A stretch of 64,000 nucleotides of DNA. Source: Kribbella solani. Its GTDB lineage: Bacteria > Actinomycetota > Actinomycetes > Propionibacteriales > Kribbellaceae. Position 1 is the first letter of the stretch, and each line of letters opens with the position of its first letter. The notes under the pieces are model-generated. The model saw only the letters and a list, made by a program, of their open reading frames with translations. It had not been told where the DNA came from and did no database searches. Shown here in pieces: positions 1-64,000 of the stretch. Location: contig NZ_JACHNF010000001.1 in the NCBI RefSeq assembly GCF_014205295.1, positions 5,456,001 to 5,520,000 of the forward strand. The letters run 5' to 3'. Made by a program: the position numbers and the translations under genes.

Positions 1-120
1 TCCATCGACCACGTCACTGCCGACGGCACCGAAACCACCTCCCGCGCTACACGCGTCTTCCGGCAGTCCGGGAGCACCTGGCAGCTGATCCACCAGCATC
101 TGTCCTATCCGGCATCGTAG
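1..120 (+). CDS. SnoaL/NTF2-like protein, C-terminal end only
   Basis: The frame is open from the first base and ends at TAG (118-120), giving the last 39 residues of a protein whose start lies outside the window. The tail RVFRQSG.TWQLIHQHLSYP is the final beta-strand pattern of SnoaL-like/DUF4440 (NTF2-fold) proteins, where an arginine-valine-phenylalanine strand is followed by W.L.H.H.S. Members are small ligand-binding or steroid-isomerase-like proteins, often of unknown substrate. Function cannot be set from this fragment. Confidence 0.7.
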   Translation, partial: SIDHVTADGTETTSRATRVFRQSGSTWQLIHQHLSYPAS

Positions 121-396
121 TCACCGGCAAGGCGGACTATCGCGTCGATCACCAGCTGCGGTTCACGGAGGTTGGTCAGCTGGACGACGGGGACCTGTAC
201 CTCCGGCAGCCGGTCGTAGACCGCTGGGTCTTCCTGGAGGTACGGGTCGTCGTCCAGCTCCGTCTCGGCCGTGCCCGGCACGTTCGAGCGGAGTAGAACG
301 AGGCCATGGACCTGTCCCGGGTGCCCGAGTGTGTACTCGAGCGCCGTGCCGCCTCCCATCGACCAACCGACCAGGAGGACGCGCTGAACGGATCGT
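105..396 (-). pseudogene. alpha/beta hydrolase remnant
   Basis: The minus strand encodes VLLVGWSMGGGTALEY, the nucleophile elbow (G-W-S-M-G-G) of alpha/beta hydrolases, then HPGQVHGLVLL and about 60 more residues. The reading frame is closed by a stop just upstream of the elbow, so the N-terminal half with the oxyanion strand is missing. Only about 85-95 residues remain of a fold that normally needs about 260, and the usual catalytic Asp and His regions are not recognisable. It overlaps the end of the SnoaL gene and abuts the acyltransferase stop at 396. I read it as a decayed gene; a short functional ORF starting at ATG 359 is unlikely because it would begin at the catalytic serine. Confidence 0.6.
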
Positions 397-1403
397 CATC
401 TCCATTTCTTCAGCATGCCTGTTCGGTGGTACCAGTGCCGTCCAGCACGCAGGTGCGCTACGAAGGCTCGCTGCAACGTGGTGTCCTGAGGAATCCGAGC
501 GAGTCCCTCCTCAGTCAGCGCATCCGCAGGCACTGGTAGCTGCAGACCGAGGCGCAGCAGGTCGCGGTCACCGTCAGACGGGTCCGCCACCGGCAGCTGC
601 GGTAGTAGATCGAAGCGCTGCTGGAAGCGGATGATGTTGGAGTCAGGACGCAGGTACTCGGCCAGCTGCGGGTCCAGCAGCCAGGAGTGGCAGACAAACC
701 CGGACAGCGGCTCCTCCGGGAACCAGTGGCCGAACGACTCGACCGCAGCGGCAACAGACTGTTCCGACGCGTGTACGTCAAGGGCGCCGCTCGGTGGGAT
801 GTGCATCGACAACACATGGCCCGACACACCATCGCCCAGCCCCAGCTGAGTACGCGTGTATCCGTGACGCCCGATCTCGTACTCAGCACCCCGGAATCGC
901 AGCGGCGCGGTCCACATCGTCGACAGTCCGGTTCCAGCCGGCCCAAAGGTCCGTCTGTGCGTGGCCAGCTGTTGACCCAGCGCAGCGACCGTGACCACGG
1001 TGATCGACTCCGGTACACCGCGCTGTGCGTGTAGTTCGAGCAACCGCGGCAGATTGGCCAGCAGCGCCCACGCACCGGCGAACAGCCCGACAGCTGACGC
1101 ATCCGGTGAAACTGCAGGCCACGACGTGAACCCGGACGGCGGAAGTGCCTGACCCAGGTCCCGCGTGACCTCTGCGGACAGTGCGGAGGTGATCGTCCAC
1201 CAGTCCGGGTCACTGTCCGGGTCGGGGCGCGCCGCGAGCATCTCCTCACGGTCGGCTGCCTGCACACCGCAGTACGCCAGGAGCTCCTCGGCGTTGTCCG
1301 GCAGCCGCAGCTCGTCCTCCACCTGCTGGAGCCTGCTCCGTTCCCACTCCGGGAATCCCAACCGCTCAGCCGCGCCCACCACATCCGCCCTCAGTACAGC
1401 CAC
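396..1403 (-). CDS. GNAT-like acyltransferase domain protein
   Basis: The product has 335 residues. GTG start at 1403 is supported by AAGGAG eight bases upstream. The layout, an N-terminal helical part followed by a C-terminal part with FRGAEYEIGRHGYTRTQLGL and VSGHVLSMHIPPSGAL, resembles the actinobacterial acyltransferase family with separate NAT N-terminal and GNAT-like C-terminal domains (remembered family, not searched). The end, FGHWFPEEPLSGFVCHSWLL, is a conserved signature of that family. Its substrate is unknown. It is monocistronic, with the hydrolase remnant behind it and a divergent DinB gene ahead. Confidence 0.7.
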   Translation of the reverse strand: MAVLRADVVGAAERLGFPEWERSRLQQVEDELRLPDNAEELLAYCGVQAADREEMLAARPDPDSDPDWWTITSALSAEVTRDLGQALPPSGFTSWPAVSPDASAVGLFAGAWALLANLPRLLELHAQRGVPESITVVTVAALGQQLATHRRTFGPAGTGLSTMWTAPLRFRGAEYEIGRHGYTRTQLGLGDGVSGHVLSMHIPPSGALDVHASEQSVAAAVESFGHWFPEEPLSGFVCHSWLLDPQLAEYLRPDSNIIRFQQRFDLLPQLPVADPSDGDRDLLRLGLQLPVPADALTEEGLARIPQDTTLQRAFVAHLRAGRHWYHRTGMLKKWR

Positions 1404-1521
1404 CCTCAGCTCCTTCCGCCGCGTTCAGTCGACCCCATCACGGGCCGCCGCTCGCGCGCACGCCGTTTGTGTCGGACGTCACCCGTAGGCTCGATCCGAT
1501 CTCGACAACTAGGAGTGCGTG

Positions 1522-2259
1522 ATGGCGAAGTTCGGTCGGTCCGACGATCTGAAGGGCGCGGAGTTCTTCGAGGTGAACCTGCACGGCGCACGGTTCCTCG
1601 AGTGCGATCTGTCCGGCGTGGTGATGCGCGGCATCGACATCCAGGCAGGCGACATCGACTCACCCTGGCTGGGCGAGGTCGGGGCCAGTCTGAAGATCAA
1701 CGGCATCGAGGTGGCGCCGTACGTCGACGCCGAGCTCAACCGGCTGTTCCCCGGCCGGGCGGACCGGTTCGCGCCGGATCCGGACGGGTTGCGTACGGCC
1801 TGGGCCGCGATCGAACGGACCTGGTCAGCGCTGGCCGACCGGGTCGCCGGCATGCCGGAGGGAACGGTCGACGCGTCGGTAGGCGGCGAGTGGTCGTTCG
1901 CGCAGACGCAGCGGCACCTGGTGCACGCCACCGACATCTGGCTGGGCCGTGCGGTTCTCCAGCTCGAGCAGCCGTTGCACCGGTTCGGGCTGCCGCACGA
2001 CAGCACCAGCCTGGACAAGTCCAGCTTCGCCGCGGAGCCCCCGACGTACGCCGAGGTGCTTGAGGCCCGCGCGGACCGGGTCGGCATGGTGCGCGACTAC
2101 CTCGCGGCCGTCACCCCAGAGCTGCTCGACGAACCTCGGACGGACCCGTGGTCCCCAGCGAACGCCGTGACGGTCCGCTCCTGCCTGCACGTGATCCTCG
2201 GTGAGGAGTGGGAGCACCACCGCTTCATCACCCGCGACCTCGACACGCTGGCGGGCTGA
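1522..2259 (+). CDS. DinB-family protein with pentapeptide-like N-terminus
   Basis: The product has 245 residues. ATG at 1522 sits six bases after AGGAG (1511-1515); the in-frame GTG at 1519 would be too close to that site. Residues ~10-40 (FFEVNLHGARFLECDLSGVV) follow the A(D/N)LXX rhythm of pentapeptide repeats. From about residue 90 the DinB/mycothiol-dependent four-helix fold appears, with histidines in QRHLVHATD and a C-terminal EWEHHRF that would form the usual metal site. DinB members include thiol-dependent transferases and damage-induced proteins; no substrate can be assigned here. Confidence 0.75.
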   Translation: MAKFGRSDDLKGAEFFEVNLHGARFLECDLSGVVMRGIDIQAGDIDSPWLGEVGASLKINGIEVAPYVDAELNRLFPGRADRFAPDPDGLRTAWAAIERTWSALADRVAGMPEGTVDASVGGEWSFAQTQRHLVHATDIWLGRAVLQLEQPLHRFGLPHDSTSLDKSSFAAEPPTYAEVLEARADRVGMVRDYLAAVTPELLDEPRTDPWSPANAVTVRSCLHVILGEEWEHHRFITRDLDTLAG

Positions 2260-2306
2260 GTGCGGCCTGCCGCGGAGCCCTCGAACGCGCCCCGCGGCCC
2301 AGGCGG

Positions 2307-2660
2307 TCACATCTCAGGGTCGTCCATGAACCTGCGCACGTCCTGCGCGCACCGGCAGGCAACCGCCACCTTCTCGGCCCACTTCAGCGCTTCTTCCCGC
2401 GTCGGCACGTCGACGATGGTCACACCGCCGATCAGCTCCTTGCTCTCCGGGTACGGCCCGTCCGTCACCATCCCGTCGACAGCCACCACGGCCGGCTGGA
2501 CGTCCCCGTCGTCGTAACTGAACCCGCCCCCGAAGACGAAGACACCGGCGTCCATGGCCTCCTGAATCACCGCGTGCGCCGCCCGTCCCACCTCCGGGAT
2601 CTCCGCCTCGGAGATGTGGTCCATCGCGCCTCGGTCGAACGAAATCATGTACCGCGCCAT
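2307..2660 (-). CDS. YCII-related protein
   Basis: The product has 117 residues. The start at 2660 is chosen because AGGAG lies eight bases upstream and the protein then begins MARYMISF, the typical first strand of YCII/DGPF-type proteins. The core G-P-Y-P-E-S-K-E motif followed by I-G-G (about residues 70-82) marks the ferredoxin-like YCII fold, often found beside ECF sigma factors or reductases. It lies 79 bp downstream of the DHFR-like gene on the same strand and may be co-transcribed with it. The biochemical role is unknown. Confidence 0.8.
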   Translation of the reverse strand: MARYMISFDRGAMDHISEAEIPEVGRAAHAVIQEAMDAGVFVFGGGFSYDDGDVQPAVVAVDGMVTDGPYPESKELIGGVTIVDVPTREEALKWAEKVAVACRCAQDVRRFMDDPEM

Positions 2661-2739
2661 CACGCCGCTCCTAGTCCCGGCAGCCGCCGTCAGCCGCCAC
2701 TCACCCCTGCAACGAACGGCAGAACCCGATTCCGACAGG

Positions 2740-3315
2740 TCAAGCCGGACGTACTGGACGGTAGCGGACATTGATCTCTACCGAGGGGTCATCGCCGTTG
2801 AGCAATTCGAGCCGGACCGGGGACCCACCGGGGTTGTCGAACAGGCGGACCCCGTCACCGAGCAGCACCGGAACGATGTGCAGGTCGATCTCGTCGATCA
2901 GCCCGCGCTCGAGCAGCTGCCGGCCGATCGAGGCGGACAGGATCTCAAGGTTCTTGCCGCCGGCCGCCGCTAGCCCGATCCGGACCGCCTCGGCCACATC
3001 GCAGTTGAGGAACGTGGTGTCCGGGGTCGGCGGGGCGTCCTCCGGGTGATGGGTGAGGATGAACACCTGCCCTTCCCAGGCGCCGCCGTACGTGGTGCCG
3101 GCGTCCGGGTAGGCATCGAAGCCGTCGCGGCCACCGAGTACGGCGCCGGTCGTCTCGACGTACTCCTGGATCAGGTCGGGCCGGGAGGCGGTCACACCCG
3201 CCAGCCAGCCCATTTCGTGGTTCGGACCGGCGACGAACCCGTCCAGCGACATCGAGAAGTGCCAGAGCACCTTCCCGGCGGCAGTCTGTGGTTCGGTATC
3301 CGGAAGCGAGGCCAT
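2740..3315 (-). CDS. RibD C-terminal/DHFR-like reductase
   Basis: The product has 191 residues. It carries the RibD_C/dihydrofolate-reductase fold: WHFSMSLDGFVAGP near the N-terminus (substrate strand), GAVLGGRDGFD, and GGKNLEILSASIGRQLLERGLIDEIDLHIVPVLLGDGVRLF, the NADPH-binding segment. Start at 3315 is preceded by a GGAG. Stand-alone members reduce unknown pteridine- or flavin-like substrates and are abundant in actinomycetes. A second family member is at 46446. It is divergent from the LysR gene with a 123-bp shared promoter region, so LysR control of this gene is plausible. Confidence 0.85.
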   Translation of the reverse strand: MASLPDTEPQTAAGKVLWHFSMSLDGFVAGPNHEMGWLAGVTASRPDLIQEYVETTGAVLGGRDGFDAYPDAGTTYGGAWEGQVFILTHHPEDAPPTPDTTFLNCDVAEAVRIGLAAAGGKNLEILSASIGRQLLERGLIDEIDLHIVPVLLGDGVRLFDNPGGSPVRLELLNGDDPSVEINVRYRPVRPA

Positions 3316-3383
3316 CAATACTCCAGGTGTTCCTTGTCGGTGCCGTGAGGGCGCTGTCACAACGATCCTGGCTGGCCGACGAC

Positions 3384-3407
3384 CGCGGATCAACGAGCGA
3401 ATCCGCG
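3384..3407. promoter_or_regulatory. candidate LysR operator
   Basis: Perfect 7-bp arms CGCGGAT (3384-3390) and ATCCGCG (3401-3407) are separated by 10 bases in the divergent intergenic region between the DHFR-like gene and the LysR gene. Spacing and location fit a LysR-type site. A TTGACA hexamer follows at 3411-3416. Binding is inferred only. Confidence 0.5.
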
Positions 3408-3438
3408 CGATTGACAAGCGGGACTGAATAATGCCGGT

Positions 3439-4299
3439 ATGGAGCGACAGGACATCGAGGTGTTCCTCGCGCTGGCCGAGGAGCTTCACTTCGCCCGCAC
3501 CGCCGAGCGACTCCGGTTGACACCGGCCGCGGTCAGCCAGTCGCTCAAGCGTGTGGAGCGCCGGCTCGGTGCCCCGCTGTTCACCAGAACCACCCGGCGG
3601 GTGGACCTGACGCCATTGGGCAGTCAGTTCCTCGCAGACTTGGCGCCCGCGTACGGGCAGGTCCAGGCCGCGATCGCGCGTGCCGTTGCCGCTGGTCATG
3701 GACTGATCGGGGACTTGCGGCTGGGCTACATGTCAGCCGCTGTGACCGGCCCCCTGCTCGCACTGGTCGACAGCTTCCGCGCCCAGACCCCCGACGTCTC
3801 GGTCAGCATCCAGGAGACCACCCTCGCCGACCTGTACGGACCACTGCGCCGGGCTGAGGTCGACCTGTGCGTACTCCCACTGCCCGTCGCCGAACCAGAT
3901 CTCACCACCGGACCCACACTGCTGTCCGAGGCGGCAGCACTGGCTGTTCCGACTGGACACCGGCTCGCCCAGCTGGACTCGATCACGGCCGCCGACCTGG
4001 GCGATGAGCCGTTCCTGTTCGCCCAGAACCTTCCCCGCTACTGGATCGACCATCACCTACCGGCACCTGCCGAGTCCGTACGAACCACCAGCCTGGCCGG
4101 CTTCCAGGAAGTCCTGGCGTACGTGGTCTCCGGCCAAGGGGTAGCCGTGGTCGGCGCCCAAACCGACCGCCTGTACCCCCGCCCCGGCCTAACCTGCGTC
4201 CCCCTCGGGGACACCGCACCGTTCGACTACGCCCTCACTTGGCGAACCGAAACCATTCCACCGCTCGCCAAGGCCTTCTTGACCCACGCCAGCACCTGA
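3439..4299 (+). CDS. LysR-family transcriptional regulator
   Basis: The product has 286 residues. The N-terminus ERQDIEVFLALAEELHFARTAERLRLTPAAVSQSLKRVERRLGAPLFTRTTRRVDLT is a textbook LysR winged helix-turn-helix, followed from about residue 90 by the periplasmic-binding-like effector domain (LRLGYMSA, DLCVLPLPV). The gene is divergent from the DHFR-like reductase. Its stop codon (4297-4299) is immediately followed by the first base of the integrated element's left repeat, so before integration it ended right beside the tRNA-Ser gene. Confidence 0.92.
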   Translation: MERQDIEVFLALAEELHFARTAERLRLTPAAVSQSLKRVERRLGAPLFTRTTRRVDLTPLGSQFLADLAPAYGQVQAAIARAVAAGHGLIGDLRLGYMSAAVTGPLLALVDSFRAQTPDVSVSIQETTLADLYGPLRRAEVDLCVLPLPVAEPDLTTGPTLLSEAAALAVPTGHRLAQLDSITAADLGDEPFLFAQNLPRYWIDHHLPAPAESVRTTSLAGFQEVLAYVVSGQGVAVVGAQTDRLYPRPGLTCVPLGDTAPFDYALTWRTETIPPLAKAFLTHAST

Positions 4300-4365
4300 T
4301 CTGAGCGGAGGGCGTGGGATTCGAACCCACGATGACGGTCACCCGCCATACCGGTTTTCAAGACC
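4300..4365. repeat. attL: 66-bp copy of the tRNA-Ser 3' part
   Basis: These 66 bases are identical to 16742-16807. They cover the tRNA-Ser 3' end through the anticodon loop plus one side of the anticodon stem. Sequence diverges immediately outside on both sides (A versus T before, G versus A after). This is the displaced original end of the tRNA gene and marks the left boundary of the integrated element. Confidence 0.92.
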
Positions 4366-4438
4366 GAGGCCTGTCGCAAGCCCGAATGTGGCTCTGACCT
4401 GCATGGGAGCATCTTCCCGGGTCCGCGCCGGCGGGCAC

Positions 4439-4456
4439 TTTGACACAGATTTGCCG
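4439..4456 (+). repeat. candidate integrase arm site, left
   Basis: TTTGACACAGATTTGCCG at 74 bp inside attL matches TTTTGACATGGATTTGGCG at 16613-16631, 111 bp inside the right repeat, in the same orientation. Both are preceded by GGGTCC. This fits arm-type binding sites for a tyrosine integrase. The role is inferred from position and pairing only. Confidence 0.4.
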
Positions 4457-4473
4457 TAGGGGCCTAGGAACGC

Positions 4474-4512
4474 CGAACCCGCCCGCTGCTACCAAGGCAG
4501 TGGGCGGGTTCG
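4474..4512 (-). terminator. terminator after integrase
   Basis: A 16-bp stem with one mismatch (CGAACCCGCCCGCTGC at 4474-4489 against 4497-4512) has a 7-base loop and lies 15 bp beyond the integrase stop. It is GC-rich, and no strong T-tract is visible on the minus strand. It would end the leftward transcript before attL. Confidence 0.6.
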
Positions 4513-4526
4513 GGACGGAGCATGCG

Positions 4527-5900
4527 TCACCCTCTAAGGATCACCTCTATTCGGTCCAGCGCCTGCTCCTCCATCCCGTCCAGACACTTCGCGTAGATCC
4601 GCATCAGCACCTCCAGGGACTGACCAGCCCACTCGGAGACCCGCTGTGGGTCCACCCCGCTCGCCAGCCACGTTGATACCGCCGCATGCCGGAGATCGTA
4701 GGGACGCTTCGCGAGGTTCGAGGCCAGCGCGAACTTCTCACCAAATACGAGGATGCGCGCCCGACGCCACACATCTTGGTAGGTCTTCCCGGGGACAGCA
4801 CCACCGCTCCCCCCTCGGAACAGCCGGCCGAACTCGTCGACGCCGAACTCGGCCAGATGCCAATGAAACAAGGCGGTTTGCTTCGACGGACAGGGCGCCC
4901 AGCGACCAGTGCCTTTCTCCCGGTGCTTCAACTGCCGCCGATCGCGCGAGTCACCGCTGTCCGTCCATGCGCTACCTGCGAACGGGTTCGACTCAGTTAG
5001 GTACAGCTTGCCCCGGCCTTCTTCTGGAATGTGGAGATTCGGCTCGCACAGGTCCACTGCCTCTCCCGGACGCAGCGCGGAGTAGTACATGCTCCCGAAG
5101 AAGGTCTTCAGCATCGGCCCAGCACCTGGCAGTCTCCCAACCGCCTCGATCAACTCTTCGGCTTGCTCCGGATTCGGCACAGTCGCTGGGTCAACTACGT
5201 CGGACGTATGCGTGGGCCGCGCCGCCTTCTTGACCGTCGTCATCGGATTCTTCACGAGATAGCCCTGTTCGATTGCGTACTCACACAGGTTCCACAGCAC
5301 CGCGCGTCGGCGGCCCGTGTAGGTGTGCGATGCTGCCGTGCCGTCGAGCTTGTTGCCCACCGCATCCATTGCCGTTCGGATTGTGTCTTTCCGTGCGAGA
5401 TCAGCCAAGGGCTTGCTGCTACGCGCGGCCCACTTCAGCAGCTCCTTCACATCATCCGGAGCAGCGTCCCGGTGAGCCGTATTGAAGGCCCATTTGTGCA
5501 GTGCGCTCCGTAGCGCCTTTGCCTCCGCGCCGGCCTTACTCCCCTTGAGCATCACCGGCGTCACGGCGACGAGCGCGTCAGCAATACTGCGCCTGCTGTT
5601 GGCAGCCGCTTTCGGCCACTTCATGTCTACGTACTCACACGCGAATTCGTAGAAGGTCATCTTGATGATTGCTGCGCGAGCCTCAGAGATCGGCCGCCCA
5701 GTGTCCACGTAGAACGCCTCACCGCGCCCGACCGCCGCGTAGAGCTTGTTCTGCTCGCCCTTGGCCAGAGTGATGTTCGTGAAGGAAAGGCCGTGTACCT
5801 CACCGGCAACCGACCACCGAACCCGGTAGGTCTCCTTTCCGTTGACACGCTTGTAGATCTGGAACTTGTCGAAGATCCGCACATCGAAAGTGGTCTCCAT
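4527..5900 (-). CDS. int: tyrosine-recombinase integrase
   Basis: The product has 457 residues and catalyses site-specific recombination between the element and tRNA-Ser. The catalytic pattern is visible: Arg in YSALRPGEAVDL (about residue 276), R-H in RPYDLRHAAVSTWLASG (about 403-406), a helix GVDPQRVSEWAGQS, and the nucleophile Tyr in RIYAKCLDG (about 436). The N-terminal ~200 residues contain an AP2-like/SAM-like DNA-binding part. The start ATG at 5900 shares one base with the stop of xis and has GGAGG upstream, so translation is coupled. Position next to attL is standard for AICEs. Confidence 0.95.
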   Translation of the reverse strand: METTFDVRIFDKFQIYKRVNGKETYRVRWSVAGEVHGLSFTNITLAKGEQNKLYAAVGRGEAFYVDTGRPISEARAAIIKMTFYEFACEYVDMKWPKAAANSRRSIADALVAVTPVMLKGSKAGAEAKALRSALHKWAFNTAHRDAAPDDVKELLKWAARSSKPLADLARKDTIRTAMDAVGNKLDGTAASHTYTGRRRAVLWNLCEYAIEQGYLVKNPMTTVKKAARPTHTSDVVDPATVPNPEQAEELIEAVGRLPGAGPMLKTFFGSMYYSALRPGEAVDLCEPNLHIPEEGRGKLYLTESNPFAGSAWTDSGDSRDRRQLKHREKGTGRWAPCPSKQTALFHWHLAEFGVDEFGRLFRGGSGGAVPGKTYQDVWRRARILVFGEKFALASNLAKRPYDLRHAAVSTWLASGVDPQRVSEWAGQSLEVLMRIYAKCLDGMEEQALDRIEVILRG

Positions 5901-6106
5901 CAGGCTGCCTCCTCCCGGCTGTCAAGCCATCGCTCAAGCTCGATTCGGCGTACCCGGATCTCCCCGTTGGGGAGCTTGATGCAGCGGGGTCCGATCCGCT
6001 TCACCCGCCACTCGTAGAAGGTGGAGCGAGATACGCCCAGGTCGGCGCACACTTCAGCAACCGTCAGTCGCTCACGGCTGCTGATGGCAGTAGTCGCGGT
6101 GCTCAT
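5900..6106 (-). CDS. xis: excisionase / MerR-like HTH protein
   Basis: The product has 68 residues. LTVAEVCADLGVSRSTFYEWR followed by the wing IKLPNGEIRVRRIELERWL is the AlpA/Xis-type winged helix used as the directionality factor for excision. An AAGGAG lies 11 bases before ATG 6106. The stop overlaps the int start by one base. Transcription comes from the rep operon through the iteron-like block just upstream, so that block may regulate excision. Confidence 0.88.
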   Translation of the reverse strand: MSTATTAISSRERLTVAEVCADLGVSRSTFYEWRVKRIGPRCIKLPNGEIRVRRIELERWLDSREEAA

Positions 6107-6139
6107 TGGGGAGGGATCTCCTTCGGTCCAACGGGTGGT

Positions 6140-6230
6140 GTGGGACATCTGGGACAGTTCGGCCATGCGGGTGTCCCAGGTGTTTGTGCAGGTCAGAGGT
6201 GGGTCTGGGACTCTGGGACACCTGGGACAG
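6140..6230. repeat. iteron-like block, left copy (inverted relative to 16420-16508)
   Basis: The block contains heptamer TGGGACA at 6141, 6150, 6214 and 6223 (two pairs spaced 9 bp) and one inverted TGTCCCA at 6172, around a core GTTTGTGCAGGTCAGAGG (6182-6199). The whole block is repeated in inverted orientation near the right end. The rightmost part lies inside the 3' end of the rep ATPase gene and the rest lies between rep and xis. Confidence 0.85.
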
Positions 6231-7287
6231 CGCTGGTGTCGGGTGGGTAGTAGCGGCCTCCGTCGCGGCGGTGTAGTTGGCCGTCGTCGGCCATTCGTCC
6301 GCAGGTTCTGCGGATGGTTTCGCGGTCGTGTCCGAGCGCGTCGGAAATGGCCTTGGGCGTGGCCCCAGGCGACTGTCGGAGGTACGTAAGGATCGCGGCG
6401 CGGGTGCTGTGCAAGGTGTGGTCGATCGCCGCGCCGGCCAGCAGCTCCCACGTGCCGGTGCTGGCGTCGAACCGCATGGCGCGTTCGGCTTCGTCCACGT
6501 CGCGGCCAGTGATGTGGAGTACGCCGTCTGCTTCGCCGCGTGGTCGTTTGAGCGCCATGATGGTGTCGGCGGCGCCGACGATTCCGTTGGTGCCGGACAG
6601 TTCGGCGGTGAAGTCGTCGGCGGCCATCTTGCGCAGGTGGTGCACGAGCACGACCGCGATCCCGTAGTTGTCCGCGATGCTCTTGGCGCGGCCCATTGCG
6701 AGGTAGTCGGCGTCGTACGGCGACATGCCGGACGGAGTCTCACCGCGCACCTTGGCGAACACGTCGATCACGACCAGGCGCCCGTTCGGCCGGGTGTCGA
6801 GCCATCCACGGATGGCGTCGGCGCCGCCGTCGGGCAGGGTCGGGAACTCGGTCAGCAGCGTCAGCCCGGCCGGTGCCGGGGTGTCGCCCAGGATCTTGCC
6901 CATACGGCTTTGCAGCCGTCGCGGGGTGTCTTCCAACGCGAGGTAGAGCACGTCGCCGGGATCAACGGCCACCTCGCCGAGCACCTTGCCTCCGGCGGCG
7001 ATCCCGAGCGCGAGACAGAGCGCCAGCCACGACTTGCCTGCCTTGGGTGCCCCGGCCAGTAGCGACAACCCTTCGGGGATGAGACCGGGCACAGCCCAGC
7101 GTGGCGGCGGGAACTCTTCGGCCATCAGTCGGTCGGCGGTCCAGGCGTTCGCGAACGGATCGGCCTTTACCGGCCGGGCCGGTTCGGGATCGGCTCGTTC
7201 TTCGAGTGGCGGTAGCCAGTCGGGGTAGATCACCTCAGCCATCCGGTAGGTCTCGTCCGGATCGGGCTCCCACGCGGGCTCGATCAT
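6193..7287 (-). CDS. RepA-like RecA-fold ATPase
   Basis: The product has 364 residues. Walker A is in SLLAGAPKAGKSWLALCLALG (about residues 90-105), Walker B-like GRLVVIDVFAKVRG at about 190, and a sensor segment AVVLVHHLRKM at about 220. This is the AAA_25/RepA hexameric helicase family used for plasmid replication. The last 90 residues look like a small winged-helix domain (AILTYLRQSPGATPKAISDALG). ATG 7287 overlaps the primase-polymerase stop by four bases (ATGA). Together the two proteins probably replicate the excised element. Confidence 0.88.
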   Translation of the reverse strand: MIEPAWEPDPDETYRMAEVIYPDWLPPLEERADPEPARPVKADPFANAWTADRLMAEEFPPPRWAVPGLIPEGLSLLAGAPKAGKSWLALCLALGIAAGGKVLGEVAVDPGDVLYLALEDTPRRLQSRMGKILGDTPAPAGLTLLTEFPTLPDGGADAIRGWLDTRPNGRLVVIDVFAKVRGETPSGMSPYDADYLAMGRAKSIADNYGIAVVLVHHLRKMAADDFTAELSGTNGIVGAADTIMALKRPRGEADGVLHITGRDVDEAERAMRFDASTGTWELLAGAAIDHTLHSTRAAILTYLRQSPGATPKAISDALGHDRETIRRTCGRMADDGQLHRRDGGRYYPPDTSAVPGVPESQTHL

Positions 7288-8162
7288 GCCGCCACCTGAC
7301 GCGGGCGCTTCGCCCCAGCCCGCAGCCCGGACGAGATCGTCTTGTCGGCTTCCCACGCCGTGTAGGCGCCGGCCGCAACCTGTGCCGCTGCTGCGTCGGT
7401 GAGGACGGTTCGCACCTCCGTTTCGGTGAGGGAGCCACCGGCAACGAGCTGACCCAATGCGATGGCGGCGGTGTAGAGAATGTGGTTGCGCTGACCTTCG
7501 ACAGCGGTCATGACCCGCTGGGTCTCGGCGCGGATCGCGGCCGCGAGGTACCCGGATCGGCGGGCGATGGGCAGGTGCACCGGCAACTCCTGCTGCAGGG
7601 GCTGAGGCGCGGGCGTGAGCGCCTCCAGGAGCCACTGGGGAAGCTGCAGGGCTTGTGCATCGTGGACGGTGGTGTAGAGGCCTCCAGCGACCGACGAGCC
7701 TGCACCGACGACGTACCCGCCGTGTGCCCGGGTGTCGACAAGCCATCCCAACCGGCCTTGGGTGTTGCGCAGCATGGTCCCAACCGGTGCGGTGAAGTAC
7801 AGATGTTCGCCCGCTTGGCCGGTACAGACGGTGTGAGTGGTCAGCGGGTAGAGCTGTCCGGCCTTGTCTGCAAGGGATGCGAGTACATCCGCACCGCACG
7901 TGATGCCCGGTAGCCGCCATGCCTCAGGTGCTTCCTGCCCCGGCTTGGCCCTGTCCAGGTCAAGCACCACCAGGCCGGACGGGCCGCAGGCGATGCCGAC
8001 GCCGTAGGGACGGGTCGACCAGCACCGTTCAATCCTGCCCGTGTTCGTGGTGGCGCGCTTCTCCCAGTCCTTCACTGCGGGGTGCTTGCTGCCAGGTTGC
8101 AGCGGGAACACGTGCCAGCCACGCTCGCTCGCCGCAAGCGCGGCCGCCAGTGGGACGTTCAT
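7284..8162 (-). CDS. bifunctional DNA primase-polymerase (Prim-Pol)
   Basis: The product has 292 residues. The N-terminus AAALAASERGWHVFPLQPGSK is the classic start of the Prim-Pol (AEP superfamily) domain in plasmids and AICEs. Motif I is seen as GLVVLDLDRA (about residues 65-74), with GEHLYFTAPVG and the histidine-containing DTRAHGGYVVGAGS as motifs II-III. AGGAG precedes ATG 8162. It is coupled by ATGA to the ATPase, so it acts in replication initiation of the element. The C-terminal ~90 residues are helical. Confidence 0.9.
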   Translation of the reverse strand: MNVPLAAALAASERGWHVFPLQPGSKHPAVKDWEKRATTNTGRIERCWSTRPYGVGIACGPSGLVVLDLDRAKPGQEAPEAWRLPGITCGADVLASLADKAGQLYPLTTHTVCTGQAGEHLYFTAPVGTMLRNTQGRLGWLVDTRAHGGYVVGAGSSVAGGLYTTVHDAQALQLPQWLLEALTPAPQPLQQELPVHLPIARRSGYLAAAIRAETQRVMTAVEGQRNHILYTAAIALGQLVAGGSLTETEVRTVLTDAAAAQVAAGAYTAWEADKTISSGLRAGAKRPRQVAA

Positions 8163-8200
8163 CGGAGATCTCCTGTCTGGGTGCAGGCGTTTCGCGGGGG

Positions 8201-8623
8201 TCAGGCAGCAGCGGAGTAGCTGGCGACGGCCATGCAGTCGTTGCAGCGGCCGTCTGAGGTGGGGATGCAGTAGCCCTGTTCGGTGCGGCACTGTCCGCAG
8301 GTCCGGCGCGCCGCCATCGCCTTGTCCAGTGCGTTCAGCACGGCGGGAGTCGGTGTGCGCGACGGTCGGGCAAGGTCAAGCCGGTACAGCCAGGCCCACC
8401 GCTTCCCGTTCCGCCAGACGAGTAGCGCGTACGGCTCCTGCCCGCCCGGCGACATGCGCATCGCGCGGAGCTGCCGGCGGGTGGCCAGTCCTGCGGGCGC
8501 CCACCGGAACCGGAACACCGGCGTGCCGTGGTAGTCCCAACCGAGTGCTTGCCGGCCGTTCCAGAGTTCGATCCAGCAGGATTTGGCGGGGTGCACGCTG
8601 AGGCCTTGCAGCGTGGCGGGCAT
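8201..8623 (-). CDS. RRQ-L motif zinc-binding AICE protein
   Basis: The product has 140 residues. The motif ATRRQLRAMRMSPGGQEPYA (about residues 47-66) and a C-terminal treble-clef-like CGQC..........C....C.DC cluster match the small zinc-binding RRQRL-motif proteins found next to replication genes in actinomycete elements (family recalled, not searched). ATG 8623 shares one base with the previous stop. Function is unknown; DNA binding is plausible from the basic tract and zinc site. Confidence 0.65.
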   Translation of the reverse strand: MPATLQGLSVHPAKSCWIELWNGRQALGWDYHGTPVFRFRWAPAGLATRRQLRAMRMSPGGQEPYALLVWRNGKRWAWLYRLDLARPSRTPTPAVLNALDKAMAARRTCGQCRTEQGYCIPTSDGRCNDCMAVASYSAAA

Positions 8624-8913
8624 CAGTGGTCGCCTTTGCGGAGGAGGCGTCGGCCGAGTCGTTCGCGTCGGCCGGTGCCTTGGCAGCGGGGGCAGTTGCG
8701 GAAGGTCTTGCCGCCCGGGGAGCGGGACTTGCCCGTGCCCTCGCAGCGGGGGCAGTTCGCGTACGGCCAGAACCGGCAGGTCCACAGGTAGGCGGCCAGG
8801 ATCAGGACTCCGAGCGCGAGTCCCGCGAGAGTCAGTCCGATGGTGGTCAGGGGACCGCTGGGCAGGTTCGGCAGCGTGAGGGTGGGGATCGGGGACGGAA
8901 ACGGGCTGGTCAT
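8623..8913 (-). CDS. small membrane protein with DnaJ-type zinc motifs
   Basis: The product has 96 residues. AAGGAG precedes ATG 8913. One membrane helix (GLTLAGLALGVLILAAYLW, about residues 27-45) is followed by two DnaJ-like repeats CPRCEGTGKS and CPRCQGTGRR and a basic tail. The paired CxxCxGTG motifs should bind one zinc on the cytoplasmic side. It is commonly seen in AICE replication modules, but I know no assigned role. Confidence 0.7.
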   Translation of the reverse strand: MTSPFPSPIPTLTLPNLPSGPLTTIGLTLAGLALGVLILAAYLWTCRFWPYANCPRCEGTGKSRSPGGKTFRNCPRCQGTGRRERLGRRLLRKGDH

Positions 8914-8939
8914 CTGCGCGGCTCCTTCGGGTACGGCGG

Positions 8940-9110
8940 TCACCAGATGCGGTTGCGGCTGGCGGGCTTGGCCTTGCCCGGCTTGCCGGTCTTGTTGGGC
9001 TTGAGGCGGGGGTTGGCTTCGGGGTGTTTGATGCACAGGTGGCAGTGCGGGCGGGCGTGGTTGGCCGCGCGGAAGCTGCAGCACGGGCACATCGGGAGTT
9101 CCTTACTCAC
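8940..9110 (-). CDS. 56-aa zinc-finger-like protein
   Basis: GTG at 9110 has GGAGGAG eight bases upstream and the frame ends at TGA 8940-8942. The peptide begins MSKELPMCPCC and continues with H.CHLC.KHP, giving CxCC...HxxxxHxHxxC ligands, then a lysine/proline-rich tail ending SRNRIW. ATG 9092 is an alternative start. It is the first gene of the leftward replication operon after a 265-bp gap, and the third small cysteine-rich protein in a row. Confidence 0.65.
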   Translation of the reverse strand: MSKELPMCPCCSFRAANHARPHCHLCIKHPEANPRLKPNKTGKPGKAKPASRNRIW

Positions 9111-9375
9111 GACGGTTCTCCTCCGAATAGATCACTGTGTGTAGCTGAGCGAGGGTGTGACGGGTCGAGGCAGTGACCATGGGTCGGGCTGCCTGAGGTA
9201 GTGAGGTGGGGTGGTTAGCTGCCGGTGATCGGGTTAGGTTCCTAACTCGGTCCGTCCCGCGGGGCTAATGTGGTCATGACCTGGGGAAAGTTAGCGAGTG
9301 AGCCGAGTTAACCGGGGGCCGGAAACCGCCTGGTCGGCGCCTGATTCGGGTGTTTCCAGCCCTCGGGTGGTCGGG
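9111..9375. promoter_or_regulatory. 265-bp gap: promoter/operator or origin region of the element
   Basis: No gene is visible. The region holds a 14-bp hairpin GTTAGGTTCCTAAC (9233-9246), a perfect palindrome GGTCATGACC (9272-9281), and the heptamer TAACTCG at 9242-9248 and 9378-9384 with its complement CGAGTTA at 9304-9310. It separates the transfer operon from the replication operon. It is the natural place for the replication promoter and possibly the origin. Confidence 0.55.
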
Positions 9376-11664
9376 CTAACTCGCCAGCTCTCCGGCGTGT
9401 CCGCTGCCGTCAGAGTCGGCGAGGTCGGCGGTGATGCCTTGGTCTCGCCGTACGATCGCGTCACGGATAGTGACTGGGTCGAGGGGGTAGCGGTTCCCGG
9501 TCGACGGGACCTTGATGCTGTGCTCGCGTTCCAGCAGCTCCCGCAGTGCCTTGCCGGTCAGGCTCTTGTACGGCGTCCAGGTTGGGGCGTGCTCGCGCAG
9601 CAGCGCCGGGACGTCCGCGATCGGCCGGACCTCGTCACCCAGGACCTGATCGAGATCGGTCAGCAGGTCCCGTGTCTCGATCTCGACCGGCCGCGAGTCG
9701 GGGATCGTCTTGCCGAGTTTGGCGATGGCGTCCAGGGACCGCTTGATGAGCGGGGTGACTTGGTCGTGGCCTTTGGCGACGTCGAGGTAGTACCACTGCA
9801 GCATCTCCGACCGTTCGCCGGTGAAGCCCTTGACCAGCGCGGTGCCCTTGTCGGTGCCGGGGATCAGCTCGGTCGCGCGGTGGCCGGCCGCGTAGGCACC
9901 TTGGCCGAGTAGCGCGTCGTTGGCGACGTGGTCCCCGACAGCGAACGCGATCCCGTTCGAACAGTTCCGGGTCACGTCACGCGGCATCGAGTCCTTCGTC
10001 GGCGCCTGGGTCGAGACGACCATGTGGATACCGCGTTTGCGGCCGAGTTTCACGATGTCGACCAGGAGCTGGGAGATCTCTTTGCCGTAGGTGTCGTGCT
10101 GGGTGGCGACGTGTGCTTCTTCCAGCAGACAGATCAGCGGGTGCATCCCGACCCCGGCAGAGGCGAGTTCACGAGTGACCGCCGGGACCTCGTACTTGAG
10201 GAGCAGTTCACCGCGTGCCTGGACCTCTTCATGAACGCTCACGAGCTGGTCACGGATCGCTTTCATGGAATCGTCATCCGCACCCATCACATAGCTGGAG
10301 CAGCGCGGCTTGAACACCTCGAAATCGAAGTTCATATCCGGCACCCAGATCCGCAACTCCGCCGTCGGGTCCAGGGCACACCCGGCCATGATCGCCCGCG
10401 CCGCGCTCGACTTGCCCTGACCCGGCATCCCGCCCGTGATCGTGTTCCGCTCCATCACCGGCGCCAGCAGCGCGTCACCCCTGAGGGTCTTGCCGGCAGG
10501 GACGCCCTTGAACACGTCCACCAGCCCACCAGCGATTAGCGGGTACTCACCCGCGCCCTCAGCCAAGGCGCCCTTGTCCGCGATCCACACATCCAAGATC
10601 CCGGCCTCCGCGCCCGTGCTCGGCCACACCTCCTTCGCCGCCCGATGCAGACCAGTCGCCAGGTCGCCACGACGCCGCGCGATCTTCTCGGCCGTGACAC
10701 CGGCAGGCAGCCTCACCACCGCGTGCGTACCGCGCCCGTCGACGCGGGCCGGGGTGATGAACTGGAGCTTCAGCCCGGCTTTCAGGTACTGCGTGATCGC
10801 CGGGATACGCAGCGCCTCCAGGGCCTTCGCGATCGTGGTTTCATCAATCGCTGCGTCCCACTCCGCGTCGGCGGTGGTGACCAGCCACGCGGGCGGTTCC
10901 GCGCGGCGCTTGCCTTCGCGCCAGGCGGCCAGGACGATCAGGAACGGGGCCGCGATCGACACCCCGGACCAGACCAGGGCACCGGCCGCGATCAGGAACC
11001 CGATCAGCGCGAAGAACCCCAGCCACACACCGGTGAACGAGCCGTGCCCGGTCATCTTGGTGAGGATCGCGATCAGCAGCACCAGGAACGGCACCCCCAC
11101 CATCATGGCGACGGTCACCTTCAACACACCCCAGGCGAGCTTGGGAAGGTCCATCAGCCGCTTGTGGCGGCGTTCAGTCGCGGACTCCTTCCGGTCCGTC
11201 CACTCCTTCAACTCCTCCCGGTCGCCGACCGCTTCGGCGGCCTTGATCTGGCGCCGGTAGACACCCTGCGTGGACGCATCCCACGCCCGCTTCGCCCAGG
11301 ACTCCAGGCCCTGCACAACCGTGAACCCCTCCCGCAACACCACCTTCCCGGCAGTCTTGGTCCGGTCGTGCGTCGCGACCGTCCTCGACGCCCGCGCCAC
11401 CACCTGACTGGTGCTCACCGCACGCCGCACCAGCGCGCCCCGGTTCGCCAGACGTGCATCCAACGCGGCCGACTCCTCATCGGACAGGATCTCGCCCTCG
11501 ATCACCTCAGCGTCAACCACATCGCCGGTGGCATCGACCCGTACGGCCGACTCGTGAACGATGCCCTCAGCAACATCCTGCACCGACTCGTGCACGGCGT
11601 CCTGCGAGCGGTCGCTGCCTTCGTTGTCGGGGTGAAGCTTGTGCACGTTATCCATGCCGTCCAT
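9376..11664 (-). CDS. FtsK/SpoIIIE-type conjugal DNA translocase (Tra)
   Basis: The product has 762 residues. Two to four membrane helices lie at about residues 185-270. Walker A is GGMPGQGKSSAARAI (about 408-420) and Walker B is LICLLEEAHVA (about 508-518), followed by HMVVSTQAPTKDSMPRD, the FtsK-type sensor segment. AGGAG is nine bases before ATG 11664. In AICEs one such hexameric pump moves double-stranded DNA between mycelia. The C-terminal ~80 residues look like a winged helix (KALRELLEREHSIKVP), the expected sequence-reading domain. Confidence 0.92.
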   Translation of the reverse strand: MDGMDNVHKLHPDNEGSDRSQDAVHESVQDVAEGIVHESAVRVDATGDVVDAEVIEGEILSDEESAALDARLANRGALVRRAVSTSQVVARASRTVATHDRTKTAGKVVLREGFTVVQGLESWAKRAWDASTQGVYRRQIKAAEAVGDREELKEWTDRKESATERRHKRLMDLPKLAWGVLKVTVAMMVGVPFLVLLIAILTKMTGHGSFTGVWLGFFALIGFLIAAGALVWSGVSIAAPFLIVLAAWREGKRRAEPPAWLVTTADAEWDAAIDETTIAKALEALRIPAITQYLKAGLKLQFITPARVDGRGTHAVVRLPAGVTAEKIARRRGDLATGLHRAAKEVWPSTGAEAGILDVWIADKGALAEGAGEYPLIAGGLVDVFKGVPAGKTLRGDALLAPVMERNTITGGMPGQGKSSAARAIMAGCALDPTAELRIWVPDMNFDFEVFKPRCSSYVMGADDDSMKAIRDQLVSVHEEVQARGELLLKYEVPAVTRELASAGVGMHPLICLLEEAHVATQHDTYGKEISQLLVDIVKLGRKRGIHMVVSTQAPTKDSMPRDVTRNCSNGIAFAVGDHVANDALLGQGAYAAGHRATELIPGTDKGTALVKGFTGERSEMLQWYYLDVAKGHDQVTPLIKRSLDAIAKLGKTIPDSRPVEIETRDLLTDLDQVLGDEVRPIADVPALLREHAPTWTPYKSLTGKALRELLEREHSIKVPSTGNRYPLDPVTIRDAIVRRDQGITADLADSDGSGHAGELAS

Positions 11665-11683
11665 GCAGTCTCGCTCCTCTCGG

Positions 11684-12727
11684 TCAGGCCGCCACGCGGG
11701 CGGTCTCGCCCGGTGCGTCCGTGTGGATAGCGGTCTGGTTCACATCGCCGTCGGCACTGTCGTCAGCGCTGTCCTGGGAGTGCTTCTCGCTACCGATCAG
11801 CACCAGCCGGACACCGGAGGCCACCTTGGCTGACAGCCCGGTTGAACAGCCCGTGGTACGCCGCACCCACGCAGGCGTGATGTCGTCGGACGACATGCCG
11901 GGCTCGACCGCTGCCAGGGCCTCGGCGACGTAGTCCGCCAGCAGTTTCCGGCCCGTCTTAGCGGCCTTGGCGGGCTTCCTGCCCGGCCGGGTGACCTTGG
12001 GCTTGGGTTTGGTCGCTGGGGCGCTCTCGATCGCCTCAGCGGGCCTTCCCGCGTTGTCAGTGCTGTCTGCGCTGGCGGTGGTATCGGCGGTGTCGGCCGG
12101 CGGGGGCATCTCGACCGTCGCCGCAGCAACCGCGGGAGTGGTGTCGCTCTGAGGTGCCCCCTTCACCGCGACCGCCATCGCTGCCGTGCGTTCGGCGCGG
12201 AGCACGGCTTCGGTCAGCCGATCCCGCAGCACCGGCGCGGTCTCGGCCGCGCAGAACACCAGCAGCGGCGGCACCGAGTGCAGCACGATCCCCGCTACGT
12301 GCATGTGCGCCCAGGACTGCCAGGTGTTCATCACGTAGGTCGCCGCGAACGCGAACTTCTTCGTCCGTCCGATCCAGTTCGTGTGATCACCGACCTGGTA
12401 CCGGGCGGTGATCTGCTCCGCCCGCAACACCGCGATCAGGACCAGGGACACCATCGGGTCCAGCAGCCAGGCCGCGACCCATGGCAGTGAGCCGACCGTG
12501 GCGCCTTGGGCGGCGAAGGCCTGGACGTTGACCATCGTGAACGCCAGCCCGAGCACGATCCCGACCCACATACACCGGTCCACCTGCGTGCGCACCGACT
12601 CCACCCGCAACGCCACCACATCCGGGTGCGTCGACAACGCCCGCACCTGGGATGCCTCGGCGGCTGCGGTGTGGAGACGCTCGACCGCGCCCGGCTTGGT
12701 CTGCTTGGTCTGTGACGTGGTGCTCAT
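11684..12727 (-). CDS. DUF2637/SpdB-like membrane protein
   Basis: The product has 347 residues. GGAGGA lies eight bases before ATG 12727. Four membrane helices are predicted at about residues 53-70, 82-105, 125-140 and 148-170, with WVAAWLLDPMVSLVLIAVLRAEQ as the family-like core. A Thr/Ala/Asp-rich linker then leads to a basic C-terminal domain (KTGRKLLADYVAEALAAV). Such proteins help spread the element through the recipient mycelium. It is four bases overlapped by the preceding small gene and 20 bp ahead of tra. Confidence 0.75.
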   Translation of the reverse strand: MSTTSQTKQTKPGAVERLHTAAAEASQVRALSTHPDVVALRVESVRTQVDRCMWVGIVLGLAFTMVNVQAFAAQGATVGSLPWVAAWLLDPMVSLVLIAVLRAEQITARYQVGDHTNWIGRTKKFAFAATYVMNTWQSWAHMHVAGIVLHSVPPLLVFCAAETAPVLRDRLTEAVLRAERTAAMAVAVKGAPQSDTTPAVAAATVEMPPPADTADTTASADSTDNAGRPAEAIESAPATKPKPKVTRPGRKPAKAAKTGRKLLADYVAEALAAVEPGMSSDDITPAWVRRTTGCSTGLSAKVASGVRLVLIGSEKHSQDSADDSADGDVNQTAIHTDAPGETARVAA

Positions 12728-12939
12728 CGCCGGTCCTCCGTCCCTGGGCCGCTGCCCGTGTCGGTCCACCGCAACGGGCGGGCCGCGTTCAGCCCGGCGA
12801 CCAGCTCGGCCAGCAGTTCGGGCGGCAGGACCCGCACCACGAACGCCACCAGGTAGCCGCCGGTGAAGTGCGCGGCCTGGTCCACGTGCCGATCGAGCGC
12901 GCGGCGCGCGTCCTCACGGAACTCCTTCTCGCTACTCAT
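12724..12939 (-). CDS. small AICE protein, 71 aa
   Basis: I do not recognise a family. The peptide starts MSSEKEFREDARRALDRHV and has an amphipathic stretch GGYLVAFVVRVLPPELLAELV that could associate with membrane. Both ends overlap neighbours by ATGA, so it is translated as part of the transfer operon. Length and position suit a spread accessory protein. Confidence 0.65.
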   Translation of the reverse strand: MSSEKEFREDARRALDRHVDQAAHFTGGYLVAFVVRVLPPELLAELVAGLNAARPLRWTDTGSGPGTEDRR

Positions 12940-13169
12940 CGCGCCGCACCTCCGGTGAGCTGGCCGGTGACCCAGTCGCCCGCATGGGGCAACGTGTCGG
13001 TGGTGTGCAAGAGGTGATCGCCGTGCCACACGATCCACGCCGTGCCCAGCGCCGTACGCGGCGAAGCGACCTGGACCAGGTCGTAACCCGCGACCTTCCA
13101 CCACCCGAAGTCGATCCGTACGAGATCGCCCGCTGACTGTTCGCTCGTGACCTGCTGCCGGGCGTTCAC
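12936..13169 (-). CDS. small AICE protein, 77 aa
   Basis: No family is recognised. It begins with GTG 13169, which overlaps the previous stop by four bases (GTGA). The sequence VRIDFGWWKVAGYDLVQV and GTAWIVWHGDHLLHTTDTLP is beta-rich with many tryptophans and histidines, suggesting a small SH3-like or OB-like fold. It belongs to the tightly overlapped transfer operon. Confidence 0.62.
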   Translation of the reverse strand: MNARQQVTSEQSAGDLVRIDFGWWKVAGYDLVQVASPRTALGTAWIVWHGDHLLHTTDTLPHAGDWVTGQLTGGAAR

Positions 13170-13444
13170 AGGAGCCTGCCCGGTTTCCGGTTCTTCTTGA
13201 CCCAGCCCTCGGCCTTCTTCTGCGAGTCGGTCACCAGCAGCGCCTTGTGCTTCTTGTCGAACACGACGTAGTGGTCCCCGCGACCGTCCTGCACCTTCTG
13301 CACACGGTCACCCGACTGGTACCGCGACGTGACCGCGAACGAGCGACGCAGATACTCAAACCGCTTGCTGCTGGGCGGCTTACTCCCGGACTTCGGGGCG
13401 GACTTCGGCGCGGGCTTCGGCTCGTCCTTCTTGAACAAACCCAT
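13166..13444 (-). CDS. small basic AICE protein, 92 aa
   Basis: The first 30 residues are a lysine/proline/serine-rich tract, then SRYQSGDRVQKVQDGRGDHYVVFDKKHKALLV, a compact beta domain, and a very basic tail WVKKNRKPGRLL. Charge suggests nucleic-acid contact. No family is recognised. Its start shares one base with the preceding stop. Confidence 0.6.
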   Translation of the reverse strand: MGLFKKDEPKPAPKSAPKSGSKPPSSKRFEYLRRSFAVTSRYQSGDRVQKVQDGRGDHYVVFDKKHKALLVTDSQKKAEGWVKKNRKPGRLL

Positions 13445-13923
13445 CACGCACCCCCGGACAGCAACACCGTGACCAGCGCCGCCACGAACAGGCACAGGTG
13501 GTGGAACGACTGATCCAGCGCATACCCAGCGGTCCCGAGTGACGGGTTGTCGTCATACGGCCGGCCGTCGCGGTCGACGCCGGAGCGGGGGACACCGAGC
13601 TTCAGGAAGTCGCCCTTACCCAGCCAGCGCGCGAACCGCTCCAGGTGCACCCGCCGATCGGCCAGGTAGTGCGTCGTGGCCGACAGCACCTGACCGGCCA
13701 GGAAGCCGAGCCAGGACAGGTGCAGGTCGAGGACCTGCCAGACCAGCAGGCCGAGCAGGGCGGTGGTCGCGGTGTAGGTGGCGACGTGCCGCAGGCACGC
13801 CAGCCGACCCGCCCAGCCGGGCTTGCCCTTGCACAGGGCCTGCGTGTGGGTCTGAATCCAGTGATCGCCCACCGTGTGAGCAGCCAGCAGAGCCGCCAGG
13901 TAGGCAGCGAACGCGGCGGTCAT
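13444..13923 (-). CDS. DUF3307-like membrane protein
   Basis: The product has 159 residues with four hydrophobic helices. Conserved polar residues in the membrane, AAHTVGDHWIQTH, RHVATY, TTHYLADRR and ALDQSFHHLCL, match the pattern of DUF3307 proteins (H..DH/DF at helix 1, H...D, and D-Q..H near the end). This suggests a buried metal or substrate site. DUF3307 members occur on mobile elements; their reaction is not established. Overlaps are one base downstream and four bases upstream. Confidence 0.65.
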   Translation of the reverse strand: MTAAFAAYLAALLAAHTVGDHWIQTHTQALCKGKPGWAGRLACLRHVATYTATTALLGLLVWQVLDLHLSWLGFLAGQVLSATTHYLADRRVHLERFARWLGKGDFLKLGVPRSGVDRDGRPYDDNPSLGTAGYALDQSFHHLCLFVAALVTVLLSGGA

Positions 13924-14168
13924 GCGACAACCTCCGTTCCCTGGTTGCGGTTGGCCAGCTCCCGACTGATCTTCTGAACGCGCTGCTCCGCGCGGCGCAC
14001 CCGCCGCCGCGCCAGCTCCAGCGACTCCGGACCCGCCGAGTCGAGCGCCGTCTCGGCCGCCTGCAGCTCCATATCGGCCTGGATCAGCGGCATCTCCCGA
14101 TCGATCGCCGCCAGCTCGGCCGCCGTCGGCTCATCGCCAACGACCGGCGAAAGGTGGATGATGGTCAT
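13920..14168 (-). CDS. DUF6284-like small coiled-coil protein
   Basis: The product has 82 residues. AAGGAG precedes ATG 14168. The core EPTAAELAAIDREMPLIQAD followed by a helix rich in E/A/R fits the DUF6284 proteins of streptomycete elements (recalled, not searched). The helix should form a coiled coil. It is the first gene of the transfer operon, and the ATGA overlap couples it to the DUF3307-like gene. Confidence 0.62.
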   Translation of the reverse strand: MTIIHLSPVVGDEPTAAELAAIDREMPLIQADMELQAAETALDSAGPESLELARRRVRRAEQRVQKISRELANRNQGTEVVA

Positions 14169-14212
14169 CAGGGTTGTGCTCCTTCTACGCAATGGAAATG
14201 TGTGCGACCCCG

Positions 14213-14244
14213 GACGCCTCGGCGGGTGCAACCGCCGGGGCGTC
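14213..14244 (-). terminator. hairpin after the 59-aa gene
   Basis: A 13-bp stem (GACGCCTCGGCGG against CCGCCGGGGCGTC, one wobble) has a six-base loop. It lies 23 bp beyond the stop of the 14267-14446 gene and upstream of the transfer operon, so it probably isolates the two transcripts. No T-tract is present. Confidence 0.55.
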
Positions 14245-14266
14245 ACTCATGTGCGGCGATTCGTCG

Positions 14267-14446
14267 TCAGCGACGCCACCACGACACCTTCTGTGCGGCC
14301 TTGCTCGCAGCGCCGTTGAGCTTCAAGTACGTCGGGTCATCAGCGGACTCACAGCGGTGCGAGTGCAGCGCCTTCAGCGCCTTCTTGTACTCCGCAACCG
14401 CCTTCTGCTGCTGGGCCTTGCTCGCCTGACGGTCCTTACTCGCCAT
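14267..14446 (-). CDS. small basic AICE protein, 59 aa
   Basis: ATG 14446 has GGAGG six bases upstream; the peptide begins MASKDRQASKAQQQKAVAEY. It is a lysine/alanine/glutamine-rich helix with a C-terminal QKVSWWRR. The fold is not recognised. Composition resembles small DNA-associated or assembly peptides of AICEs, as does its 66-aa neighbour. Confidence 0.6.
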   Translation of the reverse strand: MASKDRQASKAQQQKAVAEYKKALKALHSHRCESADDPTYLKLNGAASKAAQKVSWWRR

Positions 14447-14487
14447 GACTACCTCCGGTGGGTTCGAACGCTTGTACACACAGGGAT

Positions 14488-14688
14488 TCAGAGCCAGCCG
14501 CTACGCTTCTTGGCCACCTTCTTCGCCTGCTTCGCGGCCTCCTTCTTCACGGCCTTCTTCAGCGCCTTCTCAGCAGCGTTGATCGCCGCCCACTTCGCCT
14601 GAGTCGCCCTGATGCACTGCATCCACTCCGCCTCGGAGACGTACTCAGCCTTGCCATTGCGGTACACAAGCTTCTTTCCGTTGCTCAC
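14488..14688 (-). CDS. small basic AICE protein, 66 aa
   Basis: The frame is open from GTG 14733, but GTG 14688 gives a cleaner start (MSNGKKLVYRNGKAEY). A beta-like N-terminus is followed by a helix very rich in lysine and alanine (EKALKKAVKKEAAKQAKKVA). Its predicted role is unknown; it may bind nucleic acid. Its promoter must lie in the GntR operator region, so it is likely repressed by the divergent GntR protein. The start choice is uncertain because neither GTG has a strong ribosome site. Confidence 0.55.
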   Translation of the reverse strand: MSNGKKLVYRNGKAEYVSEAEWMQCIRATQAKWAAINAAEKALKKAVKKEAAKQAKKVAKKRSGWL

Positions 14689-14733
14689 GATGTGCTCGCT
14701 CTCGTTTGTGGCGTTGGTTGTCCATCGAAACAC

Positions 14734-14850
14734 GATCTGGCTAGTCGGACTAGGCTGGCTAGCCAGATCCTGATGAGCAGGAATCTACATAGGCTGGCTA
14801 GCCAGGTCAAGCCCTTGGGCAAGATCTCCCTAGCCTGCCTAGTCAGCTAG
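14734..14850. promoter_or_regulatory. operator array of the GntR regulator
   Basis: The divergent promoter region contains two perfect 12-bp palindromes CTGGCTAGCCAG (14755-14766 and 14794-14805), an inverted pair GATCTGGCTAG / CTAGCCAGATC (14734-14744 and 14759-14769), and a degenerate CTAGCCTGCCTAGTCAGCTAG (14830-14850). It sits between the leftward small genes and the rightward GntR gene, as expected for autoregulation and control of the element. Confidence 0.75.
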
Positions 14851-14863
14851 TAGACTTGGGGGC

Positions 14864-15718
14864 ATGGAGCAGCAGCTAGATCCGTCTGACCCGCGACCGC
14901 CGTTCAAGCAGGTCGCCAATGCGCTACGCGCGGCGATCCTCACGAAGAAGGTGAAGGCGGGGGAGAAGCTCCCGTCTCAGAACGAGCTGGCGACGCAATA
15001 CGGCGTCGCCCGAATGACCATTCAGCAGGCGCTGCGGATCTTGCGTGACGAGGGCCTGATCGTCTCTCGTGTTGGCAGCGGCGTTTATGTGCGCGAGCAG
15101 GCCGATCAGACAGTTGGATTGCGACCGCGCGTTGAGAAGGCGTTCGAGCGCGACGCCGTACGGATCGACTTTGCCGGACTCACCGGTGAAACTCTCCTCG
15201 GGGCGCTTGAGGAACCGATTGATCGTATTCGTCGTGGTCGCCTAACCCCGCAATCGATAAGTATCAGGATTCTCCTGCCAGATTTCGACAAGCCAATCGC
15301 TGTGCCATCCCGTGCCGGGGCTGACCCCGGAGACGACCCCGTAGTGAGAGAGCGGGAGGCAGGGATTGCGCACCGATCGGCGGGGGAGATCACTCAAGCT
15401 GTTCGCGAACTCGGAGAGCTGGGGCTTGTTCCGAAAGTGGAGGTGGAAGCGCGTGTAGTCGCGGGTATCCCGATGATGTTCAAGCTTTACGCGCTCAACG
15501 ACGAAGAGATCTTCTTCGGCTTCTATCCGGTGGTAGAACGCAATGTTGAAATTGACGGAAATTCCGTCCCGATATTCGATGCTGTCGGCAAGGACACTGT
15601 CCTTTTTCGGCACTCGACAGGTGACAACGACCAGGCGACGGGGGCACAGTACGTCGACCAGGCGCGGCGATGGTTCGACAGCCTTTGGAACACGTTGGGG
15701 CAGGTTCGCGAACTGTGA
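14864..15718 (+). CDS. GntR-family repressor of the element (KorSA-like)
   Basis: The product has 284 residues. The first ~75 residues are a GntR winged helix: PFKQVANALRAAI, GEKLPSQNELATQYGVARMTIQQALRILRDEGLIVSRVGSGVYV. The remaining ~200 residues are an element-specific effector domain without a clear UTRA motif. In pSAM2 the GntR protein KorSA represses replication and transfer genes (known); a similar role is inferred. It starts just after the CTGGCTAGCCAG operator cluster and ends with a GTGA overlap into the HAD gene. Confidence 0.85.
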   Translation: MEQQLDPSDPRPPFKQVANALRAAILTKKVKAGEKLPSQNELATQYGVARMTIQQALRILRDEGLIVSRVGSGVYVREQADQTVGLRPRVEKAFERDAVRIDFAGLTGETLLGALEEPIDRIRRGRLTPQSISIRILLPDFDKPIAVPSRAGADPGDDPVVREREAGIAHRSAGEITQAVRELGELGLVPKVEVEARVVAGIPMMFKLYALNDEEIFFGFYPVVERNVEIDGNSVPIFDAVGKDTVLFRHSTGDNDQATGAQYVDQARRWFDSLWNTLGQVREL

Positions 15719-16392
15719 CTATCGATCCACTCGGACAGCTATTCGCCTCGGCTGAGGCCGTCCTCTTCGACTTCGACGGACCGATTTGTTCTGTATTCGA
15801 TGGCTACCCCGCCCAGCGCATCACTGTCGAGCTTCGGCAGTTGGCCGGCGCGGTTCCGGACGATCTGAACGAGGCAATGCAGAAGGCAGCCGGTCCTCAT
15901 GAGTTGCTGCTGGCGACGGCTGGCGATACACGGCTTGCCACCCAACTTGAGAGGGCTTTGCAGGCCGCTGAGTTGGCTGCGGTTGAATCGGCGCTGCCCA
16001 CTCCGGGCGCGGTCGCGGCGCTAGCGGCCTGCCGCGACAGCGGGAAGCTGGTAGCGATCGTGAGCAACAACTACGACGAATCCGTCGCACGCTATCTGGC
16101 CCGAACCGGCCTTGCGGCGCAGGTGGCGCACATCCAAGGACGCGACCCCTCGGACCCAACGCTGATGAAGCCAAGCCCGCACCTCATCGAGAAGGCTGCG
16201 AGAGCGCTCGACGTGCGCACGTCGGCTTGTGTCTTCATTGGCGATCAGACGAGCGACGTAGAGGCGGGTCGCGCGGCCGGCGCGCACACGGTCGGCTACG
16301 CCAACAAACCAGGCAAAGCCGACGCCCTAGCCCTTGCAGGGGCCGAAGTTGTAGTGGACACGATGACGGAGCTGGCTGCCGCGATCCGATGA
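15715..16392 (+). CDS. HAD-superfamily phosphatase (subfamily IA)
   Basis: The product has 225 residues. GTG 15715 overlaps the GntR stop by four bases, so the two are translated together. HAD motifs are all present: LFDFDGPICSVFDGYP (motif I, DxD), VAIVSNNYD (motif II, Ser), K in LMKPSPHLIEKA (motif III) and FIGDQTSDVEAGRAAG (motif IV). The cap lies between motifs I and II. The substrate is unknown. Tight coupling to the repressor suggests a regulatory or immunity role like the Nudix-type Pif of pSAM2, but that is inference. Confidence 0.85.
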   Translation: MTIDPLGQLFASAEAVLFDFDGPICSVFDGYPAQRITVELRQLAGAVPDDLNEAMQKAAGPHELLLATAGDTRLATQLERALQAAELAAVESALPTPGAVAALAACRDSGKLVAIVSNNYDESVARYLARTGLAAQVAHIQGRDPSDPTLMKPSPHLIEKAARALDVRTSACVFIGDQTSDVEAGRAAGAHTVGYANKPGKADALALAGAEVVVDTMTELAAAIR

Positions 16393-16419
16393 CTCGGGTT
16401 CACGAGGGCAGTGCCGGAA

Positions 16420-16508
16420 CTGTCCCAGGTGTCCCACTGTCTCAGAGTGCCCTCTGACCTGCACAAACGCCTGGGACAGCCCACGTTGGCCGTGTCCCAG
16501 GTGTCCCA
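16420..16508. repeat. iteron-like block, right copy (inverted relative to 6140-6230)
   Basis: Heptamer TGTCCCA occurs at 16421, 16430, 16493 and 16502 (two pairs spaced 9 bp) with one inverted TGGGACA at 16472, around a core CCTCTGACCTGCACAAAC (16451-16468) that is the exact reverse complement of 6182-6199. It begins 28 bp after the HAD stop. Confidence 0.85.
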
Positions 16509-16741
16509 CCGAGATTCGGCTGCCGCCAACCAGCCCCCTCATGTTCCAGCGTGAGAGCGGCTGAAACATGGGGGCAGGGTGATCGCCAGATGGTCTCAAA
16601 GTGGGTCCAGGCTTTTGACATGGATTTGGCGCAGACAGCCGAAAATGACCCCGCCTGGCTGGCCGTGGCCGGACACAGCCGGACACCCCGGAAAGCTGCC
16701 CTCGCCGCTGTTTTCGCAGGTCAGGCAGTACTTCCGGCTGT
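16509..16741. other. non-coding right end of the element
   Basis: No gene is supported. The stretch contains the candidate right arm site TTTTGACATGGATTTGGCG (16613-16631) and a pair of direct repeats GCCGGACAC at 16668 and 16678 (10-bp period). These short repeats could be transfer or integrase sites, but the number is too small to decide. Confidence 0.5.
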
Positions 16742-16807
16742 TCTGAGCGGAGGGCGTGGGATTCGAACCCACGATGACGGTCACCCGCCATACCGGTTTT
16801 CAAGACC
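16742..16807. repeat. attR: 66-bp direct repeat within tRNA-Ser
   Basis: This is identical to 4300-4365. It supplies the 3' part of the tRNA-Ser gene from anticodon stem to discriminator base, so integration leaves the tRNA intact on the right side. The true crossover lies somewhere inside these bases. Confidence 0.92.
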
Positions 16808-16836
16808 AGCGCACTCGGCCACTATGCGAGCCCTCC
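16748..16836 (-). tRNA. tRNA-Ser (anticodon UGA)
   Basis: An 89-nt cloverleaf is visible: 7-bp acceptor GGAGGGC/GCCCTCC with discriminator G, D-arm GTGGCCGAGTGC, anticodon loop CTTGAAA (UGA) closed by CTGGT/ACCGG, a long variable arm typical of tRNA-Ser, and a T-arm with GTTCGAATC. CCA is not encoded. It is the integration target of the adjacent element, whose right end supplies the whole 3' part. Confidence 0.95.
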
Positions 16837-17145
16837 CGGCGGTTACCGCCGAGGGTCGAGAATAGCGCAGGGCTGTCGGGTGGAAGTGAGGTGCGGGGGC
16901 GGGGGACCGGCTGTATGGTCTCCGCAGTGGCGGACGGGCCGCCGCGGGTACGGACGGAGGTGGTAGCGATGTCTCGGTCTTTCGAGGTCATGGCAGACAC
17001 CGTCCGGTCAGCGCACTGACAGTCAGCTGACCGGGCCGAACCGGCATCTGCCGGTGTCCCATTGATCCGTCATGCCCTCACCAGCTGTCCTCGCGGCTTC
17101 ATAGTGCGCAAACAGGTGGGGAGGGGGTTCAGGAGCTCTCACCCA
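16837..17145. other. 309-bp gap after tRNA-Ser, no supported gene
   Basis: This is upstream of tRNA-Ser on one side and of the MFS gene on the other, so both promoters should lie here. A short frame ending MADTVRSAH (stop near 17019) has a Shine-Dalgarno-like GGAGG, but I could not support it as a gene. A tract of imperfect inverted repeats (CAGTCAGCTGACCGG) follows. Confidence 0.4.
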
Positions 17146-18384
17146 ATGCCTTCTCTTGGCTCGCTCGCGTTTCCGGCCGAGCTCGGCTCGGACTTCCGCA
17201 AGATCTGGCCGGCCGCGATCATCTCCAACCTCGGCGACGGGGCGCTGCTCGCCGCAGGTCCGTTGCTGGTCGCCTCCATCACCACCGAACCGGCTGCGGT
17301 CGGTGCGGCGGCTTTCGTCCAGCAACTGCCCTGGCTGCTGTTCGCGTTGTTCAGCGGTGCGCTGGTCGACCGTCTCGACCGACGGCTGATGATCGTTGCT
17401 GCTGACCTCTTTCGTGCAGCTGTCCTGGTTGCACTTGGTGTCGCCGTGCTGTTCGGCACGGCACCGCTCTGGGCTGTCTACACCGCGCTGTTCCTGCTTG
17501 GTACCGCAGAAACCCTTGCAGACAACGCATCCGGCGCACTGCTCGTCAGTGCCGTACCGAAAGCCCACCTGGGCAAGGCGAACTCGCGTCTCTTTGCCAG
17601 CGGCACAGTGCTCCAGCAACTCGGTGGACCGCCGCTAGGTGCTCTTCTGTTCGCTGCGGGCGCCGGTGTACCGCTGGTGTTCGACGCCATCACGTTTGCT
17701 GCCGCTGCTGCACTGATCGCGCGCGTCACCGTACGTCCGCCGCTGCCAGCTCAGTCTGCTCGTACAGCGCTCTGGGACGAGGTCAGGGAGGGCGTCCGCT
17801 GGCTCTGGCAGCATTCCGGCGTACGTACGCTCGCTCTGTCCATCCTGGTCATGAACATCACCTTCTGCGCTGCCTTCGCGACCTGGGTGCTGTTTGCACG
17901 TGAGCGGCTCGGGTTGAGCGACACACAGTTCGGTCTGCTCATCTCAGTCGGTGCGATCGGCGGCGTACTTGGTATGCCGGTGTACCACTTCCTGGAGCCG
18001 CGTGTTGGCTCACTGACGCTGCTCCGCGCCGGTCTGGTGATCGAGACGGCGGTTCACCTCGTACTGGCGCTGACGAGGAACCCCTGGGTTGCCGGCGCGA
18101 CCATGGCCATCTTCGGCGTGCATGCAGTGGTGTGGGGCATCGTTTCGACCACAGCGCGTCAGCTGGCTACTCCAGAGACCCTGATGGGCCGGGTGAACAG
18201 CACGTACCTACTGGCGTCGGTCGGCGGCGCGGCGATCGGCTCCGCGCTGGGCGGCGTACTGGCGCAACGTTTCGGACTGGCAGCGCCCTTTGCGGTCTCC
18301 TGCGTGGCGATGGTGTTGATGACCTTGGTCGCCTGGCGGCCGCTCCGGCATGTCTCCGTACGCCCGGAGCCGGCTGTGGACTGA
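17146..18384 (+). CDS. MFS efflux transporter
   Basis: The product has 412 residues with 12 hydrophobic helices. The start ATG 17146 follows AGGAG by ten bases. The N-terminal SNLGDGALLAAGPLLVASI, the loop ALVDRLDRRLMIVAADLFRA (G/A-x-x-x-D-R-x-x-R-R signature between helices 2 and 3) and ARERLGLSDTQFGLLISVGAIGGVLG fit the MFS_3/EntS-like exporters. The substrate is unknown. It is followed by a second exporter gene, suggesting an efflux pair. Confidence 0.88.
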   Translation: MPSLGSLAFPAELGSDFRKIWPAAIISNLGDGALLAAGPLLVASITTEPAAVGAAAFVQQLPWLLFALFSGALVDRLDRRLMIVAADLFRAAVLVALGVAVLFGTAPLWAVYTALFLLGTAETLADNASGALLVSAVPKAHLGKANSRLFASGTVLQQLGGPPLGALLFAAGAGVPLVFDAITFAAAAALIARVTVRPPLPAQSARTALWDEVREGVRWLWQHSGVRTLALSILVMNITFCAAFATWVLFARERLGLSDTQFGLLISVGAIGGVLGMPVYHFLEPRVGSLTLLRAGLVIETAVHLVLALTRNPWVAGATMAIFGVHAVVWGIVSTTARQLATPETLMGRVNSTYLLASVGGAAIGSALGGVLAQRFGLAAPFAVSCVAMVLMTLVAWRPLRHVSVRPEPAVD

Positions 18385-18459
18385 AATCGGATGGAATGGT
18401 CTGGCGAGCGCTTGCTAGGGTTCGCCAGCCGCCACACCACCGATTGGAAGCGCTTCGCC

Positions 18460-19677
18460 ATGCCTGCAGCCACCTCACTCGGCCTGCCGAACGTACGTGG
18501 CCGGGTGCCGCTGCTGGCCGGTCTAGCCATCGACTCGTTCGGTGGTGGCTGCGCGGCGCCCCTCCTGCTCCTGTTCTTCACCAAGGTCGCCGGCATCCCG
18601 CTCGGTACGGCCGGAGTGGTGCTGACCGTCGCCACGCTGTTCTCGGTCGCCGCACCGGCTGTAGTCGGTCTGGTGATCGATCGGGTCGGACCGCGGAATC
18701 TAGTCGTGGCGGCTCAGTTTGCTCAGGGACTGGCGTTCACGGGCCTCTTCTTCGGCCGGTCGGTCTGGCTGTTGTTCCTGTGCTCGCTGGTGATGACCAC
18801 CGGGCAGCGGGTGTTCTGGTCGGCCATCTTCAGCCTGCTCGCGGACGTGGCGGACGAGGGAGATCGGGACAAGTGGTTCGGCCTGGGCGGCATGATGCAG
18901 GCCGGAGGCTTCGCGCTCGGCGCGCTGACTGCGGGCTGGTTGCTCGCGGTCGGCGGCACTACGCCGTTCCTGATCGCGATGGCAGTGAACGCGGTGTCGT
19001 TCTACCTCGCCGGCCTCCTGCTCTTTCGGCTGCACCCGTCGCACCACGAGCGGACCAAGCCGGACAACGGACCTGCGCCGCTGCTGCGCAAGGACAGGCC
19101 GTTCCTGGCGCTCATCGGTGCCAACACGTTGCTGGCGCTTTGCACGATGATGCTCGGCGTCGGCGTACCCGTGTATGTGACCGAGGCGTTGACGGTACCG
19201 AAGTGGCTGGTAGGCGTACTGATCGCGGCGACGTCATTGGTACTGGCGACCGGGCAGACGCTCGTCGTACGGCACACCGAGCAAAGGCGGCGTACGAACG
19301 TCATGGTCGTCGCCGGCATCACGTACGCGGCGTGGGCGCTCTTGATGGCACTGCAACTGCACATTGCCGCGGCGCTCGTCGTACCGGCGCTCGTGCTGGC
19401 GACTGCTTGTTATGCGTTCGCCGACGTACTGCATGCGGCGACGAACAATGCGCTGTCAGCCGCTGTCGCACCGGAGGTCGGGCGGGGGAAGTACCTGTCC
19501 TACTGGCAGTACTCGTTCACCTTCGCGAGCGTGCTTGCGCCGGGGTTCTTCGCGCAGCTGTTCGAGGTGCACCACGAGCTGCCGTGGCTCGTTCTCGCGC
19601 TGCTCGCGCTGGTGGCGAGCGTGACGATCTACGTCCTGGCCCGGGTCTCGCCCCGGCTCAGCGCAGAGCGGATCTGA
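18460..19677 (+). CDS. MFS transporter
   Basis: The product has 405 residues with 12 helices. ATG 18460 with GGAAG nine bases ahead is preferred to ATG 18391, which has no ribosome site. The loop GLVIDRVGPRNLVVAAQ is the MFS A-like motif, and a TKVAGIPLGTAGVVLTVATLF segment is typical of drug-type MFS proteins. It lies 75 bp after the first MFS gene in the same direction, with which it may be co-transcribed. It is distinct in sequence from it, so not a recent duplication. Confidence 0.85.
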   Translation: MPAATSLGLPNVRGRVPLLAGLAIDSFGGGCAAPLLLLFFTKVAGIPLGTAGVVLTVATLFSVAAPAVVGLVIDRVGPRNLVVAAQFAQGLAFTGLFFGRSVWLLFLCSLVMTTGQRVFWSAIFSLLADVADEGDRDKWFGLGGMMQAGGFALGALTAGWLLAVGGTTPFLIAMAVNAVSFYLAGLLLFRLHPSHHERTKPDNGPAPLLRKDRPFLALIGANTLLALCTMMLGVGVPVYVTEALTVPKWLVGVLIAATSLVLATGQTLVVRHTEQRRRTNVMVVAGITYAAWALLMALQLHIAAALVVPALVLATACYAFADVLHAATNNALSAAVAPEVGRGKYLSYWQYSFTFASVLAPGFFAQLFEVHHELPWLVLALLALVASVTIYVLARVSPRLSAERI

Positions 19678-19717
19678 CCCGATCTTCCTGACCTGTCAGG
19701 ATGCGTTGCGTTCGATC

Positions 19718-19729
19718 GAACATCTGTTC
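19718..19729. promoter_or_regulatory. LexA/SOS-box-like palindrome
   Basis: GAACATCTGTTC sits within TCGATCGAACATCTGTTCTA, close to the actinobacterial LexA consensus TCGAAC-N4-GTTCGA. The next clear gene is 220 bp away (19949), so the box has no obvious partner; it may be left from a lost SOS-regulated gene. Confidence 0.55.
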
Positions 19730-19948
19730 TAATGTTGCTCCCAGTTCGCGGTTCTCCACCCCGGATCGTCTGCCGGACCGAGCCTCCCACCTGCGATGTG
19801 GACGGCCCGAAGGACGCCGCCGCCCGGGTTGTGAGGACCCGGGCAGTGGAGAAAGTCGCACGCTGTAGAAGTCGCACCGTGGAGAGTCCGCAGACGCCAT
19901 TGGGTACAAAGTGGAGCGAGGTGATCAGGCTACGAGAGGACAGCGACA

Positions 19949-20551
19949 ATGCTGCTGGAACACCGCGGCCGTCAACCGGTCGTGCCCGAATCCGCGTACG
20001 TTGCACCGTCTGCCGTGCTCTGCGGCGCCGTCGTCCTGGGCGAAGGCAGCAGAATCCTGCACGGTGCGGTGCTGACCGCGGAGGACGGTGAGGTCAGACT
20101 CGGCGAGAACAGTGTGGTGATGGAGAACGCCCTGGTACGTGGGCGATCCGGCCATCCGGCGCTGATCGGCGACGCGGTCCTGGTAGGTCCCCATGCACAC
20201 GTGAACGGCGCCACGGTCGAGGACGAAGTCTTCATCGCCACGGGCGCCGCGTTGTTCCCCGGTTCCGTCGCCGGCGCAGGCGCCGAGCTCCGGATCAACA
20301 GCGTGCTGCACGTCAACTCGCACCTGGAAGCAGGCACGATCCTCCCGATCGGATGGATCGCCGCCGGCAACCCCGCGCAGCTCTTCTCCCCGGACCGGCA
20401 CGAGGAGCTGTGGCAGATCCAACGCGAGCTGGACTTCCCCGGCACGGTGTACGGCGCGCCACGCGGCACGTCACAACGCGACGTAATGGCAACCCAATCA
20501 GCCTTCTACGGCGCCCATCACAACGACCGCGTGGTCGACGACCCAGCCTGA
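19949..20551 (+). CDS. left-handed beta-helix (gamma-carbonic-anhydrase-like) protein
   Basis: The product has 200 residues. GAGAGGA precedes ATG 19949. Hexapeptide-repeat rungs run through residues ~15-130 (VAPSAVLCGAVVLGEGSRI, VVMENALVRG, IGDAVLVGPHAHVNGATV). Histidines in GPHAHVNG and VLHVNSHL are candidate metal ligands, as in gamma-class carbonic anhydrases and PaaY-like proteins. The C-terminal 60 residues form a helical cap. Carbonic anhydrase activity is possible but not established. Short hairpins at 20573-20594 follow it. Confidence 0.75.
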   Translation: MLLEHRGRQPVVPESAYVAPSAVLCGAVVLGEGSRILHGAVLTAEDGEVRLGENSVVMENALVRGRSGHPALIGDAVLVGPHAHVNGATVEDEVFIATGAALFPGSVAGAGAELRINSVLHVNSHLEAGTILPIGWIAAGNPAQLFSPDRHEELWQIQRELDFPGTVYGAPRGTSQRDVMATQSAFYGAHHNDRVVDDPA

Positions 20552-20572
20552 TCAGCGGTCGGCGATCGGCGG

Positions 20573-20594
20573 TCAGCGCAAGCCGTCGCGCTGA
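20573..20594. terminator. weak convergent hairpin
   Basis: TCAGCGC (20573-20579) and GCGCTGA (20588-20594) form a 7-bp stem with an 8-base loop in the short gap between the convergent beta-helix gene and the Suc_Fer-like gene. There is no T-tract. Confidence 0.4.
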
Positions 20595-20611
20595 GGTGGC
20601 CGTGAGGTCTC

Positions 20612-21652
20612 TTATCGAGTGGTGAGGTGGTGGAGTTCGAAGCGGCGGAGGTTAGTGGGAGAGGAGCCTGCGCAGGTCAGCCGGGCGTCGATGGTGTCGA
20701 AGTGCGCCGACAGTTCAACCGAGATCAAGCCGGTGGTGGATGCGAGGAGGATTCGCCAACGGTTGCCGGGGAGTTCCTCGACGGTACGCGGAAGAAGATT
20801 GTCGACGTACGGTGCGTGCCCGGCGGCGCGCGCGAAGTGCTGAGCAGCCTGTACCGGCGGGATGAACGCCCCTGATCCACGGAGGAGATCGGGAACGACA
20901 ACCCCCGCTGCATCCTGCTCGACCAGCTCGACGGCTCGATTCGGTGAAACCTGACCGTAGAACAGCCCGTTCGGCAAGGTGATGACGTTCGCCGCGAACC
21001 GATCGCCGCCGATGTGACTACACTCCCAGGTTCTCAGGGGATAGGCCTCGGCGAGCGCTGCCGCGACCGGTCGCCCCCACACCGCACAGCACGCGTCATG
21101 ACGTCCATGAGTACACACAAGGTAGACAGGTTCGTTGCTGACGGCCCCCAACTCTCGCCCGGCAAGCACCTCCAACAACTGTTCGTCCGCCACCAACTCC
21201 CCCCACCGCACCTCCCGCAGCCCCGCCCGGCAATCCACCAACCCCCACCGCCGCCCCCACTCCCCCCGCTGCACCAACTGCCCCGGCCCGCGTTGCCCCT
21301 GCCCGCGTTGCCCCTGCCCGCCTCGCGGAGGCTCCACCCGGCCGCGCCGCTCGTCCTGCTCGTAGCGGCCGTAGCGTCGGATCAGTACAGGCCGAATCCC
21401 GAGCTCGCGGCAGAGGCGTCCCACCTCATCCCCCAGCGACCGCTCCATCCCAGCTGCCGACTGCAACGACGAGAGCGCCTGCCGCGCCCAACCGGCCCGG
21501 CTCTCGATCAGCAGCCACCGCGCCGCCGGCGGAGCAGTAGCCACCAACGAGTCCCCCCGCGCAAGGGCCTGAGCAGCACACCCGGTCTCCGCCCGGTACC
21601 GCCCTTCACCACGCTCCACGCCACCCCACAACCCCACCCACCGACAACCCAC
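20612..21652 (-). CDS. Suc_Fer-like (thioredoxin-like ferredoxin) protein
   Basis: The product has 346 residues. The cysteine motif CTHGRHDACCAVWGRPVAAAL (about residues 185-205) and TWECSHIGGDRFAANVITLPNGLFYGQV (about 215-240) are the signature of the sucrase/ferredoxin-like family, thioredoxin-fold proteins with a [2Fe-2S]-type cysteine set. An early segment TAPPAARWLLIE is the family's usual N-terminal strand. Residues ~105-125 hold a glycine/glutamine repeat (RGQGQRGQGQR) from a 15-bp DNA repeat. It follows the JmjC gene by 21 bp on the same strand, so a redox role in that operon is possible. The exact start is uncertain. Confidence 0.82.
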   Translation of the reverse strand: MGCRWVGLWGGVERGEGRYRAETGCAAQALARGDSLVATAPPAARWLLIESRAGWARQALSSLQSAAGMERSLGDEVGRLCRELGIRPVLIRRYGRYEQDERRGRVEPPRGGQGQRGQGQRGPGQLVQRGEWGRRWGLVDCRAGLREVRWGELVADEQLLEVLAGRELGAVSNEPVYLVCTHGRHDACCAVWGRPVAAALAEAYPLRTWECSHIGGDRFAANVITLPNGLFYGQVSPNRAVELVEQDAAGVVVPDLLRGSGAFIPPVQAAQHFARAAGHAPYVDNLLPRTVEELPGNRWRILLASTTGLISVELSAHFDTIDARLTCAGSSPTNLRRFELHHLTTR

Positions 21653-21673
21653 CCATCAGTACCCCCACAGCCT

Positions 21674-23131
21674 TCATTGGTCGGCGGCGACAAGGACCGC
21701 TTCGGTGAGCAGGCGGCGTACCAGGACCAGCTGATCCGCGTCGTCGAGGCCCGGTAGTTCGCCGACCTTGCAGTCGGTGCCCGAGGTGAGAGCTTTGAGC
21801 GCGTCCGCCGTCACCGGTGGGAACGTGATAGTGCGGTCCGGGAGCTGCAGCACGTACGGGTCACCCGCGACCAGCCGGCAGTGGAGGCCGGGACGCAAGC
21901 GGACCGTCGTACCGACCGCGAGGGATGCGATGGACGCGGCATGCGCCAACGGCCGGAGTGGTGCTGGGCGGTTGCCGGTCCAGGTGCGTACGCGGAGGCG
22001 TGCGGCCAGCGCAGCTGGTGATGCGGACTGAATCTCCCTGGTGAACAGCTCAACCACCTCCGGGAGTACCTGCGCCAGCTGCTCCGGATCACCCGGATCG
22101 AAACCGAGCGGCAGCGCCGTACGAAGCGCAGGCTGGTTGGCGGCAAGCGCAGCGAGCTCCTGCACGAGCAGGTAGCGGGTCAGCGTATGCAGCCCGATGG
22201 TCAGATGCGCGCTGACTCCGCCCAGTGCTTTGGCTGAGTGCAGGAAGCCGCGCGGCACGTACAGCGCGTCGCCCGGCCGCAGTACGTCGTCAACCACCGG
22301 CGGCCGATCCCGCGCTGCCGCCGCGACTGCTTGCGCGTGGTCCGTCCATGGCTGAGTACGCAGCGGATCGACGTGAACCGGCTCGTGTACGGTCCAGTGC
22401 TTCTCGCCCGCTATTTGGAGGACGAAGACGTCGTGTACGTCGTAGTGCGCTGAGAAGCCCTGTGACTCTGGTGGAGTGATGTACGCGTTGATCTGCACCG
22501 GATGACCCGCGTCGGCCGACAGCTGCGTGGCGAAGTCGACCAGGGCCGGCCAGGTTCGGTGCAGTGCTTGGAGTACGACGGTGTGACCGTTGGCGAACAG
22601 CGCCGCCACCTTGTCGTCGCGCACCTGGTCGGCGATCTCAGCCCCCACACCAGCTGGTCCGGTGAACTCACTGTCACCGACAACCGCACCGTTCTTGGCG
22701 ATCCGCACAAACGGCGTACGCAAACCACGCCGTGACAGCAGCTCATCCACCGCGTCGAGACTGAACAGGTCGTCATACGGCGCGGGCAGATCCCCCGCTC
22801 GAAACAGAACCGCCCGCAAGCCCCAGTACTTACCCGCAAACACCCCCACATCCCCACCCACACACCGCCGAAGCGCAGACACATCCCTCGCCACACCACC
22901 CACCCCACTCCACCCACCCGCCGCATTCCCGGGACCGGTGGGTTTGGTCGGGTGTAGGAGGGTCGCAGCGTTCTCCAGGTCGGTGGGCTTGGTCGGGTGT
23001 AGGAGCGTTGCTGGGTTCTCCGGGCTCGAGGTGGTTGGTTCGGTGAGGTGGGTTGGGGTTGGGGTGGTGGGGTGCCGGAGGGCCGGGGTGTTGGGTTGGT
23101 GGGGCTTAGGCTCGTCCGGCACTGTGCTCAC
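21674..23131 (-). CDS. JmjC/Cupin_4 Fe(II)-2-oxoglutarate oxygenase
   Basis: The product has 485 residues. The Fe-binding triad is visible: SAHYDVHDVFVLQIAGEKHW contains HxD (about residues 225-227), and LHSAKALGG supplies the distal histidine (about 297); KHW is the conserved lysine region. This is the ribosomal-oxygenase (YcfD/ROXA-like) cupin family, which hydroxylates protein side chains such as Arg or His. A winged-helix-like C-terminal domain follows. The first ~70 residues are low-complexity with two 15-residue repeats (TLLHPTKPT). GTG 23131 overlaps the stop of the glycine-rich gene (GTGA), so the two are translated together. Confidence 0.85.
   Translation of the reverse strand: MSTVPDEPKPHQPNTPALRHPTTPTPTHLTEPTTSSPENPATLLHPTKPTDLENAATLLHPTKPTGPGNAAGGWSGVGGVARDVSALRRCVGGDVGVFAGKYWGLRAVLFRAGDLPAPYDDLFSLDAVDELLSRRGLRTPFVRIAKNGAVVGDSEFTGPAGVGAEIADQVRDDKVAALFANGHTVVLQALHRTWPALVDFATQLSADAGHPVQINAYITPPESQGFSAHYDVHDVFVLQIAGEKHWTVHEPVHVDPLRTQPWTDHAQAVAAAARDRPPVVDDVLRPGDALYVPRGFLHSAKALGGVSAHLTIGLHTLTRYLLVQELAALAANQPALRTALPLGFDPGDPEQLAQVLPEVVELFTREIQSASPAALAARLRVRTWTGNRPAPLRPLAHAASIASLAVGTTVRLRPGLHCRLVAGDPYVLQLPDRTITFPPVTADALKALTSGTDCKVGELPGLDDADQLVLVRRLLTEAVLVAADQ
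22937..23026. repeat. two 45-bp tandem units
   Basis: Units starting at 22937 and 22982 (GGTGGG.TTGGTCGGGTGT) repeat with a 45-bp period and encode the 15-residue repeat near the N-terminus of the JmjC protein. Copy number may vary between strains. Confidence 0.7.
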
Positions 23132-23808
23132 CAGCTTCCGGAGTTACCGCCACCGCCGGAGCCGCCGCCCGCGGAGCCACTCGCGCCACCGTCCGCGCCG
23201 CCGTCTGCCCCATCATCAGAACCACGCTCCGAGCCGCCAGACCCACCGGAGCCGCCGTAGCCACCATCTCCAGCTCCACCAGAGCCGCCCGACCCGCCCG
23301 AACCGCCGCCGGATTCTTCTGACCCGCCGGACCCGCCGCCGTAGCCGCCTGAACCGCTCCCGGAATCACCCGAACCGCCGTAGCCGCCGCTTGAACCGCC
23401 GCCGGACTCACCTGAGCCGCCGTACCCGCCGTCGCCTGAACCGCCGGCGGAGCCGCCTCCACCGGCGCCGCCGTCCGCGCCGCCGTCCTGGGTGCCCTGG
23501 GAAGCACCACCATCGGCCGGGCCTTCGCCACCACCGCCGGCCCCACCGCCACCGCCGGCGCCGCCGTCCGCGCCGCCGTCGGCGCCCTGGTCTGAGCCGG
23601 ATGGGTCGCCGTAGCCGCCTGACGTGTTGCCGCCGGGCTGGTTCGCGCCGCCGCCCGCGCCGCCACCAGCTCCACCGCCTGCGCTGCCCGTGCCGCCACC
23701 AGCTCCACCGTCTGCGCCGCCGTCGGTGGTGCCGGGGGTGGCGCCTCCGTCGGCTGGTCCTTCGGTGCCTGATGAGGAGGTGTTCATGTCGTCATCGTTG
23801 AGACCCAT
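23128..23808 (-). CDS. glycine-rich repetitive protein, candidate modified peptide
   Basis: The product has 226 residues and is mostly glycine. ATG 23808 has AAGGGAG eight to nine bases upstream. After a short N-terminus MGLNDDDMNTSSSGT come two long similar units, EGPADGGATPGTTDGGADGG and EGPADGGASQGTQDGGADGG, four DGGADGG blocks, and a C-terminal half of GGYGGSG / SGGSGGSGG repeats ending NSGSW. No membrane helix or folded domain is visible. It is translationally coupled to a JmjC oxygenase and lies ahead of a Suc_Fer protein, so it may be their substrate. A simple low-complexity surface or structural protein is the alternative. Confidence 0.7.
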   Translation of the reverse strand: MGLNDDDMNTSSSGTEGPADGGATPGTTDGGADGGAGGGTGSAGGGAGGGAGGGANQPGGNTSGGYGDPSGSDQGADGGADGGAGGGGGAGGGGEGPADGGASQGTQDGGADGGAGGGGSAGGSGDGGYGGSGESGGGSSGGYGGSGDSGSGSGGYGGGSGGSEESGGGSGGSGGSGGAGDGGYGGSGGSGGSERGSDDGADGGADGGASGSAGGGSGGGGNSGSW

Positions 23809-23972
23809 TGTGCTGCTCCCTTCGCGAACGGCCAGGAAGATGCCGGTCAGATGCCGGGACCTAGACATCGGGCACCCTGGCCATCTAGTGCGCAAAGTGG
23901 AGGTTCGCTAAACCCTCCGCGCGTTACAGCGCCGACTCGATTCGGCCGCATCGCCAAAACGGGCCGCGGGTA
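23809..23972. promoter_or_regulatory. promoter region of the glycine-rich/JmjC operon
   Basis: The 164-bp gap lies between the CobC-like gene stop and the glycine-rich gene start, both on the minus strand. It must carry the promoter of the operon unless the CobC gene reads through. I saw no strong hairpin or repeat in it. Confidence 0.35.
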
Positions 23973-25001
23973 TCACCGCAACAGGTCCGCCAGCACTTTC
24001 ACGAACCCGTCGGTGACGTCCTCCGGGCGTACGGCGATCCGCAACCAGTCCGCCCCGAGACCCGGGAACGTGTCACCCCGACGCACCGCAAACCCCTGTG
24101 TACGAAGGGATTCCCGCAACCGCGGCGCCTCCGCGACGTGCACCAGTACGAACGGCGCCCGGGGCACGCCGTACATCGACAGTCCACCCGTCGTACCCAA
24201 TCTGTCAATCAAATGGGCACGCTGCCGTTCGATGTCCAACGCGGCCTGGGCCGATTCCGCGACGGCACGCTCGTTGCTGCAGGCAATTGCCGCCGCGAGT
24301 GCAGGAGTGGACACCGGCCAGTGCGGCTGAACGGCGGCGAGCTGTTCGATCAGACCCGCGGCCGCGACGACGTACCCGACCCGTAGCCCGGCGAGGCCCC
24401 AGGTCTTGGTCAGGCTGCGTACGACCACCAGCCCGGGAATGGAGCCGCCGGCAAGCGATTCGGGTTCGCCCGGTACGGCGTCCATGAATGCCTCGTCGAC
24501 GACCAGGATGCGATCCGGGCGAGCCAGTTCGCGGAGTACGTCGGCCGGGTGCAGGACCGAAGTGGGGTTGGTCGGGTTGCCGATCACGACCAGGTCGGCG
24601 TCGGACGGTACGGCGGACGGGTCCAGTACGAAACCGTTGTCCGGCCGCAGCAGCACCCGGTCGACCAGATGCCCGGCCGAGCGCAGCGCTGCCTCCGGCT
24701 CCGTGAACTGCGGATGCACCACGACCGGATGTCGCGGCCGGAACGCCCGTGCGATCAGTACGAACGCCTCCGCGGCGCCGGCGGTCAGGAGTACCCGCTC
24801 CGCTGCGACGTCGTGCCGCCGGGCGACCGCGGCCAGCGCCGCGTCCTGGCGCGGGTACGCCGCCAGGTCCGTCAGGCTCGCTGTGATCGCGTCGAGCAGC
24901 CACGCGGGCGGTGTGCCCACGCGGACGTTGACCGCGAGGTCAATCAGCCCGTCGCCGACCTCGAGGTCACCGTGATGCTCCAGATCAAACCCATCCACCA
25001 C
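23973..25001 (-). CDS. cobC: CobC-like PLP-dependent aminotransferase
   Basis: The product has 342 residues. It is a class I/II fold-type I protein close to histidinol-phosphate aminotransferase and threonine-phosphate decarboxylase (Rv2231c-type CobC). Landmarks: IDLAVNVRVGTPPAWL, VLLTAGAAEAF, VIGNPTNPTSVLHP (Asn contact to PLP), ILVVDEAFMDAVP (Asp), and the Schiff-base lysine in VVRSLTKTWGLAGLRVGY (about residue 210). In B12 biosynthesis it would make aminopropanol phosphate, but no other cobalamin gene is in the window, so the exact role is open. The start is GTG 25001 without a clear ribosome site. Confidence 0.75.
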   Translation of the reverse strand: MVDGFDLEHHGDLEVGDGLIDLAVNVRVGTPPAWLLDAITASLTDLAAYPRQDAALAAVARRHDVAAERVLLTAGAAEAFVLIARAFRPRHPVVVHPQFTEPEAALRSAGHLVDRVLLRPDNGFVLDPSAVPSDADLVVIGNPTNPTSVLHPADVLRELARPDRILVVDEAFMDAVPGEPESLAGGSIPGLVVVRSLTKTWGLAGLRVGYVVAAAGLIEQLAAVQPHWPVSTPALAAAIACSNERAVAESAQAALDIERQRAHLIDRLGTTGGLSMYGVPRAPFVLVHVAEAPRLRESLRTQGFAVRRGDTFPGLGADWLRIAVRPEDVTDGFVKVLADLLR

Positions 25002-25067
25002 GGTCAGGAGGCTAACTGCTCAGGGAGTCTTTCGGACCAGCCGGTCCGCGCAGTGGTCAGCCAGCGG

Positions 25068-25859
25068 TCACTTAGGCGTGACTGAGTACCTGCGGTTCAG
25101 CAGGGACGGGTTGCGCATGCGTACGTCCGCCAACCGCGCAGCCGAGACATCCGCGTACGCATGTCCGTCCGACTCACCCACTGCTGCCACGGCAATGCCC
25201 TGCGGGTCGATGACCTGGCTGAGACCGCAGTACTTCTTGCCGTTCTGTGCGGCCGCTGCGACGTAGCAGGTGTTCTCCACTGCGCGTGCGGTGAGCAGTG
25301 TGGTCCAGTGGTGCTCCTTGAGCGGTCCACGTACCCAGGCGGCCGGGATGACGAGCACCTCGGCTCCGGCGTCGATCAGTGCGCGGGAGAGCTCGGGGAA
25401 GCGCAGGTCGTAGCAGGTCATCAGCCCGAGCGAGTGGTCACCGATCTGGATCACTACCGGCGCTACGTCTCCCGGTGTGAGCTGCTCGGACTCCTTGTAG
25501 CCGAACGCGTCGTACAGGTGGATCTTGCGGTACGCGCCGAGCAGCGTACCGTCCGCGCCGACCGCCAGCAGCGTGTTGTACGGCCGGTGCTCGTCGCAAC
25601 TGCGCTCGAACATGCCGGCGACGATCGCCACCCCGTGTTCGATCGCCGCCTTCCGGAGCGTCGCCACGAATTCACCGTCCAACGGCTCGGCCGCCTCCGC
25701 CACCGACGCACCTTCGACGGCGAAATCCGACATCATCGCCTCGGGGAGCACGACGAGATCGGGCTGCCCGCCGGCGGCCTCGGCGACCAGACGGGTGACC
25801 AGGTCCCGGTTGGCGGCCTTGTCATAACTACTGGCGGTCTGCACCACGGCAATCCTCAT
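25068..25859 (-). CDS. nitrilase-family amidohydrolase
   Basis: The product has 263 residues. The catalytic Glu-Lys-Cys triad is clear: LVVLPEAMMSDF (Glu, about 42), YRKIHLYDAFGYKES (Lys, about 110) and LGLMTCYDLRFPEL (Cys, about 145). Members hydrolyse linear amides such as omega-amidates or deaminated glutathione. MRIAVVQTAS is the standard first strand. The start ATG 25859 is followed upstream by a hairpin-rich region shared with the divergent MobA-like gene. Confidence 0.9.
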   Translation of the reverse strand: MRIAVVQTASSYDKAANRDLVTRLVAEAAGGQPDLVVLPEAMMSDFAVEGASVAEAAEPLDGEFVATLRKAAIEHGVAIVAGMFERSCDEHRPYNTLLAVGADGTLLGAYRKIHLYDAFGYKESEQLTPGDVAPVVIQIGDHSLGLMTCYDLRFPELSRALIDAGAEVLVIPAAWVRGPLKEHHWTTLLTARAVENTCYVAAAAQNGKKYCGLSQVIDPQGIAVAAVGESDGHAYADVSAARLADVRMRNPSLLNRRYSVTPK

Positions 25860-25907
25860 CTCCCCATGGTGCCGCAGAAGTCGCGACTTGAACCTCACCC
25901 GATGTTG

Positions 25908-25985
25908 CTGAGGGGTTATCCCCTGAGGTGACGGGTTGCCCCCTGGAGATTTCAGGGGGCAACCCGCTTGTTCAGGGGGCAACCG
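25908..25985. repeat. cluster of GC-rich inverted repeats in a divergent promoter
   Basis: AGGGGTTATCCCCT is followed by a perfect 14-bp inverted repeat (CGGGTTGCCCCCTG at 25932-25945, complement at 25953-25966) and then a third copy CAGGGGGCAACCGC starting 25973. The genes on both sides read away, so this is not a terminator; it looks like a binding-site cluster or small mobile repeat. Confidence 0.6.
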
Positions 25986-26015
25986 CCTGCGGGCCGGCGG
26001 TGGGAGACTGCGGGG

Positions 26016-26591
26016 GTGGAGTTTGATGCGGTGGTGCTGGCCGGGGGTGGGTCGGTTCGGTTCGGCGGGGTGGACAAGGCGATGGTGGTGCTCGAGGGGG
26101 TGTCGTTGCTGGATCGGGTGTTGATGGCGACGGCTGACGCGGTGTCGACGGTGGTGGTGGGGGCGGTGCGGACGACGTACCGCGAGGTTGCGTGGACGGT
26201 TGAGGAGCCGCCCGCCGGCGGGCCGGTCGCGGGGCTGGCGGCCGGGCTGGAGTACGGCGTGGCGCCGGTGGTCGTGGTGGTCAGCTGCGACCTGCCATGG
26301 ATCACCCGAACTGACATCACAACACTCGTCAAACGCCTCGACGAGCCCGATGAACCACACGAGCGCGGCGAGGTCAGGCAGTTGGATGGGTTTGGGTTGC
26401 GGGACAAGGGTGGGCGGGAGCAGTGGTTGGCGGCTGCTTATCGGCGGGGCTCGCTGGTGGAGGCGGTTCGGCGGGTTGGTGATCCGCGCGACAAGTCGGT
26501 TCGGCGTACGCTCGCGGGGCTTGAGCTTGCCTGGACCGCGCCCACCCAGGCCGGCAACGACGTCGACACCTGGTCGGACCTCGACACCTGA
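26016..26591 (+). CDS. MobA-like nucleotidyltransferase
   Basis: The product has 191 residues. GTG 26016 gives MEFDAVVLAGGGSVRFGGVDKAMV, the LAGG-x-S-x-R-x-G-x-D-K signature of MobA-type GTP:molybdopterin guanylyltransferases, then VVSCDLPWI (Asp in the CDxP motif). It probably transfers a nucleotide to molybdopterin. No molybdoenzyme is in the window. A GGGAG lies about nine bases upstream of the GTG. Related cytidylyl- or glycosyl-type transferases are the alternative. Confidence 0.8.
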   Translation: MEFDAVVLAGGGSVRFGGVDKAMVVLEGVSLLDRVLMATADAVSTVVVGAVRTTYREVAWTVEEPPAGGPVAGLAAGLEYGVAPVVVVVSCDLPWITRTDITTLVKRLDEPDEPHERGEVRQLDGFGLRDKGGREQWLAAAYRRGSLVEAVRRVGDPRDKSVRRTLAGLELAWTAPTQAGNDVDTWSDLDT

Positions 26592-26632
26592 CGCACCGTA
26601 AATCGGTGGACGGACGCCCTACCTTCGAACAC

Positions 26633-27493
26633 ATGGACGTTCGACAACTGGTCCGGGACGCGACCGGGCTCGAGGTTGGCGAGGTCGTAGAACGCACCGG
26701 CGGCCAGCTGAGCTCCGTGTACGAAGTGAACACGTCCGCCGACCCCCTGATCGTCAAGGTGTACGCACCGGACTGGCGATGGAAGCAGTCCAAAGAAGTG
26801 CACGTGTACGGCCTACTAGCGCACGCCCTACACCAAGCGATCCCCAACGTCGTACACGTAGCCGACGGAATCACCATCCTCACGAAACTCGATGGCGTAC
26901 CGCTCTCCGAGCTCGACCCACCCGACTGGCGAGCCGTGTACGCACAACTCGGCGCGCTACTGAAGCGTATCCACACCATCGAACAACCCGAGTACGGCTA
27001 CCTGACCGACCGCATCCTCGACCCGCTGCCGGACAACGCCCAGTACATGCGACGTCAGTTCACCAAGAAACTGGATGAGTTCAGTCAGCTCGGCGGTGAC
27101 CGGTCCCTTGGCATCAAGATCGCGGAACACGTCGACCGCCATCAACAAGTCTTCGCGGACAACACCGCCGCATCCCTGTGTCACAACGACTTCCACGAAG
27201 GCAACATCCTCGTCGACCCGCAGACCTGGCGCGTCTCCGGGTTCATCGACGTCGAGAACGCGATCGCGGCCGACCCGCTGATCGATGTCGCCAAGACCAT
27301 CCAGTACTCGGTCCGCGGCAACCGCGCCAAACTCGACGGTCTCGCCGACGGGTACGGTCCCACGCCGACCGACCGGATCGACCTGTACCGGCTGTATCAC
27401 TCGCTCGAACTATGGGACTGGTTCAGCTCGATAGGCGAAACCACTCACCTCGACAGCATCGCGAAGGACATGGCCGACCTGGTCGCGCGCTGA
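26633..27493 (+). CDS. aminoglycoside-phosphotransferase-like kinase
   Basis: The product has 286 residues. The APH fold is shown by LCHNDFHEGNILVDPQTWRVSGFIDVENAIAADPLIDVA (catalytic Asp and Asn at about residues 182-188, metal-binding Asp in IDVEN at about 199) and an N-lobe Lys in DPLIVKVYAP. Substrates of APH-like proteins include sugars, choline and antibiotics; none can be chosen here. It is followed 17 bp later by the quinone oxidoreductase gene. Confidence 0.85.
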   Translation: MDVRQLVRDATGLEVGEVVERTGGQLSSVYEVNTSADPLIVKVYAPDWRWKQSKEVHVYGLLAHALHQAIPNVVHVADGITILTKLDGVPLSELDPPDWRAVYAQLGALLKRIHTIEQPEYGYLTDRILDPLPDNAQYMRRQFTKKLDEFSQLGGDRSLGIKIAEHVDRHQQVFADNTAASLCHNDFHEGNILVDPQTWRVSGFIDVENAIAADPLIDVAKTIQYSVRGNRAKLDGLADGYGPTPTDRIDLYRLYHSLELWDWFSSIGETTHLDSIAKDMADLVAR

Positions 27494-27510
27494 GGGGTAG
27501 GTTGGGCAGC

Positions 27511-28488
27511 ATGCGAGCTGTCGTGTGTGATGGGACCGGCGGGATCGACGTCCTCGGGATCGGCGAGATCCCGGACCCGGAACCGGCCGTCGACGAGGTG
27601 ATCATCGACGTGGTCGCGGCGGGTGTGAACCGTGCCGACCTGCTGCAGCGGCAGGGTTTCTATCCGCCGCCGCCCGGTGCTCCCGGCACGATCGGGCTCG
27701 AGGTGTCCGGCCGGATCGCCGCGGTCGGCGCCGAGGTCGAAGGCTGGTCCGTCGGCGACGAGTGCTGCGCCCTGCTGGCCGGTGGCGGGTACGCCGAGAA
27801 GGTCGCCGTGCCGGCGCCGCAGGTGATGCCGGTACCGGACGGGGTCGATCTGGTCAGCGCCGCCGCGCTTCCCGAGGTGGTCGCGACGGTCTGGTCGAAC
27901 GTGTTCATGTCCGCGCATCTCAAGGCGGGCGAGACGCTGCTCGTGCACGGCGGCTCGTCCGGGATCGGCACGATGGCGATCCAGCTGGGCGTCGCGCACG
28001 GCGCGCGCGTCCTGACCACCGTCGGCAACGCGGAGAAGATGGAGTTCTGTACGCGGCTCGGCGCGGACGTCGCGATCAACTACAAGGACGCCGAGTGGGC
28101 GTCGGTGGTGAACGAGGCCACCCACGGCGCGGGCGCGGACGTGATCCTGGACATCATCGGCGCCAAGTACCTGCCCGACAACGTGAAGTCGCTGGCGTAC
28201 GACGGCCGCCTGGTCGTGATCGGGATGCAGGGCGGGGCGAAGGGCGAGCTGGATCTTGGCCGGCTGCTCAGCCGGCGTGGTTCGGTGATCGCGACCGGCC
28301 TGCGGTTCCGCTCGGTCGCGGACAAGGGCCGGATCATCGCCGAGGTGGTCGGCCACGTCTGGCCGCTGGTCGAGGCGAAGAAGGTCCGCCCGATCGTGCA
28401 CTCGACGTTCCCGCTCGCCGAGGTGGCGACGGCACACGAGACCCTCGAACAGTCCACCCAGCTGGGCAAGGTCCTGCTGGTGCTCTGA
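27511..28488 (+). CDS. NADPH:quinone oxidoreductase (zinc-independent MDR)
   Basis: The product has 325 residues. QGFYPPPPGAPGTIGLEVSG and LLVHGGSSGIGTMAIQLGVAHG (NADP-binding GGSSGIG) are hallmarks of the PIG3/QOR branch of medium-chain dehydrogenases. The catalytic zinc cysteines are lacking. It likely reduces quinones or enones with NADPH. It starts 17 bp after the APH-like kinase stop. Confidence 0.9.
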   Translation: MRAVVCDGTGGIDVLGIGEIPDPEPAVDEVIIDVVAAGVNRADLLQRQGFYPPPPGAPGTIGLEVSGRIAAVGAEVEGWSVGDECCALLAGGGYAEKVAVPAPQVMPVPDGVDLVSAAALPEVVATVWSNVFMSAHLKAGETLLVHGGSSGIGTMAIQLGVAHGARVLTTVGNAEKMEFCTRLGADVAINYKDAEWASVVNEATHGAGADVILDIIGAKYLPDNVKSLAYDGRLVVIGMQGGAKGELDLGRLLSRRGSVIATGLRFRSVADKGRIIAEVVGHVWPLVEAKKVRPIVHSTFPLAEVATAHETLEQSTQLGKVLLVL

Positions 28489-28550
28489 GCCGGAGCAGCC
28501 TGTTCGTGCCGACCGGAGCGGGCGTGCTCCGTTCGCCAAGCTCCGACGCG

Positions 28551-28964
28551 CTAACTCTGCAGGTTCGCCGCCACCCATTCCGGGTCCGGCTCGACCAGCT
28601 GGATCACGTCCAGCCAGGTCCCGGCCGGGTCGCGGACGAAGAAGTGCCGCTGGCCGAACGGCTCGGTCACCGGTTCGGTCTCCAGCTGGACGCCGCCGGC
28701 GCGCAAGGCGGCGGCGATCTTGTCCACGTCCTCGACGACGAAGCCGAAGACGTTGGTGCTCTCGGTCAGCGCCGACACCGCCGCCGGGACGGTCGGATGA
28801 CCGCGCTCGCACACCGCGAGCTCCCAGTCGGCCGTACCGCGCCGGACCGTGATGAACCAGCCGAGGTCGATCCCGACCTGCAGGTCCAGGTACTGCGTGT
28901 AGAAGGCGGCGACGTCCGAAGGCCGATCGGTGACGACGGTCGCGCCGAATACCGCGGGTTGCAT
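28551..28964 (-). CDS. VOC-family (glyoxalase-fold) protein
   Basis: The product has 137 residues. Two beta-alpha-beta-beta-beta units are visible: TVVTDRPSDVAAFYTQYLDLQVGIDLGWFI and NVFGFVVEDVDKIAAALRAGG, ending RHFFVRDPAGTWLDVIQLVE with the metal-binding Glu. CAGGAG precedes ATG 28964. It is divergent from a TetR gene 73 bp away, so TetR regulation by a small ligand or antibiotic is likely. The substrate is unknown. Confidence 0.85.
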   Translation of the reverse strand: MQPAVFGATVVTDRPSDVAAFYTQYLDLQVGIDLGWFITVRRGTADWELAVCERGHPTVPAAVSALTESTNVFGFVVEDVDKIAAALRAGGVQLETEPVTEPFGQRHFFVRDPAGTWLDVIQLVEPDPEWVAANLQS

Positions 28965-28993
28965 ACATTCTCCTGACTACTACATCTGTTGTT

Positions 28994-29021
28994 GTTGTGT
29001 ACGACAGTTGTAGTGCACAAC
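28994..29021. promoter_or_regulatory. candidate TetR operator
   Basis: Arms GTTGTG (28994-28999) and CACAAC (29016-29021) flank a 16-bp core in the 73-bp divergent gap between the VOC gene and the TetR gene. TetR proteins usually bind such a palindrome to repress both genes. Inferred only. Confidence 0.5.
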
Positions 29022-29037
29022 CTGCTAGCCTGTCAAC

Positions 29038-29610
29038 ATGCCCCGAAACCCGGAACGCCGTACCCAGCTCGCCGACGCCGGTCTCGCCGTCCTCGCGGAG
29101 GCGGGCGCCCGCGGCCTGACCCATCGCGCCGTCGACGCGGCGGCCGGACTCCCGGCGGGTACGGCGTCCAACTACTTCAAGACCCGCGACGCGCTCCTCG
29201 GTGCCCTGGGTGAGCGGATCTTCGAGCGGCTCGCGCCGGACGAGGCGGTGATCGAGCCGCTCACCAAACGCGCGCCGGGGATCGACCTGATGATCGATTA
29301 CGTCCGCTACATCGTCGAGCGGCTGCTCGGCCGCCCCGAGCTCAGCCTCGCGCTGCTCGAGCTGCGCCTGGAGGCGGTCCGGCGGCCCGGATTGCACGAG
29401 ATCCTCTCCCGCACACTCCGCCAGGGCTTCGATCTGGACGTCGCCTACAACGCCAACGCCGGCTTGCCCGGCGGCGCCGAAGAGATCCGGCTACTGCACT
29501 TCGCCATCGACGGCCTGGTCCTGGACCAGCTCACGCCCGGCACCGGCCGGCCGTACGACATCGACGCGATCACCGCCCGTTTGGTCCGCCGGCTGGTCCG
29601 CGAAGACTGA
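29038..29610 (+). CDS. TetR-family regulator
   Basis: The product has 190 residues. The N-terminal HTH reads RRTQLADAGLAVLAEAGARGLTHRAVDAAAGLPAGTASNYFKTRDALL, a standard TetR domain, followed by a helical ligand domain. It lies beside the VOC gene it probably represses. Its stop is 44 bp before the PadR gene. Confidence 0.92.
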   Translation: MPRNPERRTQLADAGLAVLAEAGARGLTHRAVDAAAGLPAGTASNYFKTRDALLGALGERIFERLAPDEAVIEPLTKRAPGIDLMIDYVRYIVERLLGRPELSLALLELRLEAVRRPGLHEILSRTLRQGFDLDVAYNANAGLPGGAEEIRLLHFAIDGLVLDQLTPGTGRPYDIDAITARLVRRLVRED

Positions 29611-29628
29611 CGGAGGATTGACTGGAGA

Positions 29629-29652
29629 ATACCGAGTATGCATACTCGGTAT
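29629..29652. promoter_or_regulatory. perfect 24-bp palindrome, PadR operator
   Basis: ATACCGAGTATG is followed directly by its reverse complement. The palindrome ends two bases before the PadR start codon (29655) and covers the place where a ribosome site would be, so PadR binding would block its own promoter and the downstream ABC exporter. Confidence 0.8.
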
Positions 29653-29654
29653 CT

Positions 29655-30260
29655 ATGTCGATCAAGCATGGATTGCTGGCGCTGCTCCAGGACGAACCGA
29701 AGTACGGCTATCAACTGCGCGGTGAGTTCGAGGCGGCCACCGGTGCGACCTGGCCGCTGAACATCGGGCAGGTGTACACGACGCTGACCCGCCTGGAACG
29801 CGACGGGCTGGTGCAACCGTCGGCCACCCGGACGGCAACCCCTGAGGGCGACGGCCGATCGATGTACGAGATCACCGACGCCGGCCGTACCGAGCTGGCG
29901 AACTGGTTCGAGACGCCGGTCACCCGTGAGTCCCGCCCGCGTGACGAGCTGGCGATCAAACTCGCTCTTGCCCTCGCGGTGCCCGGTGTCGACGTGAGCG
30001 CGGTCGTCCAGCGGCAGCGGATGTCGACGATGCAGTCACTGCAGGAGCTGACCCGCTTGAAGCGGAACAGCACCGACGGCGAGATCTCCTGGCAGCTGGT
30101 GATCGAGTCGATGATCTTCGGCGCCGAGGCCGAGATCCGCTGGCTGGATCACTGCGAGGCGATGCTGTTACGGCACCGCGGCAAACCACGGCCGGCCGTA
30201 CCACGGACGTACGACGTGCCGGATCAGGAAGCGGCGCGATCAGAAGAGGCGCGATCATGA
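29655..30260 (+). CDS. PadR-family repressor
   Basis: The product has 201 residues. MSIKHGLLALLQDEPKYGYQLRGEF and IGQVYTTLTRLERDGLVQ are the PadR winged helix; the C-terminal ~90 residues are a Vir_act_alpha_C-type dimer helix domain (MSTMQSLQELTRLK). It overlaps the ABC ATPase start by four bases (ATGA). It is likely an autoregulated sensor for a toxic compound exported by the adjacent transporter. Confidence 0.92.
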   Translation: MSIKHGLLALLQDEPKYGYQLRGEFEAATGATWPLNIGQVYTTLTRLERDGLVQPSATRTATPEGDGRSMYEITDAGRTELANWFETPVTRESRPRDELAIKLALALAVPGVDVSAVVQRQRMSTMQSLQELTRLKRNSTDGEISWQLVIESMIFGAEAEIRWLDHCEAMLLRHRGKPRPAVPRTYDVPDQEAARSEEARS

Positions 30261-30979
30261 GCGCGATCCTGGACATCCGCTCCCTGACCAGGACACACGG
30301 TCAGGGCGAGCAGGCCGTACACGCCTTGCGGGGCGTGGATCTGAGCGTGGCCTCCGGCGAACTCGTCGCCGTGATGGGCCCGTCCGGGTCCGGCAAGTCG
30401 ACGCTGCTGACCTGCGCCGGCGGCCTCGACCGGCCGTCCGGCGGGGAAGTACTTGTCGACGGCAACGATCTGGCCACCCTCGACCGGAACGCCGTGGCCG
30501 CGCTGCGCCGGCGCCGGATCGGGTACGTGTTCCAGGACTTCAACCTGATCCCCGCGCTGACCGCGGCGGAGAACGTCGCGCTACCGCTGGAGCTCGACGG
30601 TACGCGGGCCCGGACCGCGCGCAAGTTCGCCGTCGCCGCCCTGCTGGAGGTCGGGATCGACGACCTCGCGGACCGGTTCCCCGACGACATGTCCGGTGGC
30701 CAGCGGCAACGAGTGGCGATCGCGCGGGCGATCGTCGGTGAACGCCGGCTGCTGCTCGCCGATGAACCGACCGGTGCACTCGACTCCGAAACCGGCGAGG
30801 CCGTGCTCCAGCTGCTCCGCGATCGCTGCGACCAGCACGGGATCGCCGGTGTCCTGGTCACGCACGACGCCCGGCACGCCGCCTGGGCGGACCGCGTGGT
30901 GTACCTGCGGGACGGCGTGATGGTCGGCCAGTCCGGCCCGCTGCCCGGGGCCGACGCGCTGCTGCAGGAAACTCTCTGA
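30257..30979 (+). CDS. MacB/LolD-type ABC transporter ATPase
   Basis: The product has 240 residues. Walker A GPSGSGKSTLL, Q-loop YVFQDFNLIPALTAAENVALP, signature MSGGQRQRVAIARAI and Walker B LLLADEPTGALDSETGE are all intact. This is the ABC family paired with FtsX-like permeases. It shares one base with the permease start. Part of a PadR-ATPase-permease export operon. Confidence 0.95.
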   Translation: MSAILDIRSLTRTHGQGEQAVHALRGVDLSVASGELVAVMGPSGSGKSTLLTCAGGLDRPSGGEVLVDGNDLATLDRNAVAALRRRRIGYVFQDFNLIPALTAAENVALPLELDGTRARTARKFAVAALLEVGIDDLADRFPDDMSGGQRQRVAIARAIVGERRLLLADEPTGALDSETGEAVLQLLRDRCDQHGIAGVLVTHDARHAAWADRVVYLRDGVMVGQSGPLPGADALLQETL

Positions 30980-33609
30980 TGGGCAACTGGGGTCCACCGC
31001 TGCGGATCGCCCGCCGCACGATGCGGAGATCGCTCGGGCGTACCTTGCTGGTGGCCGCGCTGATCGGGCTGCCGGTGATGGCGGCGACCTGGATCGGCGT
31101 GGTCATGAAGACCGCTGATCCACAGGGCGAGGCCTTCGCGACCCGGACGATCGGGGCGGCGGACGCACGACTCGACGTGACCCAGTACGGCAAGCTCGCG
31201 CCACAAACCGGGCCGCCTAGCCTCTACAACGAGCCACCGGCCGCGGAGGGCTACGACAAGGCCGTGCGGACGCCCGCGACCTTCGACCCGCTGACGCTGC
31301 TCCCGGCCGGATCGACGGTGGCGCGCGCGTTCACGGACGCCGGCATGACCGAGATCCAGAACGCGGGCGTGAAGACCTCCGTCACCCTGATGACCGGCGA
31401 CGGCTCGAACCCGCTGACGAACGGCACCCTGCGACTCGATCAAGGTCGCTTCCCGGCCACGTCCGAAGAGGTCGCGATCTCGCCGTCCCTGGCGAACAAG
31501 CTCGGCCTCCGGGGTGCTTCCGGCACCGTCGAGAGCGCGACCGGCAAGAAGTACGCGGTCGTCGGACTGGCCCGGGTACCGGCCGCGCAGAACATGCGGG
31601 CGATCTTCGCTACGCCGGACACCACCCTGTACGAGCCGGACGCCGGCCGCACCGTGCAGTACCTGGTCGATCTGCCAACGTCGGTGAACCCCGATCGGCT
31701 CGGTGACGCCTTGCGCGACCAAGGCCTCATTCTCCTGCCGCGGGCGATCATCGTCGATCCGCCGGCGGACCCGTTCAACGGCGGCGGCGGCGACGCCGGC
31801 TCGTACGCGGCGATGGCGCTGGTGCTCGGCTTCGGCGTCCTGGAGATCGTGCTGCTCGCCGGGACCGCGTTCGCGGTCGGCGCGCGGCGGCAGACCAGGG
31901 AGCTCGGCCTGGTGCTGGCAGCCGGCGGCACACCCCGGGACGTACGCCGGATCGTCGCCATGCAAGGCCTGTTCGCCGGTCTGGTGGGCGTACTCGGCGG
32001 GCTCGTGCTCGCGGGCATCGCCGTGTTCGCCGGAAGACCGCTCTGGGAGCGGATGACCAACACGATCTTCGCCGGCTGGCAGGTCCCCTGGGTGATGATC
32101 CTCGTGATCGCGGCCCTCGGCCTCGGCGCGGGCCTCGCGGCGGCGGCGATCCCGGCGATCAATGCCGGGCGGCAGGCACCGATGACCGCGCTGGCCGGGC
32201 GATTCGAGGTGACCGCGAAGGCAGTCCGGGTCCGGATCGCTTCGGTGATTCTGCTGGCCGGCGGGCTGGTCTGCGTCTTCGCCGGGAGCGCCATGATCGC
32301 GTCCGCGCTGCAAACAGCGAAGGAGCAGGTCACGGCTCACTCCCCGGCAACGGTCACGCCGACCGGGCCGATCGCGCTGGTCCTGCTGGGCATCACCGCG
32401 ACGATCGTGGCGCTGGTCTGGATGCTGCCGGGCCTGGTTGTCAAGGTGGCCGGGCTGGCCCGCGGGCTGCCGCTCAGCGGCCGGATGGCGATGCGTGACG
32501 CCGCCCGGCACCGGCACCGGACCGGTCCGGCGACCGCCGCGATCATGATGGCCGTCGCCGGCACCGCGGCGGTCGCGTTCGCCGCCTCGAACTCGATCGC
32601 GGCCAGCGCCGCCGACTATGTCGCGACCGCCCACGACGGCGACGCGTCGCTGCGCTTCATCGACGGCGTGGAGGGCCAGCGCGGGTACTCGCCGCAGATT
32701 GTCACGGATGTCGCGCGGCTGCTACCGGTCCGGAACACGTACGAGATCGGGTATGTTCGGCCCCACAACGTGAAGGCCAACAAGTACGGCTACGTCCCGA
32801 GCCTGATGGCCGACGGCCCGGCGACGAAGGACGGGCTGACCGGTTTCCCCTTGCAGGCGGTCGATCCGGCGATGGTGGCCCGGTTCGGCGAGTACGGCGA
32901 GAAGGCCGCGGCCGCGCTCCGGGCCGGCCTGGTGGTCGTTCCGGAGGTCGCGCTCAAGCCCGGCCAGAAAGTTGCCCTGCGCCACGATGACATGGGGAAC
33001 GCGGGCCAGGTCGGCAGCGTCCGGGCGGCGTCGTTCGGTGCCACGCCACCGGTGCAGTTGCTGCGCGAGTACGCACTGATCGCCCCGCAGGCGGCGCGTG
33101 CGCTGGGAACGATCGAGGTCATCGACGTGCACTACGAGCTGACCCGCGAACCGTCCGCCGAAGAGCTGGCCGCGGTCTCGCGGCTGCTCGGCCGAGACGA
33201 CCTGCTGCAGGTGGAGAAGGGCTACCAGAGTCCCGCGCGGCTGTTCCTGATCGGCATTCTCGGCGCGGCCACCGTGGTCACGCTGCTCGGCGTGGCGATC
33301 TCGGTGTCGCTCTCGGCGGCCGAAGGCCGGGCCGATCTCGCCACCCTGGCCGCGATCGGCGCGCCACCGCGGCGCCGGCGCTCGCTGGCCGCGGCCCAGG
33401 CGTGGGTACTCGGACAACTGGGCTGTGTGCTGGGGGTCGGCGTCGGTGCGCTGTACGGCTACACGGCGCATGCCGCGTTCGGTTCACCACACTTCGTCAT
33501 CCCGTGGGCGGAGATCGCCGGCATCGTCATCGTCGTACCGCTGTTCGCCGGACTGCTCGCCTGGCTGCTCACGCGCTCCCGGCTACCGATGGTCAGCCGC
33601 ATCGACTAG
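30979..33609 (+). CDS. FtsX-like ABC permease
   Basis: The product has 876 residues. It has an N-terminal membrane helix (about residues 18-36), a large extracytoplasmic region, three helices at about 270-410, further helices near 420-480 and 510-530, a second extracytoplasmic region and three C-terminal helices. FAVGARRQTRELGLVLAAGGTPRDVRRIV and SLSAAEGRADLATLAAIGAPPRRRRSLAAAQAW are the two FtsX coupling segments, so both halves are fused in one chain. It likely exports peptides, lipids or antibiotics with the preceding ATPase. Confidence 0.92.
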   Translation: MGNWGPPLRIARRTMRRSLGRTLLVAALIGLPVMAATWIGVVMKTADPQGEAFATRTIGAADARLDVTQYGKLAPQTGPPSLYNEPPAAEGYDKAVRTPATFDPLTLLPAGSTVARAFTDAGMTEIQNAGVKTSVTLMTGDGSNPLTNGTLRLDQGRFPATSEEVAISPSLANKLGLRGASGTVESATGKKYAVVGLARVPAAQNMRAIFATPDTTLYEPDAGRTVQYLVDLPTSVNPDRLGDALRDQGLILLPRAIIVDPPADPFNGGGGDAGSYAAMALVLGFGVLEIVLLAGTAFAVGARRQTRELGLVLAAGGTPRDVRRIVAMQGLFAGLVGVLGGLVLAGIAVFAGRPLWERMTNTIFAGWQVPWVMILVIAALGLGAGLAAAAIPAINAGRQAPMTALAGRFEVTAKAVRVRIASVILLAGGLVCVFAGSAMIASALQTAKEQVTAHSPATVTPTGPIALVLLGITATIVALVWMLPGLVVKVAGLARGLPLSGRMAMRDAARHRHRTGPATAAIMMAVAGTAAVAFAASNSIAASAADYVATAHDGDASLRFIDGVEGQRGYSPQIVTDVARLLPVRNTYEIGYVRPHNVKANKYGYVPSLMADGPATKDGLTGFPLQAVDPAMVARFGEYGEKAAAALRAGLVVVPEVALKPGQKVALRHDDMGNAGQVGSVRAASFGATPPVQLLREYALIAPQAARALGTIEVIDVHYELTREPSAEELAAVSRLLGRDDLLQVEKGYQSPARLFLIGILGAATVVTLLGVAISVSLSAAEGRADLATLAAIGAPPRRRRSLAAAQAWVLGQLGCVLGVGVGALYGYTAHAAFGSPHFVIPWAEIAGIVIVVPLFAGLLAWLLTRSRLPMVSRID

Positions 33610-33753
33610 CGCGACCTCGGGATAGGCCACCGGGTACGGCGGTGTGCTTGTGACACGCCAGTTGCCACAAGCACACCGCTGGTACACGACCAGCCCTTCG
33701 CTGACCTGATGACTGGACACTACGGTCCAGCGATGGCGGTGAACGTCTGTCAT
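33583..33753 (-). CDS. small CxC protein, 56 aa
   Basis: ATG 33753 gives MTDVHRHRWTVVSSHQVSEG followed by VYQRCACGNWRV. The H-x-W...C-x-C pattern resembles a small conserved actinobacterial protein of unknown function (recalled only). Its 3' end overlaps the end of the permease gene by 27 bp on the opposite strand. I saw no strong ribosome site. Confidence 0.5.
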   Translation of the reverse strand: MTDVHRHRWTVVSSHQVSEGLVVYQRCACGNWRVTSTPPYPVAYPEVALVDAADHR

Positions 33754-33778
33754 GTGTCCATCGTGATGTAATGGCATT

Positions 33779-34309
33779 ATGCATCTCAACCCTTACGGCG
33801 CCGACGCGGTACTGCTCGCGGTGAACCTGGTCACGCGGCCGGCGAACACGCCCGAGGAGCTGGCCCAGCGGTGCGAGGAGAGCGGCGTCGAAAGCCGGCT
33901 GGTCCGCGAGCACAAGGTGACCGCGGCGGACCTCACCGCCGTACGCACCGCTCTGGACGAGTGGCTGCAGGTGGTTGACGCGCCGGACGAGCAGACCCGC
34001 GTCGACCTGATGAACGCGATGCTGGCCAAGTACACCGAGCATCCGCGACTCACCAATCACGCCGGCGACGGCTGGCACATGCACTACCGGCCCGAGAACG
34101 TACCCGTCGGGCGGCTGGTCGCGACGCTGATCAGTACTGGTACCGCACTGCACTTGGCCGGTCGCGGCATCACACGCCTCGGCCGCTGCGCCGCCGACGG
34201 CTGCAGCGCCGTGTACGCGGACCTCTCCCGTACCGGCCGTCAGCGCTACTGCAGCCCCGCCTGCGCCAACCGAGACGCCGTCCGCCGCCACCGCGCCCGT
34301 ACGCCCTGA
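33779..34309 (+). CDS. ABATE/CGNR zinc-finger protein
   Basis: The product has 176 residues. The C-terminus RCAADGCSAVYADLSRTGRQRYCSPACANRDAVRRHRAR is the CGNR zinc finger (C-x4-C-x17-C-x3-C), with the N-terminal ~130 residues forming the ABATE stress-binding domain. These proteins are presumed ligand-sensing regulators. ATG 33779 starts just after a promoter-like AT-rich segment divergent from the small CxC gene. Confidence 0.88.
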   Translation: MHLNPYGADAVLLAVNLVTRPANTPEELAQRCEESGVESRLVREHKVTAADLTAVRTALDEWLQVVDAPDEQTRVDLMNAMLAKYTEHPRLTNHAGDGWHMHYRPENVPVGRLVATLISTGTALHLAGRGITRLGRCAADGCSAVYADLSRTGRQRYCSPACANRDAVRRHRARTP

Positions 34310-34318
34310 GGGGGCGAA

Positions 34319-34487
34319 CTAGTGCCCCGCGTCGGTGATTGTTTGAGTGATTGCGGTGTCCAGGTGCGTGCATCGTGGTGGCGGAGGGGCAGCCTCGATG
34401 CCTTTCCATCGTGGCTGTTCCTCCGCCGCCGCGAGGTGCGTGCCTGGGCGCCGCAAGCGCCAAAGAATCTCCGACGCGGGGCACTAG
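34319..34487. mobile_element. MITE-like 169-bp imperfect palindrome
   Basis: The ends are perfect 17-bp inverted repeats, CTAGTGCCCCGCGTCGG (34319-34335) and its complement (34471-34487). Similarity continues inward (GATT.TTTG, CCAGG..CG...C, GGCGGAGG) to a central hairpin CAGCC.CGATG / CATCG.GGCTG, so the entire segment folds as one long cruciform. There is no coding capacity. It sits between a gene stop at 34309 and bpa at 34497. A target duplication is not obvious. A long regulatory hairpin is the alternative. Confidence 0.6.
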
Positions 34488-34496
34488 GATGGGGGG

Positions 34497-35105
34497 ATGA
34501 GTGAGAGCAGCGGCGACGGGCAGGAAGTCCCGATGGCGGGGGCGCAGACCGAGGACGGCAAGGTGCTGATCGTCGGGCCGGACGGCATGGCCGTCGAAGG
34601 GCCGCCGCGCTCCGACGACGACGATCGCGACGACGAACCCCGTTCGGTGACCGAGCTGGTCGAGCAGCCGGCCAAGGTGATGCGGGTCGCGAACATGATT
34701 CGCCAGTTGCTCGAAGAGGTGAAGTCCGCGCCGCTCGACGAGGCGTCCCGGGCACAGCTGCGGTCGATCCACGAGGCGTCGATCAAGGAGCTGGAGAGCG
34801 GCCTGGCGCCGGAGCTGGTCGAGGAGCTGGAGCGGCTCAGCCTCGACTTCACCGACGACAGCACGCCGACCGAGGCCGAGCTGCGGATCGCGCAGGCCCA
34901 GCTGGTCGGTTGGCTGGAAGGCCTGTTCCACGGCATCCAGACGGCACTGTTCGCGCAGCAGATGGCCGCGCGGCAGCAGCTGGAGCAGATGCGCCGCGCG
35001 CTGCCCGGCGGCCAGCAGCTGCCGCCGGAGGCCCAGCCCGGCTTCCCCGGCGCGCCCCAGGCCGGCAACACCGACGGCCCGGGCAGCGGCGGGATGTACC
35101 TCTAG
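34497..35105 (+). CDS. bpa: bacterial proteasome activator Bpa/PafE
   Basis: The product has 202 residues. The helical core PRSVTELVEQPAKVMRVANM, IRQLLEEVKSAPLDEASR and ELRIAQAQLVGWLEGLFHGI matches the 12-mer ring protein of mycobacteria (Rv3780, DUF2587). The C-terminus ends GGMYL, the place of the HbYX-type GQYL motif that opens the 20S proteasome gate. It activates ATP-independent degradation of unfolded proteins. Its stop overlaps the convergent HAD gene stop. Confidence 0.92.
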   Translation: MSESSGDGQEVPMAGAQTEDGKVLIVGPDGMAVEGPPRSDDDDRDDEPRSVTELVEQPAKVMRVANMIRQLLEEVKSAPLDEASRAQLRSIHEASIKELESGLAPELVEELERLSLDFTDDSTPTEAELRIAQAQLVGWLEGLFHGIQTALFAQQMAARQQLEQMRRALPGGQQLPPEAQPGFPGAPQAGNTDGPGSGGMYL

Positions 35106-35911
35106 TTCACCGGCTGGAACAGCTCCTCGAGGACGGCGGCGACGCCGTCCTCGTCGTTTGTGGGGGCGGTTTCGTCAACCAGCGCGAGCACTTCGGGGTG
35201 CGCGTTCGCCATCCCGTACGAGCGACCGGCCCAGGCGAGCATCGGCAGATCGTTGATCGAGTCGCCGAAGGCAATCGTCTCAGCAGCCGAGATCCCTTGC
35301 AGGGCGGCGAAATCGGCGAGCATCGCTGCCTTCGAGACCCCGGTCGCGGAAATCTCCACCAAACCGTGACCTCCACTGTGGCTGGCCGTAACTCGTTGGC
35401 CGACCAACGGTGTCACCCGCGCGAGCAGCTCGTCCGAGTGCAGGCTCGGATGCCGGACCAGCAACTTCGCGGCCGGCTCCGCGAGCAGTACGTCGACCGC
35501 GGCGATCAGGGTGTCGTCGGGTTTCGGCCAGCGGTTCAGGTAGACTGGTTCCTGTCCGTAGCGGTCCGGTCGCTCGATCGCGAACTGTACGTCCGGCAGC
35601 TCGGCGCGGATCGCGTCCGCCACCTCGAGCCCGACCGCCGGATCGATCAGCCGGGTACGGATCGGGGTCCGGTCCACCACGTTGTACAGAATGGCGCCGT
35701 TGGCAACAATCGCGACGCCGTGGTCGCCGACCAGCTCGGCCAGGTCGTGCAGCCAGCGAGGTGGCCGCGCGGTGACCATTACGAAAACACTTCCGGCCCG
35801 CTGGGCCGCGAGCACCGCGGCCCGGGTCCGGTCGGACACCGTTCCGTCACTGCGGACCAGCGTTCCGTCAAGATCGGTGGCTATCAGGCGGGGGTACTGC
35901 GAAGCCGTCAC
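35102..35911 (-). CDS. Cof-type HAD phosphatase
   Basis: The product has 269 residues. IATDLDGTLVRSDGTV (motif I), MVTARPPRWL (motif II), K in VSKAAMLADFA (motif III) and IAFGDSINDLPMLAWAG (motif IV) with a C2 cap identify the Cof/Sucrose-phosphatase-like subfamily, which dephosphorylates sugar or cofactor phosphates. A second member lies at 37196. It is convergent with bpa. Confidence 0.92.
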   Translation of the reverse strand: MTASQYPRLIATDLDGTLVRSDGTVSDRTRAAVLAAQRAGSVFVMVTARPPRWLHDLAELVGDHGVAIVANGAILYNVVDRTPIRTRLIDPAVGLEVADAIRAELPDVQFAIERPDRYGQEPVYLNRWPKPDDTLIAAVDVLLAEPAAKLLVRHPSLHSDELLARVTPLVGQRVTASHSGGHGLVEISATGVSKAAMLADFAALQGISAAETIAFGDSINDLPMLAWAGRSYGMANAHPEVLALVDETAPTNDEDGVAAVLEELFQPVN

Positions 35912-36404
35912 GAGGCCAACCGTATCGTCGTTCGGGCCGGTGCCGCATTACTCCTCCGAGCACCCCGGGCGCAAGCTGTTGGACATCGGTTTCAGGCGGT
36001 TTTGACTTATCTGATTGAGCTTTTGACAACGTCATCAGACCGTTACGGCAGGATGCTGCAAAGGCAGCAAGTTCCCCTGCACCGCCGCGGGGACGCATGA
36101 TTTCATGCGGAGGTCTGGTGGGGAACCGGGGGCTGTTCGGCCGCGTCGTAGGCGTGTTCTGGATCAGCGCGACTGATGCCGCCCCACCTCCGGAAGCACA
36201 CACAAACGCCGAACAACTGTTGCGGAATTGGCTGCAACCAAAACCGAAGCAGCGGCGTCAAGAGTTTATGGATCGGTGCGTCCCGACGCCCGGGACGACA
36301 TGGTGGGCCGGCAACCAGTACGCGGGTCCATCAGTTACCGGACTCGTTCGAACGAACGTCGTTCACCGTTCGTTCAATCGGGTCTTGATACTTGGGGAGC
36401 CTTG
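35912..36404. other. 493-bp regulatory gap ahead of the WhiB gene
   Basis: No gene is supported. It contains a GCATGATTTCATGC palindrome (36095-36108), a TTGACA hexamer (36023-36028) and the whiB operator candidate (36350-36375). Its size suggests a long regulated leader or a small RNA, which cannot be decided by eye. Confidence 0.4.
36350..36375. promoter_or_regulatory. candidate operator upstream of the WhiB gene
   Basis: Perfect 9-bp arms GAACGAACG (36350-36358) and CGTTCGTTC (36367-36375) have an 8-bp spacer that itself contains GTTC. It lies 30 bp before the WhiB start and would overlap its promoter or leader. Confidence 0.55.
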
Positions 36405-37037
36405 ATGACCGTCAACAGCGCCAATCTAGCGGAGCCGGGGGGCAGTAGCTCCCGAGCGGCTGTCGACACATCTTCCATCCGGGAGGGGGCAATGACCGGC
36501 TGCATCGCTCGCTCGGACATCTATCAGCACCGCCTGATGGAGGAGCCGCCGCCCGCGTCCGCCACCCGGCGTACCCGCGAGCGGTACGAACAGCTGGTCC
36601 GCGACGCGAAGGCGTTGTGCGCTTCGTGCCCGCTGTTCACCGACTGCCTGTACAGCGCCGTCGCGCAGCACGACGTCAGCGGGTTCGTGGCCGGAACCAC
36701 TGCCGCGCAACGACGTTCGATCCGCAACCTGCTCGACGTCGAGGTGCAGGCGGACGACTTCGACCAGCTCGCCGGCGCGCGGGGGACGCGCCGGCCGGTG
36801 AGCCACGAGGAAGTCCTGCGGCTGCGGACCCAGTACCCGAACGACAGCCTGGAGTCGCTGGCAATGCGGCTGGGCTGCTCGCTGTCCACGGTCAAGCGGC
36901 ACCTGCGCCGGGCCCGGCGCGGGCAGAGCCCGGCCGCCAAGGCGCCGCGCAAGCGGCCCGACGTCAGCGCCGTGCTGGATGCTTTCGACACCGTCGTCGA
37001 CCAGCCCCGCCGGACCGGCAGCAGCCGGGTCGCCTGA
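36405..37037 (+). CDS. WhiB-like regulator with C-terminal HTH
   Basis: The product has 210 residues. GGGGAG lies five bases before ATG 36405. Cysteines in CIARSD, LCASC and DCLYSAV give the four-Cys [4Fe-4S] site (about residues 32-90), and SGFVAGTT replaces the usual G(V/I)WGG turn. A second domain, SHEEVLRLRTQYPNDSLESLAMRLGCSLSTVKRHLRRARR, is a sigma-r4/LuxR-like HTH (about residues 135-175). Most WhiB proteins lack such a domain. It probably senses redox state and binds DNA directly. It ends with a strong terminator. Confidence 0.82.
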   Translation: MTVNSANLAEPGGSSSRAAVDTSSIREGAMTGCIARSDIYQHRLMEEPPPASATRRTRERYEQLVRDAKALCASCPLFTDCLYSAVAQHDVSGFVAGTTAAQRRSIRNLLDVEVQADDFDQLAGARGTRRPVSHEEVLRLRTQYPNDSLESLAMRLGCSLSTVKRHLRRARRGQSPAAKAPRKRPDVSAVLDAFDTVVDQPRRTGSSRVA

Positions 37038-37094
37038 TCCGATACTCGGCCCGCCAGCGGACTATCGGTCAGCAGACCATCGGTCACTGACAGC

Positions 37095-37137
37095 GAAGGC
37101 CCGGAAACCCTGTGAACGCGGGGTTTCCGGGCCTTTC
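37095..37137 (+). terminator. terminator after the WhiB gene
   Basis: GAAGGCCCGGAAACCC pairs with GGGTTTCCGGGCCTTTC across a 10-base loop, an almost perfect 16-bp stem, 58 bp after the WhiB stop. Confidence 0.85.
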
Positions 37138-37162
37138 GGTTGCCTACGGCAAGTGCCGGCGT

Positions 37163-37192
37163 CAACCCTTTCGGCAGCGGCCGAAAGGGTTG
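37163..37192 (-). terminator. terminator after the serS-HAD operon
   Basis: CAACCCTTTCGGC (37163-37175) pairs with GCCGAAAGGGTTG (37180-37192) across a 4-base loop, just beyond the minus-strand HAD stop (37196). Confidence 0.8.
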
Positions 37193-37195
37193 CGC

Positions 37196-37984
37196 TCAGA
37201 ACCAGCGGTTCAGGATGGCGGCGGCGCCGTCGTCCTGGACGGACTTGGTGACCTCGTCCGCGGCCACCTTCACCTCGTCCGGGGACGATCCCATCGCGAC
37301 CCCGTGACCGGCGTACGTGAGCATCTCGATGTCGTTGCGACCGTCGCCGATCGCCACCAGCCCGGACGGGTCCAGGCCGTACTGCGCGAGCGCGACCTTC
37401 AGGCCGGTCGACTTGTCCACACCCTCCGGCGCGATGTCCAGCCAGGCGGTCCAGCCGACGAAGTAGCTGACACCATGCAGGCCGAGCCGTTCCGCCAGCC
37501 GGACGAAGTCGTCCTCGGACTGCTCCGGGTCGCGGATGATCAACCGGGTCACCGGTTGCGGTGCGAGCTCGTCGTCACCGACCACCCGGATCTTCGCGTC
37601 CCGGCCGAGATCGCCCTCCGGGAACGGCGCGGTCACCAGGTACGTACCGTCGGACTCCTCGACCGCCATCCGCGCGTTCGGGGCGTACCGGCGGACCGAC
37701 TCGATCACCGTCGACGGGTCGAAGGTCCGCTCGTCGACGACCGCACCGTCCGGGTACCCGAGCGTGCGCGCACCGTTGCTACAGACAACGAATCCACCGG
37801 CCGACAGGCCGAGCCGCTCGGCCACCGGTTTGGTGGTCGACCAGGCCCGGCCGGTGGCCAGGATCACCGGCACCCGCGCGGCGGTCCGCCGGATCGCGTC
37901 CACGACCGCGGGCGACATCCCCTCGTCGTGGTCGATCAGCGTTCCGTCGATATCCAGGGCGACTGCCGTCGGAGTTTCGATCAT
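37196..37984 (-). CDS. Cof-type HAD phosphatase in operon with serS
   Basis: The product has 262 residues. [16 protein letters not shown] (motif I), VILATGRAW (motif II), K in [15 protein letters not shown] (motif III) and [23 protein letters not shown] (motif IV) are intact. ATG 37984 overlaps the serS stop by four bases (ATGA). Synteny of a Cof-like HAD with serS is common in actinobacteria. The substrate is unknown. Confidence 0.92.
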
Positions 37985-39255
37985 TTGGCGACCGGTTCGA
38001 GAACCTCGCGGCCGCCGACGTACGGCTGCAGCGCGGTCGGTACCCGGACCGAACCGTCGGCCTGCTGGTGCGTCTCCAGGATGGCGACGATCCAGCGGGT
38101 GGTGGCCAGCGTGCCGTTCAGCGTCGCGACCGGCTGCGTCTTGCCGTCGGCGTCCCGGTGCCGGATGTTCAGCCGGCGGGCCTGGAAGTCCGTGCAGTTC
38201 GACGTCGAGGTCAGCTCCCGGTACGCGCCCTGCGTCGGCACCCAGGCCTCGCAGTCGAACTTCCGGTACGCCGAGACGCCGAGATCACCGGTGGCGGTGT
38301 CGATCACCCGGTAGCTCAGCTCCATCTTGTCGAGCATCTCCTTCTCCCAGGCCAGCAGCCGCAGGTGCTCGGCGGCCGCGTCCTCGAGCCTGCAGAAGGA
38401 GAACATCTCGACCTTGTCGAACTGGTGGACGCGGATGATCCCGCGGGTGTCCTTCCCGTGCGAGCCGGCTTCCTTCCGGTAGCACGACGACCAGCCCGCG
38501 TACCGGATCGGGCCGGCGCTCAGGTCCAGGATCTCGTCCATGTGGTACCCGGCCAGCGCGACCTCGGAGGTACCGGTCAGGTACAGCTCCGGGTCCTCCA
38601 GCCGGTACACGTCGTCGTGCGCCGACAGGTACCCGGTGCCGCCCATCACCTCGGGCTTGACCAGGGTCGGCGTGATCATCGGGGTGAAACCGGCCTCGAC
38701 CGCCTGCTGGATCGCCAGCTGGAGCATGCCGAGCTGGAGCAGCATCCCGGCGCCCTTGAGGAAGTAGAACCGGGCGCCGGAGATCTTCGCGCCGCGCTCC
38801 ATGTCGATCGCGCCGAGCAGCTCGCCCAGCTCCAGGTGGTCGCGCGGCTCGAAACCCTCGGCCGCGAAGTCGCGCGGCTTGCCGACCTCCTCGACCACCA
38901 CGAAGTCGTCCTCGCCACCCACCGGCGCCTCGTCCGAGACCAGGTTCGGCAGCGACTTGGCGAGCTCGTCGAAGCGCTGCTCGGCCTCCTTCGCCGCCGC
39001 CTCGTTCGCCTTCACGTCGACGGCGACGGTCTTGGTCCGCTCCAGCAACGCCGCCCGCTCGTCACCCTTCGCCTGCGCGACCTGCTTGCCGAGCGACTTC
39101 TGCTCGGCCCGGAGCGCCTCGAAGGCGGAAATGGACGATCGACGCTCACTGTCGGCGACCAGAATCCGGTCGACCAGGTCCGTACTCTCGCCGCGCTTGG
39201 TCAGGGCCGCGCGGACGGCATCGGGGTTCTCACGGAGCAGTTTCGCGTCAATCAC
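37981..39255 (-). CDS. serS: seryl-tRNA synthetase
   Basis: The product has 424 residues. It attaches serine to tRNA-Ser. The N-terminal coiled-coil arm spans about residues 30-105 ([21 protein letters not shown]). Class II motifs are visible: motif 2 [36 protein letters not shown] and motif 3 [16 protein letters not shown], plus [17 protein letters not shown] 39255 is chosen because [18 protein letters not shown] is the usual start. The tRNA-Ser(UGA) substrate gene is at 16748. Confidence 0.97.
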
Positions 39256-39349
39256 ACCCCGAGGGTATCGGGGCGTGTCTGCGGGGGCGAAGTGTATTCG
39301 GGATGATGTGGTGTGCACAGGCGATCGTCGAGGGGGCTTTGAGCGGGCG

Positions 39350-40942
39350 ATGAACCACCATCCACCCAGTCAGGTCGGCCGTGTGCTCACGGTCGTACTG
39401 GGTGCGTTGCCGTTCACCGTGGTCACGCTGCTGGTCTTCGGGCACTGGCCACCGCTGGCTCGCTGGGACCAGTCGGTCGCGGCCAAGTCCGGCGCCTACG
39501 GGGCCACCCACGAGGCCTCCGTCGACTTCTGGCAGATCGTTGGCGTGGTCGCCCAGCCGTGGACGACACGGGCCGTGATCCTCGTCGTCGCCGCGTACCT
39601 CTGGCACCGCCGCGCCCGGCTGCTGACGATCTGGCTGCTCACCTCGGCGGTGGCCGAGCTGGCCCTGGTCCAGGCCGTCAAGGCGATCTTCGAGCGCGAC
39701 CGCCCGGTGCAGATGCTGGTCGAGACCACTGGCTACTCGTACGTCTCCGGGCACGCGACCGCCGCCTTCGTCCTGGCCGGCGCGCTCGGCGTCGTCCTGC
39801 CGTCCGTCCGGGGCTGGCGCCGGCGGTTCCGGCTGCTCGTACTGCTGCCGGTGATCGCGGTGGTGTGGATCGCCTCCGCCGACCGGATCGCGCTGAACGT
39901 GCATTACGTGTCCGACGTACTCGGTGGCTGGGCGCTCGGGCTGGCGATCCTGACCGCGACCTCGATCAGCTTCGGGCTGCGCCCCGGCCTGCGGCGCCGC
40001 CGTCGGCGTACGCCCTCCGACGGGGAAGGGACGACCGCGCCGCCACGCGCCGCGGTGATCGTGAACCCGATCAAGGTCGGCGACGGGGTCGCGTTCCGGC
40101 GGAAGGTGACCCGGGCGCTCGCCGTCCGCGGGTACGAGGAACCGCTCTGGCTGGAGACCCGGGTCGACGACGCCGGCCAGGCGATGGCGAAACAGGCGAT
40201 CGAGCACGAGTCGGACCTGGTCCTGGTCGCGGGCGGCGACGGCACCGTCCGGGTCGTCTGCGCGACGCTCGCGCACACCGGCATCCCGGTCGGCGTGATC
40301 CCCGCCGGCACCGGCAACCTGCTGGCCCGGAACCTGCACATCCCGCTCGACCTGGACGACGCGCTGGAGCGAATCCTGGAGGGCCGCGACCGGCGCATCG
40401 ACCTGGTCCGGGTCCACGGTGACGAGCTCGACACCGACCGCTTCGCCGTGATGGCCGGCCTAGGCCTCGACGCCGCGATCATCTCGGACGCCCCACCACA
40501 TCTGAAGAAGCAGATCGGCTGGACCGCGTACCTGGTGTCGGCCGCGAAGAACGTCAACCACCCGTCCGTACGCGTCACCATCACCCTGGACGACGCCGAA
40601 CCGATCGAACGCCGCGTCCGAACAGTCGTCGTCGGCAACGTCGGCATGCTGCAGGCCAACATCCCCCTCCTCCCCGACGCCCGCCCCGACGACGGCCTCC
40701 TCGACGTGGTCGTGATCGCCCCCCGCCGCGTCACCCAGTGGCCCATCGTCCTCTGGCGCCTGATGACCCGCACCAACCGCAGCGACATGTACCTGGAACG
40801 CTTCACCGGCCACAAGGTCGAAATCCACGCCGCCGTGGACGTCCAACGCCAACTCGACGGCGACCCCATCGGCCCGGGGCGTTACCTCGCCACGGAAATC
40901 GAACCGGGGGCGTTGACGGCACGGGTGCCGAAGCGGCGGTGA
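39350..40942 (+). CDS. PAP2 phosphatase-diacylglycerol kinase fusion
   Basis: The product has 530 residues. The N-terminal half is a PAP2 lipid phosphatase with five or six membrane helices and motifs [10 protein letters not shown] (K-x6-R-P), [10 protein letters not shown] (PSGH-like) and HYVSDVLGG. After a basic linker a DAGK catalytic domain starts ([59 protein letters not shown]). The protein could dephosphorylate and rephosphorylate lipids, recycling polyprenol or diacylglycerol. Start 39350 is a compromise; GTG 39311 is also possible, and upstream extension would run into serS antisense. Confidence 0.9.
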
Positions 40943-41236
40943 ATCCGGAGGGCGTGTGTTGCCCGGGGTGACGCGAACACCACCTCCGGCTGGCCCGCCT
41001 CGCGCCGACTGTCAGAGGGTCGGTCCGGTGGGTGCTGGGATCGGTTCGATGGTTGCTGCCGGTTCGTCCGGTTTGCTTGCAGTTCACGGTGGCCGAGGGC
41101 TGACCAGTGCGACCGCTTGGCCGTCGTGCGCGGCGATAGCCGCAGGAACCGGCGGGAGCCGGGTGGGAAGTGCCGGCGCTGAGCCGGGGGTGGGTGGGTA
41201 GCGCGCGGAGCACGCGGGGGTGTACGCGTCTGTGGT
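40943..41236. other. 294-bp convergent gap, no gene seen
   Basis: It lies between the PAP2-DAGK stop and the DUF4446 stop. Frames here lack recognisable protein sequence. GC-rich short repeats (GGGTGGG, CCGGCGGGAGCCGG) are present but no clear terminator. Confidence 0.4.
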
Positions 41237-41710
41237 TCAGTCGGTGGTTGGCTGGAGGGATTGGAGGGCTTGTTGTTCTTCGGGGGAGAGTTTGGAGTCG
41301 CTGGTGTAGGTCTTGATTTCCTTGGCGTACGTGCGGGCGTCGGCTCGGCTGTTGATCGAGGTGAGGACGACGCCGTTGCCGTTGTCGTCGAGGAGGGCCA
41401 TCGACCAGGAGAGTTTTCCGCCGGTGTCGCCGAAGGCGTCGTAGCGGACGACGGCGAGGTGCTGGAGGGCTAGTTTGAGGTCGGCGCGGGTGCTGGTCAG
41501 GTCCTTGGTGAGTTTGCGGAGCTCGGACTTGACGGTGCCGGGTTTGGGTTCGGGGTGGGTCTCCGGTTCCGGTTCCGGGGTGGGGGCCGGAGCGGCGGGA
41601 CGGGCCGGCGGGGCGGTTCGGGCGCGGAGGGCCTGGATCGCGAACACCAGGGCGAGCACCGCCACGAACAGAGCAGCGACTGCGAAAGCACCGGCCAACG
41701 ACGAAGACAC
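41237..41710 (-). CDS. DUF4446 membrane-anchored protein
   Basis: The product has 157 residues. An N-terminal membrane helix (VAALFVAVLALVFAIQAL), a Pro/Glu-rich linker and the conserved ALQHLAVVRYDAFGDTGGKLSWSMALLDDNGNGVVLTSI core define DUF4446. The start is GTG 41710 without a ribosome site. Function is unknown; related proteins are anchored to the cytoplasmic membrane face. Confidence 0.85.
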   Translation of the reverse strand: MSSSLAGAFAVAALFVAVLALVFAIQALRARTAPPARPAAPAPTPEPEPETHPEPKPGTVKSELRKLTKDLTSTRADLKLALQHLAVVRYDAFGDTGGKLSWSMALLDDNGNGVVLTSINSRADARTYAKEIKTYTSDSKLSPEEQQALQSLQPTTD

Positions 41711-41821
41711 GCACGAGAGCCTAAGGCATGGGGTGTACTGCCTGAGTGTTCAGGTGATCGCACAGTGTGCATGTCCCGGACGGATGCGGTACGACGAGCC
41801 TCGGCAACGTAGATTCGCGGC

Positions 41822-42538
41822 GTGACACATTTGCCTGATCAGGGCCCACAACCCGGCGTCCACGACCTCGGGTACGCGCGGCTCGACACCGACCGGCTGG
41901 AGCGGACCGGCGACGCGGAGGTCGTCTACGGAGCGGGTAAGACACCGTCTCAGGTAGTGGAGCTGCTGCGTACACTGCACGCGACCCACCCGGGGCACGC
42001 CGTACTCGCGACCCGGCTCAGCGTCGAGGCGCAGGACGCGGTGCGTGCCGCGCTGCCGGACGCTGTCGTCGACCCGGTCGGGCGTACGGCCGTACTCGGG
42101 AAGCCGCCCGCGCTGCACGGGACCGTCGCCGTGGTGGCGGCGGGTACGTCGGATGCGCCGGTCGCGGCGGAGGCGGCGACGACCGCGCGGGTGTTCGGCG
42201 CGGGGGTGGAGCTGATCACGGATGTCGGGGTCGCGGGGCTGCACCGGATCCTCGGCGTACGCGAGCGGCTGGACGCGGCGGACTGCCTGATCGTGGTCGC
42301 CGGGATGGAAGGCGCGCTGCCGAGCGTGGTCGGTGGACTGGTCGGTGTACCGCTGGTGGCGGTACCGACGTCGGTCGGGTATGGGGCGTCGTTCGGCGGG
42401 CTGGCGGCGCTGCTCGGGATGCTGAACTCGTGTGCGCCGGGGGTGTCGGTGGTGAACATCGACAATGGTTTCGGGGCCGGGGTGTTCGCGGCCCGGGTCG
42501 CGCGGCAGTCGGTGCCGCGGGCGACGAAGGAGGCCTGA
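41822..42538 (+). CDS. larB: nickel-pincer cofactor biosynthesis protein LarB
   Basis: The product has 238 residues. LarB carboxylates the pyridinium ring of nicotinic acid adenine dinucleotide, the first step of the nickel-pincer cofactor of lactate racemase. The PurE-like core is visible: VAVVAAGTSDAPVAAEAATTARVFG, LIVVAGMEGALPSVVGGLVGVPLVAVPTSVGYGASFGGLAALLGML. Start is GTG 41822. Its stop shares one base with larC. Confidence 0.93.
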   Translation: MTHLPDQGPQPGVHDLGYARLDTDRLERTGDAEVVYGAGKTPSQVVELLRTLHATHPGHAVLATRLSVEAQDAVRAALPDAVVDPVGRTAVLGKPPALHGTVAVVAAGTSDAPVAAEAATTARVFGAGVELITDVGVAGLHRILGVRERLDAADCLIVVAGMEGALPSVVGGLVGVPLVAVPTSVGYGASFGGLAALLGMLNSCAPGVSVVNIDNGFGAGVFAARVARQSVPRATKEA

Positions 42539-43899
42539 TGCGGATCGCTTGGCTGGACTGTTCGGCTGGGGCTTCCGGGGACATGCTGCTCGGGGCGTTG
42601 CTGTCGGCGGGGGCCGATCTCGAGTACGTGAATGCCGCGGTCGCGGCCGTCGATCCGTCGTTGTCGGTGACGGTCACCACGACCTCCCGCCACCAGATCG
42701 CCGCCACAAAAGCAACGGTCGAGGTGCACGGCACCCCACACCCGGAAAACGTCCCGGACACCGGGCACGGACAGGGTGGTGCTGCAGGCGGGGACGCCGG
42801 GCACGGGCAGGGCGGTGGTGCAGGCGAGGGCGCTGGGCACGAGCACGATGCAGGCGCCGGGCACGGTCATGGGCACGGTCATGGGCACGGGCACGGTGAC
42901 GGCGCTGGGCATGGGCATGGGCATGGGCCGACTCGGCCGTGGGTTGAGGTGCGGCGGTTGCTGGAGGAGGCTCGGTTGGATGATGCGGTCCGGGTCAGGG
43001 CGCTGGATACCTTCGGGCGGCTGGCTCGGGCCGAGGCCTCGGCGCATGGGGTGGAGCCGGACACGGTGCACTTTCATGAGGTGGGGGCGCTGGATGCGAT
43101 CGCGGACATCGTCGGCGTCGCGGCGGCGGCCGTCAGTCTCGGACTGGAGCGGGTCGTCGTGTCCACCATCGCCCTCGGCGGCGGCACCCAGGTGCGCGGC
43201 CAGCACGGCGGCATCCCGATCCCCGGCCCGGCCGTACTGCACCTGGTGGCCGAGGCCGAAGCGCCGGTCATCGGCGGCACCGCGCCGTACGAGATGACGA
43301 CGCCGACCGGCGCCGCTCTGCTCGCGACGTTGGCGGACGAGTACGGGATGATGCCGCCGATGCGCGTCACCCGAACCGGCGTCGGCGCGGGCGGCCGGGA
43401 CCCGGTCGAGGTACCGAACCTGCTCCGCGTGATCGTGGGCGAGACCACCGACCGCCCCGCGACCGAGCTGGTCTACGAGACGAATGTCGACGATCTCGAC
43501 CCGCGGTTGTGGCCGCCGGTGCTGTCGAAACTGCTCGCGGCCGGTGCCGCCGATGCCTGGCTGACGCCGATCCTGATGAAGAAGGGCCGGCCCGCGCATA
43601 CCCTTTCGGTGCTCGTCACCAGTACGAACGCGGCCGCCGTCCGGTGGGTGATCCTGACCGAGACCACCGCGATCGGCCTGCGCGAGTACCCGATCAGCAA
43701 GCATGCGGCGGATCGCGAGTTCAGTACCATCAAACTCGACGGTCAGACGATCAGCGTCAAGATCGCCCGGTACGACGGCCAGGTGGTGAACGTGCAGCCC
43801 GAGTACGACGACGTGGTCGCCGCGGCCACCGAGCTGGGCCAGCCGGTCAAGCTCGTCCTGGCCCGCGCGATCGCCGCCGCCGAATCCCACTGGAACTGA
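42538..43899 (+). CDS. larC: nickel insertase LarC (fused form)
   Basis: The product has 453 residues. LarC inserts nickel into the pincer cofactor by a CTP-dependent reaction. It begins RIAWLDCSAGASGDMLLGALL and contains VHFHEVGALDAIADIVG and ILMKKGRPAHTLSVL of the C-terminal metal region. In Lactobacillus the two parts are joined by a ribosomal frameshift; here one continuous frame encodes both. An inserted tract of about 45 residues (residues ~65-115) is full of GHGHGHG repeats, probably a nickel store. It is followed by convergent genes with 18 bp gap. No larA or larE is in the window. Confidence 0.95.
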   Translation: MRIAWLDCSAGASGDMLLGALLSAGADLEYVNAAVAAVDPSLSVTVTTTSRHQIAATKATVEVHGTPHPENVPDTGHGQGGAAGGDAGHGQGGGAGEGAGHEHDAGAGHGHGHGHGHGHGDGAGHGHGHGPTRPWVEVRRLLEEARLDDAVRVRALDTFGRLARAEASAHGVEPDTVHFHEVGALDAIADIVGVAAAAVSLGLERVVVSTIALGGGTQVRGQHGGIPIPGPAVLHLVAEAEAPVIGGTAPYEMTTPTGAALLATLADEYGMMPPMRVTRTGVGAGGRDPVEVPNLLRVIVGETTDRPATELVYETNVDDLDPRLWPPVLSKLLAAGAADAWLTPILMKKGRPAHTLSVLVTSTNAAAVRWVILTETTAIGLREYPISKHAADREFSTIKLDGQTISVKIARYDGQVVNVQPEYDDVVAAATELGQPVKLVLARAIAAAESHWN

Positions 43900-43917
43900 C
43901 CGGCTCGGCCGCCGGGG

Positions 43918-45465
43918 TCAGTGCACCTCGGCGGCCTGCTGGGGTGCTGCTTTCGGCTTCCGGCGCGGCCAGTCGTACGGCCACCACTGCGCGCCCTGCC
44001 GCCGGGCCCAGATGATCAGCCCGATCAGCACCGCCAGCTCGACTGCCGGGGTGAGCGTGTCCCGCAGCCGGGCGCTGAAGAACTCCAGCGAGTCCGACAG
44101 ACTGGCCGCGACCTGCCGTGCGTTCGGATCCCGGCCGGGTACGTAAGCGATCGCCAGCATGGTCGTACGGATCACCATCAGCGTGTCGATCTTGGACGCG
44201 GCCACGCCCGCGAGCGCGGCCCAGGCGATCACGTCGTACCAGGGCAGCGAGTACATCGCGGTCAGCACCCACGGGATGGCGTAGATCGCGGTGTACCGGA
44301 GCGCGGCCGGGGCCGGGTCGTCCGGGTGGGTCTGCGGGATGAGCGACTTCGGGAACACCTGGGACAGCAGGATCGCGACCACGACCAGCCCGACCCAGGC
44401 GAGGATCGCGAGCACGGTCCGGACCAGGCCGTTGGGCAGGAAGAGCGTGAAGAAGCTCAGCAGCACCTTGTGCGGCGTGCCGGTGGAGATGAACGACGTC
44501 TGCGACCGCGCCTGCTGGAACGCCTGCAGGCCGACGATCGCGTACAGCCCGCCCATCGCGATCGCTCCGCCGCCACAGAAGAAGATCGCCTTCCGCCGGT
44601 CGGCGCGCAGCGACCACAGCATCGCGACACCGACCAGACCGATGGACAGTTTGGTACAGCCCGCGACGCCGAGCATCAGACCGGCCAGGAAAACATGCCG
44701 CCGGAGCAGCACCAGCGCGATCACCGCGAACATCACCGCGATCGCGTCGTTGTGCGCGCCCGCGAGCACCGCCCAGAGCAACAGCGGGTTCGCCAGGCTG
44801 AGCATGATCACGCGCCGGCGGGCCGGCAGGTTCTTGCCGACCAGCTTCATCAGCACGAGCCCGGTGACGACCAGGCTGATCCCGACGGACAGTTGCAGCA
44901 TCCACACGGTGAGCTGCGAGGAGTCGCCGCCGATCTTCGACGCCAGCCACTGAATCCACGTGGCGATCGGACCGTACACACTGCGCGCGCCCTGCCACGG
45001 CCGCTCGGTCGCGGCGATCACCGGGTCGTACCCGAGCCGGATCGTGTCCGCCGGCGACGCCGTGTACGGGTCGCCGCCGAGCGCCATGATCCGCCCGTAC
45101 GCCGCGTAGATCAGGACGTCGCCGGAGGCCATTGGCGGGACCAACGTGATGGCCGCGGTCGTACCGATGCCCAGGGCAATCAATCGGTTGACGCGCGGTG
45201 CCCAGCCGTGGCGAAGTGCCTTCGTGGCCAGGTACACGCCGTAGCCACCGAGCAGGATGGCGACGTAGATCAGCACCGACACGAGCCAGTCGTTCGGCTT
45301 CGTGTCGAACCAGTACGACGGCAGCCACGAGTGCCGGTTGGTCAAGGTCAGCACGACCACCGACGGACCGAGCAGACCGACCGCGACGATCAGCGCCGTA
45401 CATGCGAGGTAGAGAGCGACTGCCCGGCGACCGTACTTCTTTCCGAGCTCCAGGTCGGTGTTCAT
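43918..45465 (-). CDS. GT-C type membrane glycosyltransferase (MptB-like)
   Basis: The product has 515 residues with about 12 hydrophobic helices. The motif SGDVLIYAAYGRIMALGGDPYTASP is typical of polyprenol-phosphate-mannose dependent transferases (MptA/MptB/GT87-like), the conserved acidic residue of the first loop being Asp. The C-terminus is basic and cytoplasmic. It overlaps the GT2 gene start region by ATGA. The two enzymes may supply and use a polyprenol-linked sugar for cell-envelope glycans. Acceptor unknown. Confidence 0.82.
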   Translation of the reverse strand: MNTDLELGKKYGRRAVALYLACTALIVAVGLLGPSVVVLTLTNRHSWLPSYWFDTKPNDWLVSVLIYVAILLGGYGVYLATKALRHGWAPRVNRLIALGIGTTAAITLVPPMASGDVLIYAAYGRIMALGGDPYTASPADTIRLGYDPVIAATERPWQGARSVYGPIATWIQWLASKIGGDSSQLTVWMLQLSVGISLVVTGLVLMKLVGKNLPARRRVIMLSLANPLLLWAVLAGAHNDAIAVMFAVIALVLLRRHVFLAGLMLGVAGCTKLSIGLVGVAMLWSLRADRRKAIFFCGGGAIAMGGLYAIVGLQAFQQARSQTSFISTGTPHKVLLSFFTLFLPNGLVRTVLAILAWVGLVVVAILLSQVFPKSLIPQTHPDDPAPAALRYTAIYAIPWVLTAMYSLPWYDVIAWAALAGVAASKIDTLMVIRTTMLAIAYVPGRDPNARQVAASLSDSLEFFSARLRDTLTPAVELAVLIGLIIWARRQGAQWWPYDWPRRKPKAAPQQAAEVH

Positions 45466-46253
45466 TGCGTGGACTTCCGCGGGAACAGGCTGCGCAACGA
45501 CGGTCCACCGCCGTCCGCGGGCAGCGCGCTGCGGGCGGCGAGCGCGCGGCGGACGTGCCGGTACTGCTTCGCGCGGTGCAGCTGGCCGCGCAGGTCGGTC
45601 CCGGTGGCCCGGTGCCGGACGTCGATCGGCACCTCGAGGATGCGGAAGCCCTTCCGGCCGAGGTCGATCGTCAGCGCGGTCTCCACCCCGAACCCGAACG
45701 CGAGCGGCACGGCGGAGTCGAACGCGGCCCGGGTCAGGCAGCGCTGACCGGACAACGGCTGCTCCGGCGCCCAGCCGATGGCCTCTTGAATCCCGGACCG
45801 GGACAGCCGGACCACGAACCCGTGCCCGCCGGCCTTCGATCCGTCCGCGCGGACCTGGGCCGGCAGCGTACCGATGGTCATGTCCGCGCGGCCGGTCTGC
45901 ACCGGCTCGATCAGTGGACCGGCGGCGGCCGCGGTGTCGGTCAGGTCGGCGTCCAGGAACAGCAGGTGCCGCGGGCGGGCACCGTCCCGCTCGGCGACGG
46001 CGGCGGCGCCGGACTCCATCGCCGCGGCCTTCCCACGGTTCCGCTCGTGCCGGACGACGACGGCACCGACTCCCTCGGCCACCTCGGCCGTACGGTCCGT
46101 GGAGCCGTCGTCGACGACCACGACCAGGTCCACGCCGATGATCTTGTGCACCGCGTCGACGGTCGTCGCGATCCGGTCCGCCTCGTCCTTCGCCGGGATC
46201 ACGCAGGCGACAGCACGCTCGAACGGTTCGGGGGAGACGTCTTCACCGGGCAC
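45462..46253 (-). CDS. GT2-family glycosyltransferase
   Basis: The product has 263 residues. ACVIPAKDEADRIATTVDAV, VVVVDDGSTDRTAEVAEGVGA (nucleotide site), LLFLDADLTDT (DxD) and GQRCLTRAAFDS (acceptor loop) are GT-A fold signatures of dolichol-phosphate-mannose or glucosyl-3-phosphoglycerate synthase type. GTG 46253 is a probable start. Its stop overlaps the MptB-like gene start, suggesting a two-enzyme glycosylation unit. Confidence 0.88.
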   Translation of the reverse strand: MPGEDVSPEPFERAVACVIPAKDEADRIATTVDAVHKIIGVDLVVVVDDGSTDRTAEVAEGVGAVVVRHERNRGKAAAMESGAAAVAERDGARPRHLLFLDADLTDTAAAAGPLIEPVQTGRADMTIGTLPAQVRADGSKAGGHGFVVRLSRSGIQEAIGWAPEQPLSGQRCLTRAAFDSAVPLAFGFGVETALTIDLGRKGFRILEVPIDVRHRATGTDLRGQLHRAKQYRHVRRALAARSALPADGGGPSLRSLFPRKSTQ

Positions 46254-46445
46254 AGCACCGCAGCCTAGTTCCTCCGCGGCCGATCGACCTCGTCAGCGGT
46301 CACCAGCGGGGAATCTTCATTCTTTCGAACGATCGTCGAATCAGCCGTCGGGTGAGCGGATATCAGCCAGGTGGCAGATGTTCCGCCGGGCCGGCGGCGG
46401 CAGGATTTCTGGTATCGAACAAACCGAACCGAAAGAGGTACCGAC

Positions 46446-47036
46446 ATGACCCGCACCGTGACCGCCAACATCTCGCTCTCGCTCGACGGCCGGGTGAGCG
46501 GCGCCGACGGTGAGTACGACATGAGCTGGATCGTTCCGCACGCGATCACCGAGGGCGCCCGCGACCACATGATCCGGGTGACCGAGCCGGCCACCACCGC
46601 GCTGCTCGGGCGGAAGAACTACCAGGGCTTCGGCGGCTTCTGGCCGGCCGTCGCCGACGACGAGACCGCGGCGCCGCAGGACCGGGCGTTCTCCCGCTGG
46701 CTGAACGCGACCGAGAAGGTGGTGTTCTCCTCGACGCTGACCGAGGCGCCGTGGCAGAACTCGCGGATCGCCGACGGCGAGCCGGCCGACGTGGTGAAGC
46801 AGCTCCGGGCCCAGCCCGGCGGCGACATCATCGTGCTGGCCAGCTCGAGCGTGATCCGGGCGCTGCTGGCCGCCGACGAGGTGGACCGGCTGAGCATCAC
46901 GCTCGACCCCGAGCTGGTCGGGGGCGGCGCGCGGCTGTTCGAGGACGGGCTGCCGGCCACGTCCTGGAAGCTGACCGCCTCGACGCCGACCGAGTCCGGC
47001 GCGCTCTGCCTGCTGTACGACCGGGTCCGCTCCTGA
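46446..47036 (+). CDS. DHFR-like/RibD_C reductase
   Basis: The product has 196 residues. TRTVTANISLSLDGRVSGADG, LGRKNYQGFGGFWPAVA, DIIVLASSSVIRALLAADEVDRLSITLDPELVGGGARLF follow the DHFR-like fold with an NADPH segment. AGAGG lies before ATG 46446. It is the second such gene in the window and not a near-identical copy of the first. The substrate is unknown. Confidence 0.88.
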   Translation: MTRTVTANISLSLDGRVSGADGEYDMSWIVPHAITEGARDHMIRVTEPATTALLGRKNYQGFGGFWPAVADDETAAPQDRAFSRWLNATEKVVFSSTLTEAPWQNSRIADGEPADVVKQLRAQPGGDIIVLASSSVIRALLAADEVDRLSITLDPELVGGGARLFEDGLPATSWKLTASTPTESGALCLLYDRVRS

Positions 47037-47126
47037 TTGGCCTTCCGAGGGATATTGTCGGACAATCAGACAGATCGAGCTGGCTGTCGTAGCGTGGTGA
47101 GCAGAACCCGAGCGGAGGGCGGACGG

Positions 47127-48341
47127 ATGACCGAGACGCGGCAGGACGGCCGGGCGTACGGCGTCGACAGCGAGGTCGGCCCGCTGCGGACAGTGATGCT
47201 GCACCGCCCCGGCAACGAGCTCCGCCGGCTCACCCCGCGGAACAACGACAAACTGCTCTTCGACGGCATCCCGTGGGTCGGCCGGGCGCAGGACGAGCAC
47301 GACGCGTTCGCCCAGGCGCTCCGGGACCGCGACGTCGAGGTGCTGTACCTCGGTGAGCTGCTGACCGAGGCGCTCGACGACCCGGCGGCCCGGGCGCAGG
47401 CGATCACGGGCGCGACCGAGGACCTGCGGCTCGGCGACACCCTGCGCGACTACCTCCGGGCCGCGCTCGGCGAGCTCGATCCGGCCCAGTTGGCCGAGAC
47501 GCTGATGGCCGGCATCCGGAACGACGAGGTACGCGCCGGTGGTCTGGTCACGTCCCTGCTGGCCCACGAGGACTTCCTGATCGACCCATTGCCGAACCTG
47601 CTCTTCACCCGCGACTCGAGCGTCTGGATTCGGGACTCGGTCGCGGTCACCTCACTGGCGATGCCGGCCCGGATGCGCGAGACGCAGCTGACCGAGGTGA
47701 TCTACACGTACCACCCGCGCTTCGCGGGCGTCGACAAGGTGTACGACCACCAGCTCGAGCACGTCGAGGGCGGTGACGTACTCGCGCTCGGACCGGGTGT
47801 ACTAGCGGTCGGCGTCGGCGAACGAACCACGCCGGCCGGCGTGGAGCGGCTGGCGCAGCGAGTGTTCGCGAAGGATCTTGCGCACACCGTGCTTGCCGTA
47901 CCGATCGCGCAGCAGCGGGCGACGATGCATCTCGACACCGTGTGCACGATGGTCGACACCGACGCCGTGCTGATGTACCCGAACATGGCCGAGCAGATGC
48001 GGGCGCTCGCGGTCACCACCGACGGTGACCAGCTGCATGTCGCCGAGCCGGAGCCGTTCCTGGTGGCGGCGGCGAAGGCGCTCGGCATCGACACGCTGCG
48101 CCGGATCGATACCGGTCTGGACCCGGTGACCGCCGAGCGGGAGCAGTGGGACGACGGGAACAACACGCTGGCGGTCGCACCCCGGGTCTGCATCGCGTAC
48201 GAGCGGACCGTCGAGACCAACGCCCGGCTCGAGGAGTCCGGTATCGAGGTGGTCCGGATCTCCGGCTCCGAGCTCGGCTCCGGCCGTGGTGGGCCGCGCT
48301 GTATGTCCTGTCCGGTGCTGCGCGCACCGACGGCTACGTGA
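47127..48341 (+). CDS. arcA: arginine deiminase
   Basis: The product has 404 residues. It converts arginine to citrulline and ammonia. GGAGGG precedes ATG 47127. The conserved landmarks are [56 protein letters not shown] (His and Asp) and the nucleophile Cys in [12 protein letters not shown] near the end. arcB and arcC are not adjacent, so it is probably a stand-alone arginine catabolic or pH-stress gene. It ends before a strong terminator. Confidence 0.95.
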
Positions 48342-48462
48342 GCCCAGCGACACGCGGAGTGAAATCGGGGCTTGTGGCGAGCACCTAACCTGAGTACTCT
48401 CTTTGCCTAGGCCCAGGCCCTGTTGCTCCCCCGTCAGCAGGACTTGGGCCGTCCACGTATGA

Positions 48463-48493
48463 ACGCCCACCTCGGCACCGCCGAGGTGGGCGT
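48463..48493. terminator. bidirectional terminator between arcA and SEC-C gene
   Basis: ACGCCCACCTCGG pairs with CCGAGGTGGGCGT across a 5-base loop, 13 bp perfect, between two convergent genes. Confidence 0.8.
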
Positions 48494-48500
48494 CTTCATG

Positions 48501-49484
48501 TCAGCGGATGGTCAGCTGCCGGCTGGCGAGACCCGCCCGGGCGGCGCGCTCCTCGGTGGTCAGCGTGGCATCCGTGGCCAGCGCCTTGTCCAGCGCCGTG
48601 GCGAAGTCGGCGGCAGGCTTCTCCACATCGGCAGCCTCGGTGCCGGCGGGCAGCTCCCAGACCGGAGCAAGCACGCCGAGAGCGCGGAACGAGCCGATCA
48701 GGCGACTGCCGGCGATCAGCGCGGACGAGCCGGCCGCGTGCAGGCGGGCGAGCGCGTCGAGCAGCGTCTCCTCGGTGTGCGGCATGACCCAGCGCAGGTA
48801 GATCCGGTCACCGATCCGCGTCCAGTACGCAGCGTCGACCGACTCCAGCCGTACGGTCGGGGCCGCCGCCGCGTTGGCGCGCTCCAGCCCGGCCGCGACC
48901 TCACCGGTCGGGTCGTCGACGTTCTCGCCGACCCAGTAGTCGAAGCCCTCGTGCACCTTGACCTCGACCGGCTTGCCGGTGTCGATCAGGTCCTGCAGGC
49001 GCGGGCCGTCCTTCATCAGGTCGCCGACCTGGATCGGGTTGCCCGGCTCGGTCCGGAGCGCGGCCGTGATCGCGTGGCCGAGGTCCCGGCTCGGGTCGCC
49101 GGACGACGCGTGCGTCTGCATGCCGATCCAGATCGTCTCGTCGTCGCGGACCAGGCCGGGCATCGCCATCGGCAGCAGCGTGACCAGGTTGATCACCTTG
49201 CCGGCGCTGTCACCGACCTTGGCACCGGCGAGCTCGAGCTGAACGGTCCCGGACGGCACGATCTCGCGGAACGCGATCAGATCGCACTCCGCCGGCAGGC
49301 CCTCGAACGGCCGCATGACGAACGCGTCCGCCGCCTGTGCCCGCTCCTTGCCGTGGCACTGCTTGAACCGCTTGCCGGAGCCGCACGGGCAGGGTTCCCG
49401 CGGTCCGACGTCCACCAGGTCGGCCGGGTCGAGCGTGACGGTCGTCGTCGTGTTCTTCGCGCGCTGCCGCGACTTCTTTCCCAT
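48501..49484 (-). CDS. DUF5926/SEC-C metal-binding protein
   Basis: The product has 327 residues. The SEC-C zinc motif PCPCGSGKRFKQCHG is near the N-terminus (about residues 31-45). The long remainder with IPSGTVQLELAGAKVGDSAGK belongs to the actinobacterial DUF5926 type (recalled). ATG 49484 gives MGKKSRQRAKNTTTT, a basic start suggesting ribosome or RNA association. Function is unknown. Confidence 0.85.
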   Translation of the reverse strand: MGKKSRQRAKNTTTTVTLDPADLVDVGPREPCPCGSGKRFKQCHGKERAQAADAFVMRPFEGLPAECDLIAFREIVPSGTVQLELAGAKVGDSAGKVINLVTLLPMAMPGLVRDDETIWIGMQTHASSGDPSRDLGHAITAALRTEPGNPIQVGDLMKDGPRLQDLIDTGKPVEVKVHEGFDYWVGENVDDPTGEVAAGLERANAAAAPTVRLESVDAAYWTRIGDRIYLRWVMPHTEETLLDALARLHAAGSSALIAGSRLIGSFRALGVLAPVWELPAGTEAADVEKPAADFATALDKALATDATLTTEERAARAGLASRQLTIR

Positions 49485-49601
49485 AACCCCGCAGTCTTGC
49501 AGCCGAGTCCGCCCCAGAGCCAACCCACGGCCGCGCTGAGCCGCCCCGCGGCCGGTCAGAGCCGACCCACGGTCCCGGTCGGCGCGAGCTCGCGGACGGG
49601 G

Positions 49602-50018
49602 TCAGGCCGGGATGACCGCGTGTACGGTGCGGTGGCCGGCGGCGGTGCGGACGTCCCAGCTGGAGGTGAGCACCTCGACGATCGCCAGCCCGCGGCCGCC
49701 GACCGATTCCGGGTGCGGGTCGGTGATCCGGCGCGGTTCGGTCTCCCCCCGGCCGTCGGTGACCTCGACATGAATCCCGGCCCGGTCGATCCACCAGGCC
49801 GCGCGGACCTCGCCGGCCGGCAGCGGCGGCGCGTACCGGATCGCGTTCGAGAGCAACTCGGACAGCACCAGCTGCGCGTCGTCGCGGGCGGCTTCGGTGA
49901 CCCGGTAACGCTTCAGGTAGGCGGCCAGACGGCGGCGGGCGTCCGCTACCGCGGACACTTGGTGCGGCAGTACGACGTCCACGACGCTCACGTCGGCGGG
50001 CAGGGTCGCAGAGGACAA
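49602..50018 (-). CDS. RsbW-like HATPase anti-sigma regulator
   Basis: The product has 138 residues. The Bergerat-type HATPase_c_2 fold is visible: DDAQLVLSELLSNAIRYAPP (N box), EVTDGRGETEP (G1) and SVGGRGLAIVEVLTSSWDVR (G2). TTG 50018 is the start, backed by GAGGAG seven bases upstream. It probably phosphorylates an anti-anti-sigma partner, as in SigB/SigF-like stress pathways. No partner gene is nearby. Confidence 0.88.
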   Translation of the reverse strand: MSSATLPADVSVVDVVLPHQVSAVADARRRLAAYLKRYRVTEAARDDAQLVLSELLSNAIRYAPPLPAGEVRAAWWIDRAGIHVEVTDGRGETEPRRITDPHPESVGGRGLAIVEVLTSSWDVRTAAGHRTVHAVIPA

Positions 50019-50192
50019 GCAGGGCTCCTCGGGATCGGTTCAGCCACAGGAACTTCTGCCCACGATCCGGCCCCGGAAAACACCCGCAAGTATTCCGTTA
50101 CATAGCCTCGGCGAAGATCACGCCGAAAAGCCCGGAAACCGTGATGAAATCGACGGAATTGAACGTTGCAATAACCGCGCGCATTCTCCCGG

Positions 50193-50996
50193 CTACGTAT
50201 CCATACCGAGTACTCGCACCGCGACGTCCGGGCGGTCGGTGATCACCGCGTCGACGCCGAGTTCGCGGCAGCGGCCGATGTCGGTTTCCGCGTTCACGGT
50301 CCAGACGTGTACCTGGTGCCCGTGCTTGTGCGCCCGGTCCACGTACTCGGGATGCGCGGTGACGATCTCCAGGCTCGGTCCGGCGCACGAAACCCCGGTC
50401 GGCAGCGAACCGTCCCGGAAGCGCAGCGGCACCCGGTCCATCAGCAGTACGGTCCGCAGGCCGGGCGCGGCGGTCCGGATCCGGCGCAGCGACAGCCAGG
50501 AGAAGCTCATCACCCGGACCGGCGACTCCGTTCCGACCTTCGGGTGCGCCCAGCCGTAGCGCGCCAGGGCCTCGATCAGGCGGCGTTCGACCAGCCCGGC
50601 GTACCGGGTCGGGTGCTTGGTCTCGATCGCCAGCTCGACCGGGCGGCCGGCGTCGCGGACCGTCGCCAGCAGGGTCTCCAGCGTCAGCACCTTGCGGACG
50701 TCCAGGCCCGGCAGCTCGGCGTCCTCGTCCAGATCGGCCCACGGGTGCTTCCAGGAGCCCCAGTCGTACGACTCGAGCTCCTCCAGGCGCATCGTGGACA
50801 GGACGCCGCGCCCGTTCGAGGTCCGGTCGATCCGCCGGTCGTGGACGCAGACGAGATGCCCGTCGGCGGTCAGCCTGACGTCACACTCGAGCGCGTCCGC
50901 GCCGACTTCGATCGCCCGCTGGTACGCCGCCAGCGTGTGTTCGGGATTCACCGCACTGGCGCCACGATGGGCAACAACACTCGGGAGTTTCCCCAT
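50193..50996 (-). CDS. glycerophosphodiester phosphodiesterase
   Basis: The product has 267 residues. VVAHRGASAVNPEHTLAAYQRAIEVGADALECDVRLTADGHLVCVHD (HRG, E-D metal and catalytic residues) and ELAIETKHPTRYAG are the GDPD TIM-barrel signature. It releases glycerol-3-phosphate from lipid headgroups. It lacks a signal peptide, so it acts in the cytoplasm. It is divergent from a dehydrogenase gene 40 bp away. Confidence 0.92.
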   Translation of the reverse strand: MGKLPSVVAHRGASAVNPEHTLAAYQRAIEVGADALECDVRLTADGHLVCVHDRRIDRTSNGRGVLSTMRLEELESYDWGSWKHPWADLDEDAELPGLDVRKVLTLETLLATVRDAGRPVELAIETKHPTRYAGLVERRLIEALARYGWAHPKVGTESPVRVMSFSWLSLRRIRTAAPGLRTVLLMDRVPLRFRDGSLPTGVSCAGPSLEIVTAHPEYVDRAHKHGHQVHVWTVNAETDIGRCRELGVDAVITDRPDVAVRVLGMDT

Positions 50997-51036
50997 ACCG
51001 GGAAACTCTTTCACACCGGCGGTAAAGATAGGCGTC

Positions 51037-52026
51037 ATGGACATGCGGGCAATCGTGCTGGCGGGTCCGGTCGCACCGGAGGAACTACGGGTCCGGACGG
51101 TACCGGTCCCGGAGCCACCGGACGGCTGGGTACGGATCAAGGTCGAGGCGTTCGGGCTGAACCGCTCGGAGTACCACCTGCGCGCCGGGCTGGCGGGGAA
51201 CGCGCGGTTCCCGGTCATCCCGGGGATCGAGGCGGCCGGGACCGTCGACCTGGCGCCCGGCGGCGAGTTCGCGCCCGGGCGGCAGGTGGTCGCGATGATG
51301 GGCGGGATGGGCCGCGAGTACGACGGTGGGTACGCCGAGTACACCGTCGTCCCCGCGTCGTCGGTGATCCCGGTGAAGACCGAGCTGGACTGGGCCACGC
51401 TGGGCGCGCTGCCGGAGATGCTGCAAACGGCGCACGGCTCGCTGTACACGGGCCTTGCGATCGAGCCGGGTCAGACGCTGCTGGTTCGCGGCGGTACGTC
51501 GTCGGTCGGCGTCGCGGCGGCCGTACTCGCCAAGGAGCGTGGACTGACCGTACTGTCCACCACCCGCAACCCGGATCGGGTCGAGCTGCTGCGTACCCTC
51601 GGCGTCGACCATCCGATCGTGGACGACGGCAACGTCGCGGCGAAGGTCCGTGAGATCGTTCCCGACGGCGTACACGCGGCGCTCGAACTGGTCGGGACGA
51701 ACGTGCTGCCGGACACGCTTCGGGCCACCGCCGTGCACGGCACGGTGTGCTTCACCGGCATGCTCAGCGACAGTTGGACGATCCCGGATTTCTACCCGAT
51801 CGGCTACCTTCCGAACGGCGTCCGGCTGACCGCGTACGGCGGCGAGAGCTCGGATCTGCCGGCGGAGGCGTTCCAGCGGTACGTCGACCTGGTCGCGGCC
51901 GGCCGGCTGCCGATCCGGATCGACCGGGTCTTCACCATGGACGAGATCGGCGCGGCGCATCGTCTGATGGAGGACGGCGGCGCGGTCGGCAAGCTCGTGG
52001 TCCGGATCTCCAGGCCATCACACTGA
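51037..52026 (+). CDS. zinc-binding alcohol dehydrogenase-like MDR
   Basis: The product has 329 residues. VEAFGLNRSEYHLRAGL, GIEAAGTVDLAPGGEFAPGRQVV, LLVRGGTSSVGVAAAVLA (NADP fold) and VVRI end are typical of MDR oxidoreductases of quinone/enone-type; the catalytic zinc Cys-His set is not complete. Start ATG 51037 or 51043 both fit. The substrate is unknown. Confidence 0.85.
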   Translation: MDMRAIVLAGPVAPEELRVRTVPVPEPPDGWVRIKVEAFGLNRSEYHLRAGLAGNARFPVIPGIEAAGTVDLAPGGEFAPGRQVVAMMGGMGREYDGGYAEYTVVPASSVIPVKTELDWATLGALPEMLQTAHGSLYTGLAIEPGQTLLVRGGTSSVGVAAAVLAKERGLTVLSTTRNPDRVELLRTLGVDHPIVDDGNVAAKVREIVPDGVHAALELVGTNVLPDTLRATAVHGTVCFTGMLSDSWTIPDFYPIGYLPNGVRLTAYGGESSDLPAEAFQRYVDLVAAGRLPIRIDRVFTMDEIGAAHRLMEDGGAVGKLVVRISRPSH

Positions 52027-52110
52027 GCAGACCCGTGCGCCGACCCGCGCGGCGCTCGGCGCGCGGGCGGTGCATGGCGCGCGAGGCGGTTGTGATGACC
52101 TGGATTCGCT

Positions 52111-53448
52111 CTACCCGGTCGCCTCCTGCAGTTGTGGCGCGCGGCCGGCTGGGCGGGGTAGGCCGTAGTGGTCGCGGAGGGTGGTGCCGGTGTACTCGGT
52201 GCGGAACAGGCCGCGGGCCTGCAGGATCGGGATCACCTCGTCGACGAACGTGGTGAGCCCGGACGGGAGCACCGGCGGCATGATGTTGAACCCGTCCGCC
52301 GCGTCCGCCTCGAACCAGTGCTGGATCGCGTCCGCGACCTGCTCGGGTGTACCGGTGAACGTCCGATGCCCGCGCCCACCACCCAGCCGGCCGATCAGTT
52401 CGCGTACGGTCAACCGCTCCCGCCGCGCGAGCGTCACGATCAGCGTGTACCGGCTCTTCGCCCCCTCGATCTCGTCCTCGTCCGGAAGCTCCGCGGGAAG
52501 CTGCTGATCGAAGGGCAGCTCCTCCGGCGCCACCCGCAGCGTCTTCGCCAGCTGCAGCCGCGCGTACTCCGGCCGGATCAGCTCGTCCAACTGCCGCTCC
52601 AGCGCCTCGGCCTCCGCGACCGTGGACCCGATCACCGGCACGATCCCGGGCAGGATCTTCACCGACGAAGGGTCCCGCCCGAGCGCGGCCGTACGCGCCT
52701 TCAGGTCGCGGTAGAAGTCCTGCGCGTCTTCCAGCGTCTGCTGCGCCGTGAACACCGCCTCGGCGTACCGCGCCGCCAGCCCCTTGCCGTCCTCCGACGA
52801 CCCGGCCTGAACGATCAGCGGGTGCCCCTGCGGCGATCGCGGCAGGTTGAGCGGCCCGCGGACCTGGAAGTGCCGGCCGACATGGTCGATGGGTACGACC
52901 CGCTCGTCGACCGCCCACACGCCGGAAGCCTTGTCCGCGACGGTGGCGTCGTCCTGCCACGAGTCCCACAGCTTGTACGCCACCTCAAGGAACTCCGCCG
53001 CCCGTTCGTACCGCTCCGCGTGAGCCGGTTGATCGGTCAGGTTGAAGTTCCGTGCCGCCTCCGGGCCGGCCGTGGTGACCACGTTCCAGCCCGCGCGTCC
53101 ACCGCTGACGTGGTCGATGCTGGCGAACCGCCGGGCCAGGTTGAACGGGTCGTTGTACGTCGTCGACGCCGTCGCGATCAGTCCGATCCGCGAGGTCACC
53201 ACGGCCAGCGCGGTGAGCAGTACGGTCGGATCGAGCGCACCCGCCGGGCGGCGCCCGACCGTACCCCAGAGCACCGGGGAGTCGGCGAAGAAGATCGAGT
53301 CGAACTTCCCACGCTCCGCTGTCCGGGCCAACTCCTGGTAGTGCTCGATCTTCACGTTCGCGTACGGGTCGCTCTCGGGCAGCCGCCAGGACGCCTCGTG
53401 GTGGCCCGTACTCATCAGGAACGCGTTCAAGTGCAATTGCCTGCTCAT
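52111..53448 (-). CDS. FMN-dependent alkane-sulfonate-type monooxygenase (NtaA/SsuD family)
   Basis: The product has 445 residues. LLM-class TIM barrel with HLNAFLMSTGHHEASWRLP, SIFFADSPVLW, GRAGWNVVTTAGPEAARNF and HPLIVQAGSSEDG. It is the NtaA/SnaA/DszA subfamily that needs a partner reductase, encoded at 56018. ATGA overlap with the ABC ATPase start sets it at the end of the sulfonate operon. It likely desulfonates an organosulfur compound to sulfite under sulfur limitation. Confidence 0.88.
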   Translation of the reverse strand: MSRQLHLNAFLMSTGHHEASWRLPESDPYANVKIEHYQELARTAERGKFDSIFFADSPVLWGTVGRRPAGALDPTVLLTALAVVTSRIGLIATASTTYNDPFNLARRFASIDHVSGGRAGWNVVTTAGPEAARNFNLTDQPAHAERYERAAEFLEVAYKLWDSWQDDATVADKASGVWAVDERVVPIDHVGRHFQVRGPLNLPRSPQGHPLIVQAGSSEDGKGLAARYAEAVFTAQQTLEDAQDFYRDLKARTAALGRDPSSVKILPGIVPVIGSTVAEAEALERQLDELIRPEYARLQLAKTLRVAPEELPFDQQLPAELPDEDEIEGAKSRYTLIVTLARRERLTVRELIGRLGGGRGHRTFTGTPEQVADAIQHWFEADAADGFNIMPPVLPSGLTTFVDEVIPILQARGLFRTEYTGTTLRDHYGLPRPAGRAPQLQEATG

Positions 53449-54161
53449 GCCGAAACTCCCAATGCATCGAGAAGCCGCGACCGGACCGCGGCGAATCCTG
53501 GATCGGCCGGGCTCCGCGGCGCGGCGAGCTCGACCACCTCTTCCGCGACGATCCGGCCCTGGTCCAGCACGATCACCCGATCGGCCAGCACGATCGCCTC
53601 GTCCACGTCGTGCGTCACCAGCAGGACGGCGGGTTGGTGCGCGGCGCACAACTTCCGCAGCAGGACATGCATCTTCAGCCGGGTCAGCGCGTCCAGCGCA
53701 CCGAACGGTTCGTCCGCGAGGAGCAGTTCGGGTTCGCGTACGAGGGACCGCGCCAGCGCGACCCGCTGCTGCTCGCCACCGGACAACTCGCTCGGCCAAG
53801 CGTTCTCCCGCCCGGCCAGCCCGACTTCTTCCAGACTAGTCCGGCCACGCTCGGCGGCACCGTTCAGCCCAAGGACGACGTTGTCCAACACCTTTGCCCA
53901 GGGCAACAAGCGGGAATCCTGGAAGACCACCGACACCTGCGCCGGTACGGCCAGCTCGCCGGTCCCGTCGACATCGTGATCGAGCCCGGCCAACGCCCGC
54001 AGCAAGGTGCTCTTACCCGATCCGCTCTTACCCAGCAGAGCAACGAACTCACCCGGCGCGATGTCCAGATCCAGCCCGTCCAGCACGGCACGATCGTCGT
54101 ACCGGCGGACGAGGTTCCGTACCTGAACGGTCGCGGTCAGGAGGCTAGCGTTCGGCGCCAT
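53445..54161 (-). CDS. ssuB: sulfonate ABC transporter ATPase
   Basis: The product has 238 residues. Walker A LLGKSGSGKSTLL, signature LSGGEQQRVALARSLV and Walker B ELLLADEPFGALD are intact; VSVVFQDSRLLPW is the Q-loop of the SsuB/TauB group. AAGGAGAG precedes ATG 54161. It overlaps the permease end by 25 bp. It powers import of sulfonates. Confidence 0.93.
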   Translation of the reverse strand: MAPNASLLTATVQVRNLVRRYDDRAVLDGLDLDIAPGEFVALLGKSGSGKSTLLRALAGLDHDVDGTGELAVPAQVSVVFQDSRLLPWAKVLDNVVLGLNGAAERGRTSLEEVGLAGRENAWPSELSGGEQQRVALARSLVREPELLLADEPFGALDALTRLKMHVLLRKLCAAHQPAVLLVTHDVDEAIVLADRVIVLDQGRIVAEEVVELAAPRSPADPGFAAVRSRLLDALGVSA

Positions 54162-54976
54162 GTCAGGGCTCTCCTTTGGATCAGGCGGACGGCCGCGTCG
54201 GAGAGCAGGCCGAGGATTCCGTACACGACCAGGCCGACGATGATGATGTCGGTCTGTCCGTACGTGCGGGCCAGTTCCATCATGTAGCCGATTCCGCTGG
54301 TGGAGTTGATCTGTTCGACGACGACCAGCGACAGCCACGCGCCGGTGACCGCGAACCGTAGGCCGAGCAGGAATCCGGGCAGTGCGCCCGGCAGCACCAC
54401 GCGCCGGATGAACTCCCACTGCGACAGGCCGACGGTCTGAGCCAGCTCGACGTACCGGCTGTCGATCGTCCGCAGACCGTTGTGGGTGTGGATGTAGATC
54501 GGCACGAACGCCCCGAGCAGGATGGTGACGATCTTCATCGGCTCACCGATCCCGAGCCAGAGGATCAGCAACGGCAGCAACGCCAGCGACGGAATCGCGC
54601 GCTTGATCTGGATCGGCCCGTCGAGCACGGCTTCGCCGAGCCGGGACAGACCGGAGACCAGCGCCAGCACGACGCCCAGCACGATGCCGAACGCGAGCCC
54701 GATCAGTGCGCGCTGCGCGGACGTCCACAGGTTCGACTGCAGGCGGCCGTCGGCGATCAGGTCACCGGCCGTCGTCACCACGGTCCAGGGCGCGGACAGT
54801 ACTCGTTGGTCGATCCAACCGGTTGCCGAGCCGATGCTCCAGATCGCGAGCAGCAGCACCGGACCGATCGCGGCACCGAACCTGATCGGCTTCCCCGGCC
54901 CCAGCCGCCGGCGGCGTACGACCGGCCGCGCCGCCGCCGCGCGGGCACGCAGCCCGGGCAGCGTGGTCGCACTCAT
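54137..54976 (-). CDS. ssuC: sulfonate ABC transporter permease
   Basis: The product has 279 residues with six or so membrane helices. The EAA loop is seen as VELAQTVGLSQWEFIRRVVLPGALPGFLLGLR. This is the SsuC/TauC family (BPD_transp_1). It overlaps the binding protein stop by four bases (ATGA). Confidence 0.93.
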   Translation of the reverse strand: MSATTLPGLRARAAAARPVVRRRRLGPGKPIRFGAAIGPVLLLAIWSIGSATGWIDQRVLSAPWTVVTTAGDLIADGRLQSNLWTSAQRALIGLAFGIVLGVVLALVSGLSRLGEAVLDGPIQIKRAIPSLALLPLLILWLGIGEPMKIVTILLGAFVPIYIHTHNGLRTIDSRYVELAQTVGLSQWEFIRRVVLPGALPGFLLGLRFAVTGAWLSLVVVEQINSTSGIGYMMELARTYGQTDIIIVGLVVYGILGLLSDAAVRLIQRRALTWRRTLAS

Positions 54977-56025
54977 TTCACGCCGCCTTTGATCGCGTCC
55001 GTGGCGACGGTCTGGAACCGCAGGTCGTACAGGTCCTTGGCCTGGATCACCGGGTTGCCGGTCTCCTTGGCGAGTAGGTCGATCGTCTCTTGCTGGCGCT
55101 GGATCGCGCTACTCCAGTCCGCCGGGATGTCCGGGTGACCGGCGTTGTCGACCAGCCATTGCCCGTCCGCCTCGGAAAGGCCCTGGTCCTTCACGTAGTA
55201 CCCGGCGATCCATTCCTTGGGGTGCTTGTCGATCCATTCCTGGGCGATTCCCCAGGCGGCGACGTACGCCCGGATCGCGGCCGCCTTGGCCGGATCCTGG
55301 AGTGATTCGACCGGCCCGTACAGGTGGCCGGCGTCGTCGCGCAGCCCGTGATCGATCGTGGCCGCGCCGTCTTTGCCGTACTTGGCCAGGTACCGCTTGA
55401 TCTGTACGCCGCCGATCGGCGCCACGTCGACCTGCTTGCCGGCCAGCGCCTGCGCGTACACGTCACCCGTACTGGGCAACTCGACCAGTTTGACGTCGTC
55501 CTTGGTCAGGCCGGCCTTCTGCAGCACCTTGAGGATCAGCGCGCCCTGCGCCTGGCCGGGGCTGTACGCGATCTTCTTGCCGCGCAGGTCGGCGAGCGTC
55601 CGCACCGAGACACCGGGCGCGATCCCGAGCTTGTAGATCGGATGCGCGAGCGGCTCCTGGCGGAACTTGGAGGCGACGATCTTGACGTGCAGACCGGTCC
55701 AGGTGGCGTGGATCGACGGGATCTCGGCGACCGATCCGAGGTCCAGCGCGTGCGCCCGGAACGCCTCGGTGGTCTGCGGACCGCCGCTCAGGTTGGCGAA
55801 CTGGACGTACTTCGAGACCTTGTCGTACTGACCGGACAGCTTCAGCGCGACCTCGGTCGCGGGATCGCCGACGACGATCTTGGCGCCGTCCGGAACGGTG
55901 GTCGGCAGCGCCGCGTCCAGCGACAGCTTGCCGGCGGATTCGCTTCCCGCGGCGGCGTTGCCACCGCATCCGGTCGCCAGGGCGGCGACGGCGAAGAGAG
56001 CAGCAATGATTCGTTTGCTAGGCAT
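54973..56025 (-). CDS. ssuA: sulfonate-binding lipoprotein
   Basis: The product has 350 residues. A lipoprotein signal ends in ALATGCGG (Cys about residue 20). The SsuA/NMT1-like fold with KLSGQYDKVSKYVQFANLSGGPQTTEAF and IAPGVSVRTLADLRGKKIAY should bind sulfonates outside the membrane. It starts eight bases inside the end of the flavin reductase gene. Confidence 0.93.
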   Translation of the reverse strand: MPSKRIIAALFAVAALATGCGGNAAAGSESAGKLSLDAALPTTVPDGAKIVVGDPATEVALKLSGQYDKVSKYVQFANLSGGPQTTEAFRAHALDLGSVAEIPSIHATWTGLHVKIVASKFRQEPLAHPIYKLGIAPGVSVRTLADLRGKKIAYSPGQAQGALILKVLQKAGLTKDDVKLVELPSTGDVYAQALAGKQVDVAPIGGVQIKRYLAKYGKDGAATIDHGLRDDAGHLYGPVESLQDPAKAAAIRAYVAAWGIAQEWIDKHPKEWIAGYYVKDQGLSEADGQWLVDNAGHPDIPADWSSAIQRQQETIDLLAKETGNPVIQAKDLYDLRFQTVATDAIKGGVK

Positions 56026-56578
56026 GGTGTGCTTTCGAGGTGGCCGTGACATTGACATAGCTTCCGTCGTGGTACAGCAGGGGTTCGTGCTCGCGGCGCT
56101 CGGTGTGAGTGGCCAGGCGGGCGACGACCAGGTAGTGGTCGCCGACCGCGAACCGGTGTTCGACCTGCGCGCGCAGGAAACTCGGCGCCTCGTCGAGCAC
56201 GGGTTCGCCGGTGCGCAACCGGGACCAGCGGGTCGGTTCGGCGAACCGGTCGATCCCGCTGGTGGCGAACCGGCCGGCGATGGCGTGCTGGTCGGCGGAC
56301 AGGAAGTTGATCACGACGCTGCTCGTCGTACTCACGGTCGGCCAGCTGGACGCGCTGGTGGCGATCGCGAACGAGACCAGCGGCGGCAGCAGGCTGATCG
56401 AGACCAGTGACGTCGCGGTGAAGCCGGCCGGGCCGTGGCCGGCGTCGGCGGTGATCACCACGACGCCCGCGGCGTGCCGGCGGAAGACGGACTTGTAGAC
56501 GTCGGCGTCCACGATCCGTTCCTCGGCTCGGTCGGGGACAACGGACAGGGCAGGACGATTCAGGGCAGGCAAAGACAT
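56018..56578 (-). CDS. flavin reductase (NADH:FMN)
   Basis: The product has 186 residues. The split-barrel FMN-binding family is shown by FRRHAAGVVVITADAGHGPAGFTATSLVSISLLPPLVSFAIATSASSWP and GDHYLVVARLATH. It supplies reduced FMN to the monooxygenase at the operon's end. GAGGGAGAG lies before ATG 56578. It is the first full gene after a short leader peptide. Confidence 0.92.
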   Translation of the reverse strand: MSLPALNRPALSVVPDRAEERIVDADVYKSVFRRHAAGVVVITADAGHGPAGFTATSLVSISLLPPLVSFAIATSASSWPTVSTTSSVVINFLSADQHAIAGRFATSGIDRFAEPTRWSRLRTGEPVLDEAPSFLRAQVEHRFAVGDHYLVVARLATHTERREHEPLLYHDGSYVNVTATSKAHHA

Positions 56579-56695
56579 GTCTCTCCCTCGGAACCGGGGC
56601 AGGGACGACCGGCAGCATGAAGGCACACCGGGCGGGGTGGAGGCCGGCGAAGCTGGCGCCTGACCTCGTGAGAACGCGCGTTGCGGGGAACCGCG

Positions 56696-56767
56696 TCACC
56701 GACAGGTGGCGCTCGCCGTCCGGAGCAGATCGATGACGCGACGGCGGGTGAGGAAGGTCGTCGTCAT
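56696..56767 (-). CDS. 23-aa leader peptide of the sulfonate operon
   Basis: A 23-residue frame lies 117 bp ahead of the flavin reductase. It starts MTTTFLTRRRV and ends DLLRTASATCR, the R-R-H/V-DLxR-x-x-S-x-x-C pattern of actinobacterial leader peptides found upstream of sulfur genes (recalled). In mycobacteria cysteine-rich uORFs act as cysteine-responsive attenuators (known). Here the terminal Cys codon may make ribosome stalling depend on Cys-tRNA supply. Confidence 0.75.
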   Translation of the reverse strand: MTTTFLTRRRVIDLLRTASATCR

Positions 56768-56795
56768 GTCAGCCATCTTCGCATCTATGTCTACT

Positions 56796-56814
56796 ACCTA
56801 ACTAGACAATCTCG
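56796..56814. promoter_or_regulatory. candidate operator upstream of the leader peptide
   Basis: GTCTA and TAGAC arms separated by 9 bases (GTCTAGTTAGGTAGTAGAC on the minus strand) lie about 30 bp upstream of the leader start. It may be a sulfur-regulator site or part of the promoter. Confidence 0.4.
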
Positions 56815-56869
56815 TGATCTGGACCGGGCGCCCTCACATCCGCCGCCGGGGATGCGTTCTACTTGCGTG

Positions 56870-57361
56870 ATGGCTCGGGAAAAGGTCGTACTGCCGCCGT
56901 TCCAGGCGCTGATCGACGCGCACTGGCGGGACGTGGCCAGGCTGGCGCGGGCGATGGCCGGTGACGACGGTGACGACGTCGCGCAACGCGCCTGGGAGAA
57001 GGCGTACGCGGCGTACCCGGCGCTGACGTCGGCGAAGAACCTGCGTAGCTGGCTGCTGACCATCACCGCCCGGTGCGCGACGGACGTGCACCGGGCGCGG
57101 AAACCACAGCGGTCGCTGGACGAGGCGCCGCCGGTCGCGGTCGACGGCCCGGAGGCCGCCGAGTGGCCGGACCCGGACCTCTGGCGGGCGGTCAACGAAC
57201 TCCCGGAGCGGCAACGCTTCGCGATCACGCTCAAGTACGTCGGCGACCTGGACCACCATGGCGTGGCCGCCGCTCTGGACACCACGCCGGCCGCATCACG
57301 CCGGCTCGTCAGCGACGCGCTGGCGACCCTGCGGGGCAAACTCGGAGTACACCATGACTGA
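56870..57361 (+). CDS. sigma-70 family (ECF-like) factor
   Basis: The product has 163 residues. Region 2 is seen in LIDAHWRDVARLARAMAGDD.DDVAQRAWEKAYAAYP and LRSWLLTITARCATDVHR; region 4 in LPERQRFAITLKYVGDLDHHGVAAALDTTPAASRRLVSDALATLRG. ATG 56870 is divergent from the sulfonate operon. Its last eight bases overlap the MGMT gene start, so it probably directs or co-occurs with DNA alkylation repair. Confidence 0.85.
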   Translation: MAREKVVLPPFQALIDAHWRDVARLARAMAGDDGDDVAQRAWEKAYAAYPALTSAKNLRSWLLTITARCATDVHRARKPQRSLDEAPPVAVDGPEAAEWPDPDLWRAVNELPERQRFAITLKYVGDLDHHGVAAALDTTPAASRRLVSDALATLRGKLGVHHD

Positions 57362-57920
57362 TCTCGAGAGCCGGCTGACCCGGCTCAGCACCCCTGACCT
57401 GAAACCACCCGTCCTTCCGGACGCCGACGTCGCCTACACCCTGCACGACACCCCGATCGGCACGCTGCTGCTGGCCGTCGCGAGCGGCCGGGTGGTGGCC
57501 AGCTCCTTCGGTGACGAGGAGACGATGACCGGACGGCTCGCCCGCGCGGTGTCCCCACGCGTACTGCGGCAGGCGCGCCCGCTGGACGGTCTGCGCCGCC
57601 AGCTCGACGAGTACCTGACCGGGGCTCGTCAGACCTTCGACGTCGAGGTGGACCTGGTGCTGGCGACGCCGTTCCAGCGGCTCGTACTGAACGACCTTCC
57701 GGACCACACCTCGTACGGCCGGACGACCAGCTACGGAGCGGTTGCCCGTGACATCGACAAGCCGAAGGCGGCCCGCGCGGTGGGTACGGCACTGGGCGCG
57801 AACCCGGTCTGTGTCGTGCTGCCCTGCCACCGGGTGGTCGGCGCGAACGGAGCCCTGACCGGATATGCGGGCGGGCTGGACGCCAAACTCTATTTGCTGA
57901 ATCTCGAAGCAAAAAGCTGA
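57354..57920 (+). CDS. methylated-DNA-protein cysteine methyltransferase (Ogt/MGMT)
   Basis: The product has 188 residues. The active site VVLPCHRVVGANGALTGYAGGL (PCHR) at about residue 160 and SYGAVARDI ahead of it identify the MGMT family, which removes alkyl groups from O6-guanine. The N-terminal ~65 residues resemble the Ogt domain. ATG 57354 lies within the sigma gene's end, so expression is coupled. Confidence 0.92.
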   Translation: MTDLESRLTRLSTPDLKPPVLPDADVAYTLHDTPIGTLLLAVASGRVVASSFGDEETMTGRLARAVSPRVLRQARPLDGLRRQLDEYLTGARQTFDVEVDLVLATPFQRLVLNDLPDHTSYGRTTSYGAVARDIDKPKAARAVGTALGANPVCVVLPCHRVVGANGALTGYAGGLDAKLYLLNLEAKS

Positions 57921-57964
57921 GTTTTCCGGAATCGCCCGGAATGGTTTTAGACTGAATGCAGAAA

Positions 57965-58004
57965 GAAGCAGATCCCCAGTGTGGAGTGGGGATCTGCTTC
58001 TTTT
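57965..58004. terminator. bidirectional terminator with T-tracts
   Basis: GAAGCAGATCCCCA (57965-57978) pairs with TGGGGATCTGCTTC (57987-58000) across an 8-base loop, followed by TTTT on the plus strand; the other strand also has a T-rich flank. It ends both MGMT and the convergent methyltransferase transcripts. Confidence 0.92.
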
Positions 58005-58009
58005 ACTTG

Positions 58010-58693
58010 TCAGGAAGTCGCGGGCTGGTGCAGCTCCAGGATCAGCCGGCGGCGGCCGCCCCAGTCGCGTTTGTAGACCTTGAAGTCGTCGATTCCGGCC
58101 GCCGCGCAGAGCCGGCCGTAGCTGATCTCGTCGTGGATGAAGTGCACGCTGCTGCGGTCGTCGTCGTGCTCGGTGGTGACGATCCGGTGCTCCGGTCCCT
58201 GCCGCATCCCGTTCGCGATCTCGGCCGCGGTCGCCGGGCCCCAGACCGGTCCCTCGATGATCGCGATCCCGCCCGGTTTGAGTACCCGGGAGATCTCGCA
58301 GATGGTGGAGAGCTGCTCGTCCTCGGCGAACAGCTCGTGGAACGCCGTCCAGAGGCAGATCACGGCGTCGAACGAGTCCCACTTGTACGGCAGGTCGGTC
58401 ATCGAGCCGATCGCCCAGTCGACCGCGAGCTCTTCCTCGGCGGCGCGGGCCTGACCGGCTTCGATCAGGTTCGGCGAGATGTCCAGGCCGCGGACGACCT
58501 TGCCGGCGCGGCGCAGCGGAAGCGCGACCCGCCCGTACCCACAGCACAGGTCCAGGACGGTCTCGCGGCCGACGAGCAGTTCCTCGACCGCTTGTACGAT
58601 CGCCGCGTCCCGCTCCGGCGTCGTACGGGCGGCCAATCCGTCGGCCCCGAGTTCCGCGTACTCGGCCCGGCTGCGCAATGCGGAGTTCAGCAT
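58010..58693 (-). CDS. class I SAM-dependent methyltransferase
   Basis: The product has 227 residues. VLDLCCGYGRVALPL (motif I), LAVDWAIGSMTDLPYKWDSFDAVICLWTAFHELF (motif II/III) and VLKPGGIAIIEGP show the Rossmann methyltransferase fold. The substrate is unknown. It is convergent with the MGMT gene and 27 bp downstream of the CytX-like gene on the same strand. Confidence 0.88.
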   Translation of the reverse strand: MLNSALRSRAEYAELGADGLAARTTPERDAAIVQAVEELLVGRETVLDLCCGYGRVALPLRRAGKVVRGLDISPNLIEAGQARAAEEELAVDWAIGSMTDLPYKWDSFDAVICLWTAFHELFAEDEQLSTICEISRVLKPGGIAIIEGPVWGPATAAEIANGMRQGPEHRIVTTEHDDDRSSVHFIHDEISYGRLCAAAGIDDFKVYKRDWGGRRRLILELHQPATS

Positions 58694-58720
58694 GACCGCC
58701 AGTATTCCGGTCCGCGCGGG

Positions 58721-60043
58721 TCAGTTGTCCAGTGGGCGGCGAATTCGGCCGAGGAGAACGGCGGCCAGCATCGAGACGACGATCGAGGTGTACGTCGCGC
58801 CGAGCCAGGTCGGTACCGGGTGATGGTTGAACAGCCACTGCTGGACATTCGTCCAGAAAGTCGACCAGCCGGCCACCGTACCGGGGTTGACCAACTGGTA
58901 CGCGACGAAGCCGATCAGCCACGCGACCGTCGGCTGCCAGCGGAACTTCGCCGTCGCGGACACATCCCAGCGCATCTTGGAGACCACGAAGAAATCGGCG
59001 ATCGCGACCGCGAACAACGGGATGAAGACCGAGCCGATCAGGTACAGGAACTGCGTGTAGTTGCCTAGGTCAACCAACAGCGCGATCCCGGTGGCGAGGA
59101 CGCCGATGCCGACCGAGATCCAGCGCCGATCGACGTGGCCGACCAGGTTGTGTGCCGCCATCGTGGTCGAGTAGATGTTCGCGTACGCCTCGTCGACCTC
59201 GTCCACCAGCAGTACGAACAGCGCGATCGCACCGGCCGGCAAGGTGACCAGCGCGGTGATCACGCCTTCGCTGTCGGTTTGCAGGGTGGCTACCGCGACA
59301 ACACCGAGCGCGTAGTACCCGATCGCCGCGAGTCCGTAGCCGAGAGACGAGCCGGCGAAAGCAGCCTTGTTCGTCCGCGAGTGCCGCGTGTAGTCGGCTG
59401 CCAGTGGGGCGAACGAAACGACGCCGGCCGCAGCCAGGTCGACCGCCGGCCAGAAGCCGAACACGCCGTCCTGCGGCAGCGCGTGTACTGGCTTGCCGAG
59501 CACCTGGACGAACAAGTACACCGACGCGGCCAGTACCAACCACACCATGAACTTCCGCAGGATCTTCACGCTGCCCAGCGGGCGTACGGCCATCGTGGTC
59601 GCGATGATGCCCGCGAGTACGACGAACACCCAGCGCCAGCGCTCGCTCGTCACCGCGACCGCGGCCTGGGAGATGACGATGATCTCCATCGTCGCCCAGC
59701 CGACGTTCTGCGCGATGTTCAGTACGGTCGGCGCGATCGATCCACGCCGGCCGAAGATCCCGCGCAGACTCGCCATCGCCGGCGCGCCGGTTTGCGAACC
59801 GAACACGGCCGCCCCGCCGAGTACGAGCGCGCCGATCCCGCAGCCGACGACGACGGCAAGCAGGCCCTTCCACAGCGACCCGGTGTACGCCGCCACCAAC
59901 GCGCCCGTGACCGGACCGAACAGCGAGATCCCGAAGTTGCCCCAGAGCGTGAACTGATCGAAGAAACTCAGCGTCCGCGGCGCATCGGTGGTGAGGACGA
60001 GCGGCGCCTCGGTCGTGCCGGATCGAACAGCTGTGTCGGCCAT
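58721..60043 (-). CDS. cytX: CytX-like NCS1 transporter (thiamin-pyrimidine importer)
   Basis: The product has 440 residues with 12 hydrophobic helices. FFDQFTLWGNFGISLFGPVTGALV and GRRGSIAPTVLNIAQNVGWATMEI are NCS1 cytosine-permease features. A TPP riboswitch directly upstream marks it as thiamin related, so hydroxymethylpyrimidine import (CytX) is the best call. The transporter is membrane-bound and probably proton-driven. Confidence 0.85.
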   Translation of the reverse strand: MADTAVRSGTTEAPLVLTTDAPRTLSFFDQFTLWGNFGISLFGPVTGALVAAYTGSLWKGLLAVVVGCGIGALVLGGAAVFGSQTGAPAMASLRGIFGRRGSIAPTVLNIAQNVGWATMEIIVISQAAVAVTSERWRWVFVVLAGIIATTMAVRPLGSVKILRKFMVWLVLAASVYLFVQVLGKPVHALPQDGVFGFWPAVDLAAAGVVSFAPLAADYTRHSRTNKAAFAGSSLGYGLAAIGYYALGVVAVATLQTDSEGVITALVTLPAGAIALFVLLVDEVDEAYANIYSTTMAAHNLVGHVDRRWISVGIGVLATGIALLVDLGNYTQFLYLIGSVFIPLFAVAIADFFVVSKMRWDVSATAKFRWQPTVAWLIGFVAYQLVNPGTVAGWSTFWTNVQQWLFNHHPVPTWLGATYTSIVVSMLAAVLLGRIRRPLDN

Positions 60044-60051
60044 GAGTGACC

Positions 60052-60149
60052 CAACTCCCTACGCCGGCATTACCCGGTCAGGTTCAGGCGGTCGGCGACC
60101 CAGCTGTCGCCCTCTCAGCCCGCGCTACTGGTGCGAGCTCCCGCAAAGG
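60052..60149 (-). ncRNA. TPP riboswitch (THI element)
   Basis: The minus strand carries the conserved elements in order: GCGGGAGC, GGGCTGAGAGGG, CCTGAACCTGACCGGGTAAT and GCCGGCGTAGGGAG, which match the TPP aptamer. It lies eight bases before the cytX start, so TPP should reduce translation or transcription of the transporter. Confidence 0.93.
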
Positions 60150-60172
60150 TTTGTCCGGGTGATCTTAACGCG

Positions 60173-60835
60173 TCAGCTATCTGACGGCAGGGCGGCCGCT
60201 CGTTCTATCAGCGCGGCCAGCTCCGGGCCGTTGGTTGCGATCGGCATGTGGGCGCCCGTCTCGAGCGTCCGCGCCTCGCCACGACTGAGCTCGGCGAGCC
60301 GCTCGGCCCACTCGGCGGTCGACAGCAGGTCGTGCCGGCCACGGACGATCAGCACCGGCACCTTGACTCGGGAAATCACGTCGGCCAGGTCATGATGCCG
60401 GGCCGCTTCACCGGCGCGGGCGATCGCCGGCAGAGTGGTTCGTACGTACTGCGGGGTGACTGTCCGGATCAGCTTCGGTGAGTCCGGTACGGCAGAGCCA
60501 AGCCAGCGGACCGCCCGGTCGACCCAACTGGACATGCGCGCGTCACCAGTCGGAGCGACCAGCACCAGTGCGTGCGCCAGCTCCGGGTAGCGCACTGCGG
60601 CCTCAACCACGATCTGGCAGCTCGCGGAGTGGCCGACCAGCACCGCGCGGTCGCGGATCTTGTCAGCCAGCGCCACTGCGAGCGCCTGTGGGTGCAGGTC
60701 TTCACGGGCACCGGCTGGTTCGCCGTACCCGGGCAGGGTGACTACGTGGTACGGCGTGGCGAGGTGCTCGACGGTCCGCGCGTACGACTCGGGTCCGAGG
60801 CCCAGACCGGGCACGAGGACTACTGGAGCGCTCAC
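60173..60835 (-). CDS. alpha/beta hydrolase
   Basis: The product has 220 residues. PVVLVPGLGLGPESY, AVLVGHSASCQIVVEAAVRYP (nucleophile Ser in G-H-S-A-S) and RGRHDLLSTAEW with a final GAHMP (His) give a complete catalytic triad. GTG 60835 overlaps the previous gene stop by four bases. It is a plain serine hydrolase of unknown substrate. Confidence 0.88.
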   Translation of the reverse strand: MSAPVVLVPGLGLGPESYARTVEHLATPYHVVTLPGYGEPAGAREDLHPQALAVALADKIRDRAVLVGHSASCQIVVEAAVRYPELAHALVLVAPTGDARMSSWVDRAVRWLGSAVPDSPKLIRTVTPQYVRTTLPAIARAGEAARHHDLADVISRVKVPVLIVRGRHDLLSTAEWAERLAELSRGEARTLETGAHMPIATNGPELAALIERAAALPSDS

Positions 60836-61650
60836 TCCCAAGGAGCCTTGGCGGGCGGGCCTTGCACCACTGGGTTCGGTACGGCCGGCTTCAGCTCGCG
60901 GTAGCCGAGGAACAGGCCGACCGCGAGGAGCAACAGCCCGAAGCCACCCCAGCCGTACGCGGTGGGCAGGCGGTGCACTGAGCCGTCCGACGAACCCAGA
61001 CCGGTCGACAGCACGAGGATCACCCACACCAGGATCGGCACCAGCGACACCGCGACCAGAATCAGACCGGACAGCTCGGCCAGGTCCGGCTGACGGCCCG
61101 CCTTGCGTCGAGCGATGACGTCGCGGAGCCACATCACCAGTGCGGCGGCGCCGACGATCACCAGGAGCAGTTGACCGATCGCATCCAGTACGTCGGTACG
61201 CAGCGGGTGGTTGAGCGGTGAGCCCGGTGCCTGCGAGATCTCGCGCAGTGCGACCCGCTGGACGGTCAGAACGAGCAGCCCGTAGATGACCGCGACGAAC
61301 GCGGCCAGTCCGACCACGCGGGCCGCGCGGGGGTCGCGGGGCGCAACCGGTTGGTCGCGGCCGTACGCCGGGAGCTCATGCGGCATCGGACTCGCCGGTA
61401 CACCGAACGGTACGCCGGGCCGGTAGTTCGGTGGCTGGGTCGGATGCTGAGTCGGATGCTGGGTGTGCTGCTGCGGTGCGGCGCCGTACGGCTGTGGCTG
61501 GGCATACGGGAACTGCTCCGGCGCAGGCTGCTGGCCCGGGCCGTAGCTGCTGCCCCCGTACGGTGTGGGTGGAGCGTAGTGATGCTCATCACCGGGCCGC
61601 TGCTCAGGCTCATCACCCCGGCCGTACGTCGGGAAGTCCTGTGACGACAT
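60832..61650 (-). CDS. proline/glutamine-rich membrane protein
   Basis: The product has 272 residues. AAGGAG lies before ATG 61650. The first ~120 residues are Pro/Gln/Tyr-rich and disordered, followed by four membrane helices (about 130-150, 175-195, 210-235, 245-265). It ends in a GTGA overlap with the hydrolase gene. Function is unknown. Confidence 0.75.
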   Translation of the reverse strand: MSSQDFPTYGRGDEPEQRPGDEHHYAPPTPYGGSSYGPGQQPAPEQFPYAQPQPYGAAPQQHTQHPTQHPTQPPNYRPGVPFGVPASPMPHELPAYGRDQPVAPRDPRAARVVGLAAFVAVIYGLLVLTVQRVALREISQAPGSPLNHPLRTDVLDAIGQLLLVIVGAAALVMWLRDVIARRKAGRQPDLAELSGLILVAVSLVPILVWVILVLSTGLGSSDGSVHRLPTAYGWGGFGLLLLAVGLFLGYRELKPAVPNPVVQGPPAKAPWE

Positions 61651-61706
61651 CTGCGCTCCTTCCCCGTTGTACGACCCAGTGTCCCGCGGGCGGGACACTA
61701 AGTCTG

Positions 61707-62564
61707 TCAGGTCGCCTTGATCGTCGGCCAGGCATTCGGCAGGCAGCCGGCCAGGCCCTTGGTCTGCTGCATCATCACCGGTGCGGGGGTCTTCGGCTCG
61801 GTACAGGTCGAGTGGCCGTGGCCGAGCGCGTGGCCGACCTCGTGGTTGACCAGGTAGCTCCGGTAGAGCTCCACGTCGTAGGACGGGATCGCGTACACCC
61901 AGCGCTTCGCGTTCAGCACGACCCGGTCCTCGACCCGGCAGGACACCTCACCGCCGGTGTCCAGTGGAAGACACAGCTTGTCCGTCATCGACGGCGTGGC
62001 CAGGATGATGCGGAGATCGGCGTCATCCTTGTCCGTACGCTCGAAGTTCACCGGATGCACTGCCTGCCAGCCGCGCGCATCGGTCAGGGTCTTGTGGATC
62101 TTCGCGGCTACGGCCGCACCGTTCACCGACAGGCCCTGCTCGATCTCGACGCGGTACGTCATGACATCCCGTACGCCGCTCGCCTTGTTGGTCCCCGGAA
62201 CCACGGTGAGCTTTCCGGTGGACACCAGCACGTTCGGCTTCGCGCCCTTGGGTTGTTTCCTCGGCAAACTCGGTGCCGGCCGCAACGGAGTGGTGTACTT
62301 CTGCGTCGGCGTTGCCACCGGCGCCGGTGTCAGAGTCGGCGCGGTCTGCGCGCGTTCTTTCGGCGCTTGGTTGGCCCCCGCAACCACATCCGCGGCCAAA
62401 CTCGTCCGGTTCGCGACGTCCGGATGCGCCACCACCACGGTCCCCAGCACGGCAAGCGCGGTCACCGTGAGCCATTGCCCGCGATAAGGCTTCCGCCGCC
62501 GAGCCCGCCCAGCCCGTCGCCGTCCACGCGTAGCCGCACGCTGGCCGCTCCGCCGGGTGGTCAT
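61707..62564 (-). CDS. DUF3152 secreted metallopeptidase-like protein
   Basis: The product has 285 residues. One N-terminal membrane anchor, a Pro/Thr-rich linker and the C-terminal DUF3152 domain with YLVNHEVGHALGHGHSTC, a HExxHxxGH-type metal motif. It is probably a surface-anchored zinc peptidase; the substrate is unknown. Confidence 0.88.
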   Translation of the reverse strand: MTTRRSGQRAATRGRRRAGRARRRKPYRGQWLTVTALAVLGTVVVAHPDVANRTSLAADVVAGANQAPKERAQTAPTLTPAPVATPTQKYTTPLRPAPSLPRKQPKGAKPNVLVSTGKLTVVPGTNKASGVRDVMTYRVEIEQGLSVNGAAVAAKIHKTLTDARGWQAVHPVNFERTDKDDADLRIILATPSMTDKLCLPLDTGGEVSCRVEDRVVLNAKRWVYAIPSYDVELYRSYLVNHEVGHALGHGHSTCTEPKTPAPVMMQQTKGLAGCLPNAWPTIKAT

Positions 62565-62612
62565 GACACTTCACCCTACAGAGTTGACTCGTCAGCGGAA
62601 AGCCAGGCTTTG

Positions 62613-63806
62613 TTAAGCCGTGCGGGTGCGGAGGAACTTGCCGAAGTGGGGCACGGTGAAGGCGACGGTGCCGCGTTCGGCGGAGAAGACGAGGCCCTTC
62701 TTGATCAGGCCGTCGCGGGCGGGGGAGAGGGACTGGGGTTTGCGGTTCAAGGTGCTGGCGACTTCGGCGGTCGGGACCGAGCCGTCGTCGACGCCGATGC
62801 CGAGCTCCGCCATCGCGCGCATGTACTCACGTTCGGCGGGCGTCGCGCGTTCGTAGCGGGAACCGAAGAAGCCGACGGTGAGCTCGGCCGAGGCTTCCGG
62901 CGCGGCCACCGCCACGTCCTTGATGGTGATCGGCGACTTCGGCGCATGGTCCCAGGTGGAGTGCGCGAACGCCTGTACGAAGTACGGGTAGCCGTCGGTC
63001 TGGGCATACAACTCGTCCAGCGCTTCGTCGTCGTACTGCACGCCCTCGCTCTCCGCGGGGATCATCAACGCGCGGTCACACGCATCACGCGCCAACCGGT
63101 CCACGCGGACGTACCGGAACAGCCGCTCCGAATACGACTTGCTGGCGGACAGTACGGCCGGCAGATGTGGCAGTCCGGCGCCTACGACAACCAGTGGGGC
63201 GCTCTGTTGCGAGATCTCGTGGCAGGCAGCGCACAACGCGGACAGGTCATCCGCACTGATGTCCTGCATCTCGTCGATGAACAGACCGGCGCCGACAGAC
63301 AGGTCACCGGCCAAATCGGCCGCGTCGGTGAACAGCTCGATCAGGTCCATCTCCAGATCACCGGAATCGGCCCGGCCCTTCGCCGCGGCCACGTCGACCG
63401 GCGGATGCCAGCGGATACCTTTCCGGTCCTCCGCACCGGTCCGCAGCGCGAACGCCTTCAGCACCGCACTGAACTGATCCACCCGGTCCTCGTCCCGGTG
63501 CCGATGCCCCAGCTCACGCATCGCCGTGTGCAGTGCCTGCGCGATCGGCAGCCGGATGCTCTGCTCCGGCCGCGCCTCGATCTTGCCCGTACCCCACGCG
63601 CGTTTGATGGCCTGACTGCGCAGTGTGTTGAGCAGCACCGTCTTGCCGACGCCCCGGAGTCCACTCAGCACCAGACTGCGCTCCGGCCGGCCTGCCGCGA
63701 CCCGCTCGAGGACCACCTCGAACTGCCGCACCTCGGTGTCGCGTCCGGCCAGCTCAGGCGGCCGCTGACCGGCGCCGGGCGCATAGGGATTCCGGATCGG
63801 ATCCAT
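62613..63806 (-). CDS. AAA-type ATPase (ORC1/Cdc6-like)
   Basis: The product has 397 residues. Walker A is VLSGLRGVGKTVLL (about residue 49) and Walker B AGLFIDEMQDISADDL (about residue 175); FFGSRYERATPAEREYMRAMAEL leads to a winged-helix C-terminus (NRKPQSLSPARDGLIKKGLVF). It resembles STAND/ORC-like ATPases of actinobacteria, often of unknown role. It is divergent from the partial gene at the window's end. Confidence 0.85.
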   Translation of the reverse strand: MDPIRNPYAPGAGQRPPELAGRDTEVRQFEVVLERVAAGRPERSLVLSGLRGVGKTVLLNTLRSQAIKRAWGTGKIEARPEQSIRLPIAQALHTAMRELGHRHRDEDRVDQFSAVLKAFALRTGAEDRKGIRWHPPVDVAAAKGRADSGDLEMDLIELFTDAADLAGDLSVGAGLFIDEMQDISADDLSALCAACHEISQQSAPLVVVGAGLPHLPAVLSASKSYSERLFRYVRVDRLARDACDRALMIPAESEGVQYDDEALDELYAQTDGYPYFVQAFAHSTWDHAPKSPITIKDVAVAAPEASAELTVGFFGSRYERATPAEREYMRAMAELGIGVDDGSVPTAEVASTLNRKPQSLSPARDGLIKKGLVFSAERGTVAFTVPHFGKFLRTRTA

Positions 63807-63890
63807 GCTTTCACTGTATGTGGCCGTCTACCGTTTTCCGTAGATTGACCAATCAACGACCAGAGCGTGTCGCGACCATCGTCTACGGCT

Positions 63891-63910
63891 TTCTAGCAAA
63901 AAGCCTAGAA
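63891..63910. promoter_or_regulatory. candidate operator
   Basis: TTCTAG (63891-63896) and CTAGAA (63905-63910) form an inverted repeat with an 8-bp A-rich spacer in the divergent region between the AAA ATPase gene and the gene at 63956. Confidence 0.4.
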
Positions 63911-63955
63911 TTCGATAGACGTTGCCAGCGAGCGTGGGACCACTATGGTTCCGCC

Positions 63956-64000
63956 ATGGTGGAGTGGGTTCCGCAAGCCGGCGCGCTGTACGAACGCGTG
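63956..64000 (+). CDS. gene start truncated by the window end
   Basis: ATG 63956 opens MVEWVPQAGALYERV and the frame continues past the window. Fifteen residues are too few to assign a family. Confidence 0.5.
   Translation, partial: MVEWVPQAGALYERV

Follow-up and report, generated by a model that had tools for sequence, protein, structure and literature searches.

Directly before an enzyme of the protein-hydroxylase type, many actinobacteria encode a glycine-rich protein made of Asp-Gly-Gly repeats, so that these repeats are probably the enzyme's substrate, an assignment in which we have good confidence. The arrangement looks like a widespread actinobacterial protein-modification system that is not yet described. 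In the window, by which we mean the whole 64,000-nucleotide stretch of Kribbella solani DNA that was analysed, the genes run on the minus strand in the order repeat protein, JmjC_2 oxygenase, Suc_Fer-like protein (Table 1). An earlier sequence-only reading of this DNA had described a glycine-rich protein of 226 residues whose gene overlaps that of a JmjC oxygenase by GTGA, with a Suc_Fer gene next; the reading frame, the overlap and both Pfam matches (PF08007 for JmjC_2, 90.8 bits against a cut-off of 22; PF06999 for the Suc_Fer-like protein, 80.3 bits against a cut-off of 34.9) were confirmed. The GTGA overlap suggests that translation of the repeat gene and the JmjC gene is coupled.

Table 1. 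Features of the repeat protein-JmjC-Suc_Fer locus, in positions of the window.
Feature	Position	Strand	Description or basis
Asp-Gly-Gly repeat protein gene, 226 aa	23128..23808	minus	ATG at 23808, stop at 23128; proposed substrate
Layout of the repeat protein			N-terminus MGLNDDDMNTS (acidic), then EGPADGGA...DGGADGG units with GGYGGSG spacers, then C-terminal GSW
Ribosome-binding site AAGGGAG of the repeat gene	23816..23822	minus	Read from sequence
GTGA overlap of repeat-gene stop and JmjC start	23128..23131	minus	DNA ...AGC TGG TGA / GTG AGC ACA
JmjC_2/Cupin_4 2-oxoglutarate oxygenase, 485 aa	21674..23131	minus	ROX (NO66-like), with C-terminal winged-helix region
His229, first iron ligand of HxD	22445..22447	minus	Conservation
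Asp231, second iron ligand	22439..22441	minus	Conservation
Lys244, 2-oxoglutarate site	22400..22402	minus	Alignment to NO66
His298, third iron ligand	22238..22240	minus	Conservation
45-bp tandem repeat of the JmjC gene, within its Pro/Thr-rich N-terminal extension (residues up to ~80)	22936..23021	minus	
Suc_Fer-like protein, 346 aa	20612..21652	minus	Probable accessory redox partner; profile match and adjacency

Half of the residues of the repeat protein are Gly (113 of 226, 50%), and it has 33 Ser, 20 Asp and 5 Tyr. The two long EGPADGGA... units and the DGGADGG blocks noticed at the outset are present, the former at residues 16 and 95 and the latter at residues 29, 77, 108 and 202, and their core motifs are clearly more frequent than expected after shuffling. 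When the same residues were shuffled 20,000 times, DGG averaged 5.0 occurrences, and a fraction of 0.00025 of the shuffles reached the 12 observed; ADGGA, with 8 occurrences in the protein, never exceeded 2 in the shuffles. A typical repeat unit is EGPADGG[AS]-x(2-5)-PGxHDGGADG[GST]A. We compared 54 DGG-type proteins, a set that takes in one adjoining a paralogue (L100) and leaves out L086 and the named loci L119-L198. The 54 proteins have 55-226 residues and between 3 and 21 DGG, the 45 from outside Kribbella being 55-163 residues long (median 84), and the commonest spacing between Asp residues in the set is 4. An acidic N-terminal motif (e.g. MALDDDDITTS) was recovered by regular expression from 46 of the 54; the other 8 lack the motif as defined, and in one of them it merely lies further in. 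The glycine-rich protein of the window matches no Pfam or NCBIfam family, and a search of 32 repeat proteins against these two collections at E 0.01 returned no known family. Mycobacterial proteins of this sort may carry the annotation BatC; a search for it among open-licence PMC papers gave nothing relevant.

GC-rich repetitive DNA can carry spurious ORFs, and other frames of this DNA also contain long ones. However, the chance that the repeat ORF is such a misreading is negligible. Among nine Kribbella repeat genes (36 frame-blind DNA pairs), the differences at codon positions 1, 2 and 3 number 985, 1089 and 2738, respectively. For five gap-free repeat genes of equal length from family f7 (ten pairs), pN is 0.014-0.033 and pS 0.24-0.53, and the resulting pN/pS of 0.04-0.10 indicates purifying selection. 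We rejected the spurious ORF on these two results, and the conserved position of the gene and its ribosome-binding site, AAGGGAG being kept in most of nine aligned same-genus genes, also speak against it. A comparison of pN/pS between repeat units was set aside because the units had been chosen by amino-acid motif, which biases pN downward.

Within the genus the pairing is present in every genome searched. The first search recovered the JmjC protein from this genome and from each of 12 others of the genus, and at all 13 loci a Gly-rich ORF lies directly upstream; its product starts with MGL[NS]DD[DE] in 11 of 13 cases and ends in GSW in 11 of 13. Among the matches listed, the 18 closest named JmjC loci comprise 17 from Kribbella and one (L134) from Streptomyces sp. 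SID13031.

We extended the analysis of the pairing to the whole class. A JmjC profile matched 83 of 296 class genomes at E <= 1e-30, and within these we delimited, at a gap in the E-values that was our own choice, an upper group of 50 orthologue genomes from 20 families; G113, in which the match is ended by the contig end, was left out of this count. The 80 regions examined are part of the places found in the class search and consist of the orthologue group and some weaker matches. A set of 80 named loci comprises the best matches of the genome collection, and its genera include, among the matches listed, Pseudonocardia, Actinokineospora, Umezawaea, Saccharopolyspora, Amycolatopsis, Modestobacter, Blastococcus, Geodermatophilus, Actinomycetospora, Klenkia, Motilibacter and Agreia. 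The 129 orthologue rows hold 4 duplicate pairs and thus 125 distinct orthologues, of which 6 without 300 bp upstream and 7 without 2.5 kb downstream were left out of the respective counts.

By motif, a D-G-G repeat ORF lies directly upstream of JmjC in 114 of the 119 distinct orthologues with upstream room. Inspection by eye of the remaining five identified one DGG-type ORF that the motif had missed (L148) and four other Asp-rich ORFs without a DGG unit (L087, L088, L095 and L096). The conserved linkage on which the sequence-only reading had staked its proposal therefore holds, for the repeat/JmjC pair, in all 119 distinct orthologues as it does in all 13 same-genus genomes. The same motif test was negative in the control zones, giving hits at 0 of 115 loci 2.5 kb further upstream and at 0 of 119 at the same place on the opposite strand. 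A repeat ORF is present beside JmjC in G014 as well. The converse search used a profile made from 15 repeat proteins (A3). It matched 43 of the 296 class genomes, all 43 of them inside the 50 orthologue genomes, and had no match in the 246 class genomes outside the orthologue group; each of its 51 matches is on the same contig as JmjC and no more than 669 bp away. A3 derives from these very loci, and 7 of the 50 orthologue genomes escaped it, three of them with DGG-type proteins recognised by eye (G045, G047 and G194) and four with variants, so that divergent repeat proteins could go undetected in other genomes too. Relatives cannot be counted as independent cases, and phylogeny is ignored by the Fisher test of the class-wide association. 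The stop of the repeat gene overlaps the start of JmjC in 23 of 60 pairs, by 4 bp (xTGA) in 19 and by 1 bp in 4.

The best solved relatives of the JmjC profile are human NO66 and MINA, followed by the YcfD-type ribosomal oxygenases. An AlphaFold model made from a 57-row alignment (pLDDT 94.7) matches NO66 with a Z of 31.1 and an rmsd of 4.7 over 388 aligned residues, covering model residues 1-411 and including the C-terminal winged-helix region; YcfD is matched with a Z of about 20 among the matches listed. Each of the 129 orthologue rows, 4 of which are duplicates, has both HxD and the 2-oxoglutarate Lys; a strict regular expression finds the distal His in 119 of the 129, and in the aligned rows all four residues of the iron triad HxD...H and the 2-oxoglutarate Lys are invariant (57/57). 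As judged from the model and from these residues, JmjC is an enzyme with a ROX-type protein-hydroxylase fold and conserved Fe and 2-oxoglutarate residues, in agreement with its initial placement among oxygenases that hydroxylate protein side chains. It shares with NO66/RIOX1, MINA53 and YcfD the whole-length fold, the triad, the 2-oxoglutarate lysine and the C-terminal winged-helix region, where we presume that Lys244 has the 2-oxoglutarate role of its NO66 counterpart. Unlike NO66, to which it is 24-27% identical, it has Gly in place of Ser421 (invariant in 57/57 rows) and its gene is paired with that of a repeat protein. The Pro/Thr-rich N-terminal extension that contains the 45-bp tandem repeat is poorly conserved between species.

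The ribosomal oxygenases have ribosomal proteins as their substrates, whereas we propose that JmjC acts on the repeat protein. The full-length ROX architecture, and the presence of JmjC_2 as a single copy in this genome, would also fit an enzyme that in fact acts on a ribosomal protein, with the repeat protein serving as an unmodified regulator, scaffold or metal buffer. We regard this as quite unlikely. The length and the DGG number of the repeat proteins vary but an Asp spacing of 4 stays the commonest, as expected for a multi-site substrate, and distant JmjC paralogues likewise pair with short Asp-rich peptides.

If the repeat protein is the substrate, which of its residues would be modified? 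Asp, Ser and Tyr had all been put forward, and only Asp remains. Tyr occurs in 7 of the 54 DGG-type proteins, all from Kribbella, and its absence from all 45 proteins outside the genus rules it out as the target; by the same count the GGYGGSG blocks, which had been listed among the repeats, are real but genus-specific. Ser is common in the repeats, yet the repeat alignment has no invariant Ser column. These counts leave Asp as the candidate. Asp and Gly are present in 54 of 54 proteins, in part by selection because the proteins were picked by DGG. A stronger argument is that Asp persists where DGG is lost, as in the four variant orthologue partners without DGG, in which Asp is still repeated.

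The argument extends to loci beyond the orthologue group. Repeat proteins resembling DGDATDTTDGDG, together with Suc_Fer, are found at four loci (L100, L101, L217 and L218) of the window organism's own order. We examined 24 distant paralogue loci, and in 15 of them, which all belong to family f20, the gene directly upstream of the JmjC paralogue encodes a conserved peptide of ~35 aa with an end of the form ...TSRD[ITV]TAGGDSDGTDSSSDFI-like, and the Asp-rich short peptide ADNDPSDPPIAIADPDPFDP lies beside a distant JmjC in Streptomyces clavuligerus. Counting against Asp, the peptides at paralogue loci L212 and L213 are different and have fewer Asp, and no Asp-rich peptide was found under the same filter at L105, L106, L108, L214 and L216. 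The abundance of Asp may also reflect no more than a need for acidity, or for metal binding by the unmodified protein. On balance we favour Asp as the modified residue with moderate confidence.

Alternatively, Asp-Gly-Gly could serve purely for recognition, with hydroxylation falling on the residue that precedes DGG: on His, as it does in NO66 and MINA, or on some other residue. HDGG is found in 31 of the 54 proteins, and the nearest solved relatives of JmjC are histidyl hydroxylases. However, 14 of the 54 contain no His in their repeat region, and paralogue peptides such as GGDSDGTDSSSDFI have no His. The invariant Gly at the position of NO66 Ser421, a residue in contact with the substrate His, also speaks against His as the target. 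The likelihood of a His target is thus small.

We therefore prefer a model in which the locus is a three-gene protein-modification operon and JmjC hydroxylates Asp in the repeats, and we consider this model reasonably probable. The repeat protein would be made first. JmjC, as an Fe(II)/2-oxoglutarate oxygenase, would take the ADGG/DGGADG repeats as an unfolded multi-site substrate and hydroxylate Asp side chains to beta-hydroxyaspartate, adding 16 Da per site. We infer that the acidic N-terminal motif probably docks on the C-terminal winged-helix domain of JmjC and that Suc_Fer, at the loci that have it, probably maintains the iron or the enzyme in a reduced state. If Asp is polyhydroxylated in this way, the product would be a new genetically encoded hydroxy-acid polymer.

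The repeats could alternatively be the multiple core peptides of a true RiPP, modified by JmjC, released by the action of a housekeeping protease and then secreted from the cell as small peptides. The N-terminus could be read as a leader and the repeats as cores, a ~35-aa peptide directly precedes the paralogue gene at the 15 family f20 loci, and the S. clavuligerus JmjC, which is plasmid-borne and 30.6% identical, adjoins an S9 peptidase and an ABC transporter in addition to its Asp-rich short peptide. JmjC homologues in RiPP-like contexts are also noted in the excerpted account of the RRE-Finder authors (PMC12710340). To the contrary, few gene families accompany the pair. We grouped neighbouring ORFs of at least 110 aa, linked at E 1e-18, that occur in at least 6 of 60 representative loci, and of the 12 groups obtained only JmjC (60 loci) and Suc_Fer (47) recur widely. 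Five further groups are MsrA (9), NUDIX (7), acyl-CoA dehydrogenase (7), ABC ATPase (6) and zinc alcohol dehydrogenase (6); the remaining five of the 12 are read, from position and strand, as antisense or other-frame shadow ORFs, and a Pfam scan of two of these five gave no match. There is no protease among the groups in at least 6 of the 60 loci, and no transporter family in more than 6 of the 60. Secretion as a RiPP is thus possible but rather doubtful. As no transporter or protease is regularly conserved, we think it more likely that the product stays in the cell, where it may bind metal, than that it is secreted as a peptide.

Metal binding is a plausible use of beta-hydroxyaspartate from general chemistry. 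An intracellular poly-beta-hydroxyaspartate derived from the (ADGG)n protein might bind iron or calcium, with Suc_Fer handling iron or electrons, although we rate this specific function as unlikely. No iron-regulator box was recognised by eye in two upstream alignments, and iron regulation is therefore without support. Should the metal-binding polymer prove real, it would represent a new kind of protein-based metal chelator, and the dedicated repeat proteins would be a new class of bacterial JmjC substrates.

JmjC hydroxylases that act on ribosomal peptides are known, and the present system is thus no new category. In the excerpts of the relevant papers, BipG, BpmG and PbsQ act in biphenomycin-type RiPP clusters, PbsQ having been shown to add 15.99 Da and BipG being called an ornithine hydroxylase (PMC12707348, PMC12257519). 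There, as here, a JmjC oxygenase gene adjoins a ribosomal precursor gene. In contrast to the loci studied here, these clusters are described in the same excerpts as having an ornithine target, precursors that are not Asp-Gly repeats, and arginase, B12-rSAM, MNIO and RRE genes, none of which recurs at our JmjC loci; B12-rSAM, MNIO and arginase, and likewise ATP-grasp ligase, are missing from the 12 neighbour groups (at least 6 of 60 loci) as judged from the group listing rather than from family profiles. Similar in chemistry are SmaO and SmaX of a graspetide cluster, for which the excerpted source describes Asp beta-hydroxylation in a ribosomal peptide, as proposed here, and conversion of the product to aminomalonate by SmaX (PMC13097080); the graspetide context sets them apart. 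Fusions of JmjC (PF08007) with an RRE, reported together with the bacterial homologues in RiPP-like contexts, share the Pfam family and a winged-helix-like domain with the present enzyme, and the excerpt that describes them mentions neither a repeat protein nor Suc_Fer (PMC12710340).

The sequence-only reading had supposed the system to be undescribed. This still applies to the trio, as we found no account of the repeat-protein family, of its class-wide pairing with a ROX-type JmjC or of the Suc_Fer partner among open-licence PMC papers, but not to the underlying idea, since JmjC hydroxylation of RiPP precursors is in print, to judge from the excerpts (PMC12257519, PMC12707348). Substrate and modifying enzyme are apparently encoded together, as a unit of two to three genes, in 50 of the 296 sampled class genomes and in 20 families. 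The pairing offers a simple way into the function of the many uncharacterised bacterial JmjC/cupin enzymes and provides a gene context for Suc_Fer.

All three genes had initially been taken as linked. The repeat/JmjC pair is constant, but the association of Suc_Fer is not strict. Suc_Fer lies downstream of JmjC on the same strand at 105 of the 118 distinct loci with downstream room and is not adjacent at the other 13. At E 1e-20 it is unmatched genome-wide in 3 of the 50 orthologue genomes (G111, G134 and G212), and in some other orthologue genomes it is located away from JmjC. Suc_Fer relatives are also widespread outside this context, with matches in 157 of the 296 class genomes at E 1e-20, and the best 37 class matches adjoin JmjC, a specificity that is partly circular because the profile was built from JmjC-adjacent genes. 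We take the family to be of the thioredoxin-like [2Fe-2S] type; a PDB search with Suc_Fer alone, which is a weak search, returned only chance-level rows. Cys 25, 180, 188, 189 and 327 are invariant in all 23 aligned members, and the motif CxHGxxDxCC is present at 108 of 114 loci.

Asp-rich repeat proteins (DGDATDTTDGDG-like) together with a Suc_Fer gene form a divergent trio at four JmjC loci from the same taxonomic order as the window (L100, L101, L217 and L218). Within Kribbella, an ORF sharing a CobC-like sequence signature lies 5' of the repeat gene at 12 of the 13 loci, the window included. Across the 60 representative loci, a gene for the peptide methionine sulfoxide reductase MsrA is found within a few kilobases of the trio in nine cases (L052, L056, L059, L061, L063, L064, L084, L086 and L089). 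A divergently oriented gene encoding a NUDIX domain is immediately 5' of the repeat gene in seven (L082, L083, L084, L085, L089, L090 and L097), all belonging to family f7 of the genome sample.

Small peptides also accompany distant JmjC proteins. At 15 JmjC paralogue loci, all from family f20 of the genome sample (L199–L211, L215 and L107), a conserved peptide of about 35 residues (for example, MDPIEVEVEDLAEVTSRDITAGGDSDGTDSSSDFI) is encoded immediately 5' of the JmjC gene. These peptides are a candidate RiPP precursor family, and f20 perhaps represents Streptomyces relatives. On the plasmid locus L220, the Asp-Pro-rich peptide gene is followed by the cupin/JmjC gene and then by S9 peptidase and ABC transporter genes.

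Features at and beyond the trio
Feature	Location	Context
45-bp tandem repeat	window 22936-23021	Pro/Thr-rich N-terminal stretch, start of JmjC gene
CobC-like (Rv2231c family) aminotransferase	window 23973-25001	same strand, upstream of repeat gene
Second Suc_Fer relative	G000:C1:1788991-1789794	same genome (Kribbella solani), away from the trio
48-aa Asp-Pro-rich peptide and cupin/JmjC gene	L220:4757-6152	Streptomyces clavuligerus plasmid

The second Suc_Fer relative is distant from the only JmjC_2 gene of the genome. The JmjC protein itself begins with about 80 residues rich in Pro and Thr, within which the tandem repeat falls; at another locus (L006) this stretch is enlarged and carries another repeat. 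In some Kribbella (L003 and L011), the Suc_Fer gene likewise contains inserted repeats.
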